The notes under the pieces: model-generated | Seen by the model: the letters and a program-made list of their open reading frames with translations, nothing else | What the model was told of the DNA's origin: nothing | Database searches by the model: none | Made by a program: the position numbers and the translations under genes | Assembly (NCBI GenBank): GCA_021413845.1 | Contig: JAIOPP010000026.1 | Coordinates: forward strand, 62,001-126,000 | DNA from: Planctomycetia bacterium | GTDB taxonomy: Bacteria; Planctomycetota; Planctomycetia; Pirellulales; PNKZ01 | Length of the DNA: 64,000 nucleotides | Reading direction: 5' to 3' | Shown: positions 1 through 64,000 of the stretch, piece after piece | Layout: each line of letters opens with the position of its first letter | How positions within the stretch are numbered: the first letter of the stretch is position 1

Positions 1-115
1 ACGAACCTCTCCTTGGTATCAGCGTCCTGTTGCTGGTGACCATTCTGCCAAACCACCAAACAGACTGCACGGCCGCGCAATTCCTATTTTCGGATTGCGG
101 CCCGCGTCTTGGTGG

Positions 116-183
116 CGCAGCGGTCTTATAAACCGCCTTAGGACACGGCATTCTGCCGTTGGGTTCGATTCCCCTGCTTTCCG
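116..183 (+). other. degenerate tRNA-like sequence (class II shape)
   Basis: The stretch has a perfect 5-bp anticodon-like stem (GCGGT/ACCGC) around a 7-base loop CTTATAA, a long variable-arm-like hairpin (ACGGCA/TGCCGT) and a T-loop-like GGGTTCGATTCCC. The D-arm is missing its second half, two T-stem pairs are mismatched, and the 3' acceptor-like GCTTTCC has no upstream partner. It is therefore not an intact tRNA. It may be a tRNA pseudogene or an integration scar beside the mobile DNA that follows. Confidence 0.3.
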
Positions 184-189
184 CTCGCC

Positions 190-378
190 CTAATCCGGCT
201 TAGATTCCCGCCTCGCGGCCCGACTCAATCGGTCGCGCATCCACTCCGCGAGCGGCACGTCAGCCGCATCCGCTGCGTTCTGGTATTCCTCGCGGTCGGC
301 ATCGGTCAATCGAATTTGAAATACTCGCCCTTTAGCCTCTCCGGCCGGCAGGGGCGGTCTGCCGATTTGCTTTTTCAT
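190..378 (-). CDS. small ribbon-helix-helix-like protein
   Basis: This 62-residue protein has a basic N-terminus (MKKQIGRPPLP), a short beta-strand candidate (GRVFQIRLTDADREEY) and two helices (residues about 28-40 and 42-57). That is the size and order of Arc/CopG/MetJ ribbon-helix-helix DNA-binding proteins, which are often antitoxins or plasmid and phage regulators. No toxin gene lies directly downstream. Two identical 13-base sites in opposite orientation lie 7 and 63 bases upstream of the start codon, the usual arrangement for an autoregulated RHH gene. The RHH assignment rests on pattern only. The DNA is less GC-rich upstream than the core genome, in keeping with an accessory origin. 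Confidence 0.6.
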   Translation of the reverse strand: MKKQIGRPPLPAGEAKGRVFQIRLTDADREEYQNAADAADVPLAEWMRDRLSRAARRESKPD

Positions 379-384
379 GCTGAA

Positions 385-453
385 ATTGTAATTACATAAA
401 TCTTTTAAATCAAGCCGATTCCCGATTGACTCGATACTTAATGTAATTACAAT
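385..453 (-). promoter_or_regulatory. paired operator-like palindromes upstream of the RHH gene
   Basis: ATTGTAATTACAT lies at 385-397 and its exact reverse complement at 441-453. Each contains the 10-base perfect palindrome TGTAATTACA. The sites lie in an AT-rich 75-base stretch just upstream of the start codon at 378, where a promoter for that gene must lie. Their position and symmetry suggest operators for the adjacent small DNA-binding protein. Confidence 0.55.
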
Positions 454-465
454 AACTCACATAAG

Positions 466-502
466 AAAAACCCCGTCGAAGCCTTGCAGGGCCGCGGCGG
501 GG
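466..502 (-). terminator. Rho-independent terminator (minus strand)
   Basis: CCCCGTCG (471-478) pairs with CGGCGGGG (495-502), with further pairing inside the loop. On the minus strand the hairpin is followed by five U residues (466-470). It would stop transcription coming from the transposase side before it reaches the RHH promoter region. Confidence 0.5.
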
Positions 503-558
503 AAAGAACAAGTCCGGCGGCTAGCGCCAGAATGCCCTCGACAACAGCATTCTAGCAT

Positions 559-602
559 CGTTAGCCGCCCTTTCAACAAAGGGTTTCCGTATATGGCTAA
601 CG
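559..602 (+). promoter_or_regulatory. nested hairpin covering the transposase start codon
   Basis: CGTTAGCC (559-566) is the exact complement of GGCTAACG (595-602), which contains the last base of the ATG at 593-595 and the first codons. Inside it CCCTTT (568-573) pairs with AAAGGG (578-583) around a CAAC loop. Folded, the start codon and any ribosome-binding site would be occluded. Structures of this kind limit translation of transposase mRNAs; that role here is inferred. Confidence 0.45.
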
Positions 603-1501
603 TCCTGAAACGTGAGCGGCAGCTAGCCGTTCTCAATCTCCTGGTCGAAGGTTCGAGCATCCGCGCCGCCGAGCGCATTACCGGCATCCATCGCGATACG
701 ATCTGCCGGCTCGCCGTGCGGTTCGGTGCGAAATGCCGCGAGTTCCTCGATGATCGCATGCGGAATTTATCGCTGCGGCATATCGAAGTCGACGAGCAAT
801 GGACGTTCGTCGGCAAGAAGCAATCACGGCTCACGACCGACGAGCGGGCCGAGCGCGGCAACATCGGCGATATGTACCTCTGGATCGGCGTCGACCAAGA
901 CACGAAGCTCGTGCCGACGTTTGCGCTAGGTAAGCGATCGGCCGACATGGCACGGCGATTCATGGTGGATCTAGCGAGCCGCTTGGTTCCGCACGACAAC
1001 CCACACGCGAGCGATGCGCATGCGTTTAAGCCGGAAGGGTTTCGAGCGGTCACGCAATTGAGCACCGACGGATTCGCGGCCTATCCCGAGGCGGTCGATT
1101 TGGCTTTCGGCCCGTATGTGAAGTTCGGGACGATCGTCAAAGAGTACCGCAACGCGAACATGCACTACACGCCGAGCGAAATGGTCGGCACCGAGCGCCG
1201 AGGGGTATTCGGCATCGACGGCGGATCGGAGGCGAGTATATGCACTTCGCACATCGAGCGGTTCAACGCGACCACTCGATTGTTCTTGAAGCGATTCAAC
1301 CGCCTAACGCTGTGCTTTAGCAAGAAGTTGGACGGCCTCGCGGCAGCCGTGGCGATGTACGTCGCTTATTACAACTTCTGCTGGCGCACACGGAAGCCGG
1401 GAACGACCGGAAAACGGCGACCGACCGCCGCGATGGCTGCGGGGCTGTCCGATCACACTTGGCGGTTTGCCGAGTTGTTCGAGGCTGTGAACGGAAACTG
1501 A
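593..1501 (+). CDS. IS1-type DDE transposase
   Basis: This 302-residue protein has an N-terminal helix-turn-helix-like segment (residues about 12-45, with SSIRAAERITGIHRDTI) and then an IS1-family catalytic region. The signatures are the first Asp in EVDEQWTFVGKK (about residue 68), the second in QLSTDGFAAYPEA (about 159), and the C-terminal block SHIERFNATTRLF...RFNRLT..FSKK..GLAAAVAMYVAYYNFCW, where the Glu is the third acidic residue. It is one continuous frame and does not need the frameshift used by classical IS1. No convincing terminal inverted repeats or target duplication were found, so the element ends are not called and it may be a lone transposase gene. A strong SD for the next small gene begins about 50 bases downstream. 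Confidence 0.85.
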   Translation: MANVLKRERQLAVLNLLVEGSSIRAAERITGIHRDTICRLAVRFGAKCREFLDDRMRNLSLRHIEVDEQWTFVGKKQSRLTTDERAERGNIGDMYLWIGVDQDTKLVPTFALGKRSADMARRFMVDLASRLVPHDNPHASDAHAFKPEGFRAVTQLSTDGFAAYPEAVDLAFGPYVKFGTIVKEYRNANMHYTPSEMVGTERRGVFGIDGGSEASICTSHIERFNATTRLFLKRFNRLTLCFSKKLDGLAAAVAMYVAYYNFCWRTRKPGTTGKRRPTAAMAAGLSDHTWRFAELFEAVNGN

Positions 1502-1560
1502 CGGTAGTCGCCAGTCGCAAACAGCGAATAGAATGCGACAAACCCCCAAAGGAGGCTGAT

Positions 1561-1833
1561 ATGGTAGAGCATCTGTTTCGCGTCCGGCTGAATGAACTAA
1601 TAACCGTTCGCGTGGTCTGCATGAAATGCCGAGCGGCGATCGAGGTAAGCCCTGAAACGCTAAGCCTTCGAGGCGAGCAATGCCGTGGATGCGGTACCGT
1701 GCTGGTAGAGCAACGCGACAATCGGCTAGTAAACCTCGGCATGGCAATCCGCGAACTGACAAGCCCGCCCAAAGCGGGGCAACCAGAAACCTTTTACGTC
1801 GAATTCGCGGTGCCGATCAAAGACACCGTGTAG
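1561..1833 (+). CDS. small zinc-ribbon protein
   Basis: This 90-residue protein carries two CxxC knuckles, CMKC (about residues 21-24) and CRGC (about 42-45), spaced as in a zinc ribbon. A short basic helix and a beta-rich tail follow. The start at 1561 is chosen because a near-perfect Shine-Dalgarno sequence (AAAGGAGG) lies about 8 bases upstream; longer in-frame reading overlaps the end of the transposase and is unlikely. It sits between the transposase and a strong terminator, so it may belong to the same mobile unit. Its function is unknown. Confidence 0.6.
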   Translation: MVEHLFRVRLNELITVRVVCMKCRAAIEVSPETLSLRGEQCRGCGTVLVEQRDNRLVNLGMAIRELTSPPKAGQPETFYVEFAVPIKDTV

Positions 1834-1849
1834 CGAGACGACTAAACTG

Positions 1850-1884
1850 AAAACCGCCCCGGGGATTACCTCGGGCGGTTTTTT
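1850..1884 (+). terminator. Rho-independent terminator
   Basis: CCGCCC (1854-1859) pairs with GGGCGG (1873-1878), flanked by AAAA on the left and a run of six T on the right. It follows the zinc-ribbon stop by 16 bases and could work in both directions. Confidence 0.75.
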
Positions 1885-1907
1885 CATGCGCTAACGCAGG
1901 GGCTTGA

Positions 1908-2120
1908 ATGTCGAATCAAACATGGTGGCGAATCGTAGCGATTACCTGCACAGCTACGGTCTGCTTCACGGCTATTGCTTGCTGCCGGCTACTAAAGACC
2001 GAGCCGCCTAGATTCGAGCGACACGCATTGCGCACAACCGATGAAGCAGGATTCGGCATCTTGTTCGACAATCAGACCGGAAAAGCCCAACGACTGCACG
2101 CCGAACCGTTCATAAATTGA
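1908..2120 (+). CDS. small membrane-anchored protein, unknown
   Basis: This 70-residue reading frame has one hydrophobic segment (about residues 7-26, WWRIVAITCTATVCFTAIAC) followed by a short polar tail. The hydrophobic stretch could be a membrane anchor, or a lipoprotein signal ending near the two cysteines at 26-27. There is no strong ribosome-binding site, and the gene lies just after a terminator in accessory DNA. I do not recognise the family, and it may not be a real gene. Confidence 0.35.
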   Translation: MSNQTWWRIVAITCTATVCFTAIACCRLLKTEPPRFERHALRTTDEAGFGILFDNQTGKAQRLHAEPFIN

Positions 2121-2180
2121 TCGCACCATCCGCCAAAGAGTCTAATTCAAATTAGGACACTATCGAACGTGCCTGCTACT

Positions 2181-2208
2181 TTGCCGGAGCCCGTCGCTCA
2201 CCTATAAC
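2181..2208 (+). promoter_or_regulatory. possible holA promoter
   Basis: TTGCCG (2181-2186) and TATAAC (2203-2208) are separated by 16 bases. This is a reasonable sigma-70-like pair ending 35 bases upstream of the TTG start of holA. It lies immediately after a partial copy (2165-2179) of the repeat that also follows holA. Confidence 0.35.
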
Positions 2209-2243
2209 GGAGTCTCGACCGGTTTTTTAGTCCCTGCTTCGAG

Positions 2244-3323
2244 TTGTCCGTGGCTGCCAAAGCTTCCGCCGAATCCGCTTCGACCGGCGCGCTCGACTTC
2301 CTCGCCGATTCCAACGGCGGCGACGTTCCGGCCGTCGTCGCGCTCTACGGCGACGAAGCGTTTCTCAAGCGGCTCGCTTTAGAACGGCTCAAGCAGCGCA
2401 TCGGCGGAGCGGGCGAGGCCGAATACAGCGTCACCGAGCTCGCCGGTCCGCAAGCCGTGCCGCGCGACGTGTTCGACGAGCTCAGCACCTTGTCTCTCTT
2501 CGGCGGCGGCCGGCGCGTCGTCGTCATCGACGAGGCCGATAAGTTCGTCACCGACTATCGTCCGCAGCTCGAAGACTACGTCGCCAAGCCGTCGAAAGCC
2601 GGCGTCCTCATCCTCGACGTCGACACCTGGCCCTCGAACACGCGGCTTTACAAAGCGGTCGCCGCGTCGGGCCTGAACCTCGAATGCAAAGCGCCGACCG
2701 GTACGGCGCTCGTCAAATGGCTCGTCGCCTGGTCGAAGACCCGGCATCGGGCCAAGCTCGAAACCGACGCCGCCGAATCGCTGGTCGACTTGGTCGGCGC
2801 CGAGCTCGGCCTCTTAGATCAAGAGCTCGCGAAGCTCGCTTCGGCAGCCGGCGAGAAACCGATCGGCGTCGAACTCGTAGATCAGTACGTCGGCACGTGG
2901 CGCACGAAGACCGCTTGGGAAATGATTGATGCCGTCGTCGACGGACACGCTCCGACGGCGATCAAGCAACTCGACAAACTCATCGGAGCCGGCGAGCATC
3001 CCATCGCGCTCTTGGCGCAAATGGCTTCGACCTTCCGCCGCTTTGCGAGTGCCGTCCGCCTGCTCGAACAAGCGGAGCGCCGCAAGCAACGGGTCGTCGC
3101 ACGACAGATCTTGGAGCAAGCCGGCTTCAAGTCGTTCGTGATGGAAAAAGCCGAACGCCAGTGGCGACAGCTCGGCCGAATCCGTGCCGGCAACTTGTAT
3201 CAAATGCTGCTCGAAGCTGATCTCGCCCTGAAAGGCCGCGCGTCGCAACCGGCCCGAGCCCGGCTGGTGCTCGAGCAATTCATCGCCAAACTCTCGACCG
3301 CCGGCGACCCGCGCAAGAATTGA
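2244..3323 (+). CDS. holA: DNA polymerase III delta subunit
   Basis: The delta subunit opens the sliding clamp as part of the replicative clamp loader. The 359-residue protein has the family's usual length and order. Residues about 28-150 form the N-terminal AAA+-like domain, with VVALYGDEAFLKRLAL, LSLFGGGRRVVVIDEADKF and a PSKAGVLILDVDTWPSNTRLYKAV segment. The helical lid follows, then the C-terminal collar (IDAVVDGHAPTAIKQLDKLIGAGEHPIALLAQMASTFRR...LLEADLALKGR). The frame opens with TTG at 2244; GTG at 2250 is an alternative, and neither has a clear SD. It is a single gene bounded by copies of a palindromic repeat. Confidence 0.88.
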   Translation: MSVAAKASAESASTGALDFLADSNGGDVPAVVALYGDEAFLKRLALERLKQRIGGAGEAEYSVTELAGPQAVPRDVFDELSTLSLFGGGRRVVVIDEADKFVTDYRPQLEDYVAKPSKAGVLILDVDTWPSNTRLYKAVAASGLNLECKAPTGTALVKWLVAWSKTRHRAKLETDAAESLVDLVGAELGLLDQELAKLASAAGEKPIGVELVDQYVGTWRTKTAWEMIDAVVDGHAPTAIKQLDKLIGAGEHPIALLAQMASTFRRFASAVRLLEQAERRKQRVVARQILEQAGFKSFVMEKAERQWRQLGRIRAGNLYQMLLEADLALKGRASQPARARLVLEQFIAKLSTAGDPRKN

Positions 3324-3328
3324 ATTAA

Positions 3329-3440
3329 CGTAGCAGGCACGTTCCACGTGCCGTAGCCACGCGCGTCGTTCGGTAAAAGAGTCGCGCGGCGTTTCGCGAA
3401 GTTTCGTGTGGCGGACGGCACGTGGAACGTGCCTGCTACG
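3329..3440. repeat. 26-bp inverted repeat pair, dispersed palindromic element
   Basis: Bases 3329-3354 and 3415-3440 are exact reverse complements over 26 bases, separated by 60 bases. Each arm contains GCAGGCACGTTCCACGTGCC or its complement, and ACGTTCCACGT is itself nearly palindromic. A third, 15-base partial copy (GAACGTGCCTGCTAC) is at 2165-2179. The pair lies between holA and the next lipoprotein gene and could fold into a long hairpin. It resembles a REP- or MITE-like intergenic repeat. Confidence 0.7.
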
Positions 3441-3563
3441 ATTTCGCCGCCGCTGCTAGCTCTCCGGCCGAGCCATCTTGTCGCGGCGGCGGTTTTTTCG
3501 TACTCTCCCGCCCCTTCGCCGCCTCACATCGTTTCTTCACCGCACCTCCGGCTTCTCACTTCG

Positions 3564-5264
3564 ATGAACGGACTCGCGCGCCGCCGAATCGCCGTCGTCG
3601 GGCTTTGCTTCTGCATCGCCGGCTGTGCCGCGCACCAACTTCCTCGCGATCCCTTCGGCACCGAGACGACCGACTCCACGTCGCCGGCGGCTACCGAAGC
3701 GAGCGCCTCCTCAGCATCGCCCCCGAACGAAAACAATGGCGCAGCGACAGCGAACACGACGCCCGTCAACAACGCATTAGAGTCGACCGTTGACCACGGT
3801 CCTCCGCCGACGAGCCCTTACGCGAAAAATTCCGCGACCGCCGCGAACACACCGACTCCGAACCGCGCCGCAACGCCAGTCGCGCCTAACTCCGCCACAC
3901 CTTCAACGCCGCACCGGCCGGCATCTCCGGCGGTGGCCGACGATGCCGCCTCGCTCGCGAAGATCATGGCCGAGCTGCAAGCGATTGGCCCGCTCGATCC
4001 AGCGATTCAAAGTCGGTTGATGGACGACCTCCGGCAGACCGATCCCGCTCTCTGGCCGACCTTGATGCAAACCTTCAAGGCCGGCATCGCCTATCGACAA
4101 CGAGCCACAGCGACGGCCGCCACGACCGCTCCGGCTGCGACTACAACGCCACCGACTCCGCCGGTATCGACGCCATCGGCACCGACGATCCCCGCTTCGG
4201 TCATTTCGCAACTTCGGAATGCCGACTCTCCTTCGCCGTTCGCCAACCTTCCGCTCGATGCGCTCGGCGGCGGAGGGATGACGCCGCGCAACGGCGGTTC
4301 GCCGGGCCTCGCCTTGCCGACGCAGACGATCTTGCAAGCCGCGATGGCCGAGGCGCAACGTCGCGATGAAGAACAGTCGCGCGTGCCGCCGAAGATCTCG
4401 GTCTCCGCCTCGCTCGTGAAATGCGATCCAGACGAAGCGGCCGCGAAGCCGTCGAAGGTCGAGCTCGTCGCACACACCGAGACTAAAACGGAAACGAAAA
4501 GCGATGCGCCGACTCCGACGAACCCCACGTCGCCGAATCCGCCGCCTGGGGATGCCGCTTGGCGCGAGTCGCTCGGGCTCGTCATCACCGGGCTCGAAAC
4601 GCAAACGCGGGAAGCACCGCACAGCGCCGCGGAAGTCTCGCGGCATGCTTGGCTCCGCATGTTGTATCTCGCGGCCGGGCGACGCGAAGACGCGCTCAAG
4701 CCGATCCCGGGCATCGCCGCGGCCGAGCAAGATTTTTGGAGCGAGCAGATCTACGGCCTCGCCACCTATCTCGATACCGAGAAGCTGACCGATCCGGCCC
4801 GCCGTTCGGCCGAAGCGCGCAGCCACTTGGCGAAGGCCGAGAAGCGCCTTTCCGAAGCCAGCACGCTCGCCGTCCGGAGCCTCGCGTTTTGCACCGAGGT
4901 CTCCAGCTACGGGGTCTACGAGCGGTTCAAAGAGTACCGCTTCAAAGCCGGCCAGCCGTTGATCCTCTATTCCGAAGTCGAAAACTTTCGCAGCGAAGAA
5001 TCGGCCAAAGGTTTTCACACGGCGCTGCGCAGCAGCTACCAGATTCTCGATCCGCAAGGCCGACGCGTCGCGGAAAACGACCTGGCGCTCACGGAAGAGT
5101 TTTGCCAAAACGAACGCCGCGACTATTTCATTCGCTACTTCCTCTCGGTGCCCGAGCGAATCTACGACGGCAAGTACACGCTGCAACTCACGATCGTCGA
5201 CACGCTGAGCCAAAAGATCGGCCAATCGACGATCGACTTCACGGTGGGCGAAGAGAAGAAGTAA
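3564..5264 (+). CDS. Pro/Thr/Ala-rich lipoprotein, planctomycete-type, unknown
   Basis: The start at 3564 (MNGLARRRIAVVGLCFCIAGC) gives a 566-residue protein with a basic N-terminus, hydrophobic core and a lipobox-like LCFCIAGC, so it is probably a lipoprotein. Reading upstream to 3408 would run through the inverted repeat and adds nothing signal-like. Residues about 25-330 are low complexity, rich in Pro, Thr, Ala and Ser, broken by a short helical block (ASLAKIMAELQAIGPLDPAIQSRLMDDLRQTDP...). The C-terminal 230 residues are ordered: a helical segment, then a beta-rich domain (VYERFKEYRFKAGQPLILYSEVENF...YTLQLTIVDTLSQKIGQSTIDF) resembling an immunoglobulin-like fold. The function is unknown; an envelope role is inferred. 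Confidence 0.7.
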   Translation: MNGLARRRIAVVGLCFCIAGCAAHQLPRDPFGTETTDSTSPAATEASASSASPPNENNGAATANTTPVNNALESTVDHGPPPTSPYAKNSATAANTPTPNRAATPVAPNSATPSTPHRPASPAVADDAASLAKIMAELQAIGPLDPAIQSRLMDDLRQTDPALWPTLMQTFKAGIAYRQRATATAATTAPAATTTPPTPPVSTPSAPTIPASVISQLRNADSPSPFANLPLDALGGGGMTPRNGGSPGLALPTQTILQAAMAEAQRRDEEQSRVPPKISVSASLVKCDPDEAAAKPSKVELVAHTETKTETKSDAPTPTNPTSPNPPPGDAAWRESLGLVITGLETQTREAPHSAAEVSRHAWLRMLYLAAGRREDALKPIPGIAAAEQDFWSEQIYGLATYLDTEKLTDPARRSAEARSHLAKAEKRLSEASTLAVRSLAFCTEVSSYGVYERFKEYRFKAGQPLILYSEVENFRSEESAKGFHTALRSSYQILDPQGRRVAENDLALTEEFCQNERRDYFIRYFLSVPERIYDGKYTLQLTIVDTLSQKIGQSTIDFTVGEEKK

Positions 5265-5523
5265 GAAGCAGCGCACAAAGTCGCAGCTTCCAACCACGCC
5301 GCTCCGTTCAATAGCCCCGGATGCATATCCGGGGCCGCACCGCACCGCAGCGGCTTTCCCCCCGCGATCGTGCGACTTCCCCGCGGGCATTCATCCGCGG
5401 CGATCGGCGTTTCCACGAGCCTGCCGGCGCTCACTCCTTGCAAGGCATCGGGCGTTTGCCTACGCTGATTGGTTCCGCCGAATCGCCGGCGTTTCTTCCT
5501 TCTTCCTCTCTCGACGACGAGCC

Positions 5524-6756
5524 ATGACGGACCCTTATTTCCAAGCGCGTTTCGCGGATCGAATCGGCGGCCCCAACTACGGCAAGGGGACCGAAATCTA
5601 TAAGTTCGAGAAGATCAAGCGCGCCAAACGCAAGGCACTGGCCGAGCATCCCGAGCGCTCGCTCGTCGACTTCGGAATCGGCGAGAACGACGAGATGGCG
5701 CCCGAGGGTGTGCGCCGTGTGCTGGCCGAAGAAGTGAACAAGCCGGAGAACCGCGGCTACGCCGACAACGGCATCGCCGCCTTCAAGGAAGCGGCCGCCG
5801 CGTTCATGCGCCGCAACTTCAACGTCATCCTCGATCCCGTCAAAGAGATCAACCACTGCATCGGCACGAAGACGGCGCTCGCCATGCTGCCGGCCGCGTT
5901 CATTAATCCGGGCGATGTCACGCTCATGACCGTGCCGGGCTATCCCGTCGCCGGCACGCACACGAAATACTACGGCGGCGAAGTCCATCGCTTGCCGCTC
6001 TTAGCGCAGAACAACTTCTTCCCGGACTTAGACGGCATCCCGGCCGACGTGCTCAAGCGCGCGAAGCTGCTCGTGCTCTGCTACCCGAACAGCCCGACCG
6101 GCAAGACGGCGACCGTCGACTTTTATAAAAAAGTCGTCGACTTTGCGCGGAAGCATCAGCTCGTCGTCATTCAAGACGCGGCACATAGCCTGCTCTCGTA
6201 CGACGTGAAGCCCTTGAGCTTCTTGGAAGTGCCGGGGGCGCGCGAGGTCGGCGTCGAAATCCATTCGATGTCGAAGGGCTTCCACATGATCGGCTGGCGG
6301 ATGGGCTTCGTCGCCGGCCACGAGCGGATCGTGCAAGCTTTCAGCGATGTGAAAGACAACAGCGATTCCGGCCAGTTCATCGCCGTGCAGAAAGCTGCGG
6401 CCGCCGCTTTGAACGACGACTCGATTCCGGTTCAGGTCCGCGCGAAGTATCGCCGGCGGTTAGTGAAGTTGGTCGAGCTCTTGAAGCGTTCCGGCTTCGA
6501 GTGCTCGATGCCCGGCGGAACCTACTTCCTCTACACGAAAGCGCCGCGCGGCTTGGCCGACGGCACGAAGTTCGACAACGCCGAAGCGGCCAGCCAGTAT
6601 CTCATCACGGAGCATTCGATCGTCACGGTCCCGTGGGACGATGCCGGTCCTTACATCCGTTTCTCCGTCACCTACGAAGCGGCCGATGAAGCGGCGGAAG
6701 ATGCCTTGATGCGCATTACCGAAGAGCGATTGACGCGCATGAAGCCTGTGTTTTAA
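5524..6756 (+). CDS. dapL: LL-diaminopimelate aminotransferase
   Basis: This 410-residue fold-type I PLP aminotransferase matches the DapL family. That enzyme converts tetrahydrodipicolinate directly to LL-diaminopimelate in lysine and peptidoglycan-precursor synthesis. The N-terminus FADRIGGPNYGKGTEIYKFEKIKRAK and the FGIGENDEMAPEGV block are typical of the DapL group. CYPNSPTG (about 186-193), the PLP-ring Asp (218, VIQDAAHS) and the Schiff-base Lys 251 in SMSKGFHMIGWRMGF are all present. The length is normal. It starts at ATG 5524 after a 259-base non-coding stretch and is monocistronic or read with the lipoprotein 41 bases downstream. A related class I/II aminotransferase cannot be excluded without a tree. 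Confidence 0.85.
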   Translation: MTDPYFQARFADRIGGPNYGKGTEIYKFEKIKRAKRKALAEHPERSLVDFGIGENDEMAPEGVRRVLAEEVNKPENRGYADNGIAAFKEAAAAFMRRNFNVILDPVKEINHCIGTKTALAMLPAAFINPGDVTLMTVPGYPVAGTHTKYYGGEVHRLPLLAQNNFFPDLDGIPADVLKRAKLLVLCYPNSPTGKTATVDFYKKVVDFARKHQLVVIQDAAHSLLSYDVKPLSFLEVPGAREVGVEIHSMSKGFHMIGWRMGFVAGHERIVQAFSDVKDNSDSGQFIAVQKAAAAALNDDSIPVQVRAKYRRRLVKLVELLKRSGFECSMPGGTYFLYTKAPRGLADGTKFDNAEAASQYLITEHSIVTVPWDDAGPYIRFSVTYEAADEAAEDALMRITEERLTRMKPVF

Positions 6757-6797
6757 TCGGTTTCGGTAGCCCGAAGCGTCCGAGGAGGTCTTGGGTC

Positions 6798-7718
6798 ATG
6801 GAATCGATATGCATTAAGCGAACGTTCGTCGGCGTCTGCTGCGTCGGCCTGCTGTTCGTCGCCGGTTGCCAAGAAAAAGAAGCTCCGATTCCGACGATCG
6901 CGCAAGACATCAATCGCGCGATGATGGAGCCCGACTCGGAAGAGAAGGTGCGCCGCCTGCTGGAACTTTCGGCTAAGGCGCGTGAGATTCATGACCTGCC
7001 CGCGACCCGCACGACGCTCGGCTACGCCGTGCAATCGGCAGCGACGATCGACGACCCGGTCTTGCGCGCCGAACTGCAAACGCTCGCGGGCAAGGAGCTC
7101 ATGCGCGGGAAGTGGGAAAAGGAGGGGCAGAAGGCGATCTCGGCGGCGCGCATCTCCGCGGCGACGATTCCCGATCTCTCGAAGAAAGTTAGCGCGCTGA
7201 CATCGCTGGCGATCGCGTTGCAGCAAATCGGCGACAACGTTTCGGCCGACACTTCGATTCGCGATGCAGAGAAAACGGTCGTCGGCATCGCGGAGCCGGA
7301 GCTGCGCGTGCCGTTGCTGGCCGCCTTGAGTGCGGCGTTCGTGAAGTTCGGCGACCCTGTGCAAGCCGAGAAACAACTGGGGGCGGCGCTGACGCTCGCC
7401 GGCACCATCCCGGATAGCGCGAAGCGAACGGCCGCCGAAAGCCAAGCGGCCGTGGCCTGTTACCGTAACGACCGGCCGATCGAAGGCCGAAAGTTCTTCG
7501 ATGCCGCGATCGCGACGGCGGAAAAGATTCCCGATGCCGCGGCCAAGTCGACGGCGCTGATCGGCATCGCGGAGACGCTGTTGCCGTATCGGAAGCAGGT
7601 GCCGGTCGAGCTCCCTTTGAAAACGGCCATCGACGTCTCGAACACGATCGCCAGCGAATCGGTGAAGCAGACGATCCAGAAACGGCTCAACGCCGCGCTG
7701 AAGACGAACAACCCGTAG
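6798..7718 (+). CDS. helical-repeat lipoprotein, unknown
   Basis: This 306-residue protein begins with a signal peptide and lipobox (MESICIKRTFVGVCCVGLLFVAGC, Cys about residue 24). The rest is almost entirely helical, with recurring units of about 35-40 residues ending in phrases such as IPDLSKKVSALTSLAIALQQIGD, IPDSAKRTAAESQAAVACYR and IPDAAAKSTALIGIAETL. This looks like TPR-like or Sel1-like solenoid repeats. It follows dapL by 41 bases on the same strand and converges with putA, whose stop is 6 bases away. No catalytic motif is visible; a scaffolding or envelope role is inferred. Confidence 0.6.
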   Translation: MESICIKRTFVGVCCVGLLFVAGCQEKEAPIPTIAQDINRAMMEPDSEEKVRRLLELSAKAREIHDLPATRTTLGYAVQSAATIDDPVLRAELQTLAGKELMRGKWEKEGQKAISAARISAATIPDLSKKVSALTSLAIALQQIGDNVSADTSIRDAEKTVVGIAEPELRVPLLAALSAAFVKFGDPVQAEKQLGAALTLAGTIPDSAKRTAAESQAAVACYRNDRPIEGRKFFDAAIATAEKIPDAAAKSTALIGIAETLLPYRKQVPVELPLKTAIDVSNTIASESVKQTIQKRLNAALKTNNP

Positions 7719-7724
7719 CCGGCG

Positions 7725-10700
7725 TCACTCGCCGAGCGCTTCGCTTGCCGCGCCGGTCGTCGAGGCCGGCGATTTCACGGGAGCGAAACCGCGCCGAAGC
7801 GTGTTCTCCGTGATCGTGCGCGGGAGCATGAACTGCAACAGATAGTCGCCGCCGCCGGCCTGGCTGCCGATGCCCGACATCTTGAAGCCGCCGAACGGCT
7901 GCCGCCCGACCATCGCACCGGTGATCGGTCGATTGAGATACAGATTGCCGACTAAGAACTCGCGCCGCGCGCGGCGCAAGTTGGCCGGGCTGCGCGAATA
8001 CATGCCGCCGGTCAGCGCATAGTCGGTGCCGTTGGCGATGCGGAGCGCTTCGTCGAGATTCGCGGCTCGCAGCACCGCCAACACCGGGCCGAAGATCTCT
8101 TCTTGCGCGATCCGCGCAGTCGCCGGCACGTCGGCGAAGATATGCGGGCCGACGTAATACCCTTCGCTCGCCCAAGGACCGACCTCGACGGCGAGCGCCG
8201 TTCGTCCTTCTGCGGCTCCGAGCGCGAGATACTTTTCGATCCTCTGCCGCGACTCTTCATCGATCACCGGGCCGATGCTCGACGACGGATCTTCGGCCGG
8301 TCCGACCTTCAAGCTGCGAGCCGCTTCGACGAGCCGTTCGAGAAACGGCGCATAGGCCGCTTCGAGCACGATCGCGCGACTGCAAGCCGAGCACTTCTGA
8401 CCTTGATAACCGAATGCGCTCTTCAAGACTCCGGCAACCGCTTCGTCGAGATCGGCGTCGTCGTCGACGATGATCGCGTTCTTGCCTCCCATCTCGGCGA
8501 TGACGCGCTTGACGGAATTGCCTCCCGACGTCGAAATCTCTGCCGCGCGGCGATGGATCGCCAGCCCGACGGCGCGCGAACCGGTGAAGGCGATCAGCGC
8601 CGTGTCGGGATGTTCGACGAGCGCGGCGCCGGCCGTTTCGCCGAGGCCCGGCAGATAGTTGACGACTCCCGGCGGGAATCCGGCCTCGGTGAGAATCTCC
8701 ATGAACTTCGCGGCGATCACGGGAGACTGTTCCGCCGGCTTCATCACGACGGTGTTGCCGGTCACAAGCGCCGCGGTGGTCATGCCGCAGAGAATAGCAA
8801 GCGGAAAGTTCCACGGCGCGATCACGACCGCGACCCCGCGCGGCACGTACACGAATTCGTTTTCTTCGCCGGCCAAGTCGACGCGATGCGCATCTCCTTC
8901 GATATGGAGCGCAACGCGGGCGTAGTATTCGCAGAAGTCGATCGCTTCGGCGATGTCGCCGTCGGCCTCACGCCACGGCTTGCCGCACTCGAACACTTCC
9001 CAAGCCGCGAGCTCGTAGCGCCGCTCGCGCATCCGAGCGGCGGCGGCTTTCAGCAACTCCGCGCGACGCTCGACGCCGAGCGCGTTCCAAGCCGGAAAGG
9101 CCCGCTTCGCGGCGGCGACGGCGAGCTGCGCTTCGCGCTTGCCGGCCGCGGTCGCGAGCCCGACCGTTTCGTGCATATGCGACGGATTGAACGACGGAAT
9201 CAAGTCGTGCGTCTCGACTGGCTTGCCGTCGATCACCAACGGATAGTGGGCGCCAAGCTGCCGGCGGACGACGCCGAGCGCGTCGCGAAACCGCTCCCGC
9301 TCGGAAGCGATCGCGAAATCAAGCAGCGGCTCGTTGCGGAAGTCGTCGACGATCGCAGGGGCAGCGTCGGGAACGGTCGGAGCTCGGCCGTTCGCTTGGC
9401 CGTCGTGGTGCGCGTGGCGACCGTTGTGATCGAGAGGGTTCATCAGCAATACCTCGGTCGAGGCGTGATCGGTGAAAGCGCTTTTCAAAAACGAATCGTT
9501 CGACGTGTTTTCCAACAACCGACGGACGAGATAAGCCATACCGGGAATCAACTGCCCGAACGGCATATAGACCCGCAGCCGATAACCCAGCTCGGTGAAA
9601 ACTTCCTTCTCGAGGTCCCCCATGCCGTAGAGCATTTGGAGCTCGATGTCGGTCGAGGGGATCCCGAGTTGCCGAGCCGCGGCGATGCCGTGGGCGAGCG
9701 AACGAACGTTGTGGCTACCGAGCGCCGTGCGCAAGGTCGGATGGTTGCGCAACAGGAAGCGAGCGCAGCGTTCGAAGTTCGCGTCGGATTCCCATTTCCG
9801 CTGGAAGACCGGAACCGGCCAGCCTTGCAAGCCGGCGAAGACCGTTTCGTAGTCCCAATAGGCCCCTTTGACGAGCCGAATCCAAACGCTCGTGCCGCGC
9901 TCGACGGCCCAATCGCGCAGGCCGATTAAGTCGTCGAGCGCGTCGCGGAGGTAGGCCTGAATGACGATCCCGACGTCGTCGCGGGCGCGGAACTCGTCTT
10001 CCATCAACACGGTGCGGAAGATGTGCAACGTCAGGTCTTTCGCGCGATACGATTCCATATCGACATGCACGAACGCGCCGTAGCGCTTCGCCGCGCGCAA
10101 GAGCTCGCGCAAGCGTCGGGCCACGCGCTCGGTCGTGCCGTCGAAATCGAGCGCGTCGAACTGGCTATCCAAGGCCGACAGCTTTACGGAGACGTTCACG
10201 CGCGGCAACGGGCCGGTCGTGGTCCGATCGCAGAGCGGCACCTCGGGCCAAGCGTTGATCGCGGGCGCGATGCCGGCCAAGAGCTCGAGATACGATTGCA
10301 GATAACGATCGGCTTCGCTTTCGCTCGTCACGGCTTCGCCAAGCAGGTCGAACGTGCAGGCCCGACCTTGCTTGCGCTCGCGCTTGGCCGCGGTGAGTAG
10401 CTCGGCCGTGGTGGTGCCGGCGATGAAACGTCGGGCGTTGCTCGCGGCATTGCGGCGGGCAGCCATCGCGACGGCGCGGCCGGTGACGCTCGTGGCCGAG
10501 GCCGCGGTGAGGCCGAGACGGACCGCGGTCGGCAGATGGTCGTCGACTTCGTGGAAGTATTCTTGCAGATGCCGCACGACCGACTCGCTCGTGCCGAGCA
10601 TCGGGAGCACGTCGACGAAGCGAAACATCTGAACCTTGACCGATTCGTCGGCCATCGCCCAGGCCATGACCTTGTCGTCCCACCAGCGGCGGCTCAGCAG

Positions 10701-10802
10701 GTTCGGGCGGCTGCGCGAGAGATGCTCGAAGACGTAGCGGCCGACCTCTTGGGTCTGCGCTTCGATGTGAGCCAGCTCAGCGGTGGAAAAGTCGTCGACC
10801 AC
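7725..10802 (-). CDS. putA: bifunctional proline dehydrogenase / L-glutamate gamma-semialdehyde dehydrogenase
   Basis: This 1025-residue protein oxidises proline to glutamate in two steps. The proline dehydrogenase (FAD) barrel spans about residues 130-440, with VSVKLSALDSQFDA, VHVDMESYRAKDLT, LGSHNVRSLAHGI and the substrate-binding YLVRRLLENTSNDSF (Arg 427/428). The aldehyde dehydrogenase domain spans about 530-1000, with PWNFPLAI, AFTGSRAVG, catalytic Glu 770 (VIAEMGGKNA) and Cys 804 (GQKCSACSR). The N-terminal ribbon-helix-helix of enteric PutA is absent, so it should not repress its own gene. It begins with GTG at 10802. Length fits the short bifunctional PutA class. It converges with the upstream lipoprotein gene. 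Confidence 0.95.
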   Translation of the reverse strand: MVDDFSTAELAHIEAQTQEVGRYVFEHLSRSRPNLLSRRWWDDKVMAWAMADESVKVQMFRFVDVLPMLGTSESVVRHLQEYFHEVDDHLPTAVRLGLTAASATSVTGRAVAMAARRNAASNARRFIAGTTTAELLTAAKRERKQGRACTFDLLGEAVTSESEADRYLQSYLELLAGIAPAINAWPEVPLCDRTTTGPLPRVNVSVKLSALDSQFDALDFDGTTERVARRLRELLRAAKRYGAFVHVDMESYRAKDLTLHIFRTVLMEDEFRARDDVGIVIQAYLRDALDDLIGLRDWAVERGTSVWIRLVKGAYWDYETVFAGLQGWPVPVFQRKWESDANFERCARFLLRNHPTLRTALGSHNVRSLAHGIAAARQLGIPSTDIELQMLYGMGDLEKEVFTELGYRLRVYMPFGQLIPGMAYLVRRLLENTSNDSFLKSAFTDHASTEVLLMNPLDHNGRHAHHDGQANGRAPTVPDAAPAIVDDFRNEPLLDFAIASERERFRDALGVVRRQLGAHYPLVIDGKPVETHDLIPSFNPSHMHETVGLATAAGKREAQLAVAAAKRAFPAWNALGVERRAELLKAAAARMRERRYELAAWEVFECGKPWREADGDIAEAIDFCEYYARVALHIEGDAHRVDLAGEENEFVYVPRGVAVVIAPWNFPLAILCGMTTAALVTGNTVVMKPAEQSPVIAAKFMEILTEAGFPPGVVNYLPGLGETAGAALVEHPDTALIAFTGSRAVGLAIHRRAAEISTSGGNSVKRVIAEMGGKNAIIVDDDADLDEAVAGVLKSAFGYQGQKCSACSRAIVLEAAYAPFLERLVEAARSLKVGPAEDPSSSIGPVIDEESRQRIEKYLALGAAEGRTALAVEVGPWASEGYYVGPHIFADVPATARIAQEEIFGPVLAVLRAANLDEALRIANGTDYALTGGMYSRSPANLRRARREFLVGNLYLNRPITGAMVGRQPFGGFKMSGIGSQAGGGDYLLQFMLPRTITENTLRRGFAPVKSPASTTGAASEALGE

Positions 10803-11050
10803 GGGCCCTCCCGTTGCGCCCTACCTGGAAGGCGGAACGCTGCGCAATACTACGCCGCCGGCGGGCCGGGTCAAGCGATTCGGCGCAGAGTTCGTTTTCG
10901 CAAGCTTTTATTTTCCAACTAGTTGCGTTGTTCACCGCGGGTTTGATGCCGCGAGAAAAAATAAAAGTGCAGTCGCCAAATAAAGGAGACTCCCGGCGCA
11001 TCTATGTAGTTGCAGCCATGAATCACGCCGGGCCTTGCACAAGAACCGTT

Positions 11051-11638
11051 ATGAATCGACCTACGGACGAACTGTTGTGGACCGCCTACCGCTATTCGGC
11101 GGGGGAACTCTCGGAAGCGGACTCGACCGAGTTCGAGACTCTGCTGGCCGACGATCAAACGGCGCGCGAAGCGCTGGCCATGGCCGTCGGCCTGGCGGAG
11201 ACGATTCGCGCGGCGGAGCAAATGCCGGCTGCTCGGCCGGCTACTTCACTTTCACCGACCAGCATGCCGGCTTCCGTATCGCGCGCGGCATGGCAGCGGA
11301 CAGCTGGTTGGGTCGCGGTCGCCGCGGCTGCTTCCGTGGCGCTGCTGTTCGCCTGGCAAGGTTTGCAGCACGAAGGAAACCCAGCTCAGCCGGCGAGACC
11401 GGTCGCCGAAGCCAACCCAGCCGACGACGAATCTCGGCTGCTGCTGGCAATGATCAACCGCCCGCAAGCCCAAGAAGCGATCGAGGAAGCGCTGGAGGAA
11501 GCTCCGTCGGCGCTTGTGCCGAGCGTGGCGCTCGACGACGGCGACGACTTGAGCGAGCTTGAACCATCAGCGACGCTCGACGAAGCGAATACTGCCCCCG
11601 ATTGGTTGCTGGCGGCCGTTGCGGAATCGAAACAGTAA
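11051..11638 (+). CDS. anti-sigma-factor-like membrane protein
   Basis: From ATG 11051 the protein has 195 residues. A cytoplasmic helical segment at about 1-60 (DELLWTAYRYSAGELSEADSTEFETLLADDQTAREALA) resembles the N-terminal part of planctomycete anti-sigma proteins. One membrane helix follows at about 80-100 (WVAVAAAASVALLFAWQGL), and the C-terminal tail is acidic and Ala-rich. ATG 11018 is an in-frame alternative; neither has a clear SD. No sigma gene is adjacent, the upstream neighbour being putA on the other strand. It heads an operon with the next three genes. The anti-sigma reading is inference from architecture. Confidence 0.55.
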   Translation: MNRPTDELLWTAYRYSAGELSEADSTEFETLLADDQTAREALAMAVGLAETIRAAEQMPAARPATSLSPTSMPASVSRAAWQRTAGWVAVAAAASVALLFAWQGLQHEGNPAQPARPVAEANPADDESRLLLAMINRPQAQEAIEEALEEAPSALVPSVALDDGDDLSELEPSATLDEANTAPDWLLAAVAESKQ

Positions 11639-11661
11639 TAGTTATGGAAGCGGTAATAGTG

Positions 11662-12357
11662 ATGATGATGAATCGCAGCTACGCAGTCCGATCGGTTTCG
11701 ACGATGCTCCTCATCGCCGTGTTCGCCTACGGTGCCGCTACGGCAGGGCCGAACCGGGCGGGTGCCGCACCACCCGTCGCGACGGCGACCGGCGCGGCTA
11801 CCGCGAAAAACGGCAAGAACTTGCGCGCCGCGGCGGGGTTTACTCCCGAGCGGGAAGCGGCGGCGCTGACGTTCGTGCGGACGCATCATCCGGAACTGGC
11901 CGACTTGCTGGAGCGCTTAAAGGAGCGCCGGCCGCACGAATACGAAAAGGCGATTCGCGATCTGTTTCGCGTGAGCGAGCGATTGGCGGTGAGTCGCGAG
12001 GAGTTTCCGTTGCGATACGAATTGGAGTTGAAGCAATGGAAATTAACTTCGCGGATCCAAGTGCAGACGGCCCGACTGGCGATGGGACGGACTCCCGAAC
12101 AAGAGCAAGAGTTGAAGCAACTTTTGGCCGAACAGCTTGCGGCGCATCGTGAGTTGCTCGCGTTGAATCTCGAACGGGCCACGGCCCGCGCGGCGGCCTT
12201 GTCGCAGGAATTGGCGGACCTCGACGGGCGGAAGCAAGCGATTCTCGACGCGAAGTTCGAGAAGGCGCTGAAGTCGACGGAGAAGAAAACGAACGTGAAG
12301 CCCGATTCGCAGACTGAAAAGACGACGACCGAAAAAACACCGGCCGACAAACAATAG
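11662..12357 (+). CDS. exported helical protein of the DUF1549/DUF1501 operon
   Basis: The start at 11662 (or 11665/11668, three consecutive ATGs) gives about 231 residues with an N-terminal signal peptide (MMMNRSYAVRSVSTMLLIAVFAYGAATAG). The mature part is long, charged and helical, likely coiled coil (about residues 50-200: ERLKERRPHEYEKAIRDLF...TPEQEQELKQLLAEQLAAHRELLALNLERATARAAALSQELADLDGRK). The tail is Lys/Thr-rich. It resembles periplasmic helical metal-sensor or chaperone-like proteins only in general shape. It lies 23 bases after the anti-sigma-like gene and 20 bases before the DUF1549 gene, so co-transcription is likely. Function unknown. Confidence 0.6.
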   Translation: MMMNRSYAVRSVSTMLLIAVFAYGAATAGPNRAGAAPPVATATGAATAKNGKNLRAAAGFTPEREAAALTFVRTHHPELADLLERLKERRPHEYEKAIRDLFRVSERLAVSREEFPLRYELELKQWKLTSRIQVQTARLAMGRTPEQEQELKQLLAEQLAAHRELLALNLERATARAAALSQELADLDGRKQAILDAKFEKALKSTEKKTNVKPDSQTEKTTTEKTPADKQ

Positions 12358-12377
12358 TCCGACAAAGGAAGCCTGTT

Positions 12378-15212
12378 ATGCAGCGCACTCTCTTTCTTCT
12401 CACCTGGACGATCGGCTCCGGCCTGCTCGCGCAAGCTCACGCCGAAACGATTCCCAATGCCCATGCTCAGGCCGAAGCGCCGCTGGTCGCTCCGGCCGAT
12501 AGTCGCTTCGCCGCCGATTGCGAGGAGGTGCCGAGCTTGCAACGGCATGTGTTGCCGCTGATGGGGCGGCTCGGCTGCAACGGTCGGGCCTGCCACGGCT
12601 CATTCCAAGGCCAAGGTGGTTTCCGCCTGTCACTCTTCGGCTACGACTTCAAAACCGATTACGAAGCGCTCGTCAAAAGCAAAGTGCCGCGCGTCGACCC
12701 GAAGAACATCGCGGCCAGTATGATTCTCGCCAAGCCTTCGTCGGACGATAAAGACGAGCATGGCGGAGGGAAGCGGATCGAGGTCGGGAGTTGGCAATAC
12801 CGCCTGATCGCGAACTGGATCAAAGCCGGAGCGCCGGCGGTCGACGAGGCGAAAGATCCGCAGTTCGTGCGAATGGAAGTGACGCCGACGGAGATCGTCT
12901 ACGACAAAATCGGTGCAGCGACCCAGTTGCACGTCGTCGCACATTGGTCGGACGGCTCGCGCGAAGACGTGACGCCGCTCTGTCGTTTTCAAACGCAAGA
13001 CGACGCCGTCGCGAAAGTCGATCCCGCCGGCAAGATCACCTGCGTCGGCAAGGGAGACACGCATGTCGTCGCCTTCTACGACAACGGCGTCGTGCCGGTC
13101 GGAGTCTTGCTGCCGGTGAGCGACCGGTCGGGCCCGGCCTATCCCGACGTCGCCGCGAAGACGCGGATCGATCAACTCGTCGTAACGAAGCTCCGCAAAC
13201 TCGGCGTGGTGCCGTCGGAAGTTTGCTCCGACAGCGAGTTCCTGCGCCGCGCGAGCCTCGACATCACCGGCCAGCTGCCGTCGGCGGCGGAAGTCGAAGC
13301 GTTCGCCGCCGACACAGCGCCGAACAAGCGGGCGAAGAAGACGGACGAGCTCCTCGCTCGGCCCGCTTACGCCGCGTGGTGGAGCACGAAACTCAACGAC
13401 ATTCTCGGCAACAGCGAAAACCAACTTCGCAACGGCGCGCACTCGCGAGCAAGCGAGCTCTGGTATCGCTGGATCAACGGCCGCCTCGCCGACAACGCTC
13501 ATTACGACGACATCGTCGAGGGGATCGTGCTGGCGACGGGCCGCAGCTCCGCAGGGCAAACCTTGGCGGAATATAGCGCCGAGATGTCGTCGTATGTCCG
13601 CAACGATAGTCCGGCCGACATCCACGAACGGGCCACGATGCCGTTTTACTGGATGCGGCAGAACATGCGCACCCCGAACGAGAAGGCGTTGTCGTTCAGC
13701 TATGCCTTTCTCGGCGTGCGGCTGCAATGCGCGGAATGCCACAAACATCCGTTCGACCAATGGAGCCAGTACGACTTCCAGCACTTCACGGCGTTCTTCA
13801 ACCGCGTGAGCTCCGGCCTGAAGAATAAGCAGGAATACGAGCAGATGGTGGCCGCGCTGAAGCTCGAAGTCGATCCGAAAAAGGGAGGAGGACAAGTTCG
13901 CCAAACCCTCGACAAGCTGGCGATCGACGGCAAGGTCGTGCCGTTTCCCGAGGTCTTTATCCAAGACGCCAAAAACGGCAAAGCGCCGGGCAAGGAGAAC
14001 AAAGGCAAGTTCGTCGCCGCCGGCCGCGTGATCACGCCGAAGGTGCTCGGCGGCGAAGAGATCGTCGACCGGACGTACGACGACCCGCGACAACCGCTGA
14101 TGGATTGGTTGCGCCAGAAAGACAATCCTTACTTCGCAAAGTCGTTCGTCAATCGGGTCTGGGCGAACTACTTCAACGTCGGCATCGTCGAACCGGCCGA
14201 CGACATGAACCTCGCCAACGCTCCGAGCAACAAGGAACTGCTCGACTACTTAGCCGCGGCGTTCGTCGAACACGATTACGACATCAAATGGCTCATGCGC
14301 GAGATCGTCGGGAGCGAGACCTACCAGCGCTCGTGGCACGTTAACGCCACGAACGAACTCGACCTGCGCAACTTCAGCCGGGCCGTGCCGCGGCGATTGC
14401 CCGCCGAAGTAGTCTACGATGCCGTCGTCAGTGCGACGGCCGGCGACGCCGAGTTGAGCGAGCGGAGCGGCGATCCGATCACGACCTGCGCGATCGGCCT
14501 GGGGCTCGGTTACACCACGCGCAACAACGGCGGCGGCAAAGGACGCTCCGCGAACTACGCCCTCAGCGTCTTCGGCAAACCGAAGCGCGAGACCCCGTGC
14601 GATTGCGAGCGCTCGAACGAGCCGTCGCTGCTGCAAACCGTGTTTCTCCGCAACGATCAGGAAATGTTCTCGCTGATTACCCGAAGGAACGGCTGGCTCG
14701 ATCTCGCCGTCGGCAGTTCGACGAAACCGATGGTCGCCGAAGCCGCGGGCTCGGCATCGGAACCGATGAAGAAGATCGGCCGGGAGCTGGCTACACTCCG
14801 GGCCGAACAAGAGCGGCTCGCCGGCTTGTTGAAAGAAACCGGAGACAAGAAGCCAACCGCCGAGAAGCGGAAGAAGCTGGAACAAGAACAAGCTTGGAAC
14901 GCGCTCCGGCTCGCCGAGCTGCGCAAGGCCCGCTTCGCCGGCGAGGCGGGGGGCAAGAACAAACCGGGCGCGAACGGCGGTGCATCCGGTGCGGTGGTCA
15001 CGCAGGCGACTACAAAGGCAGCCACTCCGACGCCGAAGACCGACGCCGAGTTGATTCGCCAAGCGTACTTGCGCACGTTCAGCCGCGAACCTTCGGCCGC
15101 CGAACTGGCGAACGCCGCGACCTACGTGAAGGAATCGACCGACCAAGCCGCAGGAATGCGCGACCTCGTTTGGGCCTTGATGAACGCAAAGGAATTCGTC
15201 GTCAACCACTAA
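12378..15212 (+). CDS. DUF1549/DUF1553 secreted protein with haem-like motifs
   Basis: This 944-residue protein has a signal peptide (about 1-23). An N-terminal module carries LGCNGRACHGSFQGQGGFRLSLFGYD, a CX4CH motif typical of this family. A bacterial Ig-like BIG2 domain follows (about 175-255, PTEIVYDKIGAATQLHVVAHWSDGSREDVTP). DUF1549 comes next (about 270-480, RIDQLVVTKLRKLGV...DITGQLPSAAEVEAF) with a second site, LQCAECHKHPFDQWSQYDF (CxxCH). DUF1553 covers about 560-920 (DWLRQKDNPYFAKSFVNRVWANYFNVGIVEPADDM...). These proteins are abundant in Planctomycetes and nearly always paired with DUF1501, as here. Their biochemical role is unknown; binding of haem and action in the envelope are inferences. 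Confidence 0.88.
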   Translation: MQRTLFLLTWTIGSGLLAQAHAETIPNAHAQAEAPLVAPADSRFAADCEEVPSLQRHVLPLMGRLGCNGRACHGSFQGQGGFRLSLFGYDFKTDYEALVKSKVPRVDPKNIAASMILAKPSSDDKDEHGGGKRIEVGSWQYRLIANWIKAGAPAVDEAKDPQFVRMEVTPTEIVYDKIGAATQLHVVAHWSDGSREDVTPLCRFQTQDDAVAKVDPAGKITCVGKGDTHVVAFYDNGVVPVGVLLPVSDRSGPAYPDVAAKTRIDQLVVTKLRKLGVVPSEVCSDSEFLRRASLDITGQLPSAAEVEAFAADTAPNKRAKKTDELLARPAYAAWWSTKLNDILGNSENQLRNGAHSRASELWYRWINGRLADNAHYDDIVEGIVLATGRSSAGQTLAEYSAEMSSYVRNDSPADIHERATMPFYWMRQNMRTPNEKALSFSYAFLGVRLQCAECHKHPFDQWSQYDFQHFTAFFNRVSSGLKNKQEYEQMVAALKLEVDPKKGGGQVRQTLDKLAIDGKVVPFPEVFIQDAKNGKAPGKENKGKFVAAGRVITPKVLGGEEIVDRTYDDPRQPLMDWLRQKDNPYFAKSFVNRVWANYFNVGIVEPADDMNLANAPSNKELLDYLAAAFVEHDYDIKWLMREIVGSETYQRSWHVNATNELDLRNFSRAVPRRLPAEVVYDAVVSATAGDAELSERSGDPITTCAIGLGLGYTTRNNGGGKGRSANYALSVFGKPKRETPCDCERSNEPSLLQTVFLRNDQEMFSLITRRNGWLDLAVGSSTKPMVAEAAGSASEPMKKIGRELATLRAEQERLAGLLKETGDKKPTAEKRKKLEQEQAWNALRLAELRKARFAGEAGGKNKPGANGGASGAVVTQATTKAATPTPKTDAELIRQAYLRTFSREPSAAELANAATYVKESTDQAAGMRDLVWALMNAKEFVVNH

Positions 15213-15233
15213 GACGAACCTCGCACGGCCAAC

Positions 15234-15261
15234 CAAGAACCAAGAACTACGAACTACGAAC
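15234..15261. repeat. tandem heptamers
   Basis: Four 7-base units run in tandem: CAAGAAC twice, then TACGAAC twice. They fill the 70-base gap between the DUF1549 and DUF1501 genes, just upstream of the latter's Shine-Dalgarno sequence. Confidence 0.6.
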
Positions 15262-15282
15262 CGAGAAACAAGGAATCTTCCC

Positions 15283-16575
15283 ATGTCGTTGCATCGCTTT
15301 TGTGACGGAATGAAGCGTCGCGATTTCCTCAAAGTCGGCGCGCTCGGCACGGGCTTGAGCTTGGTCGATTACTTGCGCTGGGCGCAGGCCGGCGAAGTGC
15401 GACCGGAAGCGAAGGCCAAGGCCGCGATCTACATCCGGCTCGGCGGCGGGCCGACGCACTTGGACACGTTCGACATGAAGCCGGAAGCTCCGGTCGAATA
15501 CCGCGGCAACCTCAAGCCGATCCAAACGAACGTCGCCGGGATGGAGATTTGCGAGAAGTTCCCCCTCTTGGCGAAGTGCGCCGACAAGTTCACCATCTTG
15601 CGCGGCGTGAGCCATACGCTGGCCGCGCACGAGCTCGGCTCGAAGTATCTGCTGACGGGCAATCGGCCGCTGCCGTCGATCGAGTTCCCCTCGATCGGCT
15701 CGGTCGTGAGCAAGGAGCTGGCGTCGCCGATCGATATGCCGCCGTTCGTCGCGATTCCCAACTCGCCGCAAGGGGGCGGCTTCCTCGGTCTGCAATACGG
15801 TCCCTTCTCGACGAACGCGCAGCCGAAGCTCGGCCTACCGTTCAATGTGCGCGGCATCGGCCTGCAAGGGGGCATGACGTTGTCGCAAGTCGATCGCCGC
15901 GAGAAGCTGCTCGCATCCGTCGACACGACGTTCCGCGAGATCGAAGCGAAGAGCGACGTCCTGAGCGGCCTTGATGAATTCTCCGAGCAAGCCTACGCGA
16001 TGATCAGCTCGCGCCGCGCGCGCGATGCGTTCGACATGAGCCGCGAGAAGCCGGAAGTCTCGCAGCGTTTCGGCGAGGGAGAGGTGAACCAGAGCGCGCT
16101 CTTGGCGGTGCGGCTCATCGAAGCCGGCGCGCGGTTCGTCACCCTGACGACCGGCAGTTGGGACATGCACAACGATATCTACACGCGGCTCGACAAGAAC
16201 CTGCCGATGGTCGATCAAAGCCTGTCGGCGTTGCTCACCACCTTAGAAGAGCGAGGCCTCTTGGAAACCACGGCCGTGATCATGACCGGCGAGTTCGGGC
16301 GGACGCCGAAAGTGAATGCCCGCGGCGGGCGCGACCATTGGCCGCGCGCGATGTTCGTCGTGATGGCCGGCGGCGGGATGAAGACCGGGCAAACGATCGG
16401 CGCGAGCGACGATAAAGGCCAAGGCCCGCTCCACGACGCGATCACGCCCGACGATGTCGCGGCCTCGCTCTTCCATAGCCTCGGGATCGACTCGCATAAG
16501 GAATATCAAACCAATACGGGCCGGCCGGTGATGATCTCGCGCGAGGGGAAGCTGATCTCGCAACTGTTCGCTTAA
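15283..16575 (+). CDS. DUF1501 family exported protein
   Basis: This 430-residue protein starts with a Tat-type signal (MKRRDFLKVGALGTGLSLVDYL, from residue 10). The body is the sulfatase-like alkaline-phosphatase-superfamily fold of DUF1501: AAIYIRLGGGPTHLDTFDMKPEAP near the N-terminus, VTLTTGSWDMHNDIYTRLDKNLPMVDQSLSALL in the middle, and VIMTGEFGRTPKVNARGGRDHWPRAMFVVMAGGGMKTGQTIGASD later. AAGGAA lies 8 bases before the ATG at 15283. It is the last gene of the operon and is followed by a strong terminator. Paired DUF1501 and DUF1549/1553 genes are a planctomycete hallmark. The substrate is unknown. Confidence 0.88.
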   Translation: MSLHRFCDGMKRRDFLKVGALGTGLSLVDYLRWAQAGEVRPEAKAKAAIYIRLGGGPTHLDTFDMKPEAPVEYRGNLKPIQTNVAGMEICEKFPLLAKCADKFTILRGVSHTLAAHELGSKYLLTGNRPLPSIEFPSIGSVVSKELASPIDMPPFVAIPNSPQGGGFLGLQYGPFSTNAQPKLGLPFNVRGIGLQGGMTLSQVDRREKLLASVDTTFREIEAKSDVLSGLDEFSEQAYAMISSRRARDAFDMSREKPEVSQRFGEGEVNQSALLAVRLIEAGARFVTLTTGSWDMHNDIYTRLDKNLPMVDQSLSALLTTLEERGLLETTAVIMTGEFGRTPKVNARGGRDHWPRAMFVVMAGGGMKTGQTIGASDDKGQGPLHDAITPDDVAASLFHSLGIDSHKEYQTNTGRPVMISREGKLISQLFA

Positions 16576-16646
16576 GAAACCGTTCGCTTAATCCGGGGGT
16601 CCGTGCCGAGCTCTGCGCCCTTTTCCGACACAGCCGGCATGCACCA

Positions 16647-16690
16647 AGCGCGAGTCGAGAGTTTCACGCTCTCGGCTCGTGCTTTTTTTT
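16647..16690 (+). terminator. Rho-independent terminator of the DUF1501 operon
   Basis: A 15-bp stem (16647-16661 with 16669-16683, two G-T pairs) closes a 7-base TTTCACG loop and runs into eight T residues (16683-16690). It lies about 70 bases after the DUF1501 stop. Confidence 0.9.
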
Positions 16691-16710
16691 GCCAAACTTT
16701 CGCTGCCGCA

Positions 16711-16761
16711 AGCCGAACCGGTCGGCGGCGCGATGTGTCGTGTAGGCCGACCGGTTCGGCT
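16711..16761. repeat. 16-bp perfect inverted repeat
   Basis: AGCCGAACCGGTCGGC (16711-16726) and GCCGACCGGTTCGGCT (16746-16761) are exact reverse complements with a 19-base spacer. There is no T tract after it, so it is not a normal terminator. It lies between the operon terminator and the ilvB promoter, about 150 bases upstream of the promoter. The rest of the 440-base gap (16576-17015) holds only the terminator, this repeat and the promoter. Confidence 0.6.
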
Positions 16762-16907
16762 GCGAACAAGCTGCAAAACGGTGATTCGCACGGTGCAATC
16801 CCTACAATCGATACGACCGGCAACAATCCGACGAACTCGGAACGCCTCGGCCGATCTAACCCAAGCTGCCGGCGTCGGTTAAATCTCCACCGAGCGCCGA
16901 CAACCGG

Positions 16908-16936
16908 TTGTCAATTCGGGCCGTGCGGCTTATTGT
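16908..16936 (+). promoter_or_regulatory. ilvB promoter
   Basis: TTGTCA (16908-16913) and TATTGT (16931-16936) are separated by 17 bases. This sigma-70-like promoter predicts transcription from about 16943, giving a leader of about 70 bases before the GTG at 17016. It excludes the in-frame ATG that overlaps the -35 element. Confidence 0.5.
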
Positions 16937-17015
16937 AAATTGGTTACGACTTTGCGCCGGGGCCTGCTCGAAAGCCTCGGCCCGACACTTATTTCCTTCA
17001 GCGAGAACCCGACCC

Positions 17016-18785
17016 GTGGCCACGATCGCCAAACCTGCCGCCGCTACCGACCTCGTTTGCGGTGCCGACATCGTCGTGCAGTCGCTCATCAACCACGGCG
17101 TCGATGTGATCTTCGCTTATCCGGGGGGCGCGAGCATGCCCCTGCATCAGTCGCTCGTCAAATACAAAGACAAGATCCGCACGATCCTCCCGCGCCATGA
17201 GCAAGGGGGCGGGTTCGCCGCGCAAGGCTACACGCGCAGCACCGGCAAAGTCGGCGTCTGCATGGGCACGAGCGGCCCGGGAGCGACGAACCTCGTCACC
17301 GTGATCGCCGACGCGAAGCTCGACAGCATTCCGCTGGTGATTCTCACCGGCCAGGTGAAGACGCCGGTCATCGGCAGCGATGCGTTTCAAGAAACGCCGA
17401 TCGTCGAAGTCTGCCGCGGCATCACGAAGCACCACTACCTCGTGACCGACATTAAAGACTTGGCCCGCGTGATGCGCGAGGCGTTCCACATCGCCACGAG
17501 CGGCCGGCCGGGCCCGGTGCTGGTCGACCTGCCGAAAGACGTGCAACAGTACGAGACGGTGCCCGACTACGACGCCCCGATGAACCTGCCGGGCTACCAC
17601 ATGGAAGACCGCCGGGCCTCGTCGGCGCAGCTCAAGGCCGTGGCCGAGCTGATCAAAGGGGCGAAGAAGCCGATGGTCTATGCCGGAGGCGGCATCATCG
17701 CCGGCGACGCCTCGACCGAACTCCGCGCGTTCGTGAAGAAGACCGGCATTCCGGTCACGATGACGTTGATGGGCCTCGGCACGTTCCCGGCCGACGATCC
17801 TCTTTGCTTCGACATGCTCGGCATGCACGGCAGCGTGTATGCCAACTACGCCGTCGAGCAGTGCGACCTGCTCCTCGCGTTCGGCGTTCGGTTCGACGAC
17901 CGCGTGACGGGCAAGCTTGCCGAGTTTGCGAAGCATGCCAAGATCGTGCATATCGACATCGACCCTTCGGAGCTGCATAAGAACAAGCTCGCGCTGATCG
18001 GCATCATGAGCGACATCAAGTTCGCGCTCAAGGAACTGAACAAGATCGTCGAAGCCCCGTCCGACCTCAGCGGCTGGCTGGCGCAGCTCAACGAGTGGAA
18101 GAAGACCTATCCGTTTAAGTACGACAAAACTTATCCGGGCATCACGCAACAATACGCGATCAGCGAGCTCAATCGTCTGACGCGCGATCGCGACCCGATC
18201 GTCGCGGTCGGCGTCGGCCAGCATCAGATGTGGTCGGCCCAGTGGTTCAAGTTCAATAAGCCCCGCACTTGGCTTTCGAGCTCGGGCCTCGGCACGATGG
18301 GATTCGGCCTGCCCGCCGCGATGGGCGCGAAGGTCGCGAATCCGGATCGTCTCGTCATCGACATCGACGGCGACGGCAGCTTCCAGATGAACATCCAAGA
18401 GCTCGGCACCTGCTTCTGCGAAAACATTCCGGTGAAGGTGTTGTTGTTGAACAACCAGCATCTCGGCATGGTCGTGCAATGGGAAGACCGCTTCCACGAC
18501 GCGACCCGCGCGCACACCTACCTCGGCCCGATCGACCACCCGGAAGCCTCCGGCGCGGGCGACGGCTACGGCAATCCGTTCCGCTATCCGAATTTCGTCG
18601 GCATCGCGAAGGCCTACGGCTGGGGCGCGAAGTACGTGAAAGAGAAAGCGGACCTGACCGCGGCGCTGCAAGAGATGATCGACTTCGACGGCCCTTACTT
18701 GCTCGACGTGCAAGTGCCGTACACGGAACACGTGTTGCCGATGATCCCGGGCGGCGGCACCGTGCGCGACATCATCAACGACTAA
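17016..18785 (+). CDS. ilvB: acetolactate synthase, large catalytic subunit
   Basis: This 589-residue ThDP enzyme makes acetolactate or acetohydroxybutyrate for valine, leucine and isoleucine synthesis. The N-terminal ThDP-binding domain has [17 protein letters not shown] and the catalytic Glu in [17 protein letters not shown]. The central FAD-binding domain spans about 205-350. The C-terminal ThDP domain has the GDG...NN motif [33 protein letters not shown] 17016 is chosen because it is downstream of a good promoter and aligns with the family N-terminus. No ilvN regulatory subunit or ilvC is adjacent, so the gene stands alone between two terminators. Confidence 0.92.
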
Positions 18786-18825
18786 GCTCGTCGCGCGACT
18801 CACACTCCCGATCGAAACTCACGAC

Positions 18826-18869
18826 TCCGCCTCCTCGCTTCTCCATAGAACGAGGAGGCGGATTTTTTT
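18826..18869 (+). terminator. Rho-independent terminator of ilvB
   Basis: A perfect 12-bp stem (TCCGCCTCCTCG with CGAGGAGGCGGA, 18826-18837 and 18851-18862) with a 13-base loop is followed by seven T residues. It is 40 bases past the ilvB stop. Nothing else is seen between it and the glycosyltransferase gene at 19128. Confidence 0.9.
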
Positions 18870-19127
18870 CGTAGAGGCGAAGCACCCGCGCAACCCTCTG
18901 CGCCGCGGTTCGCTTGCGGGTTCGCGAGCGAACCGCTGCGACCCCTAAGATCGTTACTTTCGCCAAACTCACTCCGTGGTCACCCGCTTTTTATTCCCTG
19001 AGCGGCGGAATCGCTGGACTCGGAGCGGCGGCATAGCAGGATTGAACGATCGGCCGCAGGTGCGTGCAACGTGCCCGATGCCGAGCGTTTCCGCCGGAAC
19101 CAGACCCTATTCGGACTGCGCCTGCTC

Positions 19128-19856
19128 ATGCTTATCGATTGCCCTGCCCAGCGGCTGCTCGCCGGCTTCGAACGGATCACGGTCGTGAACTTGCCCGATC
19201 GCACGGATCGGCGGCGCGAGATGGAGGAGCAGCTGCAGGCGGTCGGCGTCGAAGCGCACGACGCCCGGCTCCGCTTCTTCGCGGCGAAACGTCCGACCGA
19301 AAAAGGAGATTGGCCGAGCCTCGGCGCGCGGGGCTGTTTCCAAAGCCATCTCGAAATTCTGCGGCAAGCGCTCGACGACGGTCTCGGCAACGTGCTCGTC
19401 TTAGAAGACGACTGCGACTTCACGCCGCATCTTGAAGAACAACGCGAAGCCCTGCTCGGTGCGCTGGAGACCGCGAGTTGGGATCTCTGCTACCCGGGCC
19501 ATCCGGAAGCGCTCGCCGATGCCGAAGCTGGCACCTGGGTCGCGCATGCCGGATCGTTTCAGCAATCGCATTGCTACGCCGTTCACGGTCGGGCCCTGCC
19601 GCGATTGGTCGAGTTCCTCGAAGCGATCACGCGCCGCGCCGAAGGGCATCCGCTCGGCGGCCCGCAACACTACGACGGCGCGTTGAATATGTTTCGCGCA
19701 CAGAACCCGGACATCGTCACGCTGTTGGCAGCGCCGAGCTTGGCCCATCAGCGGAGCTCGAAGAGCGACATCTTCGAGCATTGGTACGACCGCGTACCGG
19801 GGGTGCGCCAGTTGTTCGCACTCCGCCGGCAATTAAAGAAGCGCCTCCGGGGCTAA
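19128..19856 (+). CDS. glycosyltransferase family 25-like protein
   Basis: From ATG 19128 the protein has 242 residues (an upstream in-frame ATG at 19071 would add 19 residues with no recognisable feature). It has the GT25 pattern used for LPS and other surface glycans: FERITVVNLPDRTDRRREMEEQL at the start, LGARGCFQSHLEILRQALDDGLGNVLVLEDDCDF with the acidic EDD metal-binding motif (about residues 82-90), and a C-terminal substrate region ending in basic residues. GT25 enzymes usually transfer galactose or glucose from a nucleotide sugar. There is no glycan cluster around it, so the acceptor cannot be guessed. Confidence 0.78.
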   Translation: MLIDCPAQRLLAGFERITVVNLPDRTDRRREMEEQLQAVGVEAHDARLRFFAAKRPTEKGDWPSLGARGCFQSHLEILRQALDDGLGNVLVLEDDCDFTPHLEEQREALLGALETASWDLCYPGHPEALADAEAGTWVAHAGSFQQSHCYAVHGRALPRLVEFLEAITRRAEGHPLGGPQHYDGALNMFRAQNPDIVTLLAAPSLAHQRSSKSDIFEHWYDRVPGVRQLFALRRQLKKRLRG

Positions 19857-19952
19857 GTGCCGGCCGTTCCTCCGCTGGCGGGTTCGCGAAACCGCCCGCG
19901 TTGCCCCGGAATCGTCCGAAGAAAATTGCATTTTCTCGAATAACACGTCGAA

Positions 19953-19978
19953 ACAATACTTGTTCCAACAACAATTGT
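19953..19978. promoter_or_regulatory. MarR-type operator palindrome
   Basis: ACAATACTTGTT (19953-19964) and AACAACAATTGT (19967-19978) are reverse complements at 10 of 12 positions around a 2-base centre. The palindrome ends one base before the -35 element of the next promoter. Its size and place fit a dimeric MarR-family repressor binding its own promoter. Confidence 0.55.
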
Positions 19979-19979
19979 C

Positions 19980-20008
19980 TTGACGTCCTTTCGACCCGGC
20001 TTTATAGA
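19980..20008 (+). promoter_or_regulatory. promoter of the MarR operon, predicted leaderless
   Basis: TTGACG (19980-19985), a 17-base spacer and TATAGA (20003-20008) form a near-consensus sigma-70 promoter. The expected start site, 6-8 bases past the -10, coincides with the ATG at 20015, so the mRNA would have no leader. Confidence 0.7.
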
Positions 20009-20014
20009 TAAGGC

Positions 20015-20536
20015 ATGGCAGCCTCTTCTTCCGCAAACGTTCGTGCGACCCGCACGCCTCGCCGCGCTTCCAAGTTCGACTCGCTCGAACAGGAAGCCTA
20101 TCTCCAGCTCTGGCGGACCTACGACCGTCTGAAGATGCTCGAAGATCGCCTCTTCGACGAGGTCGAGATCTCAGCGCAGCAATACAACACGCTCCGCCTG
20201 CTCCGCTCGGTGCGTCCCAAGACGATGCCGACCTCGGCCTTGGCGGTGCGGCTTGTGTCCCGCGCGCCCGACATGACCCGCCTGCTCGACAAGCTGGAAG
20301 AACGAGGCCTCGTGCGCCGCGAGCGCAAGGCCGCGAATCGGCGGGTCGTCGAAGTCGGCATCGCCGAATCCGGCGTGGCGCTGCTCGATGCCCTGGCCGA
20401 GCGAGTTCGTCGCTGCCACGCCGAGCAACTCGGCCACCTCGGCGCGAAGGCGCTCCGTGAGCTGATCGGCGTGCTGAAGGAAGTTCGCCGCCCGCATGAA
20501 GACGAGGCCAGCTTGTGGCCCGGCAATCAGCCTTAG
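20015..20536 (+). CDS. MarR family transcriptional regulator
   Basis: This 173-residue protein has a basic unstructured N-terminus (about 1-22) and then the MarR winged helix-turn-helix fold: dimerisation helix LEQEAYLQLWRTYDRLKMLEDRLF, recognition region PTSALAVRLVSRAPDMTRLLDKLEERGLVRR and the wing ERKAANRRVVEVGIAESG. The long C-terminal helices complete the dimer. It is the first gene of an operon with a halogenase-like flavoprotein and an antiporter, and an operator-like palindrome sits at its promoter. Autorepression relieved by a phenolic or other small ligand is the family rule; the ligand here is unknown. Confidence 0.85.
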   Translation: MAASSSANVRATRTPRRASKFDSLEQEAYLQLWRTYDRLKMLEDRLFDEVEISAQQYNTLRLLRSVRPKTMPTSALAVRLVSRAPDMTRLLDKLEERGLVRRERKAANRRVVEVGIAESGVALLDALAERVRRCHAEQLGHLGAKALRELIGVLKEVRRPHEDEASLWPGNQP

Positions 20537-20594
20537 ATTTCACCCTCCCTACTCCGCTCTCGAACATTCTCCTCTCGCATTTGGAGCACGCCCC

Positions 20595-21884
20595 ATGATC
20601 CAAACCGCCTCGTCCGCAGCTTCGACCTCCGACGCTTCTCGGCCGCATGTCATCGTCATCGGCGGCGGGCCTTCGGGCGCGACCGTCTCGACGCTCATAG
20701 CACAGCAGGGCTACCGCGTGCAACTGTTCGAGCGCGAGCGCTTCCCGCGCTACCACATCGGCGAGTCGCTGATTCCCGAGACGTTTTGGGTGCTCGAGCG
20801 CTTGAAGATGCTAGACAAGCTGCGCGCCAGCGCGTTCGTGAAGAAGTACAGCGTGCAGTTCGTCACGGACAAGGGGAAGCTGTCCGAGCCGTTCTACTTC
20901 ATGGACAACAAGCCGCACGAATGCTCGCAGACGTGGCAAGTCTATCGTCAAGAGTTCGACTTGATGATGCTTCGTAATGCCGCCGAGCAAGGGGTCGACG
21001 TCCACGAAGGCGTTCGCGTGCTCGACGTAATCTACGAAGGAACGCGCGCCGTCGGCGTGAAGATCGTCGACGAAGGGGGCACTCATCGCGAAGTCCGCGC
21101 CGATGTCGTGATCGATGCGGCGGGCCAAAGCTGCCTGATTCAAGATCGCCTCGGCTTGCGCGAATGGGATCCGGTCCTCAAGAAAGCCGCCGTGTGGACC
21201 TATTGGAAAGGGGCCTATCGCGACCAAGGACGCGACGAAGGGGCGACCATCGTCATGCAGACGCAAGGCCGGCAGGGTTGGTTCTGGTATATCCCGTTGC
21301 ACGACGACGTCCTGAGCGTCGGCGTCGTCGCTCCCTACGATTACCTCTTCACGAATCGCGAGTCGAAGGATTTGGAAAAAATCTACTTCGAAGAAGTCGC
21401 CCGTTGCCCGGGCCTGCAACCGCGCATCGCGAATGCGGAACGGGCCGCTCCGTTTCGCGCCGCGAAGGAATACTCGTATCGCTCGAAGGAAGTCGCCGGC
21501 GACGGTTGGGTGTTGGTCGGCGATGCGTTCGGGTTTCTCGATCCGCTCTACTCCTCGGGCGTGTTGCTCGCGCTCAAGTCGGGGGCGCTCGCAGCCGACG
21601 CCGTGTGCGAAGGGCTCGCGAAGGGAGACACCTCGGCTGCGCAACTCGGCAAGTGGGGGCCCGGATTCATCGAAGGGATGGAGCGGATGCGCCGGCTGGT
21701 GTGCGAGTTCTACGACGGCTTTAGTTTCGGACGGTTCGTGAAAAAACATCCCCATCTGAAAGGCCATCTCACCGACCTGTTGATCGGCGACCTCTTCACG
21801 GACGCGGTCGACGACGTGATCGCGCCGATGGATGAGATGCGCGCCGAATGGGAAGCCGAGAAAGCCGCGCGAGCGGCGCAATAG
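20595..21884 (+). CDS. FAD-dependent halogenase-like oxidoreductase
   Basis: This 429-residue flavoprotein begins (after about 18 residues) with the Rossmann FAD motif VIVIGGGPSGATVSTLIAQQGYRVQLFERE and the RYHIGESLIPETFWVLERL segment common to flavin halogenases and related monooxygenases. It also carries WFWYIP (about residues 231-236), which fits the halogenase signature WxWxIP, and a second FAD motif GWVLVGDAFGFLDPLYSSGVLLAL. The overall pattern is closest to the CmlS/CndH type of halogenase. True halogenation needs a catalytic lysine or acid I cannot assign by eye, so a plain monooxygenase or reductase is possible. Start at 20595; the in-frame ATG at 20496 lies inside the MarR gene. Confidence 0.75.
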   Translation: MIQTASSAASTSDASRPHVIVIGGGPSGATVSTLIAQQGYRVQLFERERFPRYHIGESLIPETFWVLERLKMLDKLRASAFVKKYSVQFVTDKGKLSEPFYFMDNKPHECSQTWQVYRQEFDLMMLRNAAEQGVDVHEGVRVLDVIYEGTRAVGVKIVDEGGTHREVRADVVIDAAGQSCLIQDRLGLREWDPVLKKAAVWTYWKGAYRDQGRDEGATIVMQTQGRQGWFWYIPLHDDVLSVGVVAPYDYLFTNRESKDLEKIYFEEVARCPGLQPRIANAERAAPFRAAKEYSYRSKEVAGDGWVLVGDAFGFLDPLYSSGVLLALKSGALAADAVCEGLAKGDTSAAQLGKWGPGFIEGMERMRRLVCEFYDGFSFGRFVKKHPHLKGHLTDLLIGDLFTDAVDDVIAPMDEMRAEWEAEKAARAAQ

Positions 21885-21912
21885 CTTAAGCAGACGCCGA
21901 GGAACTTCGCTC

Positions 21913-23223
21913 GTGAGCGGAACGCCGTTCGTCACCTTCGCCGTCGGAATCGCGCTGATGCTCGTCTGCGGCATCGGGTGCGGCTACGTGATGCGCCGGC
22001 TGCACCAGCCGGCCGTCCTCGGCGAAATGCTCGGCGGCATCATTCTCGGGCCGACGATCTTCGGCGCACTCTATCCCGAATGGCAAGCGGCGCTCTTCCC
22101 CAGCGTCGGCAACGTCGCGGCCGTTCGCAACGGCACGATCAAGCTCGGGATGCTGTTCTTTCTGTTCACCGTCGGGCTCGAGATCGACCTGCGGAGCCTG
22201 CGCCGCCATGGCTTGAGCGCGCTCTTGATCGGCACGATCGGCACGGCCGTACCGCTGCTGGTGGGAACGGCCGTGGTCTATTTGCTGCCGAGCTTGTTCC
22301 CCGTGCCCGATGAAACGCTCCGGCTGCCGCTAGCGCTCTTTATCGGCGCGTCGCTCGCCAACTCGGCGAATCCGGTGCTGGCCCGAATCTTGCTCGACCT
22401 CGGGCTCATGAAAGATAAGCTCGGGACGATTCTGATGGCGGCGACGGTCGTCGACGATCTCGTCGGCTGGTCGCTGCTGGCGATCGTGATGGGCCGCGCG
22501 GCCAACGGCGCCGCCGGTTCGACCGCGGCGGCGGCGAGCGCCGGGCAATCGTCGCTATGGGGCGGTGTCGCGACGGTCTTCGTCTTCTTCCTCGTCACGA
22601 TGGCATTGGGGCGCTGGTTCGCGACACCGCTGTTGCGCCGTGCGAGGCGGAAGTTGAATTGGCCGTCCGGCTTCATCGGCACGGCGATCGTGCTGGTCTT
22701 GGTGAGTGCGGCAGCTTCGGAGCATTTCGGTTTACATGCCTTCCTCGGCCCGTTTCTGCTCGGCATCGCGCTCGCTCCGACGACGGCCGAGCGAGAAGAA
22801 GCGTACGGAGTGATGGAACACTTCGTACTGAGTTTCTTCGTGCCGATCTACTTCGTTTCGATGGGGCTGACGTCGAACTTCCTCACGCAGTTCGACCTCT
22901 CGGTCGTGCTCGTGATTCTCGTCACTGCCTGCGTGAGCAAGATCCTCAGCGCGTATGCGGCCGCGCGCCTCGGCGGGCTCGATTCGCGCACGAGCTGGGC
23001 CGTCGGCTGCGGGATGAATGCTCGCGGGGCGACGGGAATCATCCTGGCCGGCGTCGGGCTGGAAAGCGGCGTGATCGACCACCGCATCTACGTGGCGCTC
23101 GTGCTGATGGCGCTCATCACCTCGATGATGGCCGGCCCGCTGATGAAGCTGTTCCTGGCTGCGCACGGAGCGACGTCGGAAAGTTTTAAGGAAGCGCCGC
23201 TCGCGGGGGAGCGGCCGGCGTGA
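21913..23223 (+). CDS. cation/proton antiporter (CPA2, Kef/Nha-type)
   Basis: From GTG 21913 (SD-like GAGGA 10 bases upstream, 28 bases after the halogenase-like gene) the protein has 436 residues and about 12 membrane helices. The N-terminus GYVMRRLHQPAVLGEMLGGIILGPTIFGAL is the conserved CPA2 opening. LFFLFTVGLEIDL, AANSANPVLARILLDLGLMKDKLGTILMAATVVDDLVGW (acidic pair VVDD in the exchange site) and GMNARGATGIILAGVGLESGVID are all present. There is no C-terminal RCK/TrkA-N domain. The operon context suggests it exports ions or balances pH in response to the same signal sensed by the MarR protein; that link is inference. Confidence 0.85.
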   Translation: MSGTPFVTFAVGIALMLVCGIGCGYVMRRLHQPAVLGEMLGGIILGPTIFGALYPEWQAALFPSVGNVAAVRNGTIKLGMLFFLFTVGLEIDLRSLRRHGLSALLIGTIGTAVPLLVGTAVVYLLPSLFPVPDETLRLPLALFIGASLANSANPVLARILLDLGLMKDKLGTILMAATVVDDLVGWSLLAIVMGRAANGAAGSTAAAASAGQSSLWGGVATVFVFFLVTMALGRWFATPLLRRARRKLNWPSGFIGTAIVLVLVSAAASEHFGLHAFLGPFLLGIALAPTTAEREEAYGVMEHFVLSFFVPIYFVSMGLTSNFLTQFDLSVVLVILVTACVSKILSAYAAARLGGLDSRTSWAVGCGMNARGATGIILAGVGLESGVIDHRIYVALVLMALITSMMAGPLMKLFLAAHGATSESFKEAPLAGERPA

Positions 23224-23239
23224 GGCGCGGGCGAGAGTC

Positions 23240-24220
23240 TTACTTCTGCTTCTCGCTCAGAATATTGCGCACCTGTTGCTCGAGGCGCGCGCCGGAGTCG
23301 GCGGTGAACGAGCGCGCCGCCGCGGCATTGCGAAACTCTACGGGGACCGTTCGCGGCGCGCCTTGCGGAAGTCGGGTCGAAGAGAAGGCCTCGGAGTTCG
23401 GCGCTCCGAACGTAATCTGATCGCCGTCGACGTGCATCTCCCAATCCATCAGATGATTCGGCGGCAGGACCCATAACGAGTCGCCGAAGAAGCGATGCCC
23501 GTCCGGGTTCGCATCGAGCACCCAATAGGCCGTCTCGACATCTCCATCGGCGGGATCGATGAGCGAGAGATACCGGACCACGATCGGCACGCGCTTCTCG
23601 TCGCGAAGGAAGAACATCGTAAAGTCGAACATCGCCATCGTCGGCGAAGCGCCTGGCGAGCGCACCGTGGCGAGCTCTTTTTCGCGCTCGGCGAGCACCT
23701 TGCGCTCGAACAGCCCGAGGCTGACGCCGAGCTGCTTGGCCGAGTCTTTCGTGATGACCAAATCTCCCCCGTCGCCGGGCTTGCCGATGCCGATGCTGTA
23801 TGCCCCGCGGCGAAACCGGCCCGGCAGATTCGGGTCGGGCTCACTCTCGACGAGCACCAGCGTGGTGTACGACTCGAGCGCCTCGCGAATCGATTTCCCA
23901 ACCTTGTCGACGCTACCGGAGGTCAGTTTCGGATGACTACGAAAGACCAAGTGCGTGCGCTCGGGAAGCGTCTTGGGATCGATCCGCGTGCCGGGCTTAA
24001 GCGGCGCGACGGCCACGGGCTCCGGCAAGGGGCCATCTGGAATCGAACCGTTTGAAGCAGCACCGGCTTGAGCGGAAGCACCCTGAGCGGAACCGCTTGC
24101 AAGAGTTGCTTTCTCAGGCGGCGCTTTTACGGGAGGCGTTTCCGCCTGCGGCTGACAAGCCAATGCCGAAACGGCAACCGCAGTCGCAACGGCCGCGACT
24201 AAAAAGTTCGTCGGCCGCAT
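23240..24220 (-). CDS. lipoprotein, unknown function
   Basis: This 326-residue protein starts with a signal peptide and lipobox (MRPTNFLVAAVATAVAVSALAC, Cys 22), followed by an Ala/Pro/Gly-rich linker to about residue 70. The rest is a compact mixed domain (THLVFRSHPKLTSGSVDKVGKSIREALESYTTLVLVESEPD...FDFTMFFLRDEKRVPIVVRYLSLIDPADGDVETAYWVLDANPDGHRFFGDSLWVLPPNHLMDWEMHVDGDQITFG). I recognise no family. It converges with the antiporter gene with 16 bases between stops. Confidence 0.65.
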   Translation of the reverse strand: MRPTNFLVAAVATAVAVSALACQPQAETPPVKAPPEKATLASGSAQGASAQAGAASNGSIPDGPLPEPVAVAPLKPGTRIDPKTLPERTHLVFRSHPKLTSGSVDKVGKSIREALESYTTLVLVESEPDPNLPGRFRRGAYSIGIGKPGDGGDLVITKDSAKQLGVSLGLFERKVLAEREKELATVRSPGASPTMAMFDFTMFFLRDEKRVPIVVRYLSLIDPADGDVETAYWVLDANPDGHRFFGDSLWVLPPNHLMDWEMHVDGDQITFGAPNSEAFSSTRLPQGAPRTVPVEFRNAAAARSFTADSGARLEQQVRNILSEKQK

Positions 24221-24339
24221 AGGGCACCCCCGAGTTATCCATATCGCGACGCGCTCTCACCATATCGGTAGCGTCGTAAAGGGTCAAACCACATCGACGA
24301 CTCGGAACGATATGCGATGGGAATCGGTTGATGCGAAAC

Positions 24340-24370
24340 GCAAACGCAAACGGCCGGCTTACGCCGGCCG
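24340..24370 (-). terminator. terminator-like hairpin (minus strand)
   Basis: A perfect 8-bp stem (CGGCCGGC at 24351-24358, GCCGGCCG at 24363-24370) with a 4-base loop is followed on the minus strand by T-rich TTTGCGTTTGCGTTT. It lies 35 bases after the stop of the gene at 24406. Confidence 0.6.
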
Positions 24371-24405
24371 CTCGCCTCAGAGAGATTGTGCGTTCGCGAC
24401 GCGAC

Positions 24406-24771
24406 TTACTTGCGCGGGCCGCGGATGTAGTAGGTCCCCATTTGGTCGGTATGGGTCGGTTGCACGGGAGCCGGTGCGAACGAGCCCGCCCCGCCGGTGA
24501 AACCGCCGTCCCCTTGATAAGGACCGTATTGATGAGGGATGCGGCGCAGCTCGGTGCCGGAAGCGCCCCAGCCGTACTTGATCTGACGATGCACGGTCGG
24601 CGGCACGATCAACGCGTGCGGCGTGCCGGCCCATTGCGGATCGTAGTAGTTGCCGTGCCAAAGGGTCGATCCGTGCCCGCCGAAGCGGCCGAAGCCGGCG
24701 GCTTGCGTGGCGTTCGACCAGCCGCCGCAAACGACGGCCGCGACGGCGATGCTCAACAGAAATCGTTTCAT
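24406..24771 (-). CDS. small secreted protein A, Gly/Tyr-rich
   Basis: From ATG 24771 the protein has 121 residues with a clear signal peptide (MKRFLLSIAVAAVVCGGWSNATQAAG). The mature part is rich in Gly, Tyr, His and Pro (FGRFGGHGSTLWHGNYYDPQWAGTPHALIVPPTVHRQIKYGWGASGTELRRIPHQYGPY). A longer reading to 24822 lacks a signal. It is followed by a terminator and preceded on the same strand by another small secreted protein, probably one transcript. Small proteins of this sort are frequent in Planctomycetes; function unknown. Confidence 0.6.
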   Translation of the reverse strand: MKRFLLSIAVAAVVCGGWSNATQAAGFGRFGGHGSTLWHGNYYDPQWAGTPHALIVPPTVHRQIKYGWGASGTELRRIPHQYGPYQGDGGFTGGAGSFAPAPVQPTHTDQMGTYYIRGPRK

Positions 24772-24833
24772 ATCCCACGCTCGCTTAAAGAACGAAAAAT
24801 CAAAGTCCCGACGACGCCACACTCCGCCACGGC

Positions 24834-25130
24834 TTACCAGTAGAGGGCCCGCGTCGTCGTGGCACCGCGACGATAGACGTCGTAATGCGACCAGAGGTGG
24901 TTGTGGGGATAGAACGGCTCATAGGTGTAGTTCGTGTTTCCGACCCAGGCCGGCACCGGCAGCGGCGAGGGATACATCCGCGAACCGATCGTTCCGTGGC
25001 TCTCGTAGAAGTTTTGTCCGTAGTTGCGCCGCGCGGCTAAGGGCCCGGCGGCACGAGCCTCGTCGGAAAAACTACCCAGCAACGTGGCGGTCGCGAGGGC
25101 CGCGAACAGGAACACTCGGGAGGCGAGCAT
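24834..25130 (-). CDS. small secreted protein B, Tyr/His/Pro-rich
   Basis: From ATG 25130 the protein has 98 residues: a signal peptide (MLASRVFLFAALATATLLGSFSDEARAAG) and a short mature part (RRNYGQNFYESHGTIGSRMYPSPLPVPAWVGNTNYTYEPFYPHNHLWSHYDVYRRG) rich in Tyr, Pro and His. It lies 62 bases upstream of secreted protein A and shares its composition, so the two may be a pair. No family is recognised. Confidence 0.5.
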   Translation of the reverse strand: MLASRVFLFAALATATLLGSFSDEARAAGPLAARRNYGQNFYESHGTIGSRMYPSPLPVPAWVGNTNYTYEPFYPHNHLWSHYDVYRRGATTTRALYW

Positions 25131-25337
25131 GGGAACAAACTCCTGAAACCGAATCCGCAACCGAAGGAAATCCGACACCTTCCGCGATGCCGATCGGCCC
25201 GAAGACGCACTGCGCGACATCAGGCCCGATCTTCACCCCTTTTTTCGTCGACCCATCGCCCCCTGCCGAGCCAATCTTTATCCTTGGCCTATAACAACCG
25301 GAATTGCCGTAATCGATCGCTGCGGGAATAAGACGTC

Positions 25338-25367
25338 TTGGGAAGTTGGCCGGCGCGACGTTATAAT
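25338..25367 (+). promoter_or_regulatory. topoisomerase VI operon promoter
   Basis: TTGGGA (25338-25343), 18 bases, then a perfect TATAAT (25362-25367). Transcription would start near 25374, leaving a leader of about 135 bases before the TTG at 25509. This rules out upstream in-frame start codons. The other bases of the 378-base gap (25131-25508) show nothing I can name. Confidence 0.65.
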
Positions 25368-25508
25368 CGCCGCACTTTATCCAACTTGCAAGAGAGTGCG
25401 GATCGAGTCATCGAACGAGCCAGGGCTGGGCGACTCGCACGCGCGCCCGGTACGCTCCTCGCGCACGCCCCTTTCGCAAACGCCGCAAATGTTTACGGAG
25501 AACCGGTT

Positions 25509-27674
25509 TTGAAACGCCCGCCCGAGAAGTCGGCTTCGTCTCGCTCTAAGCCCAAAGCAGCGGCCAAGGAGCCGGAAACGGAAGAAGAGGTTGCCGCAGA
25601 GAGCACTGAAGAAGTCGCCGTGAAGTCGTCGGCGGCAAGCAACGGCCATAAGCCCGCCAAGCGCCGCGCCACGGCCGAGACGATGGCCGCCGGGCAGCGC
25701 GACATCTCCGTCAGCGAGTTCTTCGCTAAGAACCGGCATCTGCTCGGCTTCGACAACCCGCGCAAAGCGCTGCTGACCAGCGTGAAGGAAGCGGTCGACA
25801 ACTCGCTCGACGCTTGCGAAGAGGCCGGCATCTTACCCGAGGTTTGGGTCCATATCGAAACGACGGGCAACAACCGCTACAAGGTCGGCGTGCAAGACAA
25901 CGGGCCGGGGATCGTCAAAGCGCAAATCCCGAACATCTTCGGCAAGCTGCTCTATGGCTCGAAGTTCCACCGCTTGAAGATGAGCCGGGGCCAACAAGGA
26001 ATCGGCATCAGCGCGGCGGGCATGTACGGAGTGCTCACGACCGGCAAGCCGGTGAAGATCGTGTCGCGCACGGAGGCGAAGAAGCCGGCGCACTACTTCG
26101 AGCTGCAGATCGACATGAAGAAGAACAAGCCGGAGATTCTCAACGGTAAGGGAGAAGGGGAAGACATTCCGACCGGCGAAGCGGAGTATGCGAAGTTCGT
26201 CGAGAAGCGCGGCATGGAATGGATCGACACGGCCGGCGGCAAACCGGTCGCGCACGGCACGCGCGTGACGATCGAGATGGAAGCGAAGTACCAACGCGGG
26301 CGCGGCAGCGTCGACGAATATCTCGAACAGACGGCGATCGCCAACCCGCACATTACGCTGCACTACATCGATCCCGACGGCAAGACCTACGACTACTCAC
26401 GCGCCACGGACATCCTGCCGGCCGAGCCGAAGGAAATTCTTCCGCATCCCTACGGCATCGAGCTCGGCAACCTCGTGACGATGCTGCAAGCGACCAAAGC
26501 CCCGACGTTGTCGCAGTTCCTCACGTCGAGCTTCTCGCGGGTCAGCTCGAGCAAAGCGTCCGACGTTTGCGAAGCGGCCAAGCTCAGCACGCGGGCCAAT
26601 CCGGCCCGGATCGGTCGCAACGATAGCGAAGCGCTCTATCGTTCGTTGCAAGAAGCGAAGATTCCCGCACCGTCGACCGATTGCATCTCGCCGATCGGCG
26701 TGCCGCTGTTGCTCAAGGGGATGCATCAAGTGGTGCCGGCCGAGTTCTACGTCGCCGAGACGCGTCCGCCGGCCGTGTATCGCGGCAATCCGTTCCTCAT
26801 CGAAACGGCCTTGGCCTTCGGCGGCACTTCGGCTGCCGTGAAGATCTCGCTGGAAGCGCTGACCGAGATGCTGCACGAAACGGACGCCCGGACGTTGCGG
26901 CAATTCCTCATCAACGGCTTCAGCGGCATCGGCGGCGACGCGGCCGATAAGATTCTCACGGAAGCGGAGTTCGGCAATCGGACCTCGCCGGGCAAGCTCA
27001 AGCCGGCCGAGATCGCGAAGCTGCATGCCGCGATGCGGAACGTGAATCTCGAAGAGGGGCAAACGATGAACGTGCTGCGCTACGCCAATCGCGTGCCGTT
27101 GCAATTTCAGCCGGGTGCCTGCGCGATCACGCAATCGATCGTCGGCACGAATTGGCGCGCGTACGGACTCTCGCAATCGCGCGGCGGTCTGCCGAGCGGG
27201 CCGGTGACGATCATGGTGCATATCGCGAGCGTCTGGGTGCCGTTCACGAGCGAGTCGAAGGAAGCGGTCGCTTCGTATCCGGAGATTCAAAAAGAAATTC
27301 GGCTCGGCTTGCAAGCGGTCGGCCGGAAGCTGGCGATGTTCGTGCGGAAGCGAATGAAAGTGAAACAAGAAGGAGAACGGCGTAACATCTTCTTGCGCTA
27401 CTTGGGCGAAGTGGCCGAGGCCGTGCATACGATCAACGGCAACGACAAGAAAGCGCTCTACGATCAGCTGCTGAAAGTGGCGAAGCGCAAGACCGCCGAA
27501 GCCGACACGAAGCTCGACGACCAAGGCCGCAAGATCAAGCACGACGACGAAGACGATTTCGGCGACAACGTCCTGATCGTGAAACACGAAGACCCGACCG
27601 ACGCCAAGGGCAAGCCGACGAACGCCGCCGGAGATGAGCTGGCGCCGATCAAAGCGAAGAAAGGCTCGCGGTAG
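25509..27674 (+). CDS. top6B: DNA topoisomerase VI subunit B
   Basis: This 721-residue protein is the ATPase subunit of the type IIB topoisomerase that passes one duplex through a double-strand break in another. After a Lys/Ala/Glu-rich N-terminal tail of about 60 residues comes the GHKL ATPase fold with the N box (SVKEAVDNSLDACEEAG), DNGPGIVKAQIPNIFGKLLYGSKFH and the lid GQQGIGISAAGMYG. Then come the H2TH-like and transducer domains (about 230-560) and an acidic/basic tail. TTG 25509 is chosen because GGAG lies 8 bases upstream and the promoter excludes earlier starts. Topoisomerase VI is mainly archaeal and plant, with scattered bacterial cases. Subunit A lies downstream after an unrelated gene. 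Confidence 0.93.
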   Translation: MKRPPEKSASSRSKPKAAAKEPETEEEVAAESTEEVAVKSSAASNGHKPAKRRATAETMAAGQRDISVSEFFAKNRHLLGFDNPRKALLTSVKEAVDNSLDACEEAGILPEVWVHIETTGNNRYKVGVQDNGPGIVKAQIPNIFGKLLYGSKFHRLKMSRGQQGIGISAAGMYGVLTTGKPVKIVSRTEAKKPAHYFELQIDMKKNKPEILNGKGEGEDIPTGEAEYAKFVEKRGMEWIDTAGGKPVAHGTRVTIEMEAKYQRGRGSVDEYLEQTAIANPHITLHYIDPDGKTYDYSRATDILPAEPKEILPHPYGIELGNLVTMLQATKAPTLSQFLTSSFSRVSSSKASDVCEAAKLSTRANPARIGRNDSEALYRSLQEAKIPAPSTDCISPIGVPLLLKGMHQVVPAEFYVAETRPPAVYRGNPFLIETALAFGGTSAAVKISLEALTEMLHETDARTLRQFLINGFSGIGGDAADKILTEAEFGNRTSPGKLKPAEIAKLHAAMRNVNLEEGQTMNVLRYANRVPLQFQPGACAITQSIVGTNWRAYGLSQSRGGLPSGPVTIMVHIASVWVPFTSESKEAVASYPEIQKEIRLGLQAVGRKLAMFVRKRMKVKQEGERRNIFLRYLGEVAEAVHTINGNDKKALYDQLLKVAKRKTAEADTKLDDQGRKIKHDDEDDFGDNVLIVKHEDPTDAKGKPTNAAGDELAPIKAKKGSR

Positions 27675-27735
27675 TTCACCAGTCTCGATTTCTGTCGGTC
27701 ATTTATTCGACAAAACTATCGGATAGAATGAGGTT

Positions 27736-28686
27736 ATGGCAAACATCATTCCTGATTCATCGTTCCCTTCCATAGGTTCCACAGCTTCAGTCGCCGCGAC
27801 GACCGCCGTCGTGCCGTATGAGACACAGATGGACCAAGACCTGAGGTTCGCAATGACCGAAGGAAGCATCTTTTTCGAAGGTCGTGGCAAGGTTCAAGAA
27901 AGCCTTAGCCGTATCGCCAAGAGCCTAAACGAATTGGGAATTCCATACGCCGTGGCAGGAGGAATGTCGCTCTACCTTCACGGCTATCGGCGTTATACCG
28001 AAGACGTGGACATCATCGTAACTAAGGAAGGAGCAAAGAGGATTTACGCCGAGTTGGAAGGCCGCGGTTATGTGCGACCTTTCGAAAAGAGCAAAAATCT
28101 TCGCGACACTCAAACTGGCGTGAAGATTGAGTTTCTTATCGCCGGAAGATTCCCGGGCGATGACAAGCCGAAATCGATTTCATTCCCGGATCCCGATACC
28201 GTCTACGAATTAAAGGATGGAATTCGAGTTCTTAATCTACCAACGATCGTCAGTTTGAAACTTGCTTCTTGGATGACTGGTCAAGATCGAGCCAAAGATT
28301 TGGGAGATGTTCAGGAGTTGGTGAAGACATTCGATCTGCCTGAAAGCTTTGTCGATTCGTTGCATCCTTACGTTAAAGAAGCGTTCAGTGACATGTGGCG
28401 CAAGATGCATGTTTCATCTGTTCGATACATGACGATCTGGCGTAATAAGTGGTTGACGAGCGAGGCCAAGACGATCGACGAAATGATCGTAATGCTTCGA
28501 GAAGCTTCCAACGAGTTGGAGGCGATGCGAGCGGAAGGCGTAGTTCTAGACGCCAATGACGGCGTGTCTGATGACTATGCGTATCTCTATACGGAAAACA
28601 AGTCGGTTGCAGACAAATACGGCATGCAACCGGAATCTGAGTTTTTCGACGACGATGAGATCGATGATGAAGCGCCGAAGAATTAG
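27736..28686 (+). CDS. nucleotidyltransferase (AbiEii/MNT-like fold)
   Basis: This 316-residue protein has the polymerase-beta-type nucleotidyltransferase core: GIPYAVAGGMSLYLHGYRRYTEDVDIIV (about residues 72-98), which supplies the GG and the DxD metal ligands, and GVKIEFLIAG (about 132-140) for the third carboxylate. A helical C-terminal half follows and ends in an acidic tail (EFFDDDEIDDEAP). The DNA is visibly lower in GC than the topoisomerase genes on either side. It stands between top6B (61-base gap) and top6A (43-base gap) on the same strand. The family includes AbiEii-type toxins and MNT antitoxins, but no partner gene is adjacent. Its role is unknown. Confidence 0.75.
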   Translation: MANIIPDSSFPSIGSTASVAATTAVVPYETQMDQDLRFAMTEGSIFFEGRGKVQESLSRIAKSLNELGIPYAVAGGMSLYLHGYRRYTEDVDIIVTKEGAKRIYAELEGRGYVRPFEKSKNLRDTQTGVKIEFLIAGRFPGDDKPKSISFPDPDTVYELKDGIRVLNLPTIVSLKLASWMTGQDRAKDLGDVQELVKTFDLPESFVDSLHPYVKEAFSDMWRKMHVSSVRYMTIWRNKWLTSEAKTIDEMIVMLREASNELEAMRAEGVVLDANDGVSDDYAYLYTENKSVADKYGMQPESEFFDDDEIDDEAPKN

Positions 28687-28729
28687 CGATTTATTGTACA
28701 TTTGACACGGAAGGCTGCGGCATCTGATC

Positions 28730-29926
28730 ATGACGAAGAAACCTGCGAAGTCCGGCTCCTCCTCTTCTTCTTCGGCTCCGGCCGCTACGTTGAATGCGAA
28801 AGACAAGAAGACGCTCAACTCGCTCGGCGAGATGGCCGGTAAGGTCGTCGATAGCGCGCAGAAAGGTCGCGCGCCGCAGCTCGATATCCCCTCGCGCTCT
28901 CTCTCCAACGTCCGCTTCAACAAGACGAAGCGGTTCCTCGAGATGGGCTCGGGCACCAATAGCCGCGAGTTGTTCAACCTCTCGCAGGCGAAAGCCTACA
29001 TGCAGACGCTGCTCATCGGCAGCGGGTGCAAACGGCTGATCCAAGAAGGGAAGACGACGAGCTTGCGGGGTCTCTATTACATGCTCAAGCACACGATCGA
29101 AGGAACCAAGGAAGAAACCTTCGACGGCCAGGAAGACTCCGACACGATCATCGAAGACGTCGAAGTCACGCTCAACTCGCTCCGCGAAGAGATGCACCTC
29201 TATGCGAGCAACCGCGGTAACTTAGTCGGCCCGTTGACGCTCGTCGACAACGGCGACACGATCGACTGCACGCGGATGGGCTCAGCCGGCTACAGCATCC
29301 CGTCGATCTGCGAGCCCGACGTGATCAAGTTCGACGATTGCTCGGCCGATTTTATCCTGCATGTCGAAAAAGATACGGTTTGGCGCCGCTTCTCCGAAGA
29401 CAAATTCTGGCGCAAGTACAACTGCATCGTCACCCACGGCGGCGGGCAACCGCCGCGCGGCGTACGCCGGTTGCTGCATCGATTGCACAACGAACTGCAA
29501 CCCGGCGGCAAGAAGCGCACGAGCGACGAACAAAAGAAAATCCCCGTCTATTGCCTCCTCGATAACGATCCCTGGGGTTACTACATCTATAGCGTGCTCA
29601 AGCAAGGCTCGATCAACCTCGCGTTCGAGAGCGTGCGGATGGGGATTCCCGAAGCGAAATACATCGGGCTGCGCAGCAAAGATTTCGAGCGCTGCCAACT
29701 CTCGAACAGCGTGAAGATCAACCTTAACGATCAAGACGTGAAGCGGGCCAAGCAGATCGCCGAGTACCCTTGGTTCAAAGATAAGAAGATGTGGCAGAAG
29801 GAAATCGAGCTGATGCTCAAGAACGGCTTCAAGCTCGAAGTCGAATCTTTGATCTCGAAAGACATCAGCTACGTCACCGAGGAATACGTTCCGGCCCGGC
29901 TGGAAGAGAAGGATTGGCTGGATTAA
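28730..29926 (+). CDS. top6A: DNA topoisomerase VI subunit A (Spo11-like)
   Basis: This 398-residue protein is the DNA-cleaving subunit. After a Ser/Lys-rich tail (1-25), the winged-helix 5Y-CAP domain carries the catalytic tyrosine pair in SLRGLYYMLKHT (Tyr 116/117). The Toprim domain has Glu 213 (ILHVEKDTVWRRF) and the DxD in LLDNDPWGYYIYS (Asp 278, Asp 280), which bind Mg2+. All key residues are present, so the enzyme should be active with subunit B. The spacing to the upstream nucleotidyltransferase is 43 bases, so the three genes are probably on one mRNA. Confidence 0.94.
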   Translation: MTKKPAKSGSSSSSSAPAATLNAKDKKTLNSLGEMAGKVVDSAQKGRAPQLDIPSRSLSNVRFNKTKRFLEMGSGTNSRELFNLSQAKAYMQTLLIGSGCKRLIQEGKTTSLRGLYYMLKHTIEGTKEETFDGQEDSDTIIEDVEVTLNSLREEMHLYASNRGNLVGPLTLVDNGDTIDCTRMGSAGYSIPSICEPDVIKFDDCSADFILHVEKDTVWRRFSEDKFWRKYNCIVTHGGGQPPRGVRRLLHRLHNELQPGGKKRTSDEQKKIPVYCLLDNDPWGYYIYSVLKQGSINLAFESVRMGIPEAKYIGLRSKDFERCQLSNSVKINLNDQDVKRAKQIAEYPWFKDKKMWQKEIELMLKNGFKLEVESLISKDISYVTEEYVPARLEEKDWLD

Positions 29927-29928
29927 CA

Positions 29929-30020
29929 CAGGGGTCAGGGGTCGGAGGTCAGGGGTCGGACTTGCGTGTCCGCTTCTCTTTCCCAACCTCTGACATCCGA
30001 CCCCCGACCCCTGACCCCTG
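29929..30020. repeat. 17-bp inverted repeat with internal direct repeats
   Basis: Bases 29929-29945 and 30004-30020 are exact reverse complements over 17 bases (arm built on AGGGGTCAGGGGTCGG). GTCAGGGGTCGGA is also repeated directly at 29935-29947 and 29948-29960. The element fills the whole gap between top6A and the prepilin peptidase gene. It lacks a T tract. Confidence 0.65.
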
Positions 30021-30027
30021 ATCTCAA

Positions 30028-31074
30028 ATGCCCTTCTTACCGCTGGCCCATCTCGCCGTGTTTCCTTACGAACCGCCGATCCTGACGGCGGCGGTGCTGC
30101 TTTTGTTTTTGATGTTCCTCGGCGGGTCGATCGGCAGCTTTCTCAACGTCGTCATCTATCGGCTGCCGGCGGGCCTGAGTATCGTGAGCCCGCGGTCGCG
30201 CTGTCCGAATTGCTTCACGCCGATTCTGACGCGCGATAACCTGCCGGTCATCGGTTGGCTCCTGCTTCGCGGTCGCTGCCGCGCTTGCCGCACGCCGATC
30301 TCGATGCGCTATCCGCTCGTCGAATTCACGGCCGCGATGATCTTCACGGCCCTGGCCTGCGGCGAGCCTCTGTTTCAAGGTTGGTCGTTGCCGATTTCGC
30401 TCGACGACGCCGATCGCTATCCGCTGTTCGGCATGTGCGTCTACCACTTCGCGCTGCTCGCGGGCCTCGGTGCCGCGACGATGATCGTGTACGACGGCGC
30501 CGTCGTGCCGGTGAAGTTTTGGCGCTTGCTGCTGATCCTCGGTTTCATGCCGCCGCTTATTTGGCCGCTGCTCCGTCCGGTGCCGATGCCGATCGTCGAT
30601 CTCACGTTCGGCCGCATCGCCGTCGGCCTCGTCGAAGGAACGGCGGGCCTCCTCCTCGGCCTACTTCTCGGAGTCGCTTCTTGGCCGGCGGCGTCGCACA
30701 ACGCGCGGGCTCGAGCAGGCCATGTCGATGCCGCGGCGATGCTCGGCGCCATCGGTTTGTTTCTCGGCTGGCAAGCGGTCGCCGGCATCGGCCTCGCAGC
30801 GGCTTGCGCTTGGAGCCTGCGACAAATCATCTATTGTCTCGGCCTGAAGCCACGAGTCCCTTGGCAAGCGTATCCGGCCGTGGCGGCGCTCGGGTGGATA
30901 CTCTTGTGGCGGCCGATCGTCGAACGGGCTCTCTTTTCGGAACGCAGCTTGTTCGGTGCCGAGGCACCCGTTTGGGTCGCTCCGGCTGCGCTAGTGCTGA
31001 CGTTCGCGGCATCGCTCGCGGGCCGCAAGCTCGGCGAAGTCGCAAGCCGCGAAAGCCACTCCGCGGCGAGTTAA
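30028..31074 (+). CDS. A24 prepilin peptidase-like protein
   Basis: This 348-residue membrane protein resembles type IV prepilin peptidases, which cleave and N-methylate pilins and type II secretion pseudopilins. The N-terminal methyltransferase-like part has GSFLNVVIYRLP and two cysteine pairs (C59/C62, C84/C87) that bind zinc. The protease half is six or more helices with Asp 156 (VYDGAVVPVKF) and Asp 234 (GHVDAAAMLGAIGLFLG). The second site normally reads GxGDxKL; here the glycine and lysine are changed (GHVDAA), although the Asp remains. No pilin genes are nearby. A plain methyltransferase or altered protease is possible. Confidence 0.78.
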   Translation: MPFLPLAHLAVFPYEPPILTAAVLLLFLMFLGGSIGSFLNVVIYRLPAGLSIVSPRSRCPNCFTPILTRDNLPVIGWLLLRGRCRACRTPISMRYPLVEFTAAMIFTALACGEPLFQGWSLPISLDDADRYPLFGMCVYHFALLAGLGAATMIVYDGAVVPVKFWRLLLILGFMPPLIWPLLRPVPMPIVDLTFGRIAVGLVEGTAGLLLGLLLGVASWPAASHNARARAGHVDAAAMLGAIGLFLGWQAVAGIGLAAACAWSLRQIIYCLGLKPRVPWQAYPAVAALGWILLWRPIVERALFSERSLFGAEAPVWVAPAALVLTFAASLAGRKLGEVASRESHSAAS

Positions 31075-31285
31075 CGAGCCGCGCCGAGAGGCCGAACGTT
31101 CTGCCATTCGCGACGACGTTCATGCCGGTGTTCGTGCCGGCGCTCGGAAAAAATCATCCTCGGCGATCGAATTCGAGTAGGGACGTCGACTCGGCAATCG
31201 ATTATTCTGAAAAGCGGAATTGCCGACCATCCGGCTCCCTTTCGCTTTCCGCTTCGACCCTAGCCCTGCTTTCGAGACTCTCCCG

Positions 31286-32002
31286 ATGACGCGCTCGCTT
31301 TCGGCATCTGTTTGGTTGCTCCTGTCGGCCCTGGTTTGCTTGCCGAGCGGCTTCGCATCGGAGGCGCGTGCCGAGGGGCCGAAGCCGATCGTCGCGGCCG
31401 ATTATCCCGGCACGATCCAAGTCGCTTGCATCGGCGACAGCATTACCCAAGGGATCGGCTCTACGAAACCGTGGGTGAAGATGCTCGGCGAGGCCTTCGG
31501 TTCGAAATGGAAGTTCCACAATTTCGGCATCAGCGCTCGTACGTTGCTCACCCACGGCGACTTTCCTTACGTCAAGGAAAAACAGTGGCCGAAGGTTCTC
31601 GAACTGAAGCCCGACGTGGTGCTCATCGCCCTCGGCACGAACGACAGCAAGCCGCACAACTGGAAACACAAAGCCGAGTTTGCCGGCGACTATCGCAAGC
31701 TGATCGACGACCTCCGGCTCGCGAATCCGAAAGTGCGCATCTATTGCCTCCTGCCGATCCCCGCCTATCCGGCCAACTTCGGCATCACCGACGAAGTGAT
31801 CTCGAAGGAAGTGTTGCCGCTGGTGCGCAAGGTCGCGGCCGACGCGAAATGCGACCTGATCGATCTCAATACGCCGATGCTCGAGAAAGCGACGTTCGTT
31901 CCCGACAAGGTCCATCCGAACATCGACGGACATCGCCTGATGGCCGGCACGATCTACGAAGCCCTCGCCGGCACGAAAGCGCCGACCGACGCGATTAAGT
32001 AG
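31286..32002 (+). CDS. exported SGNH/GDSL hydrolase
   Basis: From ATG 31286 the protein has 238 residues with a signal peptide (MTRSLSASVWLLLSALVCLPSGFASEARA). The SGNH catalytic blocks are all present: CIGDSITQGIGS (nucleophile Ser), FGISARTLL, ALGTNDSKPHNW and PDKVHPNIDGHRLMA (Asp-His). The fold is that of esterases such as sialate or acetylxylan esterases. The gene is followed 46 bases downstream by the beta-propeller lipoprotein. Deacetylation of a glycan is a reasonable inference but is not shown. Confidence 0.85.
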   Translation: MTRSLSASVWLLLSALVCLPSGFASEARAEGPKPIVAADYPGTIQVACIGDSITQGIGSTKPWVKMLGEAFGSKWKFHNFGISARTLLTHGDFPYVKEKQWPKVLELKPDVVLIALGTNDSKPHNWKHKAEFAGDYRKLIDDLRLANPKVRIYCLLPIPAYPANFGITDEVISKEVLPLVRKVAADAKCDLIDLNTPMLEKATFVPDKVHPNIDGHRLMAGTIYEALAGTKAPTDAIK

Positions 32003-32048
32003 CGCGACCCTTTGCAATCCACACATTCGACCGCACTTATTTTCTCTC

Positions 32049-33383
32049 ATGAGCATAGCCATGATTCTCCGCTCGCTTCCGTTGCGTCCCGTCTCGGCGA
32101 TGTTGCTGCTCGCACTGTTGCCGGGCTGCAACGAAAGCAAAGCCCCCGCCGCACCGGTAGCTCCCGTCGTGTTGACGACCGATCCGATCACGTTCGGGCC
32201 GAACGATTGGCCCTGGTGGCGCGGTCCGAATCGCGACGGCATCGCGATCGGGAATCAGGACCCGCCGCTCACTTGGAGCGAGACGGAAAACGTGATCTGG
32301 AAAACCCCGATCGCCGGACGGAGCCACGGCGCGGCGACGGTCGTCGGCGAGCGCGTATTTCTCGCGAAGGCCGATGTCGAGAACCAGTCGCAAGCGGTTC
32401 TCTGCTTCGATCGGCAAACCGGCAAGCCGCTCTGGGAAACGGAACTCCATCGCGGCGGCTTCGACAAAAAAGGAAACCAAAAAAGCTCCCACGCTTCCGT
32501 GACGCCGGCCTGCGACGGCACGCGCGTCTTCGTCAACTTCCTGCACGACGGGGCCGTCTTCGCGTCGGCGCTTTCCGTGACCGGTGAGAAGCTGTGGGAA
32601 ACGAAGATCACGGACTTCGTCAACCATCAGGGCTTCGGCTCGTCGCCGGCGATCTATCAATCGCTCGTCATCGTGACGGCCGACAACAAAGGGACCGGCG
32701 CGATCGCGGCTCTCGACCGCGCGAGCGGAGCGGTCGTCTGGAAGCAAGAGCGGCCGAAAGTTCCGAACTACACTTCGCCGATCATCTTGAAAGTCGACGG
32801 CCGCGAGCAACTCTTCATCACCGGTTGCGATCTGGTGAGCAGCTTCGATCCCGCGACGGGAAAGAAAATCTGGGAGTTCCCCGGGGCGACGACCGAATGC
32901 GTGATCTCGACCGTCACCGACGGGAAAGCGATCTTCACCAGTGGCGGTTACCCGAAGAACCACTTCGCGGCGGTCCGCGCCGACGGGTCGGGCACGGTCC
33001 TCTGGGAAAACAAGTCGCGCGTGTACGTGCCGTCGCCGCTCGTGCGCGACGGCTATCTCTACGCCGTGATGGACGCCGGCGTGGCGATGTGTTGGAACAG
33101 CGCGACCGGCGAAGAGATGTGGAAGGGGCGCCTCGGCAGCGACTTCAGCGCCTCGCCCGTGCTCGTCGGCGATAAACTCTTCGCGGTGAGCGAAAAAGGA
33201 AAGACCTCGATCCTGAGAGCGACTCCGAAGGAATTCGAACTGATCGGCGAAAACACGCTCGGCGACGAAACCTTCGCCACGCCGACCTTCTGCGGCAACC
33301 GAATTTACATGCGCGCCGCCACGACGACCGACGGCAAACGCCAAGAGACGCTGTACTGCCTAGGGAAGCCCGACGCTAAGTAG
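32049..33383 (+). CDS. PQQ-like beta-propeller lipoprotein
   Basis: This 444-residue protein has a lipoprotein signal (MSIAMILRSLPLRPVSAMLLLALLPGC, Cys about 27) and a beta-propeller of PQQ/YVTN-like blades from DWPWWRGPNRDGIA onward. Repeated blade phrases include VLCFDRQTGKPLWETEL, ALDRASGAVVWKQE, SSFDPATGKKIWEF and CWNSATGEEMWKGRL. The WWRGPNRDG opening is common in planctomycete and verrucomicrobial secreted propellers. There is no sign of PQQ-dependent catalytic residues, so a binding or scaffold role is more likely than dehydrogenase activity. Confidence 0.85.
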   Translation: MSIAMILRSLPLRPVSAMLLLALLPGCNESKAPAAPVAPVVLTTDPITFGPNDWPWWRGPNRDGIAIGNQDPPLTWSETENVIWKTPIAGRSHGAATVVGERVFLAKADVENQSQAVLCFDRQTGKPLWETELHRGGFDKKGNQKSSHASVTPACDGTRVFVNFLHDGAVFASALSVTGEKLWETKITDFVNHQGFGSSPAIYQSLVIVTADNKGTGAIAALDRASGAVVWKQERPKVPNYTSPIILKVDGREQLFITGCDLVSSFDPATGKKIWEFPGATTECVISTVTDGKAIFTSGGYPKNHFAAVRADGSGTVLWENKSRVYVPSPLVRDGYLYAVMDAGVAMCWNSATGEEMWKGRLGSDFSASPVLVGDKLFAVSEKGKTSILRATPKEFELIGENTLGDETFATPTFCGNRIYMRAATTTDGKRQETLYCLGKPDAK

Positions 33384-33407
33384 CGGGCGGAAGCGGCGAT
33401 TAGGGAT

Positions 33408-33460
33408 CGGTGGTCCGTCGACGCCGTCACCTTGCCTGTGATCGACGCGACGAACCACCG
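33408..33460. repeat. imperfect inverted repeat after the beta-propeller gene
   Basis: CGGTGGTCCGTCG (33408-33420) pairs with CGACGAACCACCG (33448-33460) with one mismatch over 13 positions and a 27-base loop. There is no T tract. It lies between two converging genes and may act as a bidirectional transcript end. Confidence 0.4.
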
Positions 33461-33483
33461 ACCACCAGGCGCCGACCGGATCT

Positions 33484-33864
33484 TTACCGCAGGCGAGACG
33501 GGATGCTCGGCGACGAAAAGCTCGGAGCATATTGGAGCTCGGCGATCGTGATCTCTTCGATCACTTTGACCACGCCGGGGACGCGCTTCGCGTTCGCATG
33601 CGCCAGTTGGCGCTCGTAATAGCTTCGCACCCGTCCGCGAAGCGTAACGTTGCCCGCTCGAACCGCGATCTCGAGGGTTCTTAAGATCGGCACATGCAAC
33701 TCCGCCAAAGCATGGGCCACGCGGAGCGCGATGGCGCGATCGCTTGCATTCGGAGTTGCATCTTCGGAGTCGGATGCGACCTCGATCGGCGGAAGCGCCG
33801 CGGCGGGAGGAACCTCGAAGAAGGGAACGAACGTCACGGAAACCGTATTAGTGAAACCAACCAT
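33484..33864 (-). CDS. BON-domain protein
   Basis: From ATG 33864 the protein has 126 residues. After a hydrophobic N-terminal stretch (MVGFTNTVSVTFVPFFEV) and a short linker comes one BON domain (about residues 42-108: RVAHALAELHVPILRTLEIAVRAGNVTLRGRVRSYYERQLAHANAKRVPGVVKVIEEITI), with the family's GxVTLxGxVxS core. BON domains bind phospholipid or other membrane surfaces, as in OsmY. Reading further upstream to 34083 adds a sequence with no domain and no start signal. The isolated position gives no further hint. Confidence 0.75.
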   Translation of the reverse strand: MVGFTNTVSVTFVPFFEVPPAAALPPIEVASDSEDATPNASDRAIALRVAHALAELHVPILRTLEIAVRAGNVTLRGRVRSYYERQLAHANAKRVPGVVKVIEEITIAELQYAPSFSSPSIPSRLR

Positions 33865-34453
33865 GGTAAAAGCCTTTGAACGAATGTGTCGGAGTAACGA
33901 AAGCAGCGAACTCGTTGCGCATCGAATAAGACCGACTACATAGGCAGCGACGCATGACGTACTCCATTCGGCTGGGTGACTTGGTTCGAGGGTCGGACTA
34001 GGTGCCGCGACCGCCGGAGAACTTTCCGTTTCCCGTTGCGACACGCGCCGCGGTACTTTTCTCCGGCGGTACGCGACGACCATGCCCTGCCCTCGGCAGA
34101 CGTGTGCAGGAAACGCTTCCGTCCCTCGCGAGCATTTCGCAAACCCTGCGCCGATCGCGTCGAAATCCGGCGCCTCGAGCCCGTCGCCCGGTTTGCCGCG
34201 GAGTTTTCGCGCCGCGACGAAAGCCCATCCGTAGCGGGAAAAATCGAACGCTCATACGGCGCCCGTTGCCGTCCGTGCCCGCTAGGGGGCGCCGCGGAAA
34301 ATCCATCGCATTTCACGGAGCGCGTCGATATCCCGCTGCCTCAACGGAACCGCGGCTTCCGTCAACCGTCGCGAGTTCGTCGTCTGCGCAGGCCTCGATC
34401 GATTATGATGCTCATCGAACCCACACGGAACCAACCTCGAGACGGCGGTCGAG
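33865..34453. other. 590-base region without a recognisable gene
   Basis: Several overlapping open frames cross this stretch on both strands, but none has a recognisable motif, signal peptide or plausible start. It separates the BON-domain gene (minus) from the heparinase-like gene (plus) and must hold both promoters. I could not single out a convincing -35/-10 pair. Confidence 0.5.
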
Positions 34454-36523
34454 ATGAAGCTACGCGTCGCGCCTACCTTCTTCGGTCTTGCTGCGATGCT
34501 CTGCCTCGTCGGCATTGCGCAGGGCGGCGATCCGGCGCCGAATTTCAAACGATCCCCCAGGCTGGCTACGACTCCCGAAGAGTTGGCGGCCGAGTGGAAG
34601 AGCCCCGGCTTTCCGGCTCGACGGGAAGCCGTGTTGAAGGTGGCCGAAGGGCTCGTCGCCGATCCCCCGCCGCTTCCTACAGGCTTCGGCTCGTGGACGT
34701 TCTACTACGCCTGCCCGGACGATGGCACCGACTTGCGTCCGCTCTCGCCGCTGGAACACGAATGCCCGAAATGCAAGAAGCGCTATGGCGACGAGCGGAC
34801 CGTCGCCGCGTATCGCGGGCGGATGCACTACCGGCTCGACGACGCCGCGCTCCGGCTCGGTTGGGCCTATGCCTACACGCACGACGAGCGCTTCGCAGCC
34901 GGTGTGCGGCGAATCTTGCTTCATTTGGCCGACGCATACGATGCGTATCCATCGCGGCTCGATCGCTGGGGGCGGCGCGGTTGGTTCGCGCCGTTGGGAG
35001 GGAGGCGCTATGTGCAAAGCCTCGACGAAGCAGTCGGCGTGATCGACTTGGCGAAGGCGTACGATCTCACACGCGAGGCCAAGGCTTGGCAAGCGGCCGA
35101 TGCGGCGCATGTCGAAAAAGATTTCTTTCGCGCTACGGCCGACACGCTCCTGTGGTTCAATCAAGGGATCAACAACCATCAAACTTGGTACGACGCCGGA
35201 CTCATGGCGATCGCCTCGGTGCTGGCCGATGCCGAGCTGGTAGAAAAAACGCTCACGATGCACGGCGGATTCTACGACCAACTCCAGCGCAGCTTCGGCG
35301 ACGACGGTCTGTGGTACGAAGGGGCGATGGCGTATCAGAACTACGCCCTGCAAGCGCTCGTCGCTACGGTCGACGCCGGCCGCCGGCTCGGGCTGCCGCT
35401 ACACGAGTCGCCGCGCTTTCGCTTGTTGATCGCGAGCTCGTTGAAAGTCGCGTATCCCGACGGCACGTATCCGGCCATCAACGATAGCGACCCGAGCAGC
35501 TTTCGGAGCTTCGCCTGGTCGTACGATTGGGCTTGGCGCATCTACGGCGAGCCGCGCTTTGCGCAAGCCGCGGCTTGGGGAGACCCGCGAAAGCTGGCCG
35601 AAATGTTGGGTCCGGAAGCCAAGCCCGAGTGGCCTTTGGAAACGAAAACGGTCGATCTCTCCGCCTTGGGGATCACGATTCTCCGCGCAGGTTCAGGCCC
35701 CGAGCAGGCTTGCGTCTTCTTCGACTACGGCAAGCATGGCGATGGGCACGGGCACTACGACAAGCTCAACATCACCTTGTTCGCCAACGGTCGCGAGTGG
35801 CTGCTCGATCCGGGCCGCATCGGCTACAGCCATCAGGAATACAAGACTTGGGTCAAGCATACGGTGGCGCATAACACGGTCGTCGTCGAGGAAGCCGATC
35901 AAGCGGCCACGACCGGTAAGTTGCTCTGGTTGAAGGTCGACGACGCAGGAACGACCTGCGCCGCCGAATGCCGCTCGGCGTATTCCGGCGTGACGTTGCG
36001 CCGCTCATTGCGTCTCACCCCGAAGATGCTCGTCGATCTATACGAAGTCGCGGCGGATCGGCCCGTGCAACTCGATTGGCTCGCGCATGCGAAGAGCGCG
36101 ACCGTCGAACCTGTCGCAGCAGCGGAAGCAGCTAAGCTCGCTGCCACGCCGATCGAGTCGCTCGGCCGCGGCGTCGGCTACCGGCATCTTACGGCAGCTC
36201 GCAGCTGGCCGAGCCGCGCGACTTCGACTTGGGATTTCACCGCAGACGCCTTGAAGTTGCGCGTGTGGTGCCGTGGCGATGCGGCCGAAGAAGCGTTTAC
36301 CGCCGTGGGCATCGGGCAGACCGTCGATCAGAAAACACCGACGTTGCTACGTCGCCGACGGGCCGCCGAACAAGCCCGCTTCGTCACGGTCTACGATCTC
36401 AGCGGCAACGCCGGTTACGTCACGGGCCTCGAACCATCCTCCGACGCCGACCCTGACGAAGTCGTCGTGCGCACGACCGACGGCGTGTCGCGCATTCGGT
36501 TCGCGAAGCCGGAGACGAAGTGA
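34454..36523 (+). CDS. heparinase II/III-like polysaccharide lyase
   Basis: This 689-residue exported protein (signal peptide about 1-24) has the two-part structure of heparinase II/III and alginate-lyase families. An alpha/alpha-toroid (about 60-390) includes the substrate loop FNQGINNHQTWYDAG (Asn/His/Tyr residues of the usual active site). A beta-sandwich follows with the hallmark DYGKHGDGHGHYDKLNITLFANGREWLLDPGRIGYS. Near the N-terminus a CPDDG...CPKC pair could bind zinc. Such enzymes cleave uronic-acid-containing polysaccharides by beta-elimination. The exact substrate cannot be read from the sequence. It opens a stretch rich in carbohydrate-active enzymes. Confidence 0.85.
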   Translation: MKLRVAPTFFGLAAMLCLVGIAQGGDPAPNFKRSPRLATTPEELAAEWKSPGFPARREAVLKVAEGLVADPPPLPTGFGSWTFYYACPDDGTDLRPLSPLEHECPKCKKRYGDERTVAAYRGRMHYRLDDAALRLGWAYAYTHDERFAAGVRRILLHLADAYDAYPSRLDRWGRRGWFAPLGGRRYVQSLDEAVGVIDLAKAYDLTREAKAWQAADAAHVEKDFFRATADTLLWFNQGINNHQTWYDAGLMAIASVLADAELVEKTLTMHGGFYDQLQRSFGDDGLWYEGAMAYQNYALQALVATVDAGRRLGLPLHESPRFRLLIASSLKVAYPDGTYPAINDSDPSSFRSFAWSYDWAWRIYGEPRFAQAAAWGDPRKLAEMLGPEAKPEWPLETKTVDLSALGITILRAGSGPEQACVFFDYGKHGDGHGHYDKLNITLFANGREWLLDPGRIGYSHQEYKTWVKHTVAHNTVVVEEADQAATTGKLLWLKVDDAGTTCAAECRSAYSGVTLRRSLRLTPKMLVDLYEVAADRPVQLDWLAHAKSATVEPVAAAEAAKLAATPIESLGRGVGYRHLTAARSWPSRATSTWDFTADALKLRVWCRGDAAEEAFTAVGIGQTVDQKTPTLLRRRRAAEQARFVTVYDLSGNAGYVTGLEPSSDADPDEVVVRTTDGVSRIRFAKPETK

Positions 36524-36546
36524 CGCACGCGTCGGTCTAGTTCCGT

Positions 36547-38223
36547 CTAGTTCCGTTCGGATTCGCGTTCCGGCAATGGTCGACCTGGAAGGTTACCGGT
36601 CATGCGGCCGGCGTGGAGCACGAAGCGGCCCCGAATCAACACCTGGTCGACGCCGATGGAGTATTGGTGCGGCTCCATGAATGTCGCTTTCTCGGCGATC
36701 GTCTTAGGATCGAAGACGACCACATCGGCCCAGTTGCCCGGCGCAATCGTCCCCCGATCTTTCCAGCCTAATCGCTTGGCGGGAAGCGACGTCATCTTGA
36801 AGATCGCCTCTTCCAGCTTGAGCACGCCGCGCTCGCGAACGTAGTGCCCGAGCACGCGCGGGAAGCAGCCGTAAGACCGCGGATGGGGATTGTCTTTGCC
36901 GAACTCGTAGACGTTGCCGTCCGACGCGATCGATGTGAGAGGATGTTGCATCACGCGATCGACATCGCCGCCCGGACGGTCGTCGATCGTGTGGTTGATG
37001 CCGATCGCCTCGCGACCTACTAAGTCGACCAATACTTCGGCGCCGTTGCGCACGGTCACTTCGAGGCCGCGCAGGCGCAGAATCTCCGTCAGGTTCTTGC
37101 CTGTCAGGGGTGGATCTTGCGGTGCCCGAGCTACTTGAACGCGAGCCAGCGCCACGGCGATGTGCAGCGGATCGTTCGAGCGTTGGCCGGTCTCGAAAAG
37201 TTTACGCAGGAAGACTTCTTCGACACCGGCCACGACCGCGGCGCGCTCCTTCGGATCGGCGATGCGGCGGCGATAGGCCTCGAGCCCGCCGGAAAGAGAA
37301 GCCTGCGGGACATAAAACGAAAGACTCCCGCTCCCGGCGGCATAAGGATATTGGTCGAGCGTGACGTCGAGCCCCGAGGCCCGCGCCTCGTCGATTCGCT
37401 GGAGCGTGAGCCGCGTCAGCCCGAAGACGGAGACGGCCGAAATCTTGTGATGCGAGATATGAATCGGCACTCCGGCCTCGCGGCCGATCTTCAAAGCCTC
37501 GTCGAGCGCCTCGAAGACCTTGGTCCCTTCGTCGCGAATATGCGTGACGTAGATTCCACGAAACGGAGCGAGCTCCTTCGCCAGTTCGATCAGCTCTTCG
37601 GTCGTCCCATAAGCGCTCGGGCTATACGTTAAACCGGTCGACATGCCGACCGCCCCGCTCTGCATCGCCTCGCGTACCAACTTCTTCATGTGAGCGAGTT
37701 GCTCGGCGGTCGGCACCACGTTCAAAGTGCCGACCGCTTCGCGTCGCACGGTCCCATGGCCGATCAACAGCGCGATGTTCGGGCCCGTGCCGCCGTCGCG
37801 CAGCCGGTCGAAGAACTTAGCGATATCGGCCGGCGAGCTGCCGCAGTTGCCGCACACCAGCGTCGTGACACCTTGCCGAATGTAGTTCTCCGCGGCGCGG
37901 AACTGCACGATGCCCGTATCGGCGTGGCTATGCAGATCGATGAAGCCCGGGCAGACGATGCGGTCGCGCGCGTCGATCGTTTCCTTAGCCGCAACGTTCA
38001 GCTCCGTCCCGACGGCCGTGATCCGTCCCGCATCGATCGCGACATCCGCCCGCACACCGGGACGCCCCGTACCGTCGACGACGATCCCGTTGCGAATCAG
38101 CACCTCGACCACGGTGCCGGGCTTCTCCGCCGGCGGTCGAGGTTCGGCGGCGGCTGCGGATCCGCAGACGATTGCCAGCGTCGCCGCAATCCACACCGTA
38201 GAGATATTGAGTCGTCGCTTCAT
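36547..38223 (-). CDS. exported N-acyl-D-amino-acid deacylase (D-aminoacylase)
   Basis: From ATG 38223 the protein has 558 residues with a signal peptide (MKRRLNISTVWIAATLAIVCGSAAAAEP). The amidohydrolase core carries the metal-binding HxH in PGFIDLHSHADTG, the Cys in TTLVCGNCGSSPADI, THIRDEG, HISHHKISAV, LDQYPYAAGSGSL and the C-terminal beta-sandwich GTIAPGNWADVVVFDPKTI. This order matches D-aminoacylases, which release D-amino acids from N-acyl forms. It is transcribed opposite to its neighbours, facing the heparinase-like gene with 23 bases between stops. Export suggests action on wall- or matrix-derived substrates (inference). Confidence 0.87.
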   Translation of the reverse strand: MKRRLNISTVWIAATLAIVCGSAAAAEPRPPAEKPGTVVEVLIRNGIVVDGTGRPGVRADVAIDAGRITAVGTELNVAAKETIDARDRIVCPGFIDLHSHADTGIVQFRAAENYIRQGVTTLVCGNCGSSPADIAKFFDRLRDGGTGPNIALLIGHGTVRREAVGTLNVVPTAEQLAHMKKLVREAMQSGAVGMSTGLTYSPSAYGTTEELIELAKELAPFRGIYVTHIRDEGTKVFEALDEALKIGREAGVPIHISHHKISAVSVFGLTRLTLQRIDEARASGLDVTLDQYPYAAGSGSLSFYVPQASLSGGLEAYRRRIADPKERAAVVAGVEEVFLRKLFETGQRSNDPLHIAVALARVQVARAPQDPPLTGKNLTEILRLRGLEVTVRNGAEVLVDLVGREAIGINHTIDDRPGGDVDRVMQHPLTSIASDGNVYEFGKDNPHPRSYGCFPRVLGHYVRERGVLKLEEAIFKMTSLPAKRLGWKDRGTIAPGNWADVVVFDPKTIAEKATFMEPHQYSIGVDQVLIRGRFVLHAGRMTGNLPGRPLPERESERN

Positions 38224-38414
38224 GATCGTTTCCGTTCCGGCGAATGCCTGGCTCTCTCGACCGACTGCGACATAATAACTCACCGGGTTCACGATCGCCG
38301 GCAATTGCTTGACGCCCGCACGATTCCTCGTTGCGGCGGAAGCGTTATGATAACGACACCGAACCTCGCCGTGCGGCAGCCGCATCGCTCCTGCTTTCTC
38401 CCGGAATGCGCCTT

Positions 38415-39968
38415 ATGAAAACGTCGTACTCTCCGCTGAATCGAGGCTTGTTCCTCTGCGTCGCGCTCACGACCATTTCGCGGAGCCTCGCGGTCGAGCC
38501 TTCGCCGCTGGAGCTCAGCCTCGTCGACTTCGAGGATCCGCGGGCGATTCGTCTGTCGTCGAATCAGGCGGAGTCGCAGATCGTGAAAGTCGCCGGCGGC
38601 GCGGCGCTCGAGATTGCGACCATGGCCGATGCGCAGTACCCGAGCGTGCGCGTCGAGCCGGTTGCCGGCAAATGGGACCTTTCGGGCTACGAGGCCGTTA
38701 CGGCCGAGGTTCGCAATCCGGAAGACGCGCCGCTGCGCGTGCTGCTCGCCGTCAACAATCCCGGGGCCGACGGTCGCAACCGTTGCAGCACGGCTTCGCT
38801 TGCGCTCGGGCCTCGCGAGACCGGGACGTTGACCGTCTCCTTCGGCAAGTGGCACGGCGAGGCTAGGCCTTTCGATTCGTCGAACGTCGTTTCGTTCGAC
38901 ATCTTGCTCGATCGACCCGGTCGTGCGCACCGTTTCACGGTCGACAACGTGCGCGCGGTACGCAGCGAGCGCTTTGACCTTCGGCGCGCGATGGCCGATC
39001 CGTTCTTCCAAACGCTCGCGCTGCCCGAGGGGCGCAGCATCCATCTCGGGCGTGGAATCAATCTCGGCAACGCGCTCGAGGCTCCGCGTGAAGGGGAATG
39101 GGGCGTGACGCTCGAAGAAGAGTACTTCCGGGCGATCGCCGCCGCCGGCTTCGATTCGATTCGGCTGCCGGTTCGTTGGTCGGCGCATGCCGCACCGACC
39201 GCGCCGTATACCATCGAGCCGGAATTCTTCGCGCGGGTCGATTGGGCCGTCGAACAAGCCTTCTCGCGCGGCCTAGCCGTCGTGCTCAACGTGCATCATT
39301 ACTCGGAAATGGATGAACGGCCCGACGAACATCTTCCGCGCTTGCTCGCTCTGTGGCAGCAGATCGCCGAGCATTATCGCGAACTTCCGCCGACGCTGGC
39401 CTTCGAGCTTTTGAACGAACCGCACGACAAGCTGACGGCGGCAAAGTGGAACGGGATCTTGAAAGACGTTCTCACAGTCGTTCGCCGAACGAACCCGACC
39501 CGAACGGTCGTCGTCGGCCCGGTCGCTTGGAACGGCATCGGCGAATTGAAGTCGCTCGAGCTCCCCGAGGCCGATCGCCATCTGCTCGTCACGGTCCACT
39601 ACTACGGACCGTTCGCGTTCACGCATCAAGGGGCGCACTGGATCGATGCGAAGTCGCGGCCGCCGATCGGAACCCGCTGGTCGGGCACCGAGGCCGAGCG
39701 CGAGGCCGTGACGCGCGACTTCGATACGGCCGCGCTGTGGGGCTTGAAACATCGTCGGCCGATCTATCTCGGCGAGTTCGGCGCGCTCGGCAAGGCCGAT
39801 TTGGAAAGCCGCGCTCGGTGGACGAAGTTCATCGCCGAGGAAGCGGCGAGCCGGCGGATGGGGTTTGCGTACTGGGAATTCTGCTCCGGCTTCGGGGCCT
39901 ACGATTCCGCGCGCCACGCCTGGATCGAGCCACTCCGCGAAGCATTGGTTCCGACGACGAAGAAGTAA
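38415..39968 (+). CDS. glycoside hydrolase family 5 (cellulase-like)
   Basis: This 517-residue protein (ATG 38415, GGA-type SD 9 bases upstream; ATG 38406 is an alternative) has a signal peptide. An N-terminal beta-sandwich of about 150 residues (LVDFEDPRAIRLSS...FTVDNVRAVR) looks like a carbohydrate-binding module. The GH5 barrel shows GINLGNALEAP, IRLPVRWSAHA, VVLNVHHYSEMD, the acid/base Glu in LAFELLNEPHDKL and the nucleophile Glu in RPIYLGEFGALG. All catalytic residues are present. Activity on a beta-1,4-glucan or mannan is the family norm. Confidence 0.9.
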   Translation: MKTSYSPLNRGLFLCVALTTISRSLAVEPSPLELSLVDFEDPRAIRLSSNQAESQIVKVAGGAALEIATMADAQYPSVRVEPVAGKWDLSGYEAVTAEVRNPEDAPLRVLLAVNNPGADGRNRCSTASLALGPRETGTLTVSFGKWHGEARPFDSSNVVSFDILLDRPGRAHRFTVDNVRAVRSERFDLRRAMADPFFQTLALPEGRSIHLGRGINLGNALEAPREGEWGVTLEEEYFRAIAAAGFDSIRLPVRWSAHAAPTAPYTIEPEFFARVDWAVEQAFSRGLAVVLNVHHYSEMDERPDEHLPRLLALWQQIAEHYRELPPTLAFELLNEPHDKLTAAKWNGILKDVLTVVRRTNPTRTVVVGPVAWNGIGELKSLELPEADRHLLVTVHYYGPFAFTHQGAHWIDAKSRPPIGTRWSGTEAEREAVTRDFDTAALWGLKHRRPIYLGEFGALGKADLESRARWTKFIAEEAASRRMGFAYWEFCSGFGAYDSARHAWIEPLREALVPTTKK

Positions 39969-40019
39969 CGGGCCACACGAGTCATGAGAACCGAATGCCG
40001 CTTGCTCGATCGTCGGCGA

Positions 40020-41279
40020 TCAGACCAAGCGATTCGGGCGCGACCAGCGGATGCGTCCGAGCAACAAGTCGCCGCGAAAATGGCGCTTCGGCAGCACTTC
40101 GCCGTCGCAGACCCACGACTCGTCGGGCGTAATGTTGACCGTCTGATGGTTGCCCATCAAGGCCACGTCGTCGGGCGCGTTTTGGCCGTCGCCGACTAAC
40201 GGGAACACGACGCGCTCGGTATCGCGGATCAAGCGCAGCGTGGCAAGATCGACTTGGGCGATAAACATCGGCGAGCGCCAGACGATGACCTTCTCGTTCG
40301 CTGCATCTTTGCGAGTGTAAACCAAAAACAGTCCGTCGGAATGGGCGAGCCAATGCTGTTGCGTAGACGACATCGTGATCGGCTCGCCGTCGTCCCACAT
40401 CCAGGGGCGCTTGTCTTGGAAATCGAGCCCGTCGTCGCTCGCGGCTACATAACCTCGTTGATCTTCGGCCCGCAGGGTGACATAGAACGTATCGCGATAT
40501 CGGATCAGCGACGGCTCGAGCAAGCCTCGTCCGGCGGCTTGTTTGATCTCGCGGCCGACGCGGTCGATCGCCAACGTCCGGCCGTCGAACTTGCAACGGA
40601 CCCCGATCGCCGAACGGGAAGTCGTCTTCGGGCCGCACGACATCACGAAATGCACGTCGCCGTTGTCGAGCGTGACGCGCTGGCAGTTGTTGTTCGTATA
40701 GATGAACACGCCGCGCGGATCATCCCAGGCGAGCGTGCGCTTCTCGGACCACGTGCCGTCTTTGTAGGTCGCATAGACGATCGAGCGCGGCGGCTGGTCG
40801 TTGAAGAAGCGCCCCTGGCGATAGAACATCGATTGACCGACCGCGAGCACCGAGCGGGTCGGCGGATGATACTCGGGCACCACGTCGCACACCGCTTCTT
40901 CCGTGCCGTCGGCCAGCTTGGTGCGTCCGAGCGAGGGGATTATCTGCGGCTCGGTCCAGGTGCGGCCGATGTCGGTCGACTCCATCCACTGCACGGGCCC
41001 GAAGTAGTCGGAGCCGGAAATCGTCTGCAAGGTCATGAGCACGCGCGGCCCTTGTGCGCCGGGCTCTTGTTTACCGGGAATCGCACAAGGTCGCGGATGA
41101 AACCAGGTCGGGCCGGAGCCGTCCCGTCCGCGGCGAAGCGTCGTCTTTTCGATGTCGGCGATCAGTTCCTGGTTCGGTGCCGCCGCCGAAGCGAGGCGCG
41201 GTACGGTGCACGGCAAAGCGACCGGCGCTGTGAGAGTAGCGAGGCTTTGCGCAACGAACCGGCGACGTGAAAGAGACAT
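40020..41279 (-). CDS. exported sialidase-like (BNR-repeat) protein
   Basis: This 419-residue protein starts with a Tat-type signal (MSLSRRRFVAQSLATLTAPVALP). The body is a six-bladed propeller of the sialidase superfamily: STDIGRTWTEPQIIPSL is a clear Asp box, with weaker copies ASDDGLDFQDKRPW and YATYKDGTWSEKRTL. The FHPRPCAIPGK segment contains an arginine where sialidases bind the carboxylate. Many planctomycete members of this family are not true sialidases, so the substrate may be another acidic sugar. The gene is 41 bases upstream of the DUF4838 stop on the same strand, so they may be co-transcribed. Confidence 0.78.
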   Translation of the reverse strand: MSLSRRRFVAQSLATLTAPVALPCTVPRLASAAAPNQELIADIEKTTLRRGRDGSGPTWFHPRPCAIPGKQEPGAQGPRVLMTLQTISGSDYFGPVQWMESTDIGRTWTEPQIIPSLGRTKLADGTEEAVCDVVPEYHPPTRSVLAVGQSMFYRQGRFFNDQPPRSIVYATYKDGTWSEKRTLAWDDPRGVFIYTNNNCQRVTLDNGDVHFVMSCGPKTTSRSAIGVRCKFDGRTLAIDRVGREIKQAAGRGLLEPSLIRYRDTFYVTLRAEDQRGYVAASDDGLDFQDKRPWMWDDGEPITMSSTQQHWLAHSDGLFLVYTRKDAANEKVIVWRSPMFIAQVDLATLRLIRDTERVVFPLVGDGQNAPDDVALMGNHQTVNITPDESWVCDGEVLPKRHFRGDLLLGRIRWSRPNRLV

Positions 41280-41320
41280 GGCGATGCATCACCCGATTGT
41301 TGCTGGGAACGTGCCGATCG

Positions 41321-44300
41321 TCATCGTGCGGCCTCGGAAGCCTGGGCTTCCACGGCATGGAGCGGACGCCAAATGCCCCCGGCGCCGACTTTATTATGCA
41401 CTCGCACATAGAGCACGTTCTGCTCGCCGAGTTTCAGTTGACCGGCCGGTACATCGACGATGAACGGCTCGTCGTAGAGCGCGGTGAAAGCCTTCTTCTC
41501 GGATTTTTCGGAGTGCTCGCCGACTAACTTGCCGTTGAGATAGATCCAAGCCTGCTCGTCGACGCCGGCGAACATCAGGCGCAGCGTTTTGTCTTGCCAA
41601 GTCTGCGGGACCGCAAATGGGACTCGATACCAACCATCTCCCAACAGGTTGCCGATAGCCTCGTTCTCGGCCCAATACGAGGGAACCTGAATCGGAATCC
41701 AGTCGGCCTCGGAGTAGCGAGCCGGCTTGAACCACTCTTCTTGCTCCCCGATCTCGCTCGGATCGGCTCGGAACTTCCAATCTTTTAAGACGAGGCTCGG
41801 GCCCTTGTCGATCCGCGCTTTCCATTGGTCGGGAACCTCGAAGGAATCTCGATAACCTTTTTCCCGGATCAGCTTCAGCGGATGCACCGCCGACGATGCC
41901 GCTCCGCCGTCGACGCTGAACGACAGCTCTCCGTTGCTGCGTGGGTCGTCGAAGGGGGTGCCGCCGGGAATGAGCGACCAGACGTAGGTCTCGCCCGGCA
42001 CGGATTCCGTGGAAGTCGTGCGTCGGAAGTTGACGAACCAATTTGTGCCCTGCTTGATCGCCGCGGGAGGGATCGAACGAACGGGAATGGTCATCAGCAC
42101 GGTCAAGCGATGGGCCTGAGGATCGTAAGCGGCGGTATGCGTCCACTCGCCGCGCCACAAGGTGTCGAACTTCCCGTAGCCGAGGTTCATCAAGTCTTCG
42201 ATGAGCCCCCGTGCGGCCTGGGTGCGAGAGTCGGGCTTGAGGCCGGCGGCGAATCGATAGGTGACGGGGGAGCCCGCGACGGGCATCAGATACGCTTCCA
42301 TTCGCTCGCGCTCGACTGCTTCCGGCGCGGCACCGGCCGGCAAGTCGCTTTCGAAGCGGAGATACAGCTGACGATCGTCGTACAAGGCGCGAACTTGCGT
42401 GCTGAGAGGCTTCGCGTTCGCCGCATTCGTTGAGAGAAGCGGTTGGGCCGCGACGCTCTCCCAACGAGGAGAGTCGATCAGCACGGTTTCCTTAGCGGCA
42501 GCGGCAAGCAACTGCTTCGCGTTCGGCAGCGGGGCTTGTCGCTTGGCCGTGGTGTCCCAATTGAAGAAGCTGCTCTTATAGGGCTCTTGATAGCCATCGT
42601 ACGTGAGCTTCAGCATGGCAGCCCCGTGGCCCGTGGGTGGGAACAGCGTGTACGGCCAAGCCTGCGGCCCACTCCCCTTCGCGAAGAGCTTGTCGACCTC
42701 GGCGCGGAGAGCGTCGATCGAACCCAGCAAGCGATCCAGCGAACCAGTATCGGGCGAGATTTGATAAGCGTTGTAAAGGTGAACGGCTTTGACCACTCCC
42801 TTGAGATAGTCGAACTCTTTCCGGACGAGCGCCAAACGCGTTTGAACCTTGGGGCTCGCGTCGGCCTTCTCGGCTAAGGCCAACTGTTTCTCCAGCGCTT
42901 GAACGAGCTCGACGGGGTAGAGGAACGCGATCACCGACTCGGGGCTGGAGAGATGCTTGTGGCCGCGACCATACATATCTTTGAAGGCCCAGCCGTCTTC
43001 GCGCGTCGCCATGTAACTGGAATAAATTTCCAGCGAACGATAAAGCTGATCGTAGAAACTCATCATGGCGGGAGCCGATTTGCCGAAGGCGGCACCGACA
43101 TACTCGATGACGAGGCTCTTGGCGGAGTGGGCGTCGCGGCCGTCGAACATCTTCCCCATCGTGTAATAGGTCGGCCCTTCCAGTCCGTACGCGATGCCGC
43201 CGTTGCCGTCGCGCGTGATCGAGTGGACCTCGGCTGCCATCAATCGCTTGGCCGCTTTTTCGACGTAGAGCGGCGTCCGCATCGGGAAGTAACGGGGCAT
43301 CATGTTCGGGCACCAGTAATAGAGATACGTGGTGAACCCTTGCGGTGCGCCGAAATTTTTCCACGCGGCGATCTCCGGATCGCGGGTGCCGCACAGACCC
43401 AGCCGGACGTTGGGCGGAAACGAATCAAACGTCTTGGGGAGGGTCTCGGTAACCGCATAGACGGCGATCGTCACGATCCGATCGGGATATTCGCGCTGGG
43501 CTCGTTCGGCGAGCCGGCGATGCAGAATCCAGATCTTCTCGCTCCAGTCGGAGCCCGTTCCGAAAAGCTTCGTGCAAGCCTCGCACTCGCAACCTCGAAA
43601 GCCGTCGGGCTGTCCGATGTCGACGTTGCGGAAGCCTTGCTTGAAATGTTTTTCCAAATCTTCGTACAGCAACTTCTGCACTTCCGGATTCGAAATACAG
43701 AACTGCACTTGGCCTCCGCTGCCGTTAAGAACGCGCTTCCCGCCGAGCAAGGCGAAGTGTTCGGGATGCGCCGCGAAGGCCGCTTCGTCGGAGGGGATCG
43801 CGCGGTGCCAGGTGTGTCCGCCGAACGTGGTGTTGATTACCGGGAAGCGATTCTGCGCCAAGTTGTAAAAGCTGACCGTCGGCGGCCAAGTGATGTCGTA
43901 ATCGAGCACCGGCAGCTTCTTCACATCGAGATCGGGCGGCACCGCGATTCTCGTCGTCGGCAGATACTCGATCGTGGGCGTGGTGAGCAAGTCGACGGCC
44001 GAGGTCTTGCCCAGCGCCAAAAAGCTCCGATTCTCCGGGAAGAGAAAACGGGTGCCGACGTAGAGTTGCAAGAAATCGACGACGGCTTTGGCCGTGCCGA
44101 TGCGATCGAAGCCGGGACCGTTCTTCGTGTTCGGTCCTCGGCCCGGCGCGGCCTCATCGCAACCGGCGAGGATGATGTCGCGCCCGATCGCTTTGTGGAC
44201 GTAGCTCCAGTCGTTGCTCTGCGACATGTCGACGCCATGCTTGCGCGCGAAGGCGGTGTTGCCGAGATAGAGCGCCGGCTTGGCGACGTCGCGAGCCGAT

Positions 44301-45103
44301 TCGGTCGTGACGGCCAACTCGGCACCGTTGGCCTTGAAGGCGGTTTGCAGCAGACGCGCCACCTGCTGCATGTCTGCGCCGATGTCGGGAGTCGGGTAGT
44401 TGTCCGGCAGGACGATCTGATAATCGCTCGCTCCTTTTTCAGCGATCGTCAGCAGGGCCGTGCCGAGTTTTTCGTTAATCTGCTCGTTCAGCGCGCGCAT
44501 CTTATCGCCCCAGATGGGAGCCATTTCCAGCAGATCGGAGCTGTCGTAGCGCTCCATGACCTGCTGCGCCTCACGATGTTTTCCTTGCTTGAGGAGAATC
44601 GTCGCTGAATGGATCGTCGCGCTGAGAGGGAGCCAGCCTGAAGATTTTCCTGCGCACTGAAACGACTTTTCGTAAGCCTCCAGCGCCGGCTGCGCATTAG
44701 TGGGAAGACTTTCGTAGAAAGTGCCCAGCTCGTGCCAGTGCTCTCCGTTTTTCGGCGAGCGCTCCACGGCCAGCTTCAGATCCTTCTCCGCCCGCGCCAC
44801 GTCTTTCACGACGGCGTAGGCCTTGCCGCGCAGGCCTGCCGCGGCCGACACCTTCGCAGGGGCGACGTTCTTCCAGGCGGCGAGATCTTCGTCTTGGAAC
44901 TGCCCGATCAGGTCGTTCCATTGACGAGCCGAGACCAGCGCGCGCATTTTGGCGAGCGTTGCTTCGACGTTCGCCTCGCCGTTCGCTCCAGCTTGGGAAG
45001 CGGCAGGCTTCCCCTCGTCGGCCGATGAGGAGCCGACGTTGGATACGACCAGGGCTAGCGCTACAAGAAACAGTGCGAGGAGCTTACGATTCGGCATGTT
45101 CAT
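41321..45103 (-). CDS. DUF4838 glycosidase-like protein with TPR and sugar-binding domains
   Basis: From ATG 45103 the protein has 1260 residues with a signal peptide (MNMPNRKLLALFLVALALVVS). In order: a TPR-like helical part (about 40-190), an alpha/beta domain like the N-terminal domain of GH67 and GH20 enzymes (IVLPDNYPTPDIGADMQQVARLLQ...LYLGNTAFARKHG), and DUF4838 (about 350-700), with GGHTWHRAIPSDEAAFAAHPEHFALLGGKR and the GCECEAC cysteine cluster. A CBM9-like beta-sandwich (about 860-1060) and a GH2-type jelly roll at the C-terminus (APDVRR-type LRLMFAGVDEQAWIYLNGKLVGEHS) follow. DUF4838 proteins are thought to act on glycans; the catalytic residues are not assigned. Confidence 0.82.
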   Translation of the reverse strand: MNMPNRKLLALFLVALALVVSNVGSSSADEGKPAASQAGANGEANVEATLAKMRALVSARQWNDLIGQFQDEDLAAWKNVAPAKVSAAAGLRGKAYAVVKDVARAEKDLKLAVERSPKNGEHWHELGTFYESLPTNAQPALEAYEKSFQCAGKSSGWLPLSATIHSATILLKQGKHREAQQVMERYDSSDLLEMAPIWGDKMRALNEQINEKLGTALLTIAEKGASDYQIVLPDNYPTPDIGADMQQVARLLQTAFKANGAELAVTTESARDVAKPALYLGNTAFARKHGVDMSQSNDWSYVHKAIGRDIILAGCDEAAPGRGPNTKNGPGFDRIGTAKAVVDFLQLYVGTRFLFPENRSFLALGKTSAVDLLTTPTIEYLPTTRIAVPPDLDVKKLPVLDYDITWPPTVSFYNLAQNRFPVINTTFGGHTWHRAIPSDEAAFAAHPEHFALLGGKRVLNGSGGQVQFCISNPEVQKLLYEDLEKHFKQGFRNVDIGQPDGFRGCECEACTKLFGTGSDWSEKIWILHRRLAERAQREYPDRIVTIAVYAVTETLPKTFDSFPPNVRLGLCGTRDPEIAAWKNFGAPQGFTTYLYYWCPNMMPRYFPMRTPLYVEKAAKRLMAAEVHSITRDGNGGIAYGLEGPTYYTMGKMFDGRDAHSAKSLVIEYVGAAFGKSAPAMMSFYDQLYRSLEIYSSYMATREDGWAFKDMYGRGHKHLSSPESVIAFLYPVELVQALEKQLALAEKADASPKVQTRLALVRKEFDYLKGVVKAVHLYNAYQISPDTGSLDRLLGSIDALRAEVDKLFAKGSGPQAWPYTLFPPTGHGAAMLKLTYDGYQEPYKSSFFNWDTTAKRQAPLPNAKQLLAAAAKETVLIDSPRWESVAAQPLLSTNAANAKPLSTQVRALYDDRQLYLRFESDLPAGAAPEAVERERMEAYLMPVAGSPVTYRFAAGLKPDSRTQAARGLIEDLMNLGYGKFDTLWRGEWTHTAAYDPQAHRLTVLMTIPVRSIPPAAIKQGTNWFVNFRRTTSTESVPGETYVWSLIPGGTPFDDPRSNGELSFSVDGGAASSAVHPLKLIREKGYRDSFEVPDQWKARIDKGPSLVLKDWKFRADPSEIGEQEEWFKPARYSEADWIPIQVPSYWAENEAIGNLLGDGWYRVPFAVPQTWQDKTLRLMFAGVDEQAWIYLNGKLVGEHSEKSEKKAFTALYDEPFIVDVPAGQLKLGEQNVLYVRVHNKVGAGGIWRPLHAVEAQASEAAR

Positions 45104-45239
45104 TCGGTTTTCCGAGGTGGGATGGCGGCGCTTCGAGAAGCAAGGCGGGGACGGCGTTTTCATCGTTCGGCGCCGGCGGGGTAATCCAGTTCCTAGATTC
45201 TAATTCGTCGATCGTCTCTTGTGGTGGATTAATTGCGCC

Positions 45240-45755
45240 TTACCGTAACGGGCGAAGGCCGCGAGCTTTTCGCTCCGTGCCGACCCAGTGCCAAGCCAAA
45301 GGCGATTGTTGCAGGAAGCGGGCCAGTTGGGTCGTCGAAACATGCAACTGCTCGGCAGCGATCTTCAAATCAAACTCGCAGCCTGCGACTCGATCGAGAG
45401 CTTCCGCTAAGAGAGACGGAAAATCGGCGTGATCGTCGCTCACCGTGAGTTTCCGGCGCGGCGTTCGGGACTGCCACAGAGCGCTCGGCGGTCCATCCGG
45501 CTCGATCGGTCGGCGGAGTTGCTCGGCGAGCGACTGGCGGAGGCGAAAGATCGCCTTTGCCAGGTTTTGCGCTTGGCTGCGAGTCTCATTGGCCTCGGCC
45601 CGAATGCCGGTCGGAATGTGCGTGAGCACGACGGCCGTTTCGACCTTATTGCGATGCTGCCCCCCTGGCCCGGTGCGGCGCGTGTGCTGTCGTGAACATT
45701 CGGCGAGAAGCTGCTCGCTGCCGAAGGTCGCGGGGTGAGGCACCGAGGGAGGCAT
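45240..45755 (-). CDS. release-factor-like protein with GGQ motif
   Basis: This 171-residue protein has the peptidyl-tRNA hydrolysis core of class I release factors, with the catalytic GGQ in RRTGPGGQHRNKVETAVVLTHIPTGIRAEANETRSQAQN. It lacks the codon-recognition domains. The tail after residue 100 (RRKLTVSDDHADFPSLLAEALDRVAGCEFDLKIAAEQLHVSTTQLARFLQQSPLAWHWV) resembles a helix-turn-helix rather than the basic tail of ArfB. It probably rescues stalled ribosomes or acts on a particular stalled state; that role is inferred. The gene stands alone. Confidence 0.78.
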   Translation of the reverse strand: MPPSVPHPATFGSEQLLAECSRQHTRRTGPGGQHRNKVETAVVLTHIPTGIRAEANETRSQAQNLAKAIFRLRQSLAEQLRRPIEPDGPPSALWQSRTPRRKLTVSDDHADFPSLLAEALDRVAGCEFDLKIAAEQLHVSTTQLARFLQQSPLAWHWVGTERKARGLRPLR

Positions 45756-46010
45756 GGCAGCGATTCCGATTCATCGGGGCGGGCGTTTTCGCGTGTCACT
45801 GCTTCCAACTCTAAGCCTTGGCCGCTGCGCATCAAGCACCCGAGCCTCCGGGGTCGCGATTGCAGGCCTGCACAAGAAAATCGACAAAAAGAGGACCCCG
45901 CAATAGTAGTGGTGCCAAGTGGAGGTGATAGAATCACGCCCTGCGTTTTCGGTATCGTTCCTCCGGTCGACCCGATCGAAGTCAGCAATAACTCGCTCAG
46001 GAATTCTCCC

Positions 46011-47198
46011 ATGCTAAGCCAGTGTGCCGTTCGGATCGCGATGATCTTGTTCATGGTTTGCGTCGGTTTCTGCGACGCTACGGCACGTGCCGAGGAAGGC
46101 CCTTGGCTGACGGACTTCGAGGCGGCGAAAGCGCAAGCGAAGGCCGCGAAAAAATTGCTGCTGGTCGATTTCACCGGTTCCGATTGGTGCCCGCCGTGCA
46201 TGCGGCTCAAGGCCGAGGTCTTCGACGGCGAAGCGTTTAAGACCGCAGCTCCCGAGCAGTTCGTGTTGGTCGAACTGGACTTCCCGAACAAGAAGGTCTT
46301 GTCTGACGAACTGAAAAAGCAGAATGCCGAGTTGGCGAAGCGCTATGAGATCTCGGGCTACCCGACCGTCCTGTTGCTGGACGTCGAAGGAAACGTCGTC
46401 AGCCGAACCGGCTATCGTCCCGGCGGTAGCGAGGTCTACGTCAAGCATTTGCAAGACTTGGTTTCGACCTACGAACAGATCGCGAAGCTCAAGAGCAAGC
46501 TGGACTCCGTCGCGGGGCTCGACCGCGCGAAGCTGCTCGATGAGATCGTCGCCGGCTGCGAGAAGCTCGACGCGAAGAGCGCGGAAGCGGAGAAATACGG
46601 CCGCGAGATCGTCGCCTTGGATTCGGACAACAAGGCCGGCCTCAAGGTCAAGTACACCTACCGAGGGTTGATGACCGACGCCGCGAAGATGCTCGCGGAG
46701 AGGAAAGCCGCCGAAGCGCGCGCGGCCTACGACAAAGCCATCGAATTGTCCGGCATCACCGAAGTGCAGAAGCAGAATGCCTATTTCGAGCAAGGAGGCT
46801 GTTGCTTCGCGCTCAAGGATTTCGCGGGGGTCGTGAAATGCTTGGAGCAAGCCCTCGCCGCCGCTCCCCAGAGCGACCGGGCCGCATCGATCGAATCGAC
46901 CTTGAAACGATTCGCCCCCCTCGCCGCGGCGCAGTCTACGATCGCCAAGACGCAAACCGAATTGGAAAACGCCACGGGTGTAGGTCGCGCGAAACTATTG
47001 GATCAACTCATCGAAGCTCACAAGGTGCTCGGCCCAGCCGTTCGCGATCCGAAGCTGCCGGCCCAGATCGAGAAGTGGTCGCAGGAGATCGTACAACTCG
47101 ACCCGGAAAACCAAGCCGGCCTCAAGGCTAAATACGATAAGACTCCGCCGGCGGCTCCATCCAACCCGGCTCAGCCGAAAGCGGCGACGGAGAAGTAG
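46011..47198 (+). CDS. secreted thioredoxin-fold protein with helical repeats
   Basis: From ATG 46011 the protein has 395 residues with a signal peptide (MLSQCAVRIAMILFMVCVGFCDATARA). A thioredoxin-fold domain (about 30-150) carries the redox motif WCPPC (Cys 60, Cys 63) and the cis-Pro loop SGYPTVLLLD. The C-terminal 230 residues form TPR-like helices (AEARAAYDKAIELSGITEVQKQNAYFEQGGCCFALKDFAGVVKCLEQAL). An upstream reading to 45735 has no signal and is rejected. The protein aligns over nearly its whole length with the N-terminus of the convergent CHAT protein, whose stop lies 31 bases beyond its own. A periplasmic disulphide role is inferred. Confidence 0.82.
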   Translation: MLSQCAVRIAMILFMVCVGFCDATARAEEGPWLTDFEAAKAQAKAAKKLLLVDFTGSDWCPPCMRLKAEVFDGEAFKTAAPEQFVLVELDFPNKKVLSDELKKQNAELAKRYEISGYPTVLLLDVEGNVVSRTGYRPGGSEVYVKHLQDLVSTYEQIAKLKSKLDSVAGLDRAKLLDEIVAGCEKLDAKSAEAEKYGREIVALDSDNKAGLKVKYTYRGLMTDAAKMLAERKAAEARAAYDKAIELSGITEVQKQNAYFEQGGCCFALKDFAGVVKCLEQALAAAPQSDRAASIESTLKRFAPLAAAQSTIAKTQTELENATGVGRAKLLDQLIEAHKVLGPAVRDPKLPAQIEKWSQEIVQLDPENQAGLKAKYDKTPPAAPSNPAQPKAATEK

Positions 47199-47229
47199 AT
47201 TCTCGCGTTTGCCGAGCAGCCGGCAGCCT

Positions 47230-50200
47230 TTATTTGCCGGAGCCCGAGAGTTGGAACGCGGCCCAGCGACGGACGTCGGCGCGGGCCGGCGCGACGGAAG
47301 CTGCGCTGATGCGTCCCCCGTCGGGCAGAGGCTTCGCCGCCCCCGGCGCTCGGCCGGCATACGCGCGGATCTCCGTCGGATTGCGCAGGATCGTCAATTG
47401 CGCGTTGCGTAGCGCCTCGAGCGGGCGTTGATTCTTCCGCCACAGGTTCTCGTAAAAGAGCCGCATCAAGGCCGAGGTCGCTTCGTCGTCGACCTTCCAA
47501 AGACTCGCGACGACATTGCGGCAACCGGCCACGTGAAACGCGCGCTGCAATCCGAACACTCCTTCGCCGCCGGCGACTTCGCCTAGGCCCGTCTCGCAGG
47601 CCGAGAGGACGGCGAGCTCGAGCTTCGAGAGGGGGAGACCGGCGATCGCTTCGGCAGTAAGAATGCCGCCGTCGCCTTGGGGTACGCCGGAATCGTCGAG
47701 CGGCCGGGGCAAGTTCGCACCGGCGAAGACGAGCCCCGACAGCAACAGCGGATTGCGGCCCGTCAAGTTGCTCGCAACATCGGGCAAGCGATCGCGAAAC
47801 GACGACTCGTCTATCTGCATCGCGCTGCGCATGGCGGGATCGGCGAAGAAGCCGTGCGTGGCGAAGACGGCCCAGCGGGCCTTCGGCAACTCGGAGATGA
47901 CGCGCGCCGTACCGGCTGCGTTGCCCGTCAGCTTCACGACCGAACGCTCGCCGACGAACCTCTCGATGCCCGTCACTTCGTTCGCCGTGCCGGGGAGCTC
48001 GGGCCAATGCAGCGTTTGCTTTTCATCCGTGGCGGCGGCACGAAGTTTCGCGATCTGCATCGAGGTCGAAGCGTCGATCGGAGCGACGCCGTACTGCACG
48101 CCGCCGACGGCCAGCAGCGCGCCCTCGGAGGTCGGGGTCGATGGACGCTCTAAATGATCCAGCAGCACTCGGCCGTTGGGCACGATCGCCAGTGCCGTTT
48201 CTTCTAGCAACACCGTGCCCGGCTTACTGCCCGGAAGCGCGGCCCAAGGGAGCGACGTCAACGGTCCGTCGGGCACGAGGTAGACCGTGTTTACGTCGGC
48301 CGGAAGCGCGGCGTGGAGCGGCTGCCAAACGAGCCGGCGCAGCTCCTCGACGGCCGTGGCGGACTTGCCGCTGAGCATCGCCTCGCGCCAGGCCTTGGCT
48401 TGAGCATCGATCGGCGCGGCAGGACCGAGATCGATCCGTTGCAACGGCCCGTCGCGAGTGACGACGAACGCGACATAGCTCGGGATGCTGTAGTTCGCCT
48501 TCGAAGCTTCGATGTTCGGGTCGTGAATACAGTGCTCGAAACGAAGCAGATCGATGAACACGGCATCGGCCGGCAGCGCGTGAGCCAGATCGGTATGCGG
48601 CCGACGCCGTTGCGCTTGCCCTTGCGCAATTTCGGGGACGAACGCCGCCAACCGCCGTTCCAACTCTTCCTTACGAATCGTCGTTTGCCGCAGCAGTTCG
48701 CGACGAACCGCAAGCCGCTCGGGATCGGCGGCGTTCATCGGCGCCAACGTGAGTCGGGACAGTTCTCGACGCGTTTCGAGCCACGTGCGATAGAGCGGTT
48801 CGACTTCCGGCGCCAGTGAATGTGCCAATGTTTGGCAGCGATCGGCGGCAAGTTGAAACACCGCGGCCCGTCCCGGCCAGATGTGGGCATAGAGCTCGTT
48901 GTTCGCCTGTTCGGTGTTCTTCGAAGCGGTGATCAGCACATCCAGCGGCCAGCGGAATTTCGCCACGAGCTTTAAAGATTCGGTTTCCGAAGCGACGGCG
49001 AACACTCCGTCTTGCACGACCTGGCGAATCCCGATCCCTTCGGCTAAATACTTGATCGCTTGATCTACTTCACCCAAATCGAACAGGATCGTCCCAAGGC
49101 TGATGAGGGAGTCCGCCGTACTAGGATGTGTCGGTCCTAAGACTTCTCGCTCGATCGCCACGGCTTGCGTGAGATGAGTCCGCGCGGCCTCATATTTTCC
49201 TAAGGCCCGGCATGCCCACCCTACGCTCGAGTGCGCCTGAGCCGTACTGGGATGCCGAGCTCCCAAAGACTCTTTACAAATTGCGAGCGACTGTTCCTGA
49301 TAGGGAAGAGCCGCTGCTTGGCCCTCTTGCACCTTCAGTACCGCGGCGAGATTATTCAACGAGACCGCCATCTCGGGATGTTTATCTCCTGTGAGCGCCT
49401 TGAAGATCGCGAGGGATTGTTCATGACACAAGCGCGCGTTTTGGAACTCTCCCATGGCGACGAACGACTTACCCATGGCGTTGAGTGCGATGGCCGTATC
49501 GGGATGTTTATCGCCGTAGTATTCCTTTTTGATCGCCAGAGCCTGAACGAAGTAGGGCCTCGCGGCTGCGTGGTCCCCCAACGATGTGAGAACCCCCCCG
49601 ATGCCATCGAGAGCATGTGCGGCGTCCAGACTTTTCTCTCCGAGAACTTCTTTGCGGATCGCGAGCGAGCGTTCGAAGTAGCGCCGAGCCGTTGCCTCTT
49701 CCCCGAGCGATTGAGATACGGAACCTAGATTGCCGAGCGCGTTGGCCGAACTTTGATGTTTTTCTCCATAGACCTCGAGATAGATCGCGAGTGCCCGCTC
49801 GAAGTAGGAGCGTGCCGTTTCGTATTCCCCCATCGATCTCAGCAACACGCCCAAATGGTTGAGTGCTACGGCCGTATCCGGATGCCGAGGTCCGAGGACT
49901 TGCGTCGAAATCTCCAAGGCCTCTTCGTAGTAGGGTCGCGACTTTCCGTAGTCCCCCATCGCTTTGAACAAGCTGCCGAAGCTAGTAAGCGAATCGACCG
50001 TTTCGAGAGTTCTATTCCCGAAGGCTCGCCTCCTGCCCGCCAACGACTCTTCGTAGTAGGGGATCGCCTCGGCATACCGCGTGAGGCCTAAGAGTTGGGC
50101 TCCTACGTTATTCACCGCTTGAGCCGTGCCGGCGTTATCATTGCCGAGCACCTTGCGGCGAATCGCCAAGCATTCTTCGGCCAGGGGCAAGGCTTCGCGG

Positions 50201-51459
50201 AATCGGTTTTGCTTGTAAAGCGCGACCACTTCTTGAGCCAATCGGTTCGCCTCTTGGATCTGCGCCCCCTCTGCGGGCGTGAAGTTTTTTGCGGTCAGAT
50301 CCATCGACGTCAACTCGATCGGCGGAGAGTTGGCATGCTTGGCCTTCAGGCCGGCTTTGTTCTCGGCATCCAATGCTACGATCTCTCGCGACCAAGCTTC
50401 GAAACTTCGAGTCGGAGTGATATCGGGAAGAGCGCGCTTCAAAATTCTCTGCGCTTCGAATAACCGATCCAACAACACGGCCCGCTCCAGCCCCGTCGCT
50501 TTTCCGAGACTTACGTTGACTTCCGCGATGATCTTCTGGGCCGCGGCGAACGGAGCGCTTTTCTCATAACGCCCGTAGATCGACTCCACTCGGTCGCTCC
50601 GCGGAGCCGCCGCGCGGGCCTGCTCTAGGCCGGCGATGACGCCCCGAAAATCTCTCATTTCGAAGTAGCAGCCCACTTGGTCCATGTAGGCGGCTTGCTT
50701 CTGCAAAGCGGTGATTCCGGGAAGCGCGAGGATGCGATCGTAGGCCGCGAGCGACTCCTGAATCTTGCGTTGCTTCAATAACTTATCTGCGTCATCCATC
50801 GCGATGCGAAAAACGTGATTGCCGTTTAAGCCGGTTTGGTTTCGGGGGTCTAAGTCGAGGATCTCTCGGCTCAGCGCCAGCGCGATCTCCTTGTCGTGGC
50901 TGAGCGTGTCGTGGCAGCGAACCATTTCATCCAGGAGCTTCGCGCGCTCGAGACCTCGGCTCTTCGGCAACTCGCCCTGTAAGACGATCGAGCGTGCATA
51001 GGCATCCGTCAGCTCGCGCAGATGTGCGACGTACTTTTCTCCGCCGCCGGTCCGATACCCGGTCTTCGTGATCACCGCGCCGTCGGGGGCGATCAACAGC
51101 ACGATCGGCACTTGGGTAACACCGTACCTGCGCGAGAGCTCGTCATTCTGTTTCTTGACCGCTGCGGGGAGAACCTTCTTGCCAGGAAAGTCTACCTCGA
51201 CCAAGACGAACCGCCGGCGAGCCTCGGCCTCGAACGCCTCGCTATCGAACACTTCCCGCTTCATCGTCATGCACGGCGGAACTCGATCGGAGGCGGTGTA
51301 GTAGAGCAGTAAGACTTTTTTCTCGGTCTGCGATTGAATCTTCGCCGCCTCGAAGTCGGTGCGCCACAGGTCACCCTCGGCACGAATCGCACCGCCGTGA
51401 AACGTCAGACAAACCAGCAGCGCAATCGCGGCGCAGCGAACCGGATAACTACTCGACAT
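47230..51459 (-). CDS. thioredoxin-fold/TPR/CHAT-domain exported protein
   Basis: This 1409-residue protein has a signal peptide (about 1-27). Residues about 30-390 are a paralogue of the neighbouring thioredoxin-fold protein, including the helical part, but with VPPC (Val 60, Cys 63) in place of CPPC. About ten TPRs follow (about 410-830), with consensus phrases such as ALNHLGVLLRSMGEYETARSYFERALAIYLEVYGEKH. A helical linker leads to a C-terminal CHAT caspase-like protease domain (about 1060-1405) with His 1202 (FATHGFF) and Cys 1288 (LSACETGLGEVAGGEGV). Both catalytic residues are present. It lies 42 bases downstream of a Ser/Thr kinase gene, probably co-transcribed. CHAT-TPR proteins are proteases in several known defence and stress pathways; the substrate is unknown. 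Confidence 0.88.
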   Translation of the reverse strand: MSSSYPVRCAAIALLVCLTFHGGAIRAEGDLWRTDFEAAKIQSQTEKKVLLLYYTASDRVPPCMTMKREVFDSEAFEAEARRRFVLVEVDFPGKKVLPAAVKKQNDELSRRYGVTQVPIVLLIAPDGAVITKTGYRTGGGEKYVAHLRELTDAYARSIVLQGELPKSRGLERAKLLDEMVRCHDTLSHDKEIALALSREILDLDPRNQTGLNGNHVFRIAMDDADKLLKQRKIQESLAAYDRILALPGITALQKQAAYMDQVGCYFEMRDFRGVIAGLEQARAAAPRSDRVESIYGRYEKSAPFAAAQKIIAEVNVSLGKATGLERAVLLDRLFEAQRILKRALPDITPTRSFEAWSREIVALDAENKAGLKAKHANSPPIELTSMDLTAKNFTPAEGAQIQEANRLAQEVVALYKQNRFREALPLAEECLAIRRKVLGNDNAGTAQAVNNVGAQLLGLTRYAEAIPYYEESLAGRRRAFGNRTLETVDSLTSFGSLFKAMGDYGKSRPYYEEALEISTQVLGPRHPDTAVALNHLGVLLRSMGEYETARSYFERALAIYLEVYGEKHQSSANALGNLGSVSQSLGEEATARRYFERSLAIRKEVLGEKSLDAAHALDGIGGVLTSLGDHAAARPYFVQALAIKKEYYGDKHPDTAIALNAMGKSFVAMGEFQNARLCHEQSLAIFKALTGDKHPEMAVSLNNLAAVLKVQEGQAAALPYQEQSLAICKESLGARHPSTAQAHSSVGWACRALGKYEAARTHLTQAVAIEREVLGPTHPSTADSLISLGTILFDLGEVDQAIKYLAEGIGIRQVVQDGVFAVASETESLKLVAKFRWPLDVLITASKNTEQANNELYAHIWPGRAAVFQLAADRCQTLAHSLAPEVEPLYRTWLETRRELSRLTLAPMNAADPERLAVRRELLRQTTIRKEELERRLAAFVPEIAQGQAQRRRPHTDLAHALPADAVFIDLLRFEHCIHDPNIEASKANYSIPSYVAFVVTRDGPLQRIDLGPAAPIDAQAKAWREAMLSGKSATAVEELRRLVWQPLHAALPADVNTVYLVPDGPLTSLPWAALPGSKPGTVLLEETALAIVPNGRVLLDHLERPSTPTSEGALLAVGGVQYGVAPIDASTSMQIAKLRAAATDEKQTLHWPELPGTANEVTGIERFVGERSVVKLTGNAAGTARVISELPKARWAVFATHGFFADPAMRSAMQIDESSFRDRLPDVASNLTGRNPLLLSGLVFAGANLPRPLDDSGVPQGDGGILTAEAIAGLPLSKLELAVLSACETGLGEVAGGEGVFGLQRAFHVAGCRNVVASLWKVDDEATSALMRLFYENLWRKNQRPLEALRNAQLTILRNPTEIRAYAGRAPGAAKPLPDGGRISAASVAPARADVRRWAAFQLSGSGK

Positions 51460-51501
51460 GCATCTGTTCCTGAGAAGCGTTGCGCAGCTTTTCGTGCCGC
51501 G

Positions 51502-53175
51502 CTATCGATGAGCGAACCGCACGGCTTTCACCAGATCGAAGCGTTCGCGAAGGCGCTCGAGCGACTGAATGACCGGATCGTCGATCGTTTGGATCGAGCC
51601 CGGCCCGCGCGTCCCGGCGGTTGCGTCGGTCACGACGACATCGAGCGACGACGCAGCGGCGCGCGTGCGATCGATATCGAAGGCGACGAAACCGTCGCCG
51701 GCCGCAGGGCCTGTCGCCGGCAAGGTGCCGATCAACTTCGCCAAGTCCAAGCCGTCTTCCGGCCGCTGCTCGGCGGCTAACAAAACGATCGTCTCCAGGC
51801 CCGGCGCGCCGACCATCTCCCAGCCTTGATCGAGCTTGGCCGGGCTATGCAACTCGCTGCGCGGCGTCGCTCCGCCGGGTCCGACGTCGTCGAGCCGAGT
51901 CACTTTCCCTTCGGAGTCGATCCAAACCAGATAAAGATAAGCGGCACGATTGAGCGACACCTCGAGATGGACCTGCTCGCCGTTGCGAACCGGCAGCGCG
52001 TTCGGATCGGCGATCGAGATGCCTCGCTTCGTGTTTCCGGCAGTGCTCCATACGCGCACCTTCAACTCTCCGGCAAGCCTTGGGGGTACCGCATCGGCCA
52101 CCGGCGAAACAGCCGGGACTGCTGCGACGCTCTGCCCAGTCGCGTCGGGCCTGACGAGCCAAGCCACGGCGGCAACCGTAGCGACGAGCATCAGGCTCAC
52201 GACGGCGGCAGTCCTCCGTTTCAGCTTCGGCCGCTGGAGGTAATTGCGAAGCGCCCCTTCCAATTGGCCGGCATTGGCGAAACGATCCGCGGGAGATTTT
52301 GCCAGGGCCCGTAGGACGATCGCTTCGAGTTCCGGAGGAATGTCGGCACGAATGCTGCGCGGCGGCGCGATCTGCCCGAGCTTGACGACCTCGAAGGCGC
52401 GGCTCAAGGCGCACGCACCGACATCGTGCGGAGGTCGACCGGTGAGGAGTTCGTAGAGAATTGCACCGAGCCCGAAAACATCGGTCCAAGGCCCCAGCGT
52501 GCTTTCAAGCCCTGCGGCCTGCTCCGGAGCCATGTAGGGGAGCGTCCCGGAAATGCCCGACTCGGTTGCGCGGGCTTCGGTCCAGATCGACGACGAAGTG
52601 CCGAGGCCGAAGTCGAGCACGCGAACACGGTCTTGCGAGTCGATCAGCACGTTGGCCGGCTTCAGATCTCGATGCAACACTCCGCGGCGATGCGCCGACT
52701 CGAGCGTATGCGCCAAGTCGGCCACGATCGATACGGCCCGAGCGGGAACGATCGTCGTTCCGTGCGCTTCATCGTACAGCGTGCGACCGGCGACATACTC
52801 GAACACGATATACGGCCGACCTTCGGCGAAGTCGACGTCGTACACCTTCACTAAGCCGGGATCATCGAGCTCGGCGAGAATCTTCCCTTCGGCGAGGATC
52901 GATTTTTGCAACTCCGGAGGAAGCTCCGCGTTCGCCCATTTGATGACTACGTCGCGCGACGAAAGTTCGAGATGCACTCCCCTGTAGACCGTGGCTTGCG
53001 ATCCTCGGCCGAGAAGTTGCACGATGCGATACTTGCCGATCTGCGCCGGCAAGGTCGCCTCGCCGGCATGCTGCGGCACCGTCAGACGAATATGTTCGAT
53101 GGTGGGAGCCGGGCGAGCAGCGATCGCGCCTGAAACGGACGTCTTCGATAATTCACCCACAGGTCGCGCGCTCAT
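51502..53175 (-). CDS. membrane-anchored Ser/Thr protein kinase with DUF4384-like domain
   Basis: This 557-residue protein has a Hanks-type kinase domain (about 46-310): glycine loop LLGRGSQATVYRG, Lys 79 (VVIKW), catalytic HRDLKPAN (Asp 170), DFG 188-190, and APE in MAPEQAA. One membrane helix follows (about 321-341). The extracytoplasmic part (about 365-557) has a domain like DUF4384 (GEQVHLEVSLNRAAYLYLVWIDSEGKVTRL), found in other sensory kinases. All kinase residues are present. The gene precedes the CHAT gene on the same strand with 42 bases between, which suggests that the kinase regulates, or is regulated with, the CHAT protein. That link is inference. Confidence 0.88.
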   Translation of the reverse strand: MSARPVGELSKTSVSGAIAARPAPTIEHIRLTVPQHAGEATLPAQIGKYRIVQLLGRGSQATVYRGVHLELSSRDVVIKWANAELPPELQKSILAEGKILAELDDPGLVKVYDVDFAEGRPYIVFEYVAGRTLYDEAHGTTIVPARAVSIVADLAHTLESAHRRGVLHRDLKPANVLIDSQDRVRVLDFGLGTSSSIWTEARATESGISGTLPYMAPEQAAGLESTLGPWTDVFGLGAILYELLTGRPPHDVGACALSRAFEVVKLGQIAPPRSIRADIPPELEAIVLRALAKSPADRFANAGQLEGALRNYLQRPKLKRRTAAVVSLMLVATVAAVAWLVRPDATGQSVAAVPAVSPVADAVPPRLAGELKVRVWSTAGNTKRGISIADPNALPVRNGEQVHLEVSLNRAAYLYLVWIDSEGKVTRLDDVGPGGATPRSELHSPAKLDQGWEMVGAPGLETIVLLAAEQRPEDGLDLAKLIGTLPATGPAAGDGFVAFDIDRTRAAASSLDVVVTDATAGTRGPGSIQTIDDPVIQSLERLRERFDLVKAVRFAHR

Positions 53176-53216
53176 GAGCTTGTTCCCGCATAGGGCCTGA
53201 TCTCTCCAGTGCGAAA

Positions 53217-53222
53217 ATTATA
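53217..53222 (-). promoter_or_regulatory. -10 element of the kinase-CHAT operon
   Basis: A perfect TATAAT on the minus strand lies 42 bases upstream of the kinase start. No good -35 is found at the usual distance, so another sigma factor or an activator may be involved. The rest of the 306-base gap (53176-53481) is AT-richer than its surroundings and shows no gene. Confidence 0.4.
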
Positions 53223-53481
53223 ACAAGAATCCACCACGGTTGTGATTGCGTATCGTCGTGAATTAACGTCGCCGTATTAAATATCGGGGGAAATCGACTT
53301 TCGGCCCGTCGATCCCGAGCGATACCGTAACGATTCCTCCGCTAATAACGCATTTTTCGGTAACGAAGAAGTCGCCATTCAGATCGTATCCGAACGTGTT
53401 TTCCAGGCGCTCCCTGCAAGTAATATCGCCTCGCACGATCGCGAGTTAATAGCCTCGCAGAACGCCCGAGCACTCGGCGCG

Positions 53482-56400
53482 TTATCGCTCGCTCGGGCGT
53501 GCGCCGAATAGCCAGCGGCGAGCCCAAGTCGTATACGAGTCGGTTTCCGTCGAGTCCTTGAGACGGCGCTCGAGGTTGATGAAGCTCTCCGACGGCACGC
53601 TCTCGGCGCGATCCGCACCCGCCGCGAAGCGCTGACCGGCGACCGCCTCCAACAATTCGGGAAACCAAGCCGGCGCTTTCCTGGAAGGGGTCGAGAAGTT
53701 CCACATCTTCGCTTGGAAACTATCCATGGAGACGACCGCCGACCGACCATCGGGGCTGACGGCGAACCGCGTACTGGTACCTTGAAAGCCGGTGCCGCCG
53801 TTGATGAATTGCTCGAGATGTACCGTCAGCGGATGGCACGTCTCGACATCCCACACTCGCAAACCGCGAAAGTCGAGCGTCAGCAAGCGTTCGCCATCGG
53901 CGCTGAATCGCAAGTTGCGCACTCCTTGCTCGTGCCGTAAGCCGCGCGAGTGAGGAAGCCCCGTCTCGGCGTCCCAGATCATGGCCGTCCGATCGCGCGA
54001 GGCCGTGGCTACATAGCGGCCGGTCGGCGAGTAGGCCGTGTCGATCACATCTCCCTGGTGAGGAAGAATCGCGAGCTCTTTCCCCGTGGCCGTGTCCCAG
54101 ATTCGCCCGGTGAAATCGAGCGATCCGGTGAGCAACCGCCGACCGTCGGGACTGAAGAAAACCGTCATCACTTCATTTCCATGTCCGACGAATTCACGAA
54201 CCAACTCTCCGGTCGAGGTGTCCCAGAGCCGTACGACGCGATCCTCTCCCGCACTCGCCAACTGAAGCCCATCGGAGGAGAAGGCGAGCGCGTTGATCTC
54301 CGAACCATGCCGCTTTTCCCACAAGGGTCGGCCGGTCGTCGCATCCCACACGCGCACCATCATGTCGGTCGATCCCGTGGCGAAGCGTTTCCCGTCCGGA
54401 GAGATTTCCGCGGGTTGAATCGTCGTGGGAAACACGACGCGCTCGGTCGCGAGCTTGCCTTCCGGGATCGACCAGAGCGAAACTTGGCCGCGCGAAGTCG
54501 TGGTGATGAGGCGACTCCCGTCGGGTGAAAACATAATTCCCCAGGCTCCGCCGGCGACTCGCAACGGCCCGGAAACGACCGCACCGGTCGCGCGATCGTA
54601 AATCCAGACTTCGCTCGTCGTCTTCGCCACCGCGACGAGGCGGCCGTCGGGACTGATCTTGCAGGCGTCGTGCGCGCCGGGATCGTCTGCTCCGAAGGAG
54701 CGGTCGAGTGGATTGCGACCATCGACGATTCTCCATAGTTGCGCGGCCCCGGTCTTCGTGTCGGACGACCGCGACTTCAGATGCGATACCGTTGTCAAAC
54801 AAACCTCGTCGGTCGCGCGACGGTCGTACTCCGCATGGACGACCCGATGCTGATGGCGCATTGGTTCGCAATAGCTTCGGCCCGTCGCGACGTTCCAAAT
54901 CTGCGCGCGAGAGTCGTCGGCCCAAGACAACAAATGCCGGCCGGCGTTGAGAAACGCGGTTCCTTCGAGCAAATAATAATGGGGGAGCGGAGGAGAAATC
55001 GGCCGAGCGGTACGTGCATCCCAGACCCGAGCGTAGTGGCTCAGTCCGATGCCGGCGATCTGGTCGTTGCCCGTTCCGAAGGCCGCATTGACCAGAATTC
55101 CATCGACGCCGATAAACTCTTTGCGGTTCTTTCCCGAAGGGAAATCCGAAATCCAACCGCGCCCTCGCGCATCGACCACGACGGCGCGCGTGAGATCGTC
55201 GCTGACGTCGGCATCGCGAAACGGCCCGACTTTCAAACCGGCTTGTTCTTCGCCCGACGGAAGTTTCCAAACGCGCAGTCGGGATTCTTCGCCGTTCAAT
55301 TGAGAAGTGAAGAACGCTTTCTCTTCGTCGATGAAACGGGCCGCCGCGATTTTCCCTTCATGCCGCAACGGCCCGAGAAGGACCAGGCCGTTCTTGCCGT
55401 CTAAGATCGAGACGCTTTGCGGCGTCCGAGAGAGGAGATATCGGCCATCGGAACTAAATTGGATTTTCACGACCCGTTCGTCGTGTAAACATGGAGCCCC
55501 GACCGGACGGCCCGACGCGGCCTCCCACAGCCGCACCGTTTTGTCGTCGGAACAAGTCGCCAGCAGCGAGCCGTCGGAGTTGAACTCCGCCCAAGTCACC
55601 GGCCCCGCATGCACGAGCGGAGGTGCCGCGGGCTCCGAGGTCGAAGCGTCCCATAGCCGCGCCGTGCCGTCGTACGACGCCGTGACGATGCGCCGTCCGT
55701 CGGGACTTAACCGCGCGACCGTCAACTCGTTTCCATCCGGATGACGAATCAGCGGCGCAGCGGGAACGGGAAAGCGCCGGTTTTCCATCACCGACATCGC
55801 GAACATCGCGGCTTTCCAATCATTCGGATTCTCTCGCAGCAGTGCTGCCGTCTTCGCCAGCGCACTCGACGATTCCCCTTGCTCGAGCATCGCGTCGATC
55901 GCACCCCACTCCAGATGCGCGACGTTCTCCGTCAACGTGACGTTCGCACTCTGTGCACGTTGCCACTGCCAAAACGCAACGCCGGAGCCGACGATGATCG
56001 TGAACAGCAGCGTGCCGCCGAGAATGGAGAACCGCGGATTGCGTCGACACCAGCGCCAAGCTTGCTCGACACGACTGACCGGGCGAGCGACGATCGGCTC
56101 GTTGCGGATAAAACGTTCGAGCTCGTCGGCGACGGCCGCCGCCGAGGGATAGCGCCGCTCAGGCGCCTTCTCCAGACAGCGGAGCGCGATCGTTTCGATA
56201 TCGCGATGCACGGCCGGATTCAATTGCCGCGGCCGCGTCGGACTTTGCTCGATCGCCGAGCGCATGGTTTCCCAGGCCGTGGCGCCCGCAAACGGCGGAC
56301 GTCCGGTGAGCAACTCGTAGAGCGTCGCGCCGAGGCCGTAAACGTCGGCCGAGGTCGTTACCAGATCGAGCCGGCCGGCCGCTTGTTCGGGAGCTAAATA

Positions 56401-57147
56401 GCCGGGCGTTCCGAGAATCGCGGCGGAAAGCGTGAGGCCGCCGTCGTCGTTCCCCGTAAGTTTCGCGAGGCCGAAATCGGTGAGATGCGGCTGGCCTTGC
56501 TCGTCGATCAAGATGTTCGACGGCTTCAAATCTCGATGCAGAACGCCCCGTTGATGCGCGAACTCGATGGCCCGCGCCACTCGGGCCATCAGCTCGGCGA
56601 TGCAAATCTCTTGCTCATGCTTCGCCGTGGTGCCCGACTTTTCGGTAAGCCGAAAATCTCGAATACATTCCGCGAGGCTGACCCCTTCGATCAGCTTCAT
56701 GCTGAAGAAGTGCTGCGTCTCGAATTCACCGATTTCGTAAATCGGGACGATCGCCGGATGATGCAGCCGCGCAGCCGCTTCGGCCTCTAAGCGAAACCGA
56801 CGGATCGATTCGGGGCTGGCTAACTGCCCTCCGAGAATCATCTTCACGGCGACGGTTCGGTTCAGGCTCCGCTGGCGGGCCCGATAGACGACTCCCATGC
56901 CGCCGCGGGCGATCTCCGATTCCAGTTCGTAGTCGCCGAACTGCGGTAAAACACCCTGTTTGATGAAGCGCTCGACGGCGGAAACCAAACCGCCGCTGAA
57001 GGTCGAGCGGGATTCGCTATCGACGCGCGACGACGACCCTCCGGAGCCGAGCCCAAGCTGCAACAAGCAATAAGCGCAACCGGCGTCGTTGCCGCCTGAA
57101 ACCGGCTTTCCGCAAAATCGGCAAGTTGCTTCCGCATCGCGCGTCAT
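53482..57147 (-). CDS. Ser/Thr protein kinase with WD40 repeats
   Basis: This 1221-residue protein opens with a small cysteine-rich module (CRFCGKPVSGGNDAGCAYC, about residues 10-28). A Hanks-type kinase domain follows (about 73-345): IARGGMGVVYRARQ, Lys in VAVKMI, HRDLKPSN, TDFGLAKL and APEQAAG. One membrane helix lies at about 372-395. More than ten WD40 blades make up the remaining 800 residues (for example VTWAEFNSDGSLLATCSDDKTVRLWEAASGRPV and INALAFSSDGLQLASAGEDRVVRLWDTSTGELV). The gene is divergent from an ECF sigma factor. Planctomycetes have ECF groups linked to such kinases, so phosphorylation may replace a classical anti-sigma factor (inference). Confidence 0.92.
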   Translation of the reverse strand: MTRDAEATCRFCGKPVSGGNDAGCAYCLLQLGLGSGGSSSRVDSESRSTFSGGLVSAVERFIKQGVLPQFGDYELESEIARGGMGVVYRARQRSLNRTVAVKMILGGQLASPESIRRFRLEAEAAARLHHPAIVPIYEIGEFETQHFFSMKLIEGVSLAECIRDFRLTEKSGTTAKHEQEICIAELMARVARAIEFAHQRGVLHRDLKPSNILIDEQGQPHLTDFGLAKLTGNDDGGLTLSAAILGTPGYLAPEQAAGRLDLVTTSADVYGLGATLYELLTGRPPFAGATAWETMRSAIEQSPTRPRQLNPAVHRDIETIALRCLEKAPERRYPSAAAVADELERFIRNEPIVARPVSRVEQAWRWCRRNPRFSILGGTLLFTIIVGSGVAFWQWQRAQSANVTLTENVAHLEWGAIDAMLEQGESSSALAKTAALLRENPNDWKAAMFAMSVMENRRFPVPAAPLIRHPDGNELTVARLSPDGRRIVTASYDGTARLWDASTSEPAAPPLVHAGPVTWAEFNSDGSLLATCSDDKTVRLWEAASGRPVGAPCLHDERVVKIQFSSDGRYLLSRTPQSVSILDGKNGLVLLGPLRHEGKIAAARFIDEEKAFFTSQLNGEESRLRVWKLPSGEEQAGLKVGPFRDADVSDDLTRAVVVDARGRGWISDFPSGKNRKEFIGVDGILVNAAFGTGNDQIAGIGLSHYARVWDARTARPISPPLPHYYLLEGTAFLNAGRHLLSWADDSRAQIWNVATGRSYCEPMRHQHRVVHAEYDRRATDEVCLTTVSHLKSRSSDTKTGAAQLWRIVDGRNPLDRSFGADDPGAHDACKISPDGRLVAVAKTTSEVWIYDRATGAVVSGPLRVAGGAWGIMFSPDGSRLITTTSRGQVSLWSIPEGKLATERVVFPTTIQPAEISPDGKRFATGSTDMMVRVWDATTGRPLWEKRHGSEINALAFSSDGLQLASAGEDRVVRLWDTSTGELVREFVGHGNEVMTVFFSPDGRRLLTGSLDFTGRIWDTATGKELAILPHQGDVIDTAYSPTGRYVATASRDRTAMIWDAETGLPHSRGLRHEQGVRNLRFSADGERLLTLDFRGLRVWDVETCHPLTVHLEQFINGGTGFQGTSTRFAVSPDGRSAVVSMDSFQAKMWNFSTPSRKAPAWFPELLEAVAGQRFAAGADRAESVPSESFINLERRLKDSTETDSYTTWARRWLFGARPSER

Positions 57148-57376
57148 TCGAGAAGCTACGTCACTGAGGGGGGGCTACCCACATCGCTCGCTCGCGAAGA
57201 TCGGGCACCGTGTTTTCAGAACTTGTATGTCGTATACTGAAACGCTCTCGCTCGCAAACCGACCGGTCGCACGTTCCCCACTCGCCTGAATCAGGAAACT
57301 CGTTTTACGTCTATCTTATTCACGCCTACGCGGAAAGCGAACTAGGCTCCGCCGAATCGACCCCGCTCCCCTGCCC

Positions 57377-58126
57377 ATGTCGGACTCGCTTCAAGACCTG
57401 CCGCCGAAGAAACGCTTCGCCACGACGCAGTGGAGCGTCGTCTTGCGCGCCGGTGCCGTCGGGTCGGAAGCTACGCAACAGGCGCTCACCGAGTTGACGC
57501 AGTCGTATTGGTATCCTCTGTACGCCTACGCGCGCCGGCAGGGAAACGGCGAACACGACGCGATGGATCTGACTCAAGGATTCTTCACGCACCTGCTGAG
57601 CGGCAATGCGCTGGAATCGGTGTCGCCGGAGAAGGGACGATTCCGCTCGTTTCTCTTGGTGGCCTTCAGAAACTTCATGGCGAACCAGCGTCGCGCCGCC
57701 GATACGATTCGTCGCGGCGGCGCGGTCAAGATTCTCTCGCTGTCGGCCGAAGACTTTCCGGCGAGATTCGATCGCGAACCGACGCACGCCGAGACGCCGG
57801 AGATGTGCTTCCAGCGCAATTGGGTCGAAGCGCTCTTGTCGAAGGTTCGTTCGGCCTTGGTCGACGACTATCGGCAAGCCGGAAAGGAAGCGTTGTTCGC
57901 GCTGCTGGAACCGTATCTCATGCATCGCGGCGATGCGCTCCCTCGCACGGAGATCAGCCGGCGCATGAACCTCAGTGCGGCGGCCGTTTCCATGTCGATC
58001 CATCGCATGCGCCGGCGCTACGGCGAATTGTTGCGTCAAGAAGTCGCTTCGACAGTCGATGATCCGGGCGAAGTAGAAGACGAACTACGGACGCTCATGG
58101 CGATCGCCGGCGGCGCGACGATTTGA
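57377..58126 (+). CDS. ECF RNA polymerase sigma factor (kinase-linked type)
   Basis: This 249-residue protein has a sigma-2 region (about 20-95: TTQWSVVLRAGAVGSEATQQALTELTQSYWYPLYAYARRQGNGEHDAMDLTQGFFTHLL) and a C-terminal sigma-4 helix-turn-helix (ISRRMNLSAAAVSMSIHRMRRRYGELLRQEV). The TTQWSVV opening and DLTQGFF phrase are typical of the large planctomycete ECF groups encoded beside Ser/Thr kinases. It is divergent from the WD40 kinase with a 229-base shared promoter region. TATACT at 57233-57238 is a possible -10 with a weak -35. No membrane anti-sigma gene is adjacent. Confidence 0.87.
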   Translation: MSDSLQDLPPKKRFATTQWSVVLRAGAVGSEATQQALTELTQSYWYPLYAYARRQGNGEHDAMDLTQGFFTHLLSGNALESVSPEKGRFRSFLLVAFRNFMANQRRAADTIRRGGAVKILSLSAEDFPARFDREPTHAETPEMCFQRNWVEALLSKVRSALVDDYRQAGKEALFALLEPYLMHRGDALPRTEISRRMNLSAAAVSMSIHRMRRRYGELLRQEVASTVDDPGEVEDELRTLMAIAGGATI

Positions 58127-58188
58127 TTTGCGAGCCCTGCTGCTGAATTCGCGGCTTGCCGGACTCGCGGCAAGAGAAGCTCGCGAAA

Positions 58189-58241
58189 TTGCTTGCTAAA
58201 CCTTGCGCGTCTTATTCTATTAGTGTTCAAATGAACACTAA
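58189..58241 (+). promoter_or_regulatory. polymerase promoter with LexA-like palindrome
   Basis: TTGCTT (58189-58194), an 18-base spacer and TATTCT (58213-58218) form a possible promoter. Overlapping its start site is a perfect 22-base palindrome (58220-58241): TTAGTGTTCA, two bases, TGAACACTAA. It contains TGTTC-N4-GAACA, the inverted repeat described for the Verrucomicrobia LexA repressor. A bound repressor would cover the transcription start and the ATG at 58231. Confidence 0.6.
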
Positions 58242-59469
58242 TCTTATAGAGACGCATCCGGCCATGAACTGGATGTTCACGGACATGGATGCTTACTTCG
58301 CCTCGGTGGAGCAGTATCTCCGGCCCGAGCTGCGCGGGCGGCCCGTGGGAATCATCCCCGTCGAGACGGAGAGCACCTGCGTGATCGCGGCCAGTTACGA
58401 CGCGAAGCGCTTGGGCGTCAAGGTCGGCACGGGCGTGCGCGAGGCTCGGCAGTTGTGCCCGGGAATCAAGCTCGTGAAAGCGCGTCCGAACATCTACGTG
58501 CAGATGCATCATCGCATTCTGCAAAGCGTAGATCGCTGCGCCGAGGTTCAGCGAGTTTACTCGATCGACGAATGGTCCGTTCAGCTACGGGGCGATCATC
58601 GCTGCGCAGAACAGGCCCGGAAAATCGCGCAAGACACCAAGTGGCAACTTCACGAAGATTTCGGGCCGTGGCTAACGTGCTCGATCGGCATCGCACCGAC
58701 GCGCCTGCTGGCAAAAATAGCCAGCGACTTACAAAAGCCCGACGGCCTAACGGTGCTGCCTATAAGCGACCTGCCCGACCGCTTGGAAAGTTTATCGCTT
58801 AAGGATCTCTGCGGCATCAGCGACGGCATGCTCGCGCGGCTCGAGCGGCACGGCGTTCGGAACGTTCGCGCGTTGTGGGAAGTGAGCCGGGAGCAAGCCG
58901 TCCGCATTTGGGGCTCGATTTTAGGAGCCCAATGGTGGGCCGGCTTCCACGGCCACGACGAACCGGAACCGGCGACCCGTCGGCGGTCGATGAGTCATGG
59001 AAACGTCCTGGCTCCTCATCTTCGCAACGAGGCGGGAGCGTGCGGCATCCTGACGGTGCTCGTCTGTAAACTTGCGCAGCGCCTCCGACGGAGCGGATAT
59101 TTCGCCGAGAAGCTGCGAATCTCGCTGACGGACGTAGCGGGCCGTCACGTGTCCGACGAGATCGGCCTCCCTTGCGTGAACGACACGCCGACGCTGCTGC
59201 AACAATTTCACAAGCTCTGGGAGCGCTGCTTGCCGCACGATTTCCCGATCAAGAAGGTCGACGTGAGCGTTACAGGCCTAGTGTTGGCGACTCAAGTAGC
59301 GCGCCCGCTCTTCGAAGAGACCGACAAGCTGCAACGACTCTCGCAAGCCCTCGACGAGATCAACGATCGCTGGGGCACGTCGACAGCCTACTTCGGCTCG
59401 ATGCACGACTACCGCGAACCCTTAGAAAACAAAATCGCCTTCGGCCGAATCCCGGACGGATTCGAGTAA
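58231..59469 (+). CDS. Y-family DNA polymerase (DinB/UmuC-like)
   Basis: This 412-residue translesion polymerase has the catalytic Asp in MFTDMDAYFASVEQYLRP and the acidic pair in VYSIDEWSVQL. Fingers and palm motifs (CVIAASYDAKRLGVKVGTGVREARQLCP), the thumb (GLTVLPISDLPDRLESLSLKDLCGISDGMLARLERHGV) and a little-finger domain follow. The SIDEW variant is typical of a branch sometimes mislabelled ImpB. ATG 58231 overlaps the LexA-like palindrome; ATG 58264 (MNWMFTDMD), with a weak SD, would give the standard family N-terminus and a normal leader, and may be the real start. Damage-inducible expression is inferred from the operator. Confidence 0.85.
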   Translation: MNTNLIETHPAMNWMFTDMDAYFASVEQYLRPELRGRPVGIIPVETESTCVIAASYDAKRLGVKVGTGVREARQLCPGIKLVKARPNIYVQMHHRILQSVDRCAEVQRVYSIDEWSVQLRGDHRCAEQARKIAQDTKWQLHEDFGPWLTCSIGIAPTRLLAKIASDLQKPDGLTVLPISDLPDRLESLSLKDLCGISDGMLARLERHGVRNVRALWEVSREQAVRIWGSILGAQWWAGFHGHDEPEPATRRRSMSHGNVLAPHLRNEAGACGILTVLVCKLAQRLRRSGYFAEKLRISLTDVAGRHVSDEIGLPCVNDTPTLLQQFHKLWERCLPHDFPIKKVDVSVTGLVLATQVARPLFEETDKLQRLSQALDEINDRWGTSTAYFGSMHDYREPLENKIAFGRIPDGFE

Positions 59470-59484
59470 TTGAAAATGTGCGAG

Positions 59485-59531
59485 TCGGGGCGACATGATT
59501 TGAACATGCGACCTCTACGTCCCGAACGTAA
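59485..59531 (-). pseudogene. 3' half of tRNA-Pro(CGG), probable attachment-site scar
   Basis: On the minus strand this 47-base stretch contains a complete anticodon arm (loop TTCGGGA, anticodon CGG, 5-bp stem), a 5-base variable loop, a perfect T-arm (GCATG/CATGT with TTCAAAT) and the 3' acceptor strand CGCCCCG plus discriminator A. The D-arm and the 5' acceptor strand are missing. Such 3' tRNA halves are left when elements integrate into tRNA genes. The orientation places the element to the right, with the intact tRNA-Pro beyond the window. Confidence 0.75.
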
Positions 59532-59757
59532 GAGCGATGCTACTGAAACGCCGCAAATTCAAGGCTCCGGCGCATCCTCGACCGCCGCTTGCACCGTGGC
59601 TTGCACCAGCGAAGCCGAAAACGTGAACGAAGGCACCGATTCGCTCGCCGCGCTGGCCGCAATGTTGACCGGCCTCGATCCGTCGTCGAGGGCGAAGCTG
59701 GCCGCGATGCTTATCGGGCAATCGGTTGGCTCGAACTCCACAACTGAAAGGGGATAG
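59506..59757 (+). CDS. short ORF fused to the tRNA scar, unknown
   Basis: An open frame of 83 residues from ATG 59506 (or 95 from 59470) begins inside the antisense of the tRNA-Pro fragment. It ends in a helical tail (DSLAALAAMLTGLDPSSRAKLAAMLIGQSVG). Tails like this are found at the C-terminus of some integrases, so it may be the remnant of an integrase gene cut at the attachment site. It has no good ribosome-binding site. It could equally be non-coding. Confidence 0.3.
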   Translation: MRPLRPERKSDATETPQIQGSGASSTAACTVACTSEAENVNEGTDSLAALAAMLTGLDPSSRAKLAAMLIGQSVGSNSTTERG

Positions 59758-59759
59758 GG

Positions 59760-60119
59760 ATGGCACCGTCACCTACGGATGATAACGGTCGGAAATCGAG
59801 CGGCCGCTTCGCGCCGGGCAACCGGCACGGCCGAGGCAATCCGATGGCGCAGAGGGTTCAGCAACTAAGGGTCGAGTTACTGGATCGAATCACGCCCGAC
59901 GACATTGGGGCGATCGCCAACAAACTTATCGCGCTCGCTGTGAGCGGTGACCTAGGGGCGATTCGCGAACTTCTCAACCGAGCGATCGGCCGGCCGACGG
60001 AGTTCGTCGAGCCGTCGGATGACGACGACGATCCTGCCCGACTCCCGCCGTCGAAAGAAGAACTCGAACGGCTCATCGAAGATTGGGGCAAACGACACCT
60101 GAATGATCGGCCGGGGTAG
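59760..60119 (+). CDS. DUF5681-like phage/island protein
   Basis: This 119-residue protein starts at ATG 59760 with a good SD (AAAGGGGA). The N-terminus DNGRKSSGRFAPGNRHGRGNPMAQRVQQLRVEL carries the GRFxxGNxxGRGNP pattern of DUF5681, often found in phage and mobile islands near small-terminase-like genes. Its middle is helical (ITPDDIGAIANKLIALAVSGDLGAIRELLNRAIGRP) and the tail is acidic. It follows the tRNA scar and precedes the large methyltransferase, in keeping with mobile DNA. Function unknown. Confidence 0.6.
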   Translation: MAPSPTDDNGRKSSGRFAPGNRHGRGNPMAQRVQQLRVELLDRITPDDIGAIANKLIALAVSGDLGAIRELLNRAIGRPTEFVEPSDDDDDPARLPPSKEELERLIEDWGKRHLNDRPG

Positions 60120-60470
60120 AATCGAACGCACGGTGAGCGTCCGGATGCGGACACAGTTCCAAGGACCCGAAAGACCGGGGGCAGCTCCCAAGATACGAGG
60201 AACCAATCTTACCTAGTCCACCGTCACACACGGAGGGTAACGGTTGTTTTTGGAAAGCTGGGAAGACCTGCGTCGGTTCGCAGGGCCCCGGCATCGCGGG
60301 TCCTTTCCGGCCGATATTTCGTCGCGGGCCTTACCGATGGGAGGCAGTATGCAACTCTCTGTCCTTCCTTTCGTGCAGCCGGTCGGCCGTTGCGCACCCT
60401 CTCCGTAGCCCCCCGCTGGTGGAGCGGGTAAACTGCCCCCTTTTGCGTTCTCGCACCTCGGGCCAGCTCC
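60120..60470. other. 350-base intergenic region in the putative island
   Basis: No gene is supported here. The only open frames are antisense and featureless. It contains short G/C-rich inverted segments and must include the promoter for the methyltransferase gene, but no clear -35/-10 pair stands out. Confidence 0.4.
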
Positions 60471-63971
<3,501 letters not shown>

Positions 63972-64000
63972 GGCGCGCTCGTCGTCGGGTAGGGTGGGTC

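Follow-up and report, generated by a model that had tools for sequence, protein, structure and literature searches.

CHAT proteases belong to clan CD, as does separase, a eukaryotic, intracellular enzyme that cleaves cohesin and in this is unlike the exported bacterial protein described here. The closest analogue in logic to our locus appears to be a transmembrane CHAT anti-sigma factor, that of PDB entries 8rot and 8rw5, which we take to be DdvA of Myxococcus xanthus. In DdvA, the CHAT domain is part of a signalling protein that spans the membrane; according to PDB titles and a report on the M. xanthus protein (PMC4374960), this protein is a single polypeptide whose output is anti-sigma. A second described system is Craspase, the CRISPR type III-E effector in which a TPR array precedes a CHAT domain with a His-Cys dyad, and whose TPR-CHAT protease is reported (PMC9729208) to remain inactive until its partner has a non-self target RNA bound. 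In cyanobacteria, the DUF4384 domain is joined to another type of clan CD protease: 23 DUF4384-bearing orthocaspases are counted in Table 1 of PMC8283722 (see also PMC7475262). Finally, a survey of Planctomycetota Ser/Thr kinases that carry WD40 or TPR parts in the periplasm (PMC11032199) describes a cytoplasmic Pkinase domain and usually one membrane helix; the words DUF4384, CHAT and caspase are absent from the main text of that survey.

We analysed a stretch of 64,000 nucleotides (the window) from a planctomycete of the order Pirellulales, in which a membrane kinase gene (51502-53175, minus strand) lies 42 nt upstream of a gene on the same strand for an exported thioredoxin-fold/TPR/CHAT protein (47230-51459). 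A preliminary description of the window had drawn attention to this arrangement, and the coordinates, the gap, the domains of the fusion, its signal peptide and both of its catalytic residues were confirmed. The upstream gene encodes a transmembrane Hanks-type Ser/Thr kinase of 557 aa, which resembles the surveyed planctomycete kinases in combining a cytoplasmic Pkinase domain, a membrane helix and a periplasmic accessory domain. Its catalytic domain (aa 46-314; 52234-53040, minus strand) matches the Pkinase profile with 132 bits and retains the motifs VVIK (from aa 76), HRDLKPAN (aa 168), DFG (aa 188) and APE (aa 216), and the only hydrophobic segment, a single membrane helix by hydropathy (aa 325-341; 52153-52203), separates it from a DUF4384-like tail (aa 368-551; 51523-52074) predicted to be extracytoplasmic and beta-rich. 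The tail scores 25.8 bits against Pfam DUF4384 (PF14326), just under the curated cut-off of 27, and a profile made from relatives extends over aa 368-551; at locus L082 the tail reaches 26.5 bits, and the L129 tail, which a profile made from these same tails had picked up, scores 28.8. Of 22 distinct kinases inspected, 20 have a membrane helix separating the kinase domain from DUF4384.

The modelled DUF4384 domain has no clear relative of known function. A sequence comparison with the PDB gave no significant relative (best E 0.44), the best Foldseek match of the model was to RhoGDI (E 0.034), and VIA matched an oligosaccharyltransferase subunit and various Ig-like domains with Z scores of at most 7.4, within the tool's stated background. 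A Bacillus intracellular proteinase inhibitor (3isy) at Foldseek rank 31 (E 0.19) was given no weight. A nearly invariant arginine late in the kinase-linked DUF4384 domains was considered as a cleavage site and dropped, as the wider alignment stopped short there in the caspase-linked sequences; helical-region PDB matches of a further profile (A4) to release factor 1 (E 0.0014) were taken as spurious.

The downstream gene encodes a protein of 1409 aa that begins with a signal peptide, MSSSYPVRCAAIALLVCLTFHGGAIRA, recognized by eye and by a home-made rule (about aa 1-27; 51379-51459, minus strand; cleavage site by eye). It continues with a degenerate thioredoxin-fold unit (aa 32-165; 50965-51366), a region that travels with this unit (aa 166-385; 50305-50964), a TPR array of about ten repeats by length (about aa 427-850; 48910-50181; TPR_12 matches in eight stretches of the protein) and a CHAT domain (aa 1038-1407; 47239-48348). 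The last scores 211.9 bits against the CHAT profile (PF12770, clan CD; curated cut-off 24), and its dyad, His1202 (47854-47856) and Cys1288 (47596-47598), does not vary across two alignments, of 9 and 19 sequences, the window's included. The structural model (mean pLDDT 78.5) has a caspase/separase-like fold, best matched by Csx29 of Craspase (Z 25.0), followed by separase (Z 22.8) and DdvA (Z 18.8-19.0 over 313-320 residues; the sequence-profile match to DdvA is weak, E 0.0034). By profile, dyad and modelled fold the domain is thus a CHAT peptidase and a predicted protease. It differs in setting from DdvA, where CHAT, membrane helix and cytoplasmic output share one polypeptide: in the window these tasks are divided between two genes, one for an exported CHAT protein and one for its membrane partner, a kinase with DUF4384. 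From the orthocaspases the locus differs in that DUF4384 sits on the kinase, with the protease a separate CHAT protein.

The likeness to Craspase raises the question of whether the pair is an anti-phage or self-killing module, comparable to other bacterial CHAT and caspase systems, with the kinase as trigger. A TPR-CHAT protease does work in defence in Craspase (PMC9729208), and PADLOC kinase models match the window's kinase domain; the same models, however, score better on the neighbouring WD40 kinase and look generic, and for the CHAT protein PADLOC gives a match at E 0.001 to a TPR model alone. Craspase is RNA-guided, and no Cas7-11 (gRAMP) partner or other cas family was found among the window genes scanned, which included every listed ORF above 690 aa. 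The predicted export of the CHAT protein would also make a cytoplasmic target unlikely. Because there is no specific match to a defence model, we regard a defence role as improbable.

The thioredoxin unit had been read, together with the kinase, as part of a redox- or stress-sensing switch. It matches Thioredoxin_7 (aa 32-125, 32.3 bits), but its active site reads RVPPC in place of WCPPC, so that the CXXC of a redox-active thioredoxin is lost. A convergent ORF (45735-47198, plus strand) codes for a secreted thioredoxin-TPR protein that stands alone, has 49% identity to the fusion's aa 3-381 and shares its aa 166-385 region; its probable true start, by eye, is at 46011 (gene 46011-47198). This neighbour keeps an intact WCPPC, and WCxxC is present in it and in six relatives from other loci, those in which the site was read. 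The convergent gene is related to the fusion's N-terminus and is its likely source. No thioredoxin unit was found in other CHAT ORFs of the examined loci. Since this is the one fusion with CHAT that was encountered, and its CXXC is gone, redox sensing by the unit is unsupported and was rejected; in this genome the fold would be a redox-dead add-on, probably serving in binding or stabilization.

Nor is the place of action unusual, as had been supposed for a CHAT protein with a signal peptide. By the home-made rule, to which 212 of 524 other genes of mixed kinds likewise conform, an export signal is present in 43 of 56 planctomycete TPR-CHATs and in 10 of 13 paired CHATs, compared with 1 of 63 kinase genes; export thus seems usual for planctomycete TPR-CHATs, and the idea that an exported CHAT is exceptional was set aside. 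By prediction, the catalytic domains of kinase and CHAT lie on opposite sides of the membrane, which makes the kinase-dependent protease activity proposed earlier unlikely and favours signalling from outside in. Inside-out control, as first supposed, with a kinase that turns the protease on or off and a redox-sensing thioredoxin unit, draws on the adjoining genes and on the union of a thioredoxin fold with an intact CHAT in one protein; with the two active sites parted by an export signal and predicted topology, and with a thioredoxin unit that is without CXXC and was found fused to CHAT only in the window, we consider it very unlikely.

We hypothesize instead, with a probability of roughly 45%, that the two genes form an envelope module in which the exported CHAT acts on DUF4384 and the kinase signals outside-in. 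The CHAT protein and the DUF4384 domain would share the extracytoplasmic space and touch each other; the TPR array would keep the protease silent until an envelope ligand or a damaged protein binds; and the activated CHAT would then dock on or trim DUF4384, altering the state of the kinase inside the cell. A recurrent pair of kinase and exported CHAT, joined by a shared outer domain, suggests an envelope alarm that signals inwards.

Recurrence was assessed in 196 genomes of the window's order (the order draw), which yielded 18 DUF4384 kinases, 14 without the four seed loci. A CHAT gene lies directly downstream of 8 of the 18 (6 of the 14), one more has a downstream TPR gene at a contig end, and six have neither CHAT nor caspase within 5 kb. 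The same pair occurs in several families of the order and also in two named genomes, at loci L151 and L154. In the phylum set of loci (seven dropped), only 2 of 18 DUF4384 kinases have CHAT directly downstream (1 of 16 without L085 and L121), and beyond the order the pair is sporadic. Viewed from the CHAT tree, 43 of the 66 CHATs lack a DUF4384 gene nearby; in the window's own starred group, six of eight belong to paired loci; in a quick tree, the presence of an upstream kinase-DUF4384 gene changes at least seven times on starred branches. The proposed conservation of the pair holds from the kinase side and fails for CHAT at large, as CHAT genes do not in general come with such a partner. Of the switch first envisaged, the recurrent pair stands; the redox sensing and the unusual location are unsupported, and the kinase-dependent protease is unlikely.

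These counts also bear on whether the two genes are coincidental neighbours in a kinase-rich genome. Counting the kinase itself, 53 places in the window's genome match it, and the gene immediately upstream encodes a second kinase. Most CHATs are without such a neighbour, and the draw's three further genomes of the genus contain CHAT and gave no DUF4384 match. CHAT genes are scarce: four matching places were found in the window's genome, its own included, three in genome G000 at E 1e-5, and at least 11 (11 of 20 candidates scored) in G323, the highest count in the order draw. By match coordinates, only two of 58 kinase matches in genome G121, both on DUF4384 kinases, lie less than 5 kb from a CHAT match. 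Given the neighbour counts from the kinase side, and the same pair in several families and at L151 and L154, coincidence is hard to credit.

Within the pair, the common link seems to be DUF4384 and not the kinase, since DUF4384 also occurs on or before caspases, with planctomycete DUF4384-caspase fusions among the cases found. Over 14 pairs, and including any effect of shared species history, distances in CHAT correlate with those in DUF4384 (r 0.83; partial r 0.63) more closely than with those in the kinase domain (r 0.74; partial r 0.37). In its kinase domain, the window's protein stands apart from the kinases paired with the closest relatives of its CHAT (AU p 0.0045); a DUF4384 tree did not discriminate between a tail that follows CHAT and one that follows the kinase domain (AU p 0.27). 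The distances and the kinase grouping would suit a DUF4384 that is an anchor or inhibitor, holding the exported protease at the membrane or inactive, with the kinase only reporting occupancy or standing by, all the more as DUF4384 proteins that have no kinase part are likewise encoded immediately before CHAT or caspase genes. The kinase has kept its motifs, however, and its architecture recurs, in 18 genes of the order draw, so the kinase is probably used, and we hold a mere anchor or inhibitor to be unlikely, if still worth serious consideration. Under the outside-in module, DUF4384 would be the coupling part, while its fused partner (kinase or caspase) and the neighbouring protease (CHAT or caspase) vary. 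A broader proposal, tentative and on the doubtful side, is that DUF4384 may serve exported clan CD proteases (CHAT and caspase) in general as an extracytoplasmic domain to dock on or to cut, and that DUF4384 kinases may be receptors whose state is set by a partner protease on the outside; if true, they would be a bacterial counterpart, in logic, of protease-activated receptors. Planctomycetes have dozens of membrane kinases, as in the two genomes counted above, and a recurring pair with an exported caspase-like protease offers a testable input for one type of kinase and a role for DUF4384 that can be put to the test. By prediction, it also places the CHAT proteases of these bacteria in the envelope and not within the cell.

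As to the surroundings of the pair, GC content is 0.57-0.66 across the two genes and 0.60-0.63 in the flanks, which gives no clear sign of a foreign-island origin. A promoter-like site just upstream of the kinase (ATCACA-18-TATAAT, TG-extended; 53217-53246, minus strand) is weak, one being found where 1.2 are expected by chance. An Rfam search of the window gave no match, and the ORF at 57326-58039, beyond the WD40 kinase that is the next gene upstream, matched no family. Elsewhere, an ECF sigma factor gene lies directly upstream of the DUF4384 kinase at three of four scanned loci (L124, L126 and L131; no match at L142).

The kinase gene (51502-53175) and the CHAT gene (47230-51459) lie exactly where they had been placed from the sequence, both on the minus strand and separated by 42 nt. 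In the kinase (557 aa), a complete Hanks-type catalytic domain is followed by a single membrane helix (aa 325-341) and by a tail whose score against Pfam DUF4384 is 25.8 bits (cut-off 27). The downstream protein (1409 aa) opens with a signal peptide, after which come a thioredoxin-fold unit, a TPR array and a CHAT domain in which His1202 and Cys1288 are present. A structure model of its residues 830-1409 (mean pLDDT 78.5) matches Csx29/TPR-CHAT of Craspase (Z 25.0) and separase (Z 22.8), and also DdvA, a transmembrane anti-sigma factor (Z 19.0). Directly upstream of the pair, across a 306-nt gap, is a second Ser/Thr kinase gene, WD40-bearing (53482-57147), which is likewise no more than about 5 kb from the CHAT gene.

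A profile (A1) was built from five DUF4384 tails, each taken from a neighbourhood retrieved for its CHAT or TPR match. In 196 genomes drawn from the window's order it hit 32 places, spread over 25 genomes; PF12770 (CHAT) matches occur in 162 of the 196. The neighbourhoods of all 32 places were read, and L138, L139, L140 and L149, having no DUF4384 gene by profile, were not counted. Among the 18 kinase-DUF4384 genes, eight are followed directly by a CHAT gene on the same strand, three otherwise have one within 5 kb, six have none, and one is followed by a TPR gene that the contig end truncates, in a genome where a CHAT gene lies at the end of another contig. Without the draw's four seeds the figures are 6/14 direct, 2/14 near and 6/14 none. 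Since CHAT matches are few per genome (three in the window's own, at most 11 in the draw, in G323, where scoring covered 11 of 20 candidates) against thousands of genes, 6/14 direct neighbours is far from chance, a count given with no p-value; the genomes are related, so counts are not independent. In genome G121, which has 58 kinase and four CHAT matches, just two kinase matches, both of them on DUF4384 kinases, are by match coordinates no more than 5 kb from a CHAT match. ECF sigma factor genes stand directly upstream of three DUF4384 kinases (L124:7107-7715, L126:7089-7685, L131:8179-8769), hinting at a transcriptional output.

The ten non-kinase DUF4384 genes of the draw stand directly before CHAT (three), a caspase (four) or a contig-end TPR gene (one), or are cut by contig ends (two). 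WD40-caspase fusions lie directly downstream of standalone DUF4384 proteins at L135:4781-9259 and L137:3772-8030, and the window's own genome has a second DUF4384 locus on contig C142 (L145:5759-9649), where a DUF4384-caspase is directly upstream of another caspase protein.

A second profile (A3; 22 DUF4384 tails), searched across 294 genomes of the phylum, found 45 places, in 33 of the genomes; three were already in the order set, and of the other 42, seven lacking a DUF4384 gene by profile (L232, L234, L240, L241, L248, L252, L255) were dropped, leaving 35 genes. Of the 18 kinases, two have CHAT directly downstream (L085, L260), one a contig-end TPR gene and one a caspase; seven are no more than 5 kb from a CHAT, caspase or TPR gene (L257, for one, has a co-directional CHAT 916 nt downstream), six have none, and one is at a contig edge. 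As L085 and L121 were chosen by their CHAT, the direct count without both is 1/16. The other 17 genes stand directly before a caspase (five) or a CHAT (one), near a caspase (two), or by none of these (nine). The conservation looked for in the kinase-CHAT pair is therefore real among the DUF4384 kinases of the order, where pairing is frequent (8/18), but sporadic beyond it; DUF4384 beside some clan CD protease is spread more widely than the pair. Of the loci in named genomes, the best 80 include two with a kinase-DUF4384 gene beside CHAT, both planctomycetes: Pirellulaceae bacterium PLA7 (L151) and Planctomycetia bacterium 336R (L154).

Seen from CHAT, a general pairing with DUF4384 does not hold: in a tree of 66 CHAT domains, chosen without the shorter pieces and most of the loci from other phyla and weighted towards relatives of the window's CHAT, 43 have no DUF4384 gene near; one of them (L086) would count as paired if its contig and that of the kinase were taken to adjoin. 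A kinase-DUF4384 gene is upstream of 11, a DUF4384-caspase of two and another DUF4384 gene of one, and nine otherwise have DUF4384 within 4 kb. The three other genomes of the window's genus in the draw contain CHAT and gave no DUF4384 match with A1; in two (L100, L109) a caspase-domain ORF (Pfam-checked for L100) overlaps the CHAT ORF upstream.

CHATs with an upstream kinase-DUF4384 gene require at least seven changes on starred branches of the CHAT tree, built by a quick method that makes its stars less reliable, so this pairing was repeatedly formed, lost or swapped. The window's CHAT falls in a starred set of eight rows, six in paired loci (the window, L082 at 59% CHAT identity to the window, L151, both L154 CHATs and, by contig inference, L086) and two unpaired (L119, L153). 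Its kinase domain takes a different position, grouping with L134, L142 and L231 (99), and forcing it together with L082, L112 and L151, a group taken from the CHAT tree, was rejected (p 0.0045). Distances were compared over 14 pairs: those of DUF4384 track the CHAT distances (r 0.83, partial r 0.63) more closely than those of the kinase domain do (r 0.74, partial r 0.37). From this tracking and the discordant kinase tree, we read DUF4384 as the coupling part and the kinase domain as exchangeable, a reading for which the DUF4384 tree alone is no proof.

An exported CHAT protein, considered unusual in the preliminary description, proves common: by a strict home-made rule, which passes 1/63 kinase genes and 212/524 mixed other genes, 43 of 56 planctomycete CHAT genes uncut at their start carry a predicted export signal (10/13 with a DUF4384 kinase upstream, 33/43 others), and several that it misses look by eye like signal peptides. 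Of 22 distinct kinases read, 20 have a membrane helix between the kinase domain and DUF4384. Given these signals and this helix, DUF4384 and CHAT would be expected to meet on the outer side of the membrane, with the CHAT protein out of the kinase's reach. We commit to outside-in signalling through the pair, for which we infer contact, cleavage and direction alike: the exported TPR-CHAT would stay silent until it met a ligand, would then dock on or cut DUF4384, and would thereby alter the kinase. DdvA is the nearest precedent in logic, and Craspase, in which partner-bound RNA turns TPR-CHAT on (PMC9729208), the nearest in protease activation.

DUF4384 is already known as an accessory domain in orthocaspases of cyanobacteria (PMC8283722, PMC7475262). 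A literature search short of most subscription papers found no publication that mentions both DUF4384 and 'CHAT domain', five that mention DUF4384 and three that combine CHAT domains with signal peptides; CHAT domain, planctomycet and kinase come together in a single paper, on retroelements, and the main text of a planctomycete kinase survey (PMC11032199) lacks the words DUF4384, CHAT and caspase. Such absence is weak evidence that the pair is new.

The convergent gene at 45735-47198 (plus strand) encodes a standalone, secreted thioredoxin-TPR relative of the CHAT protein's first 381 residues (49% identity). In a seven-row tree the two thioredoxin units are sisters (90/91, not starred), joined by a copy from a different genome in the family to make a starred group of three, and the fusion's branch is longer (1.0 vs 0.35). 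WCxxC is kept in the neighbour and in six relatives from other loci, those with the site read; the fusion has RVPPC. Among ORFs of the fetched loci, no other joins such a unit to CHAT, and the matches to it listed from whole-genome searches outside the window's genome lie in ORFs no longer than 585 aa, which leaves no room for a TPR-CHAT. The fused unit therefore appears to be an addition peculiar to this protein, acquired by local duplication and, judging by its motif, redox-dead; the convergent gene is the likely source of the N-terminus, by inverted local duplication.

Adjoining the thioredoxin gene is a short RF-1-domain protein (45240-45755), whose length resembles that of ArfB. Elsewhere the window encodes a topoisomerase VI B subunit (25338-27674), unusual in bacteria, and an MmeI-type restriction-modification enzyme (60471-63971).
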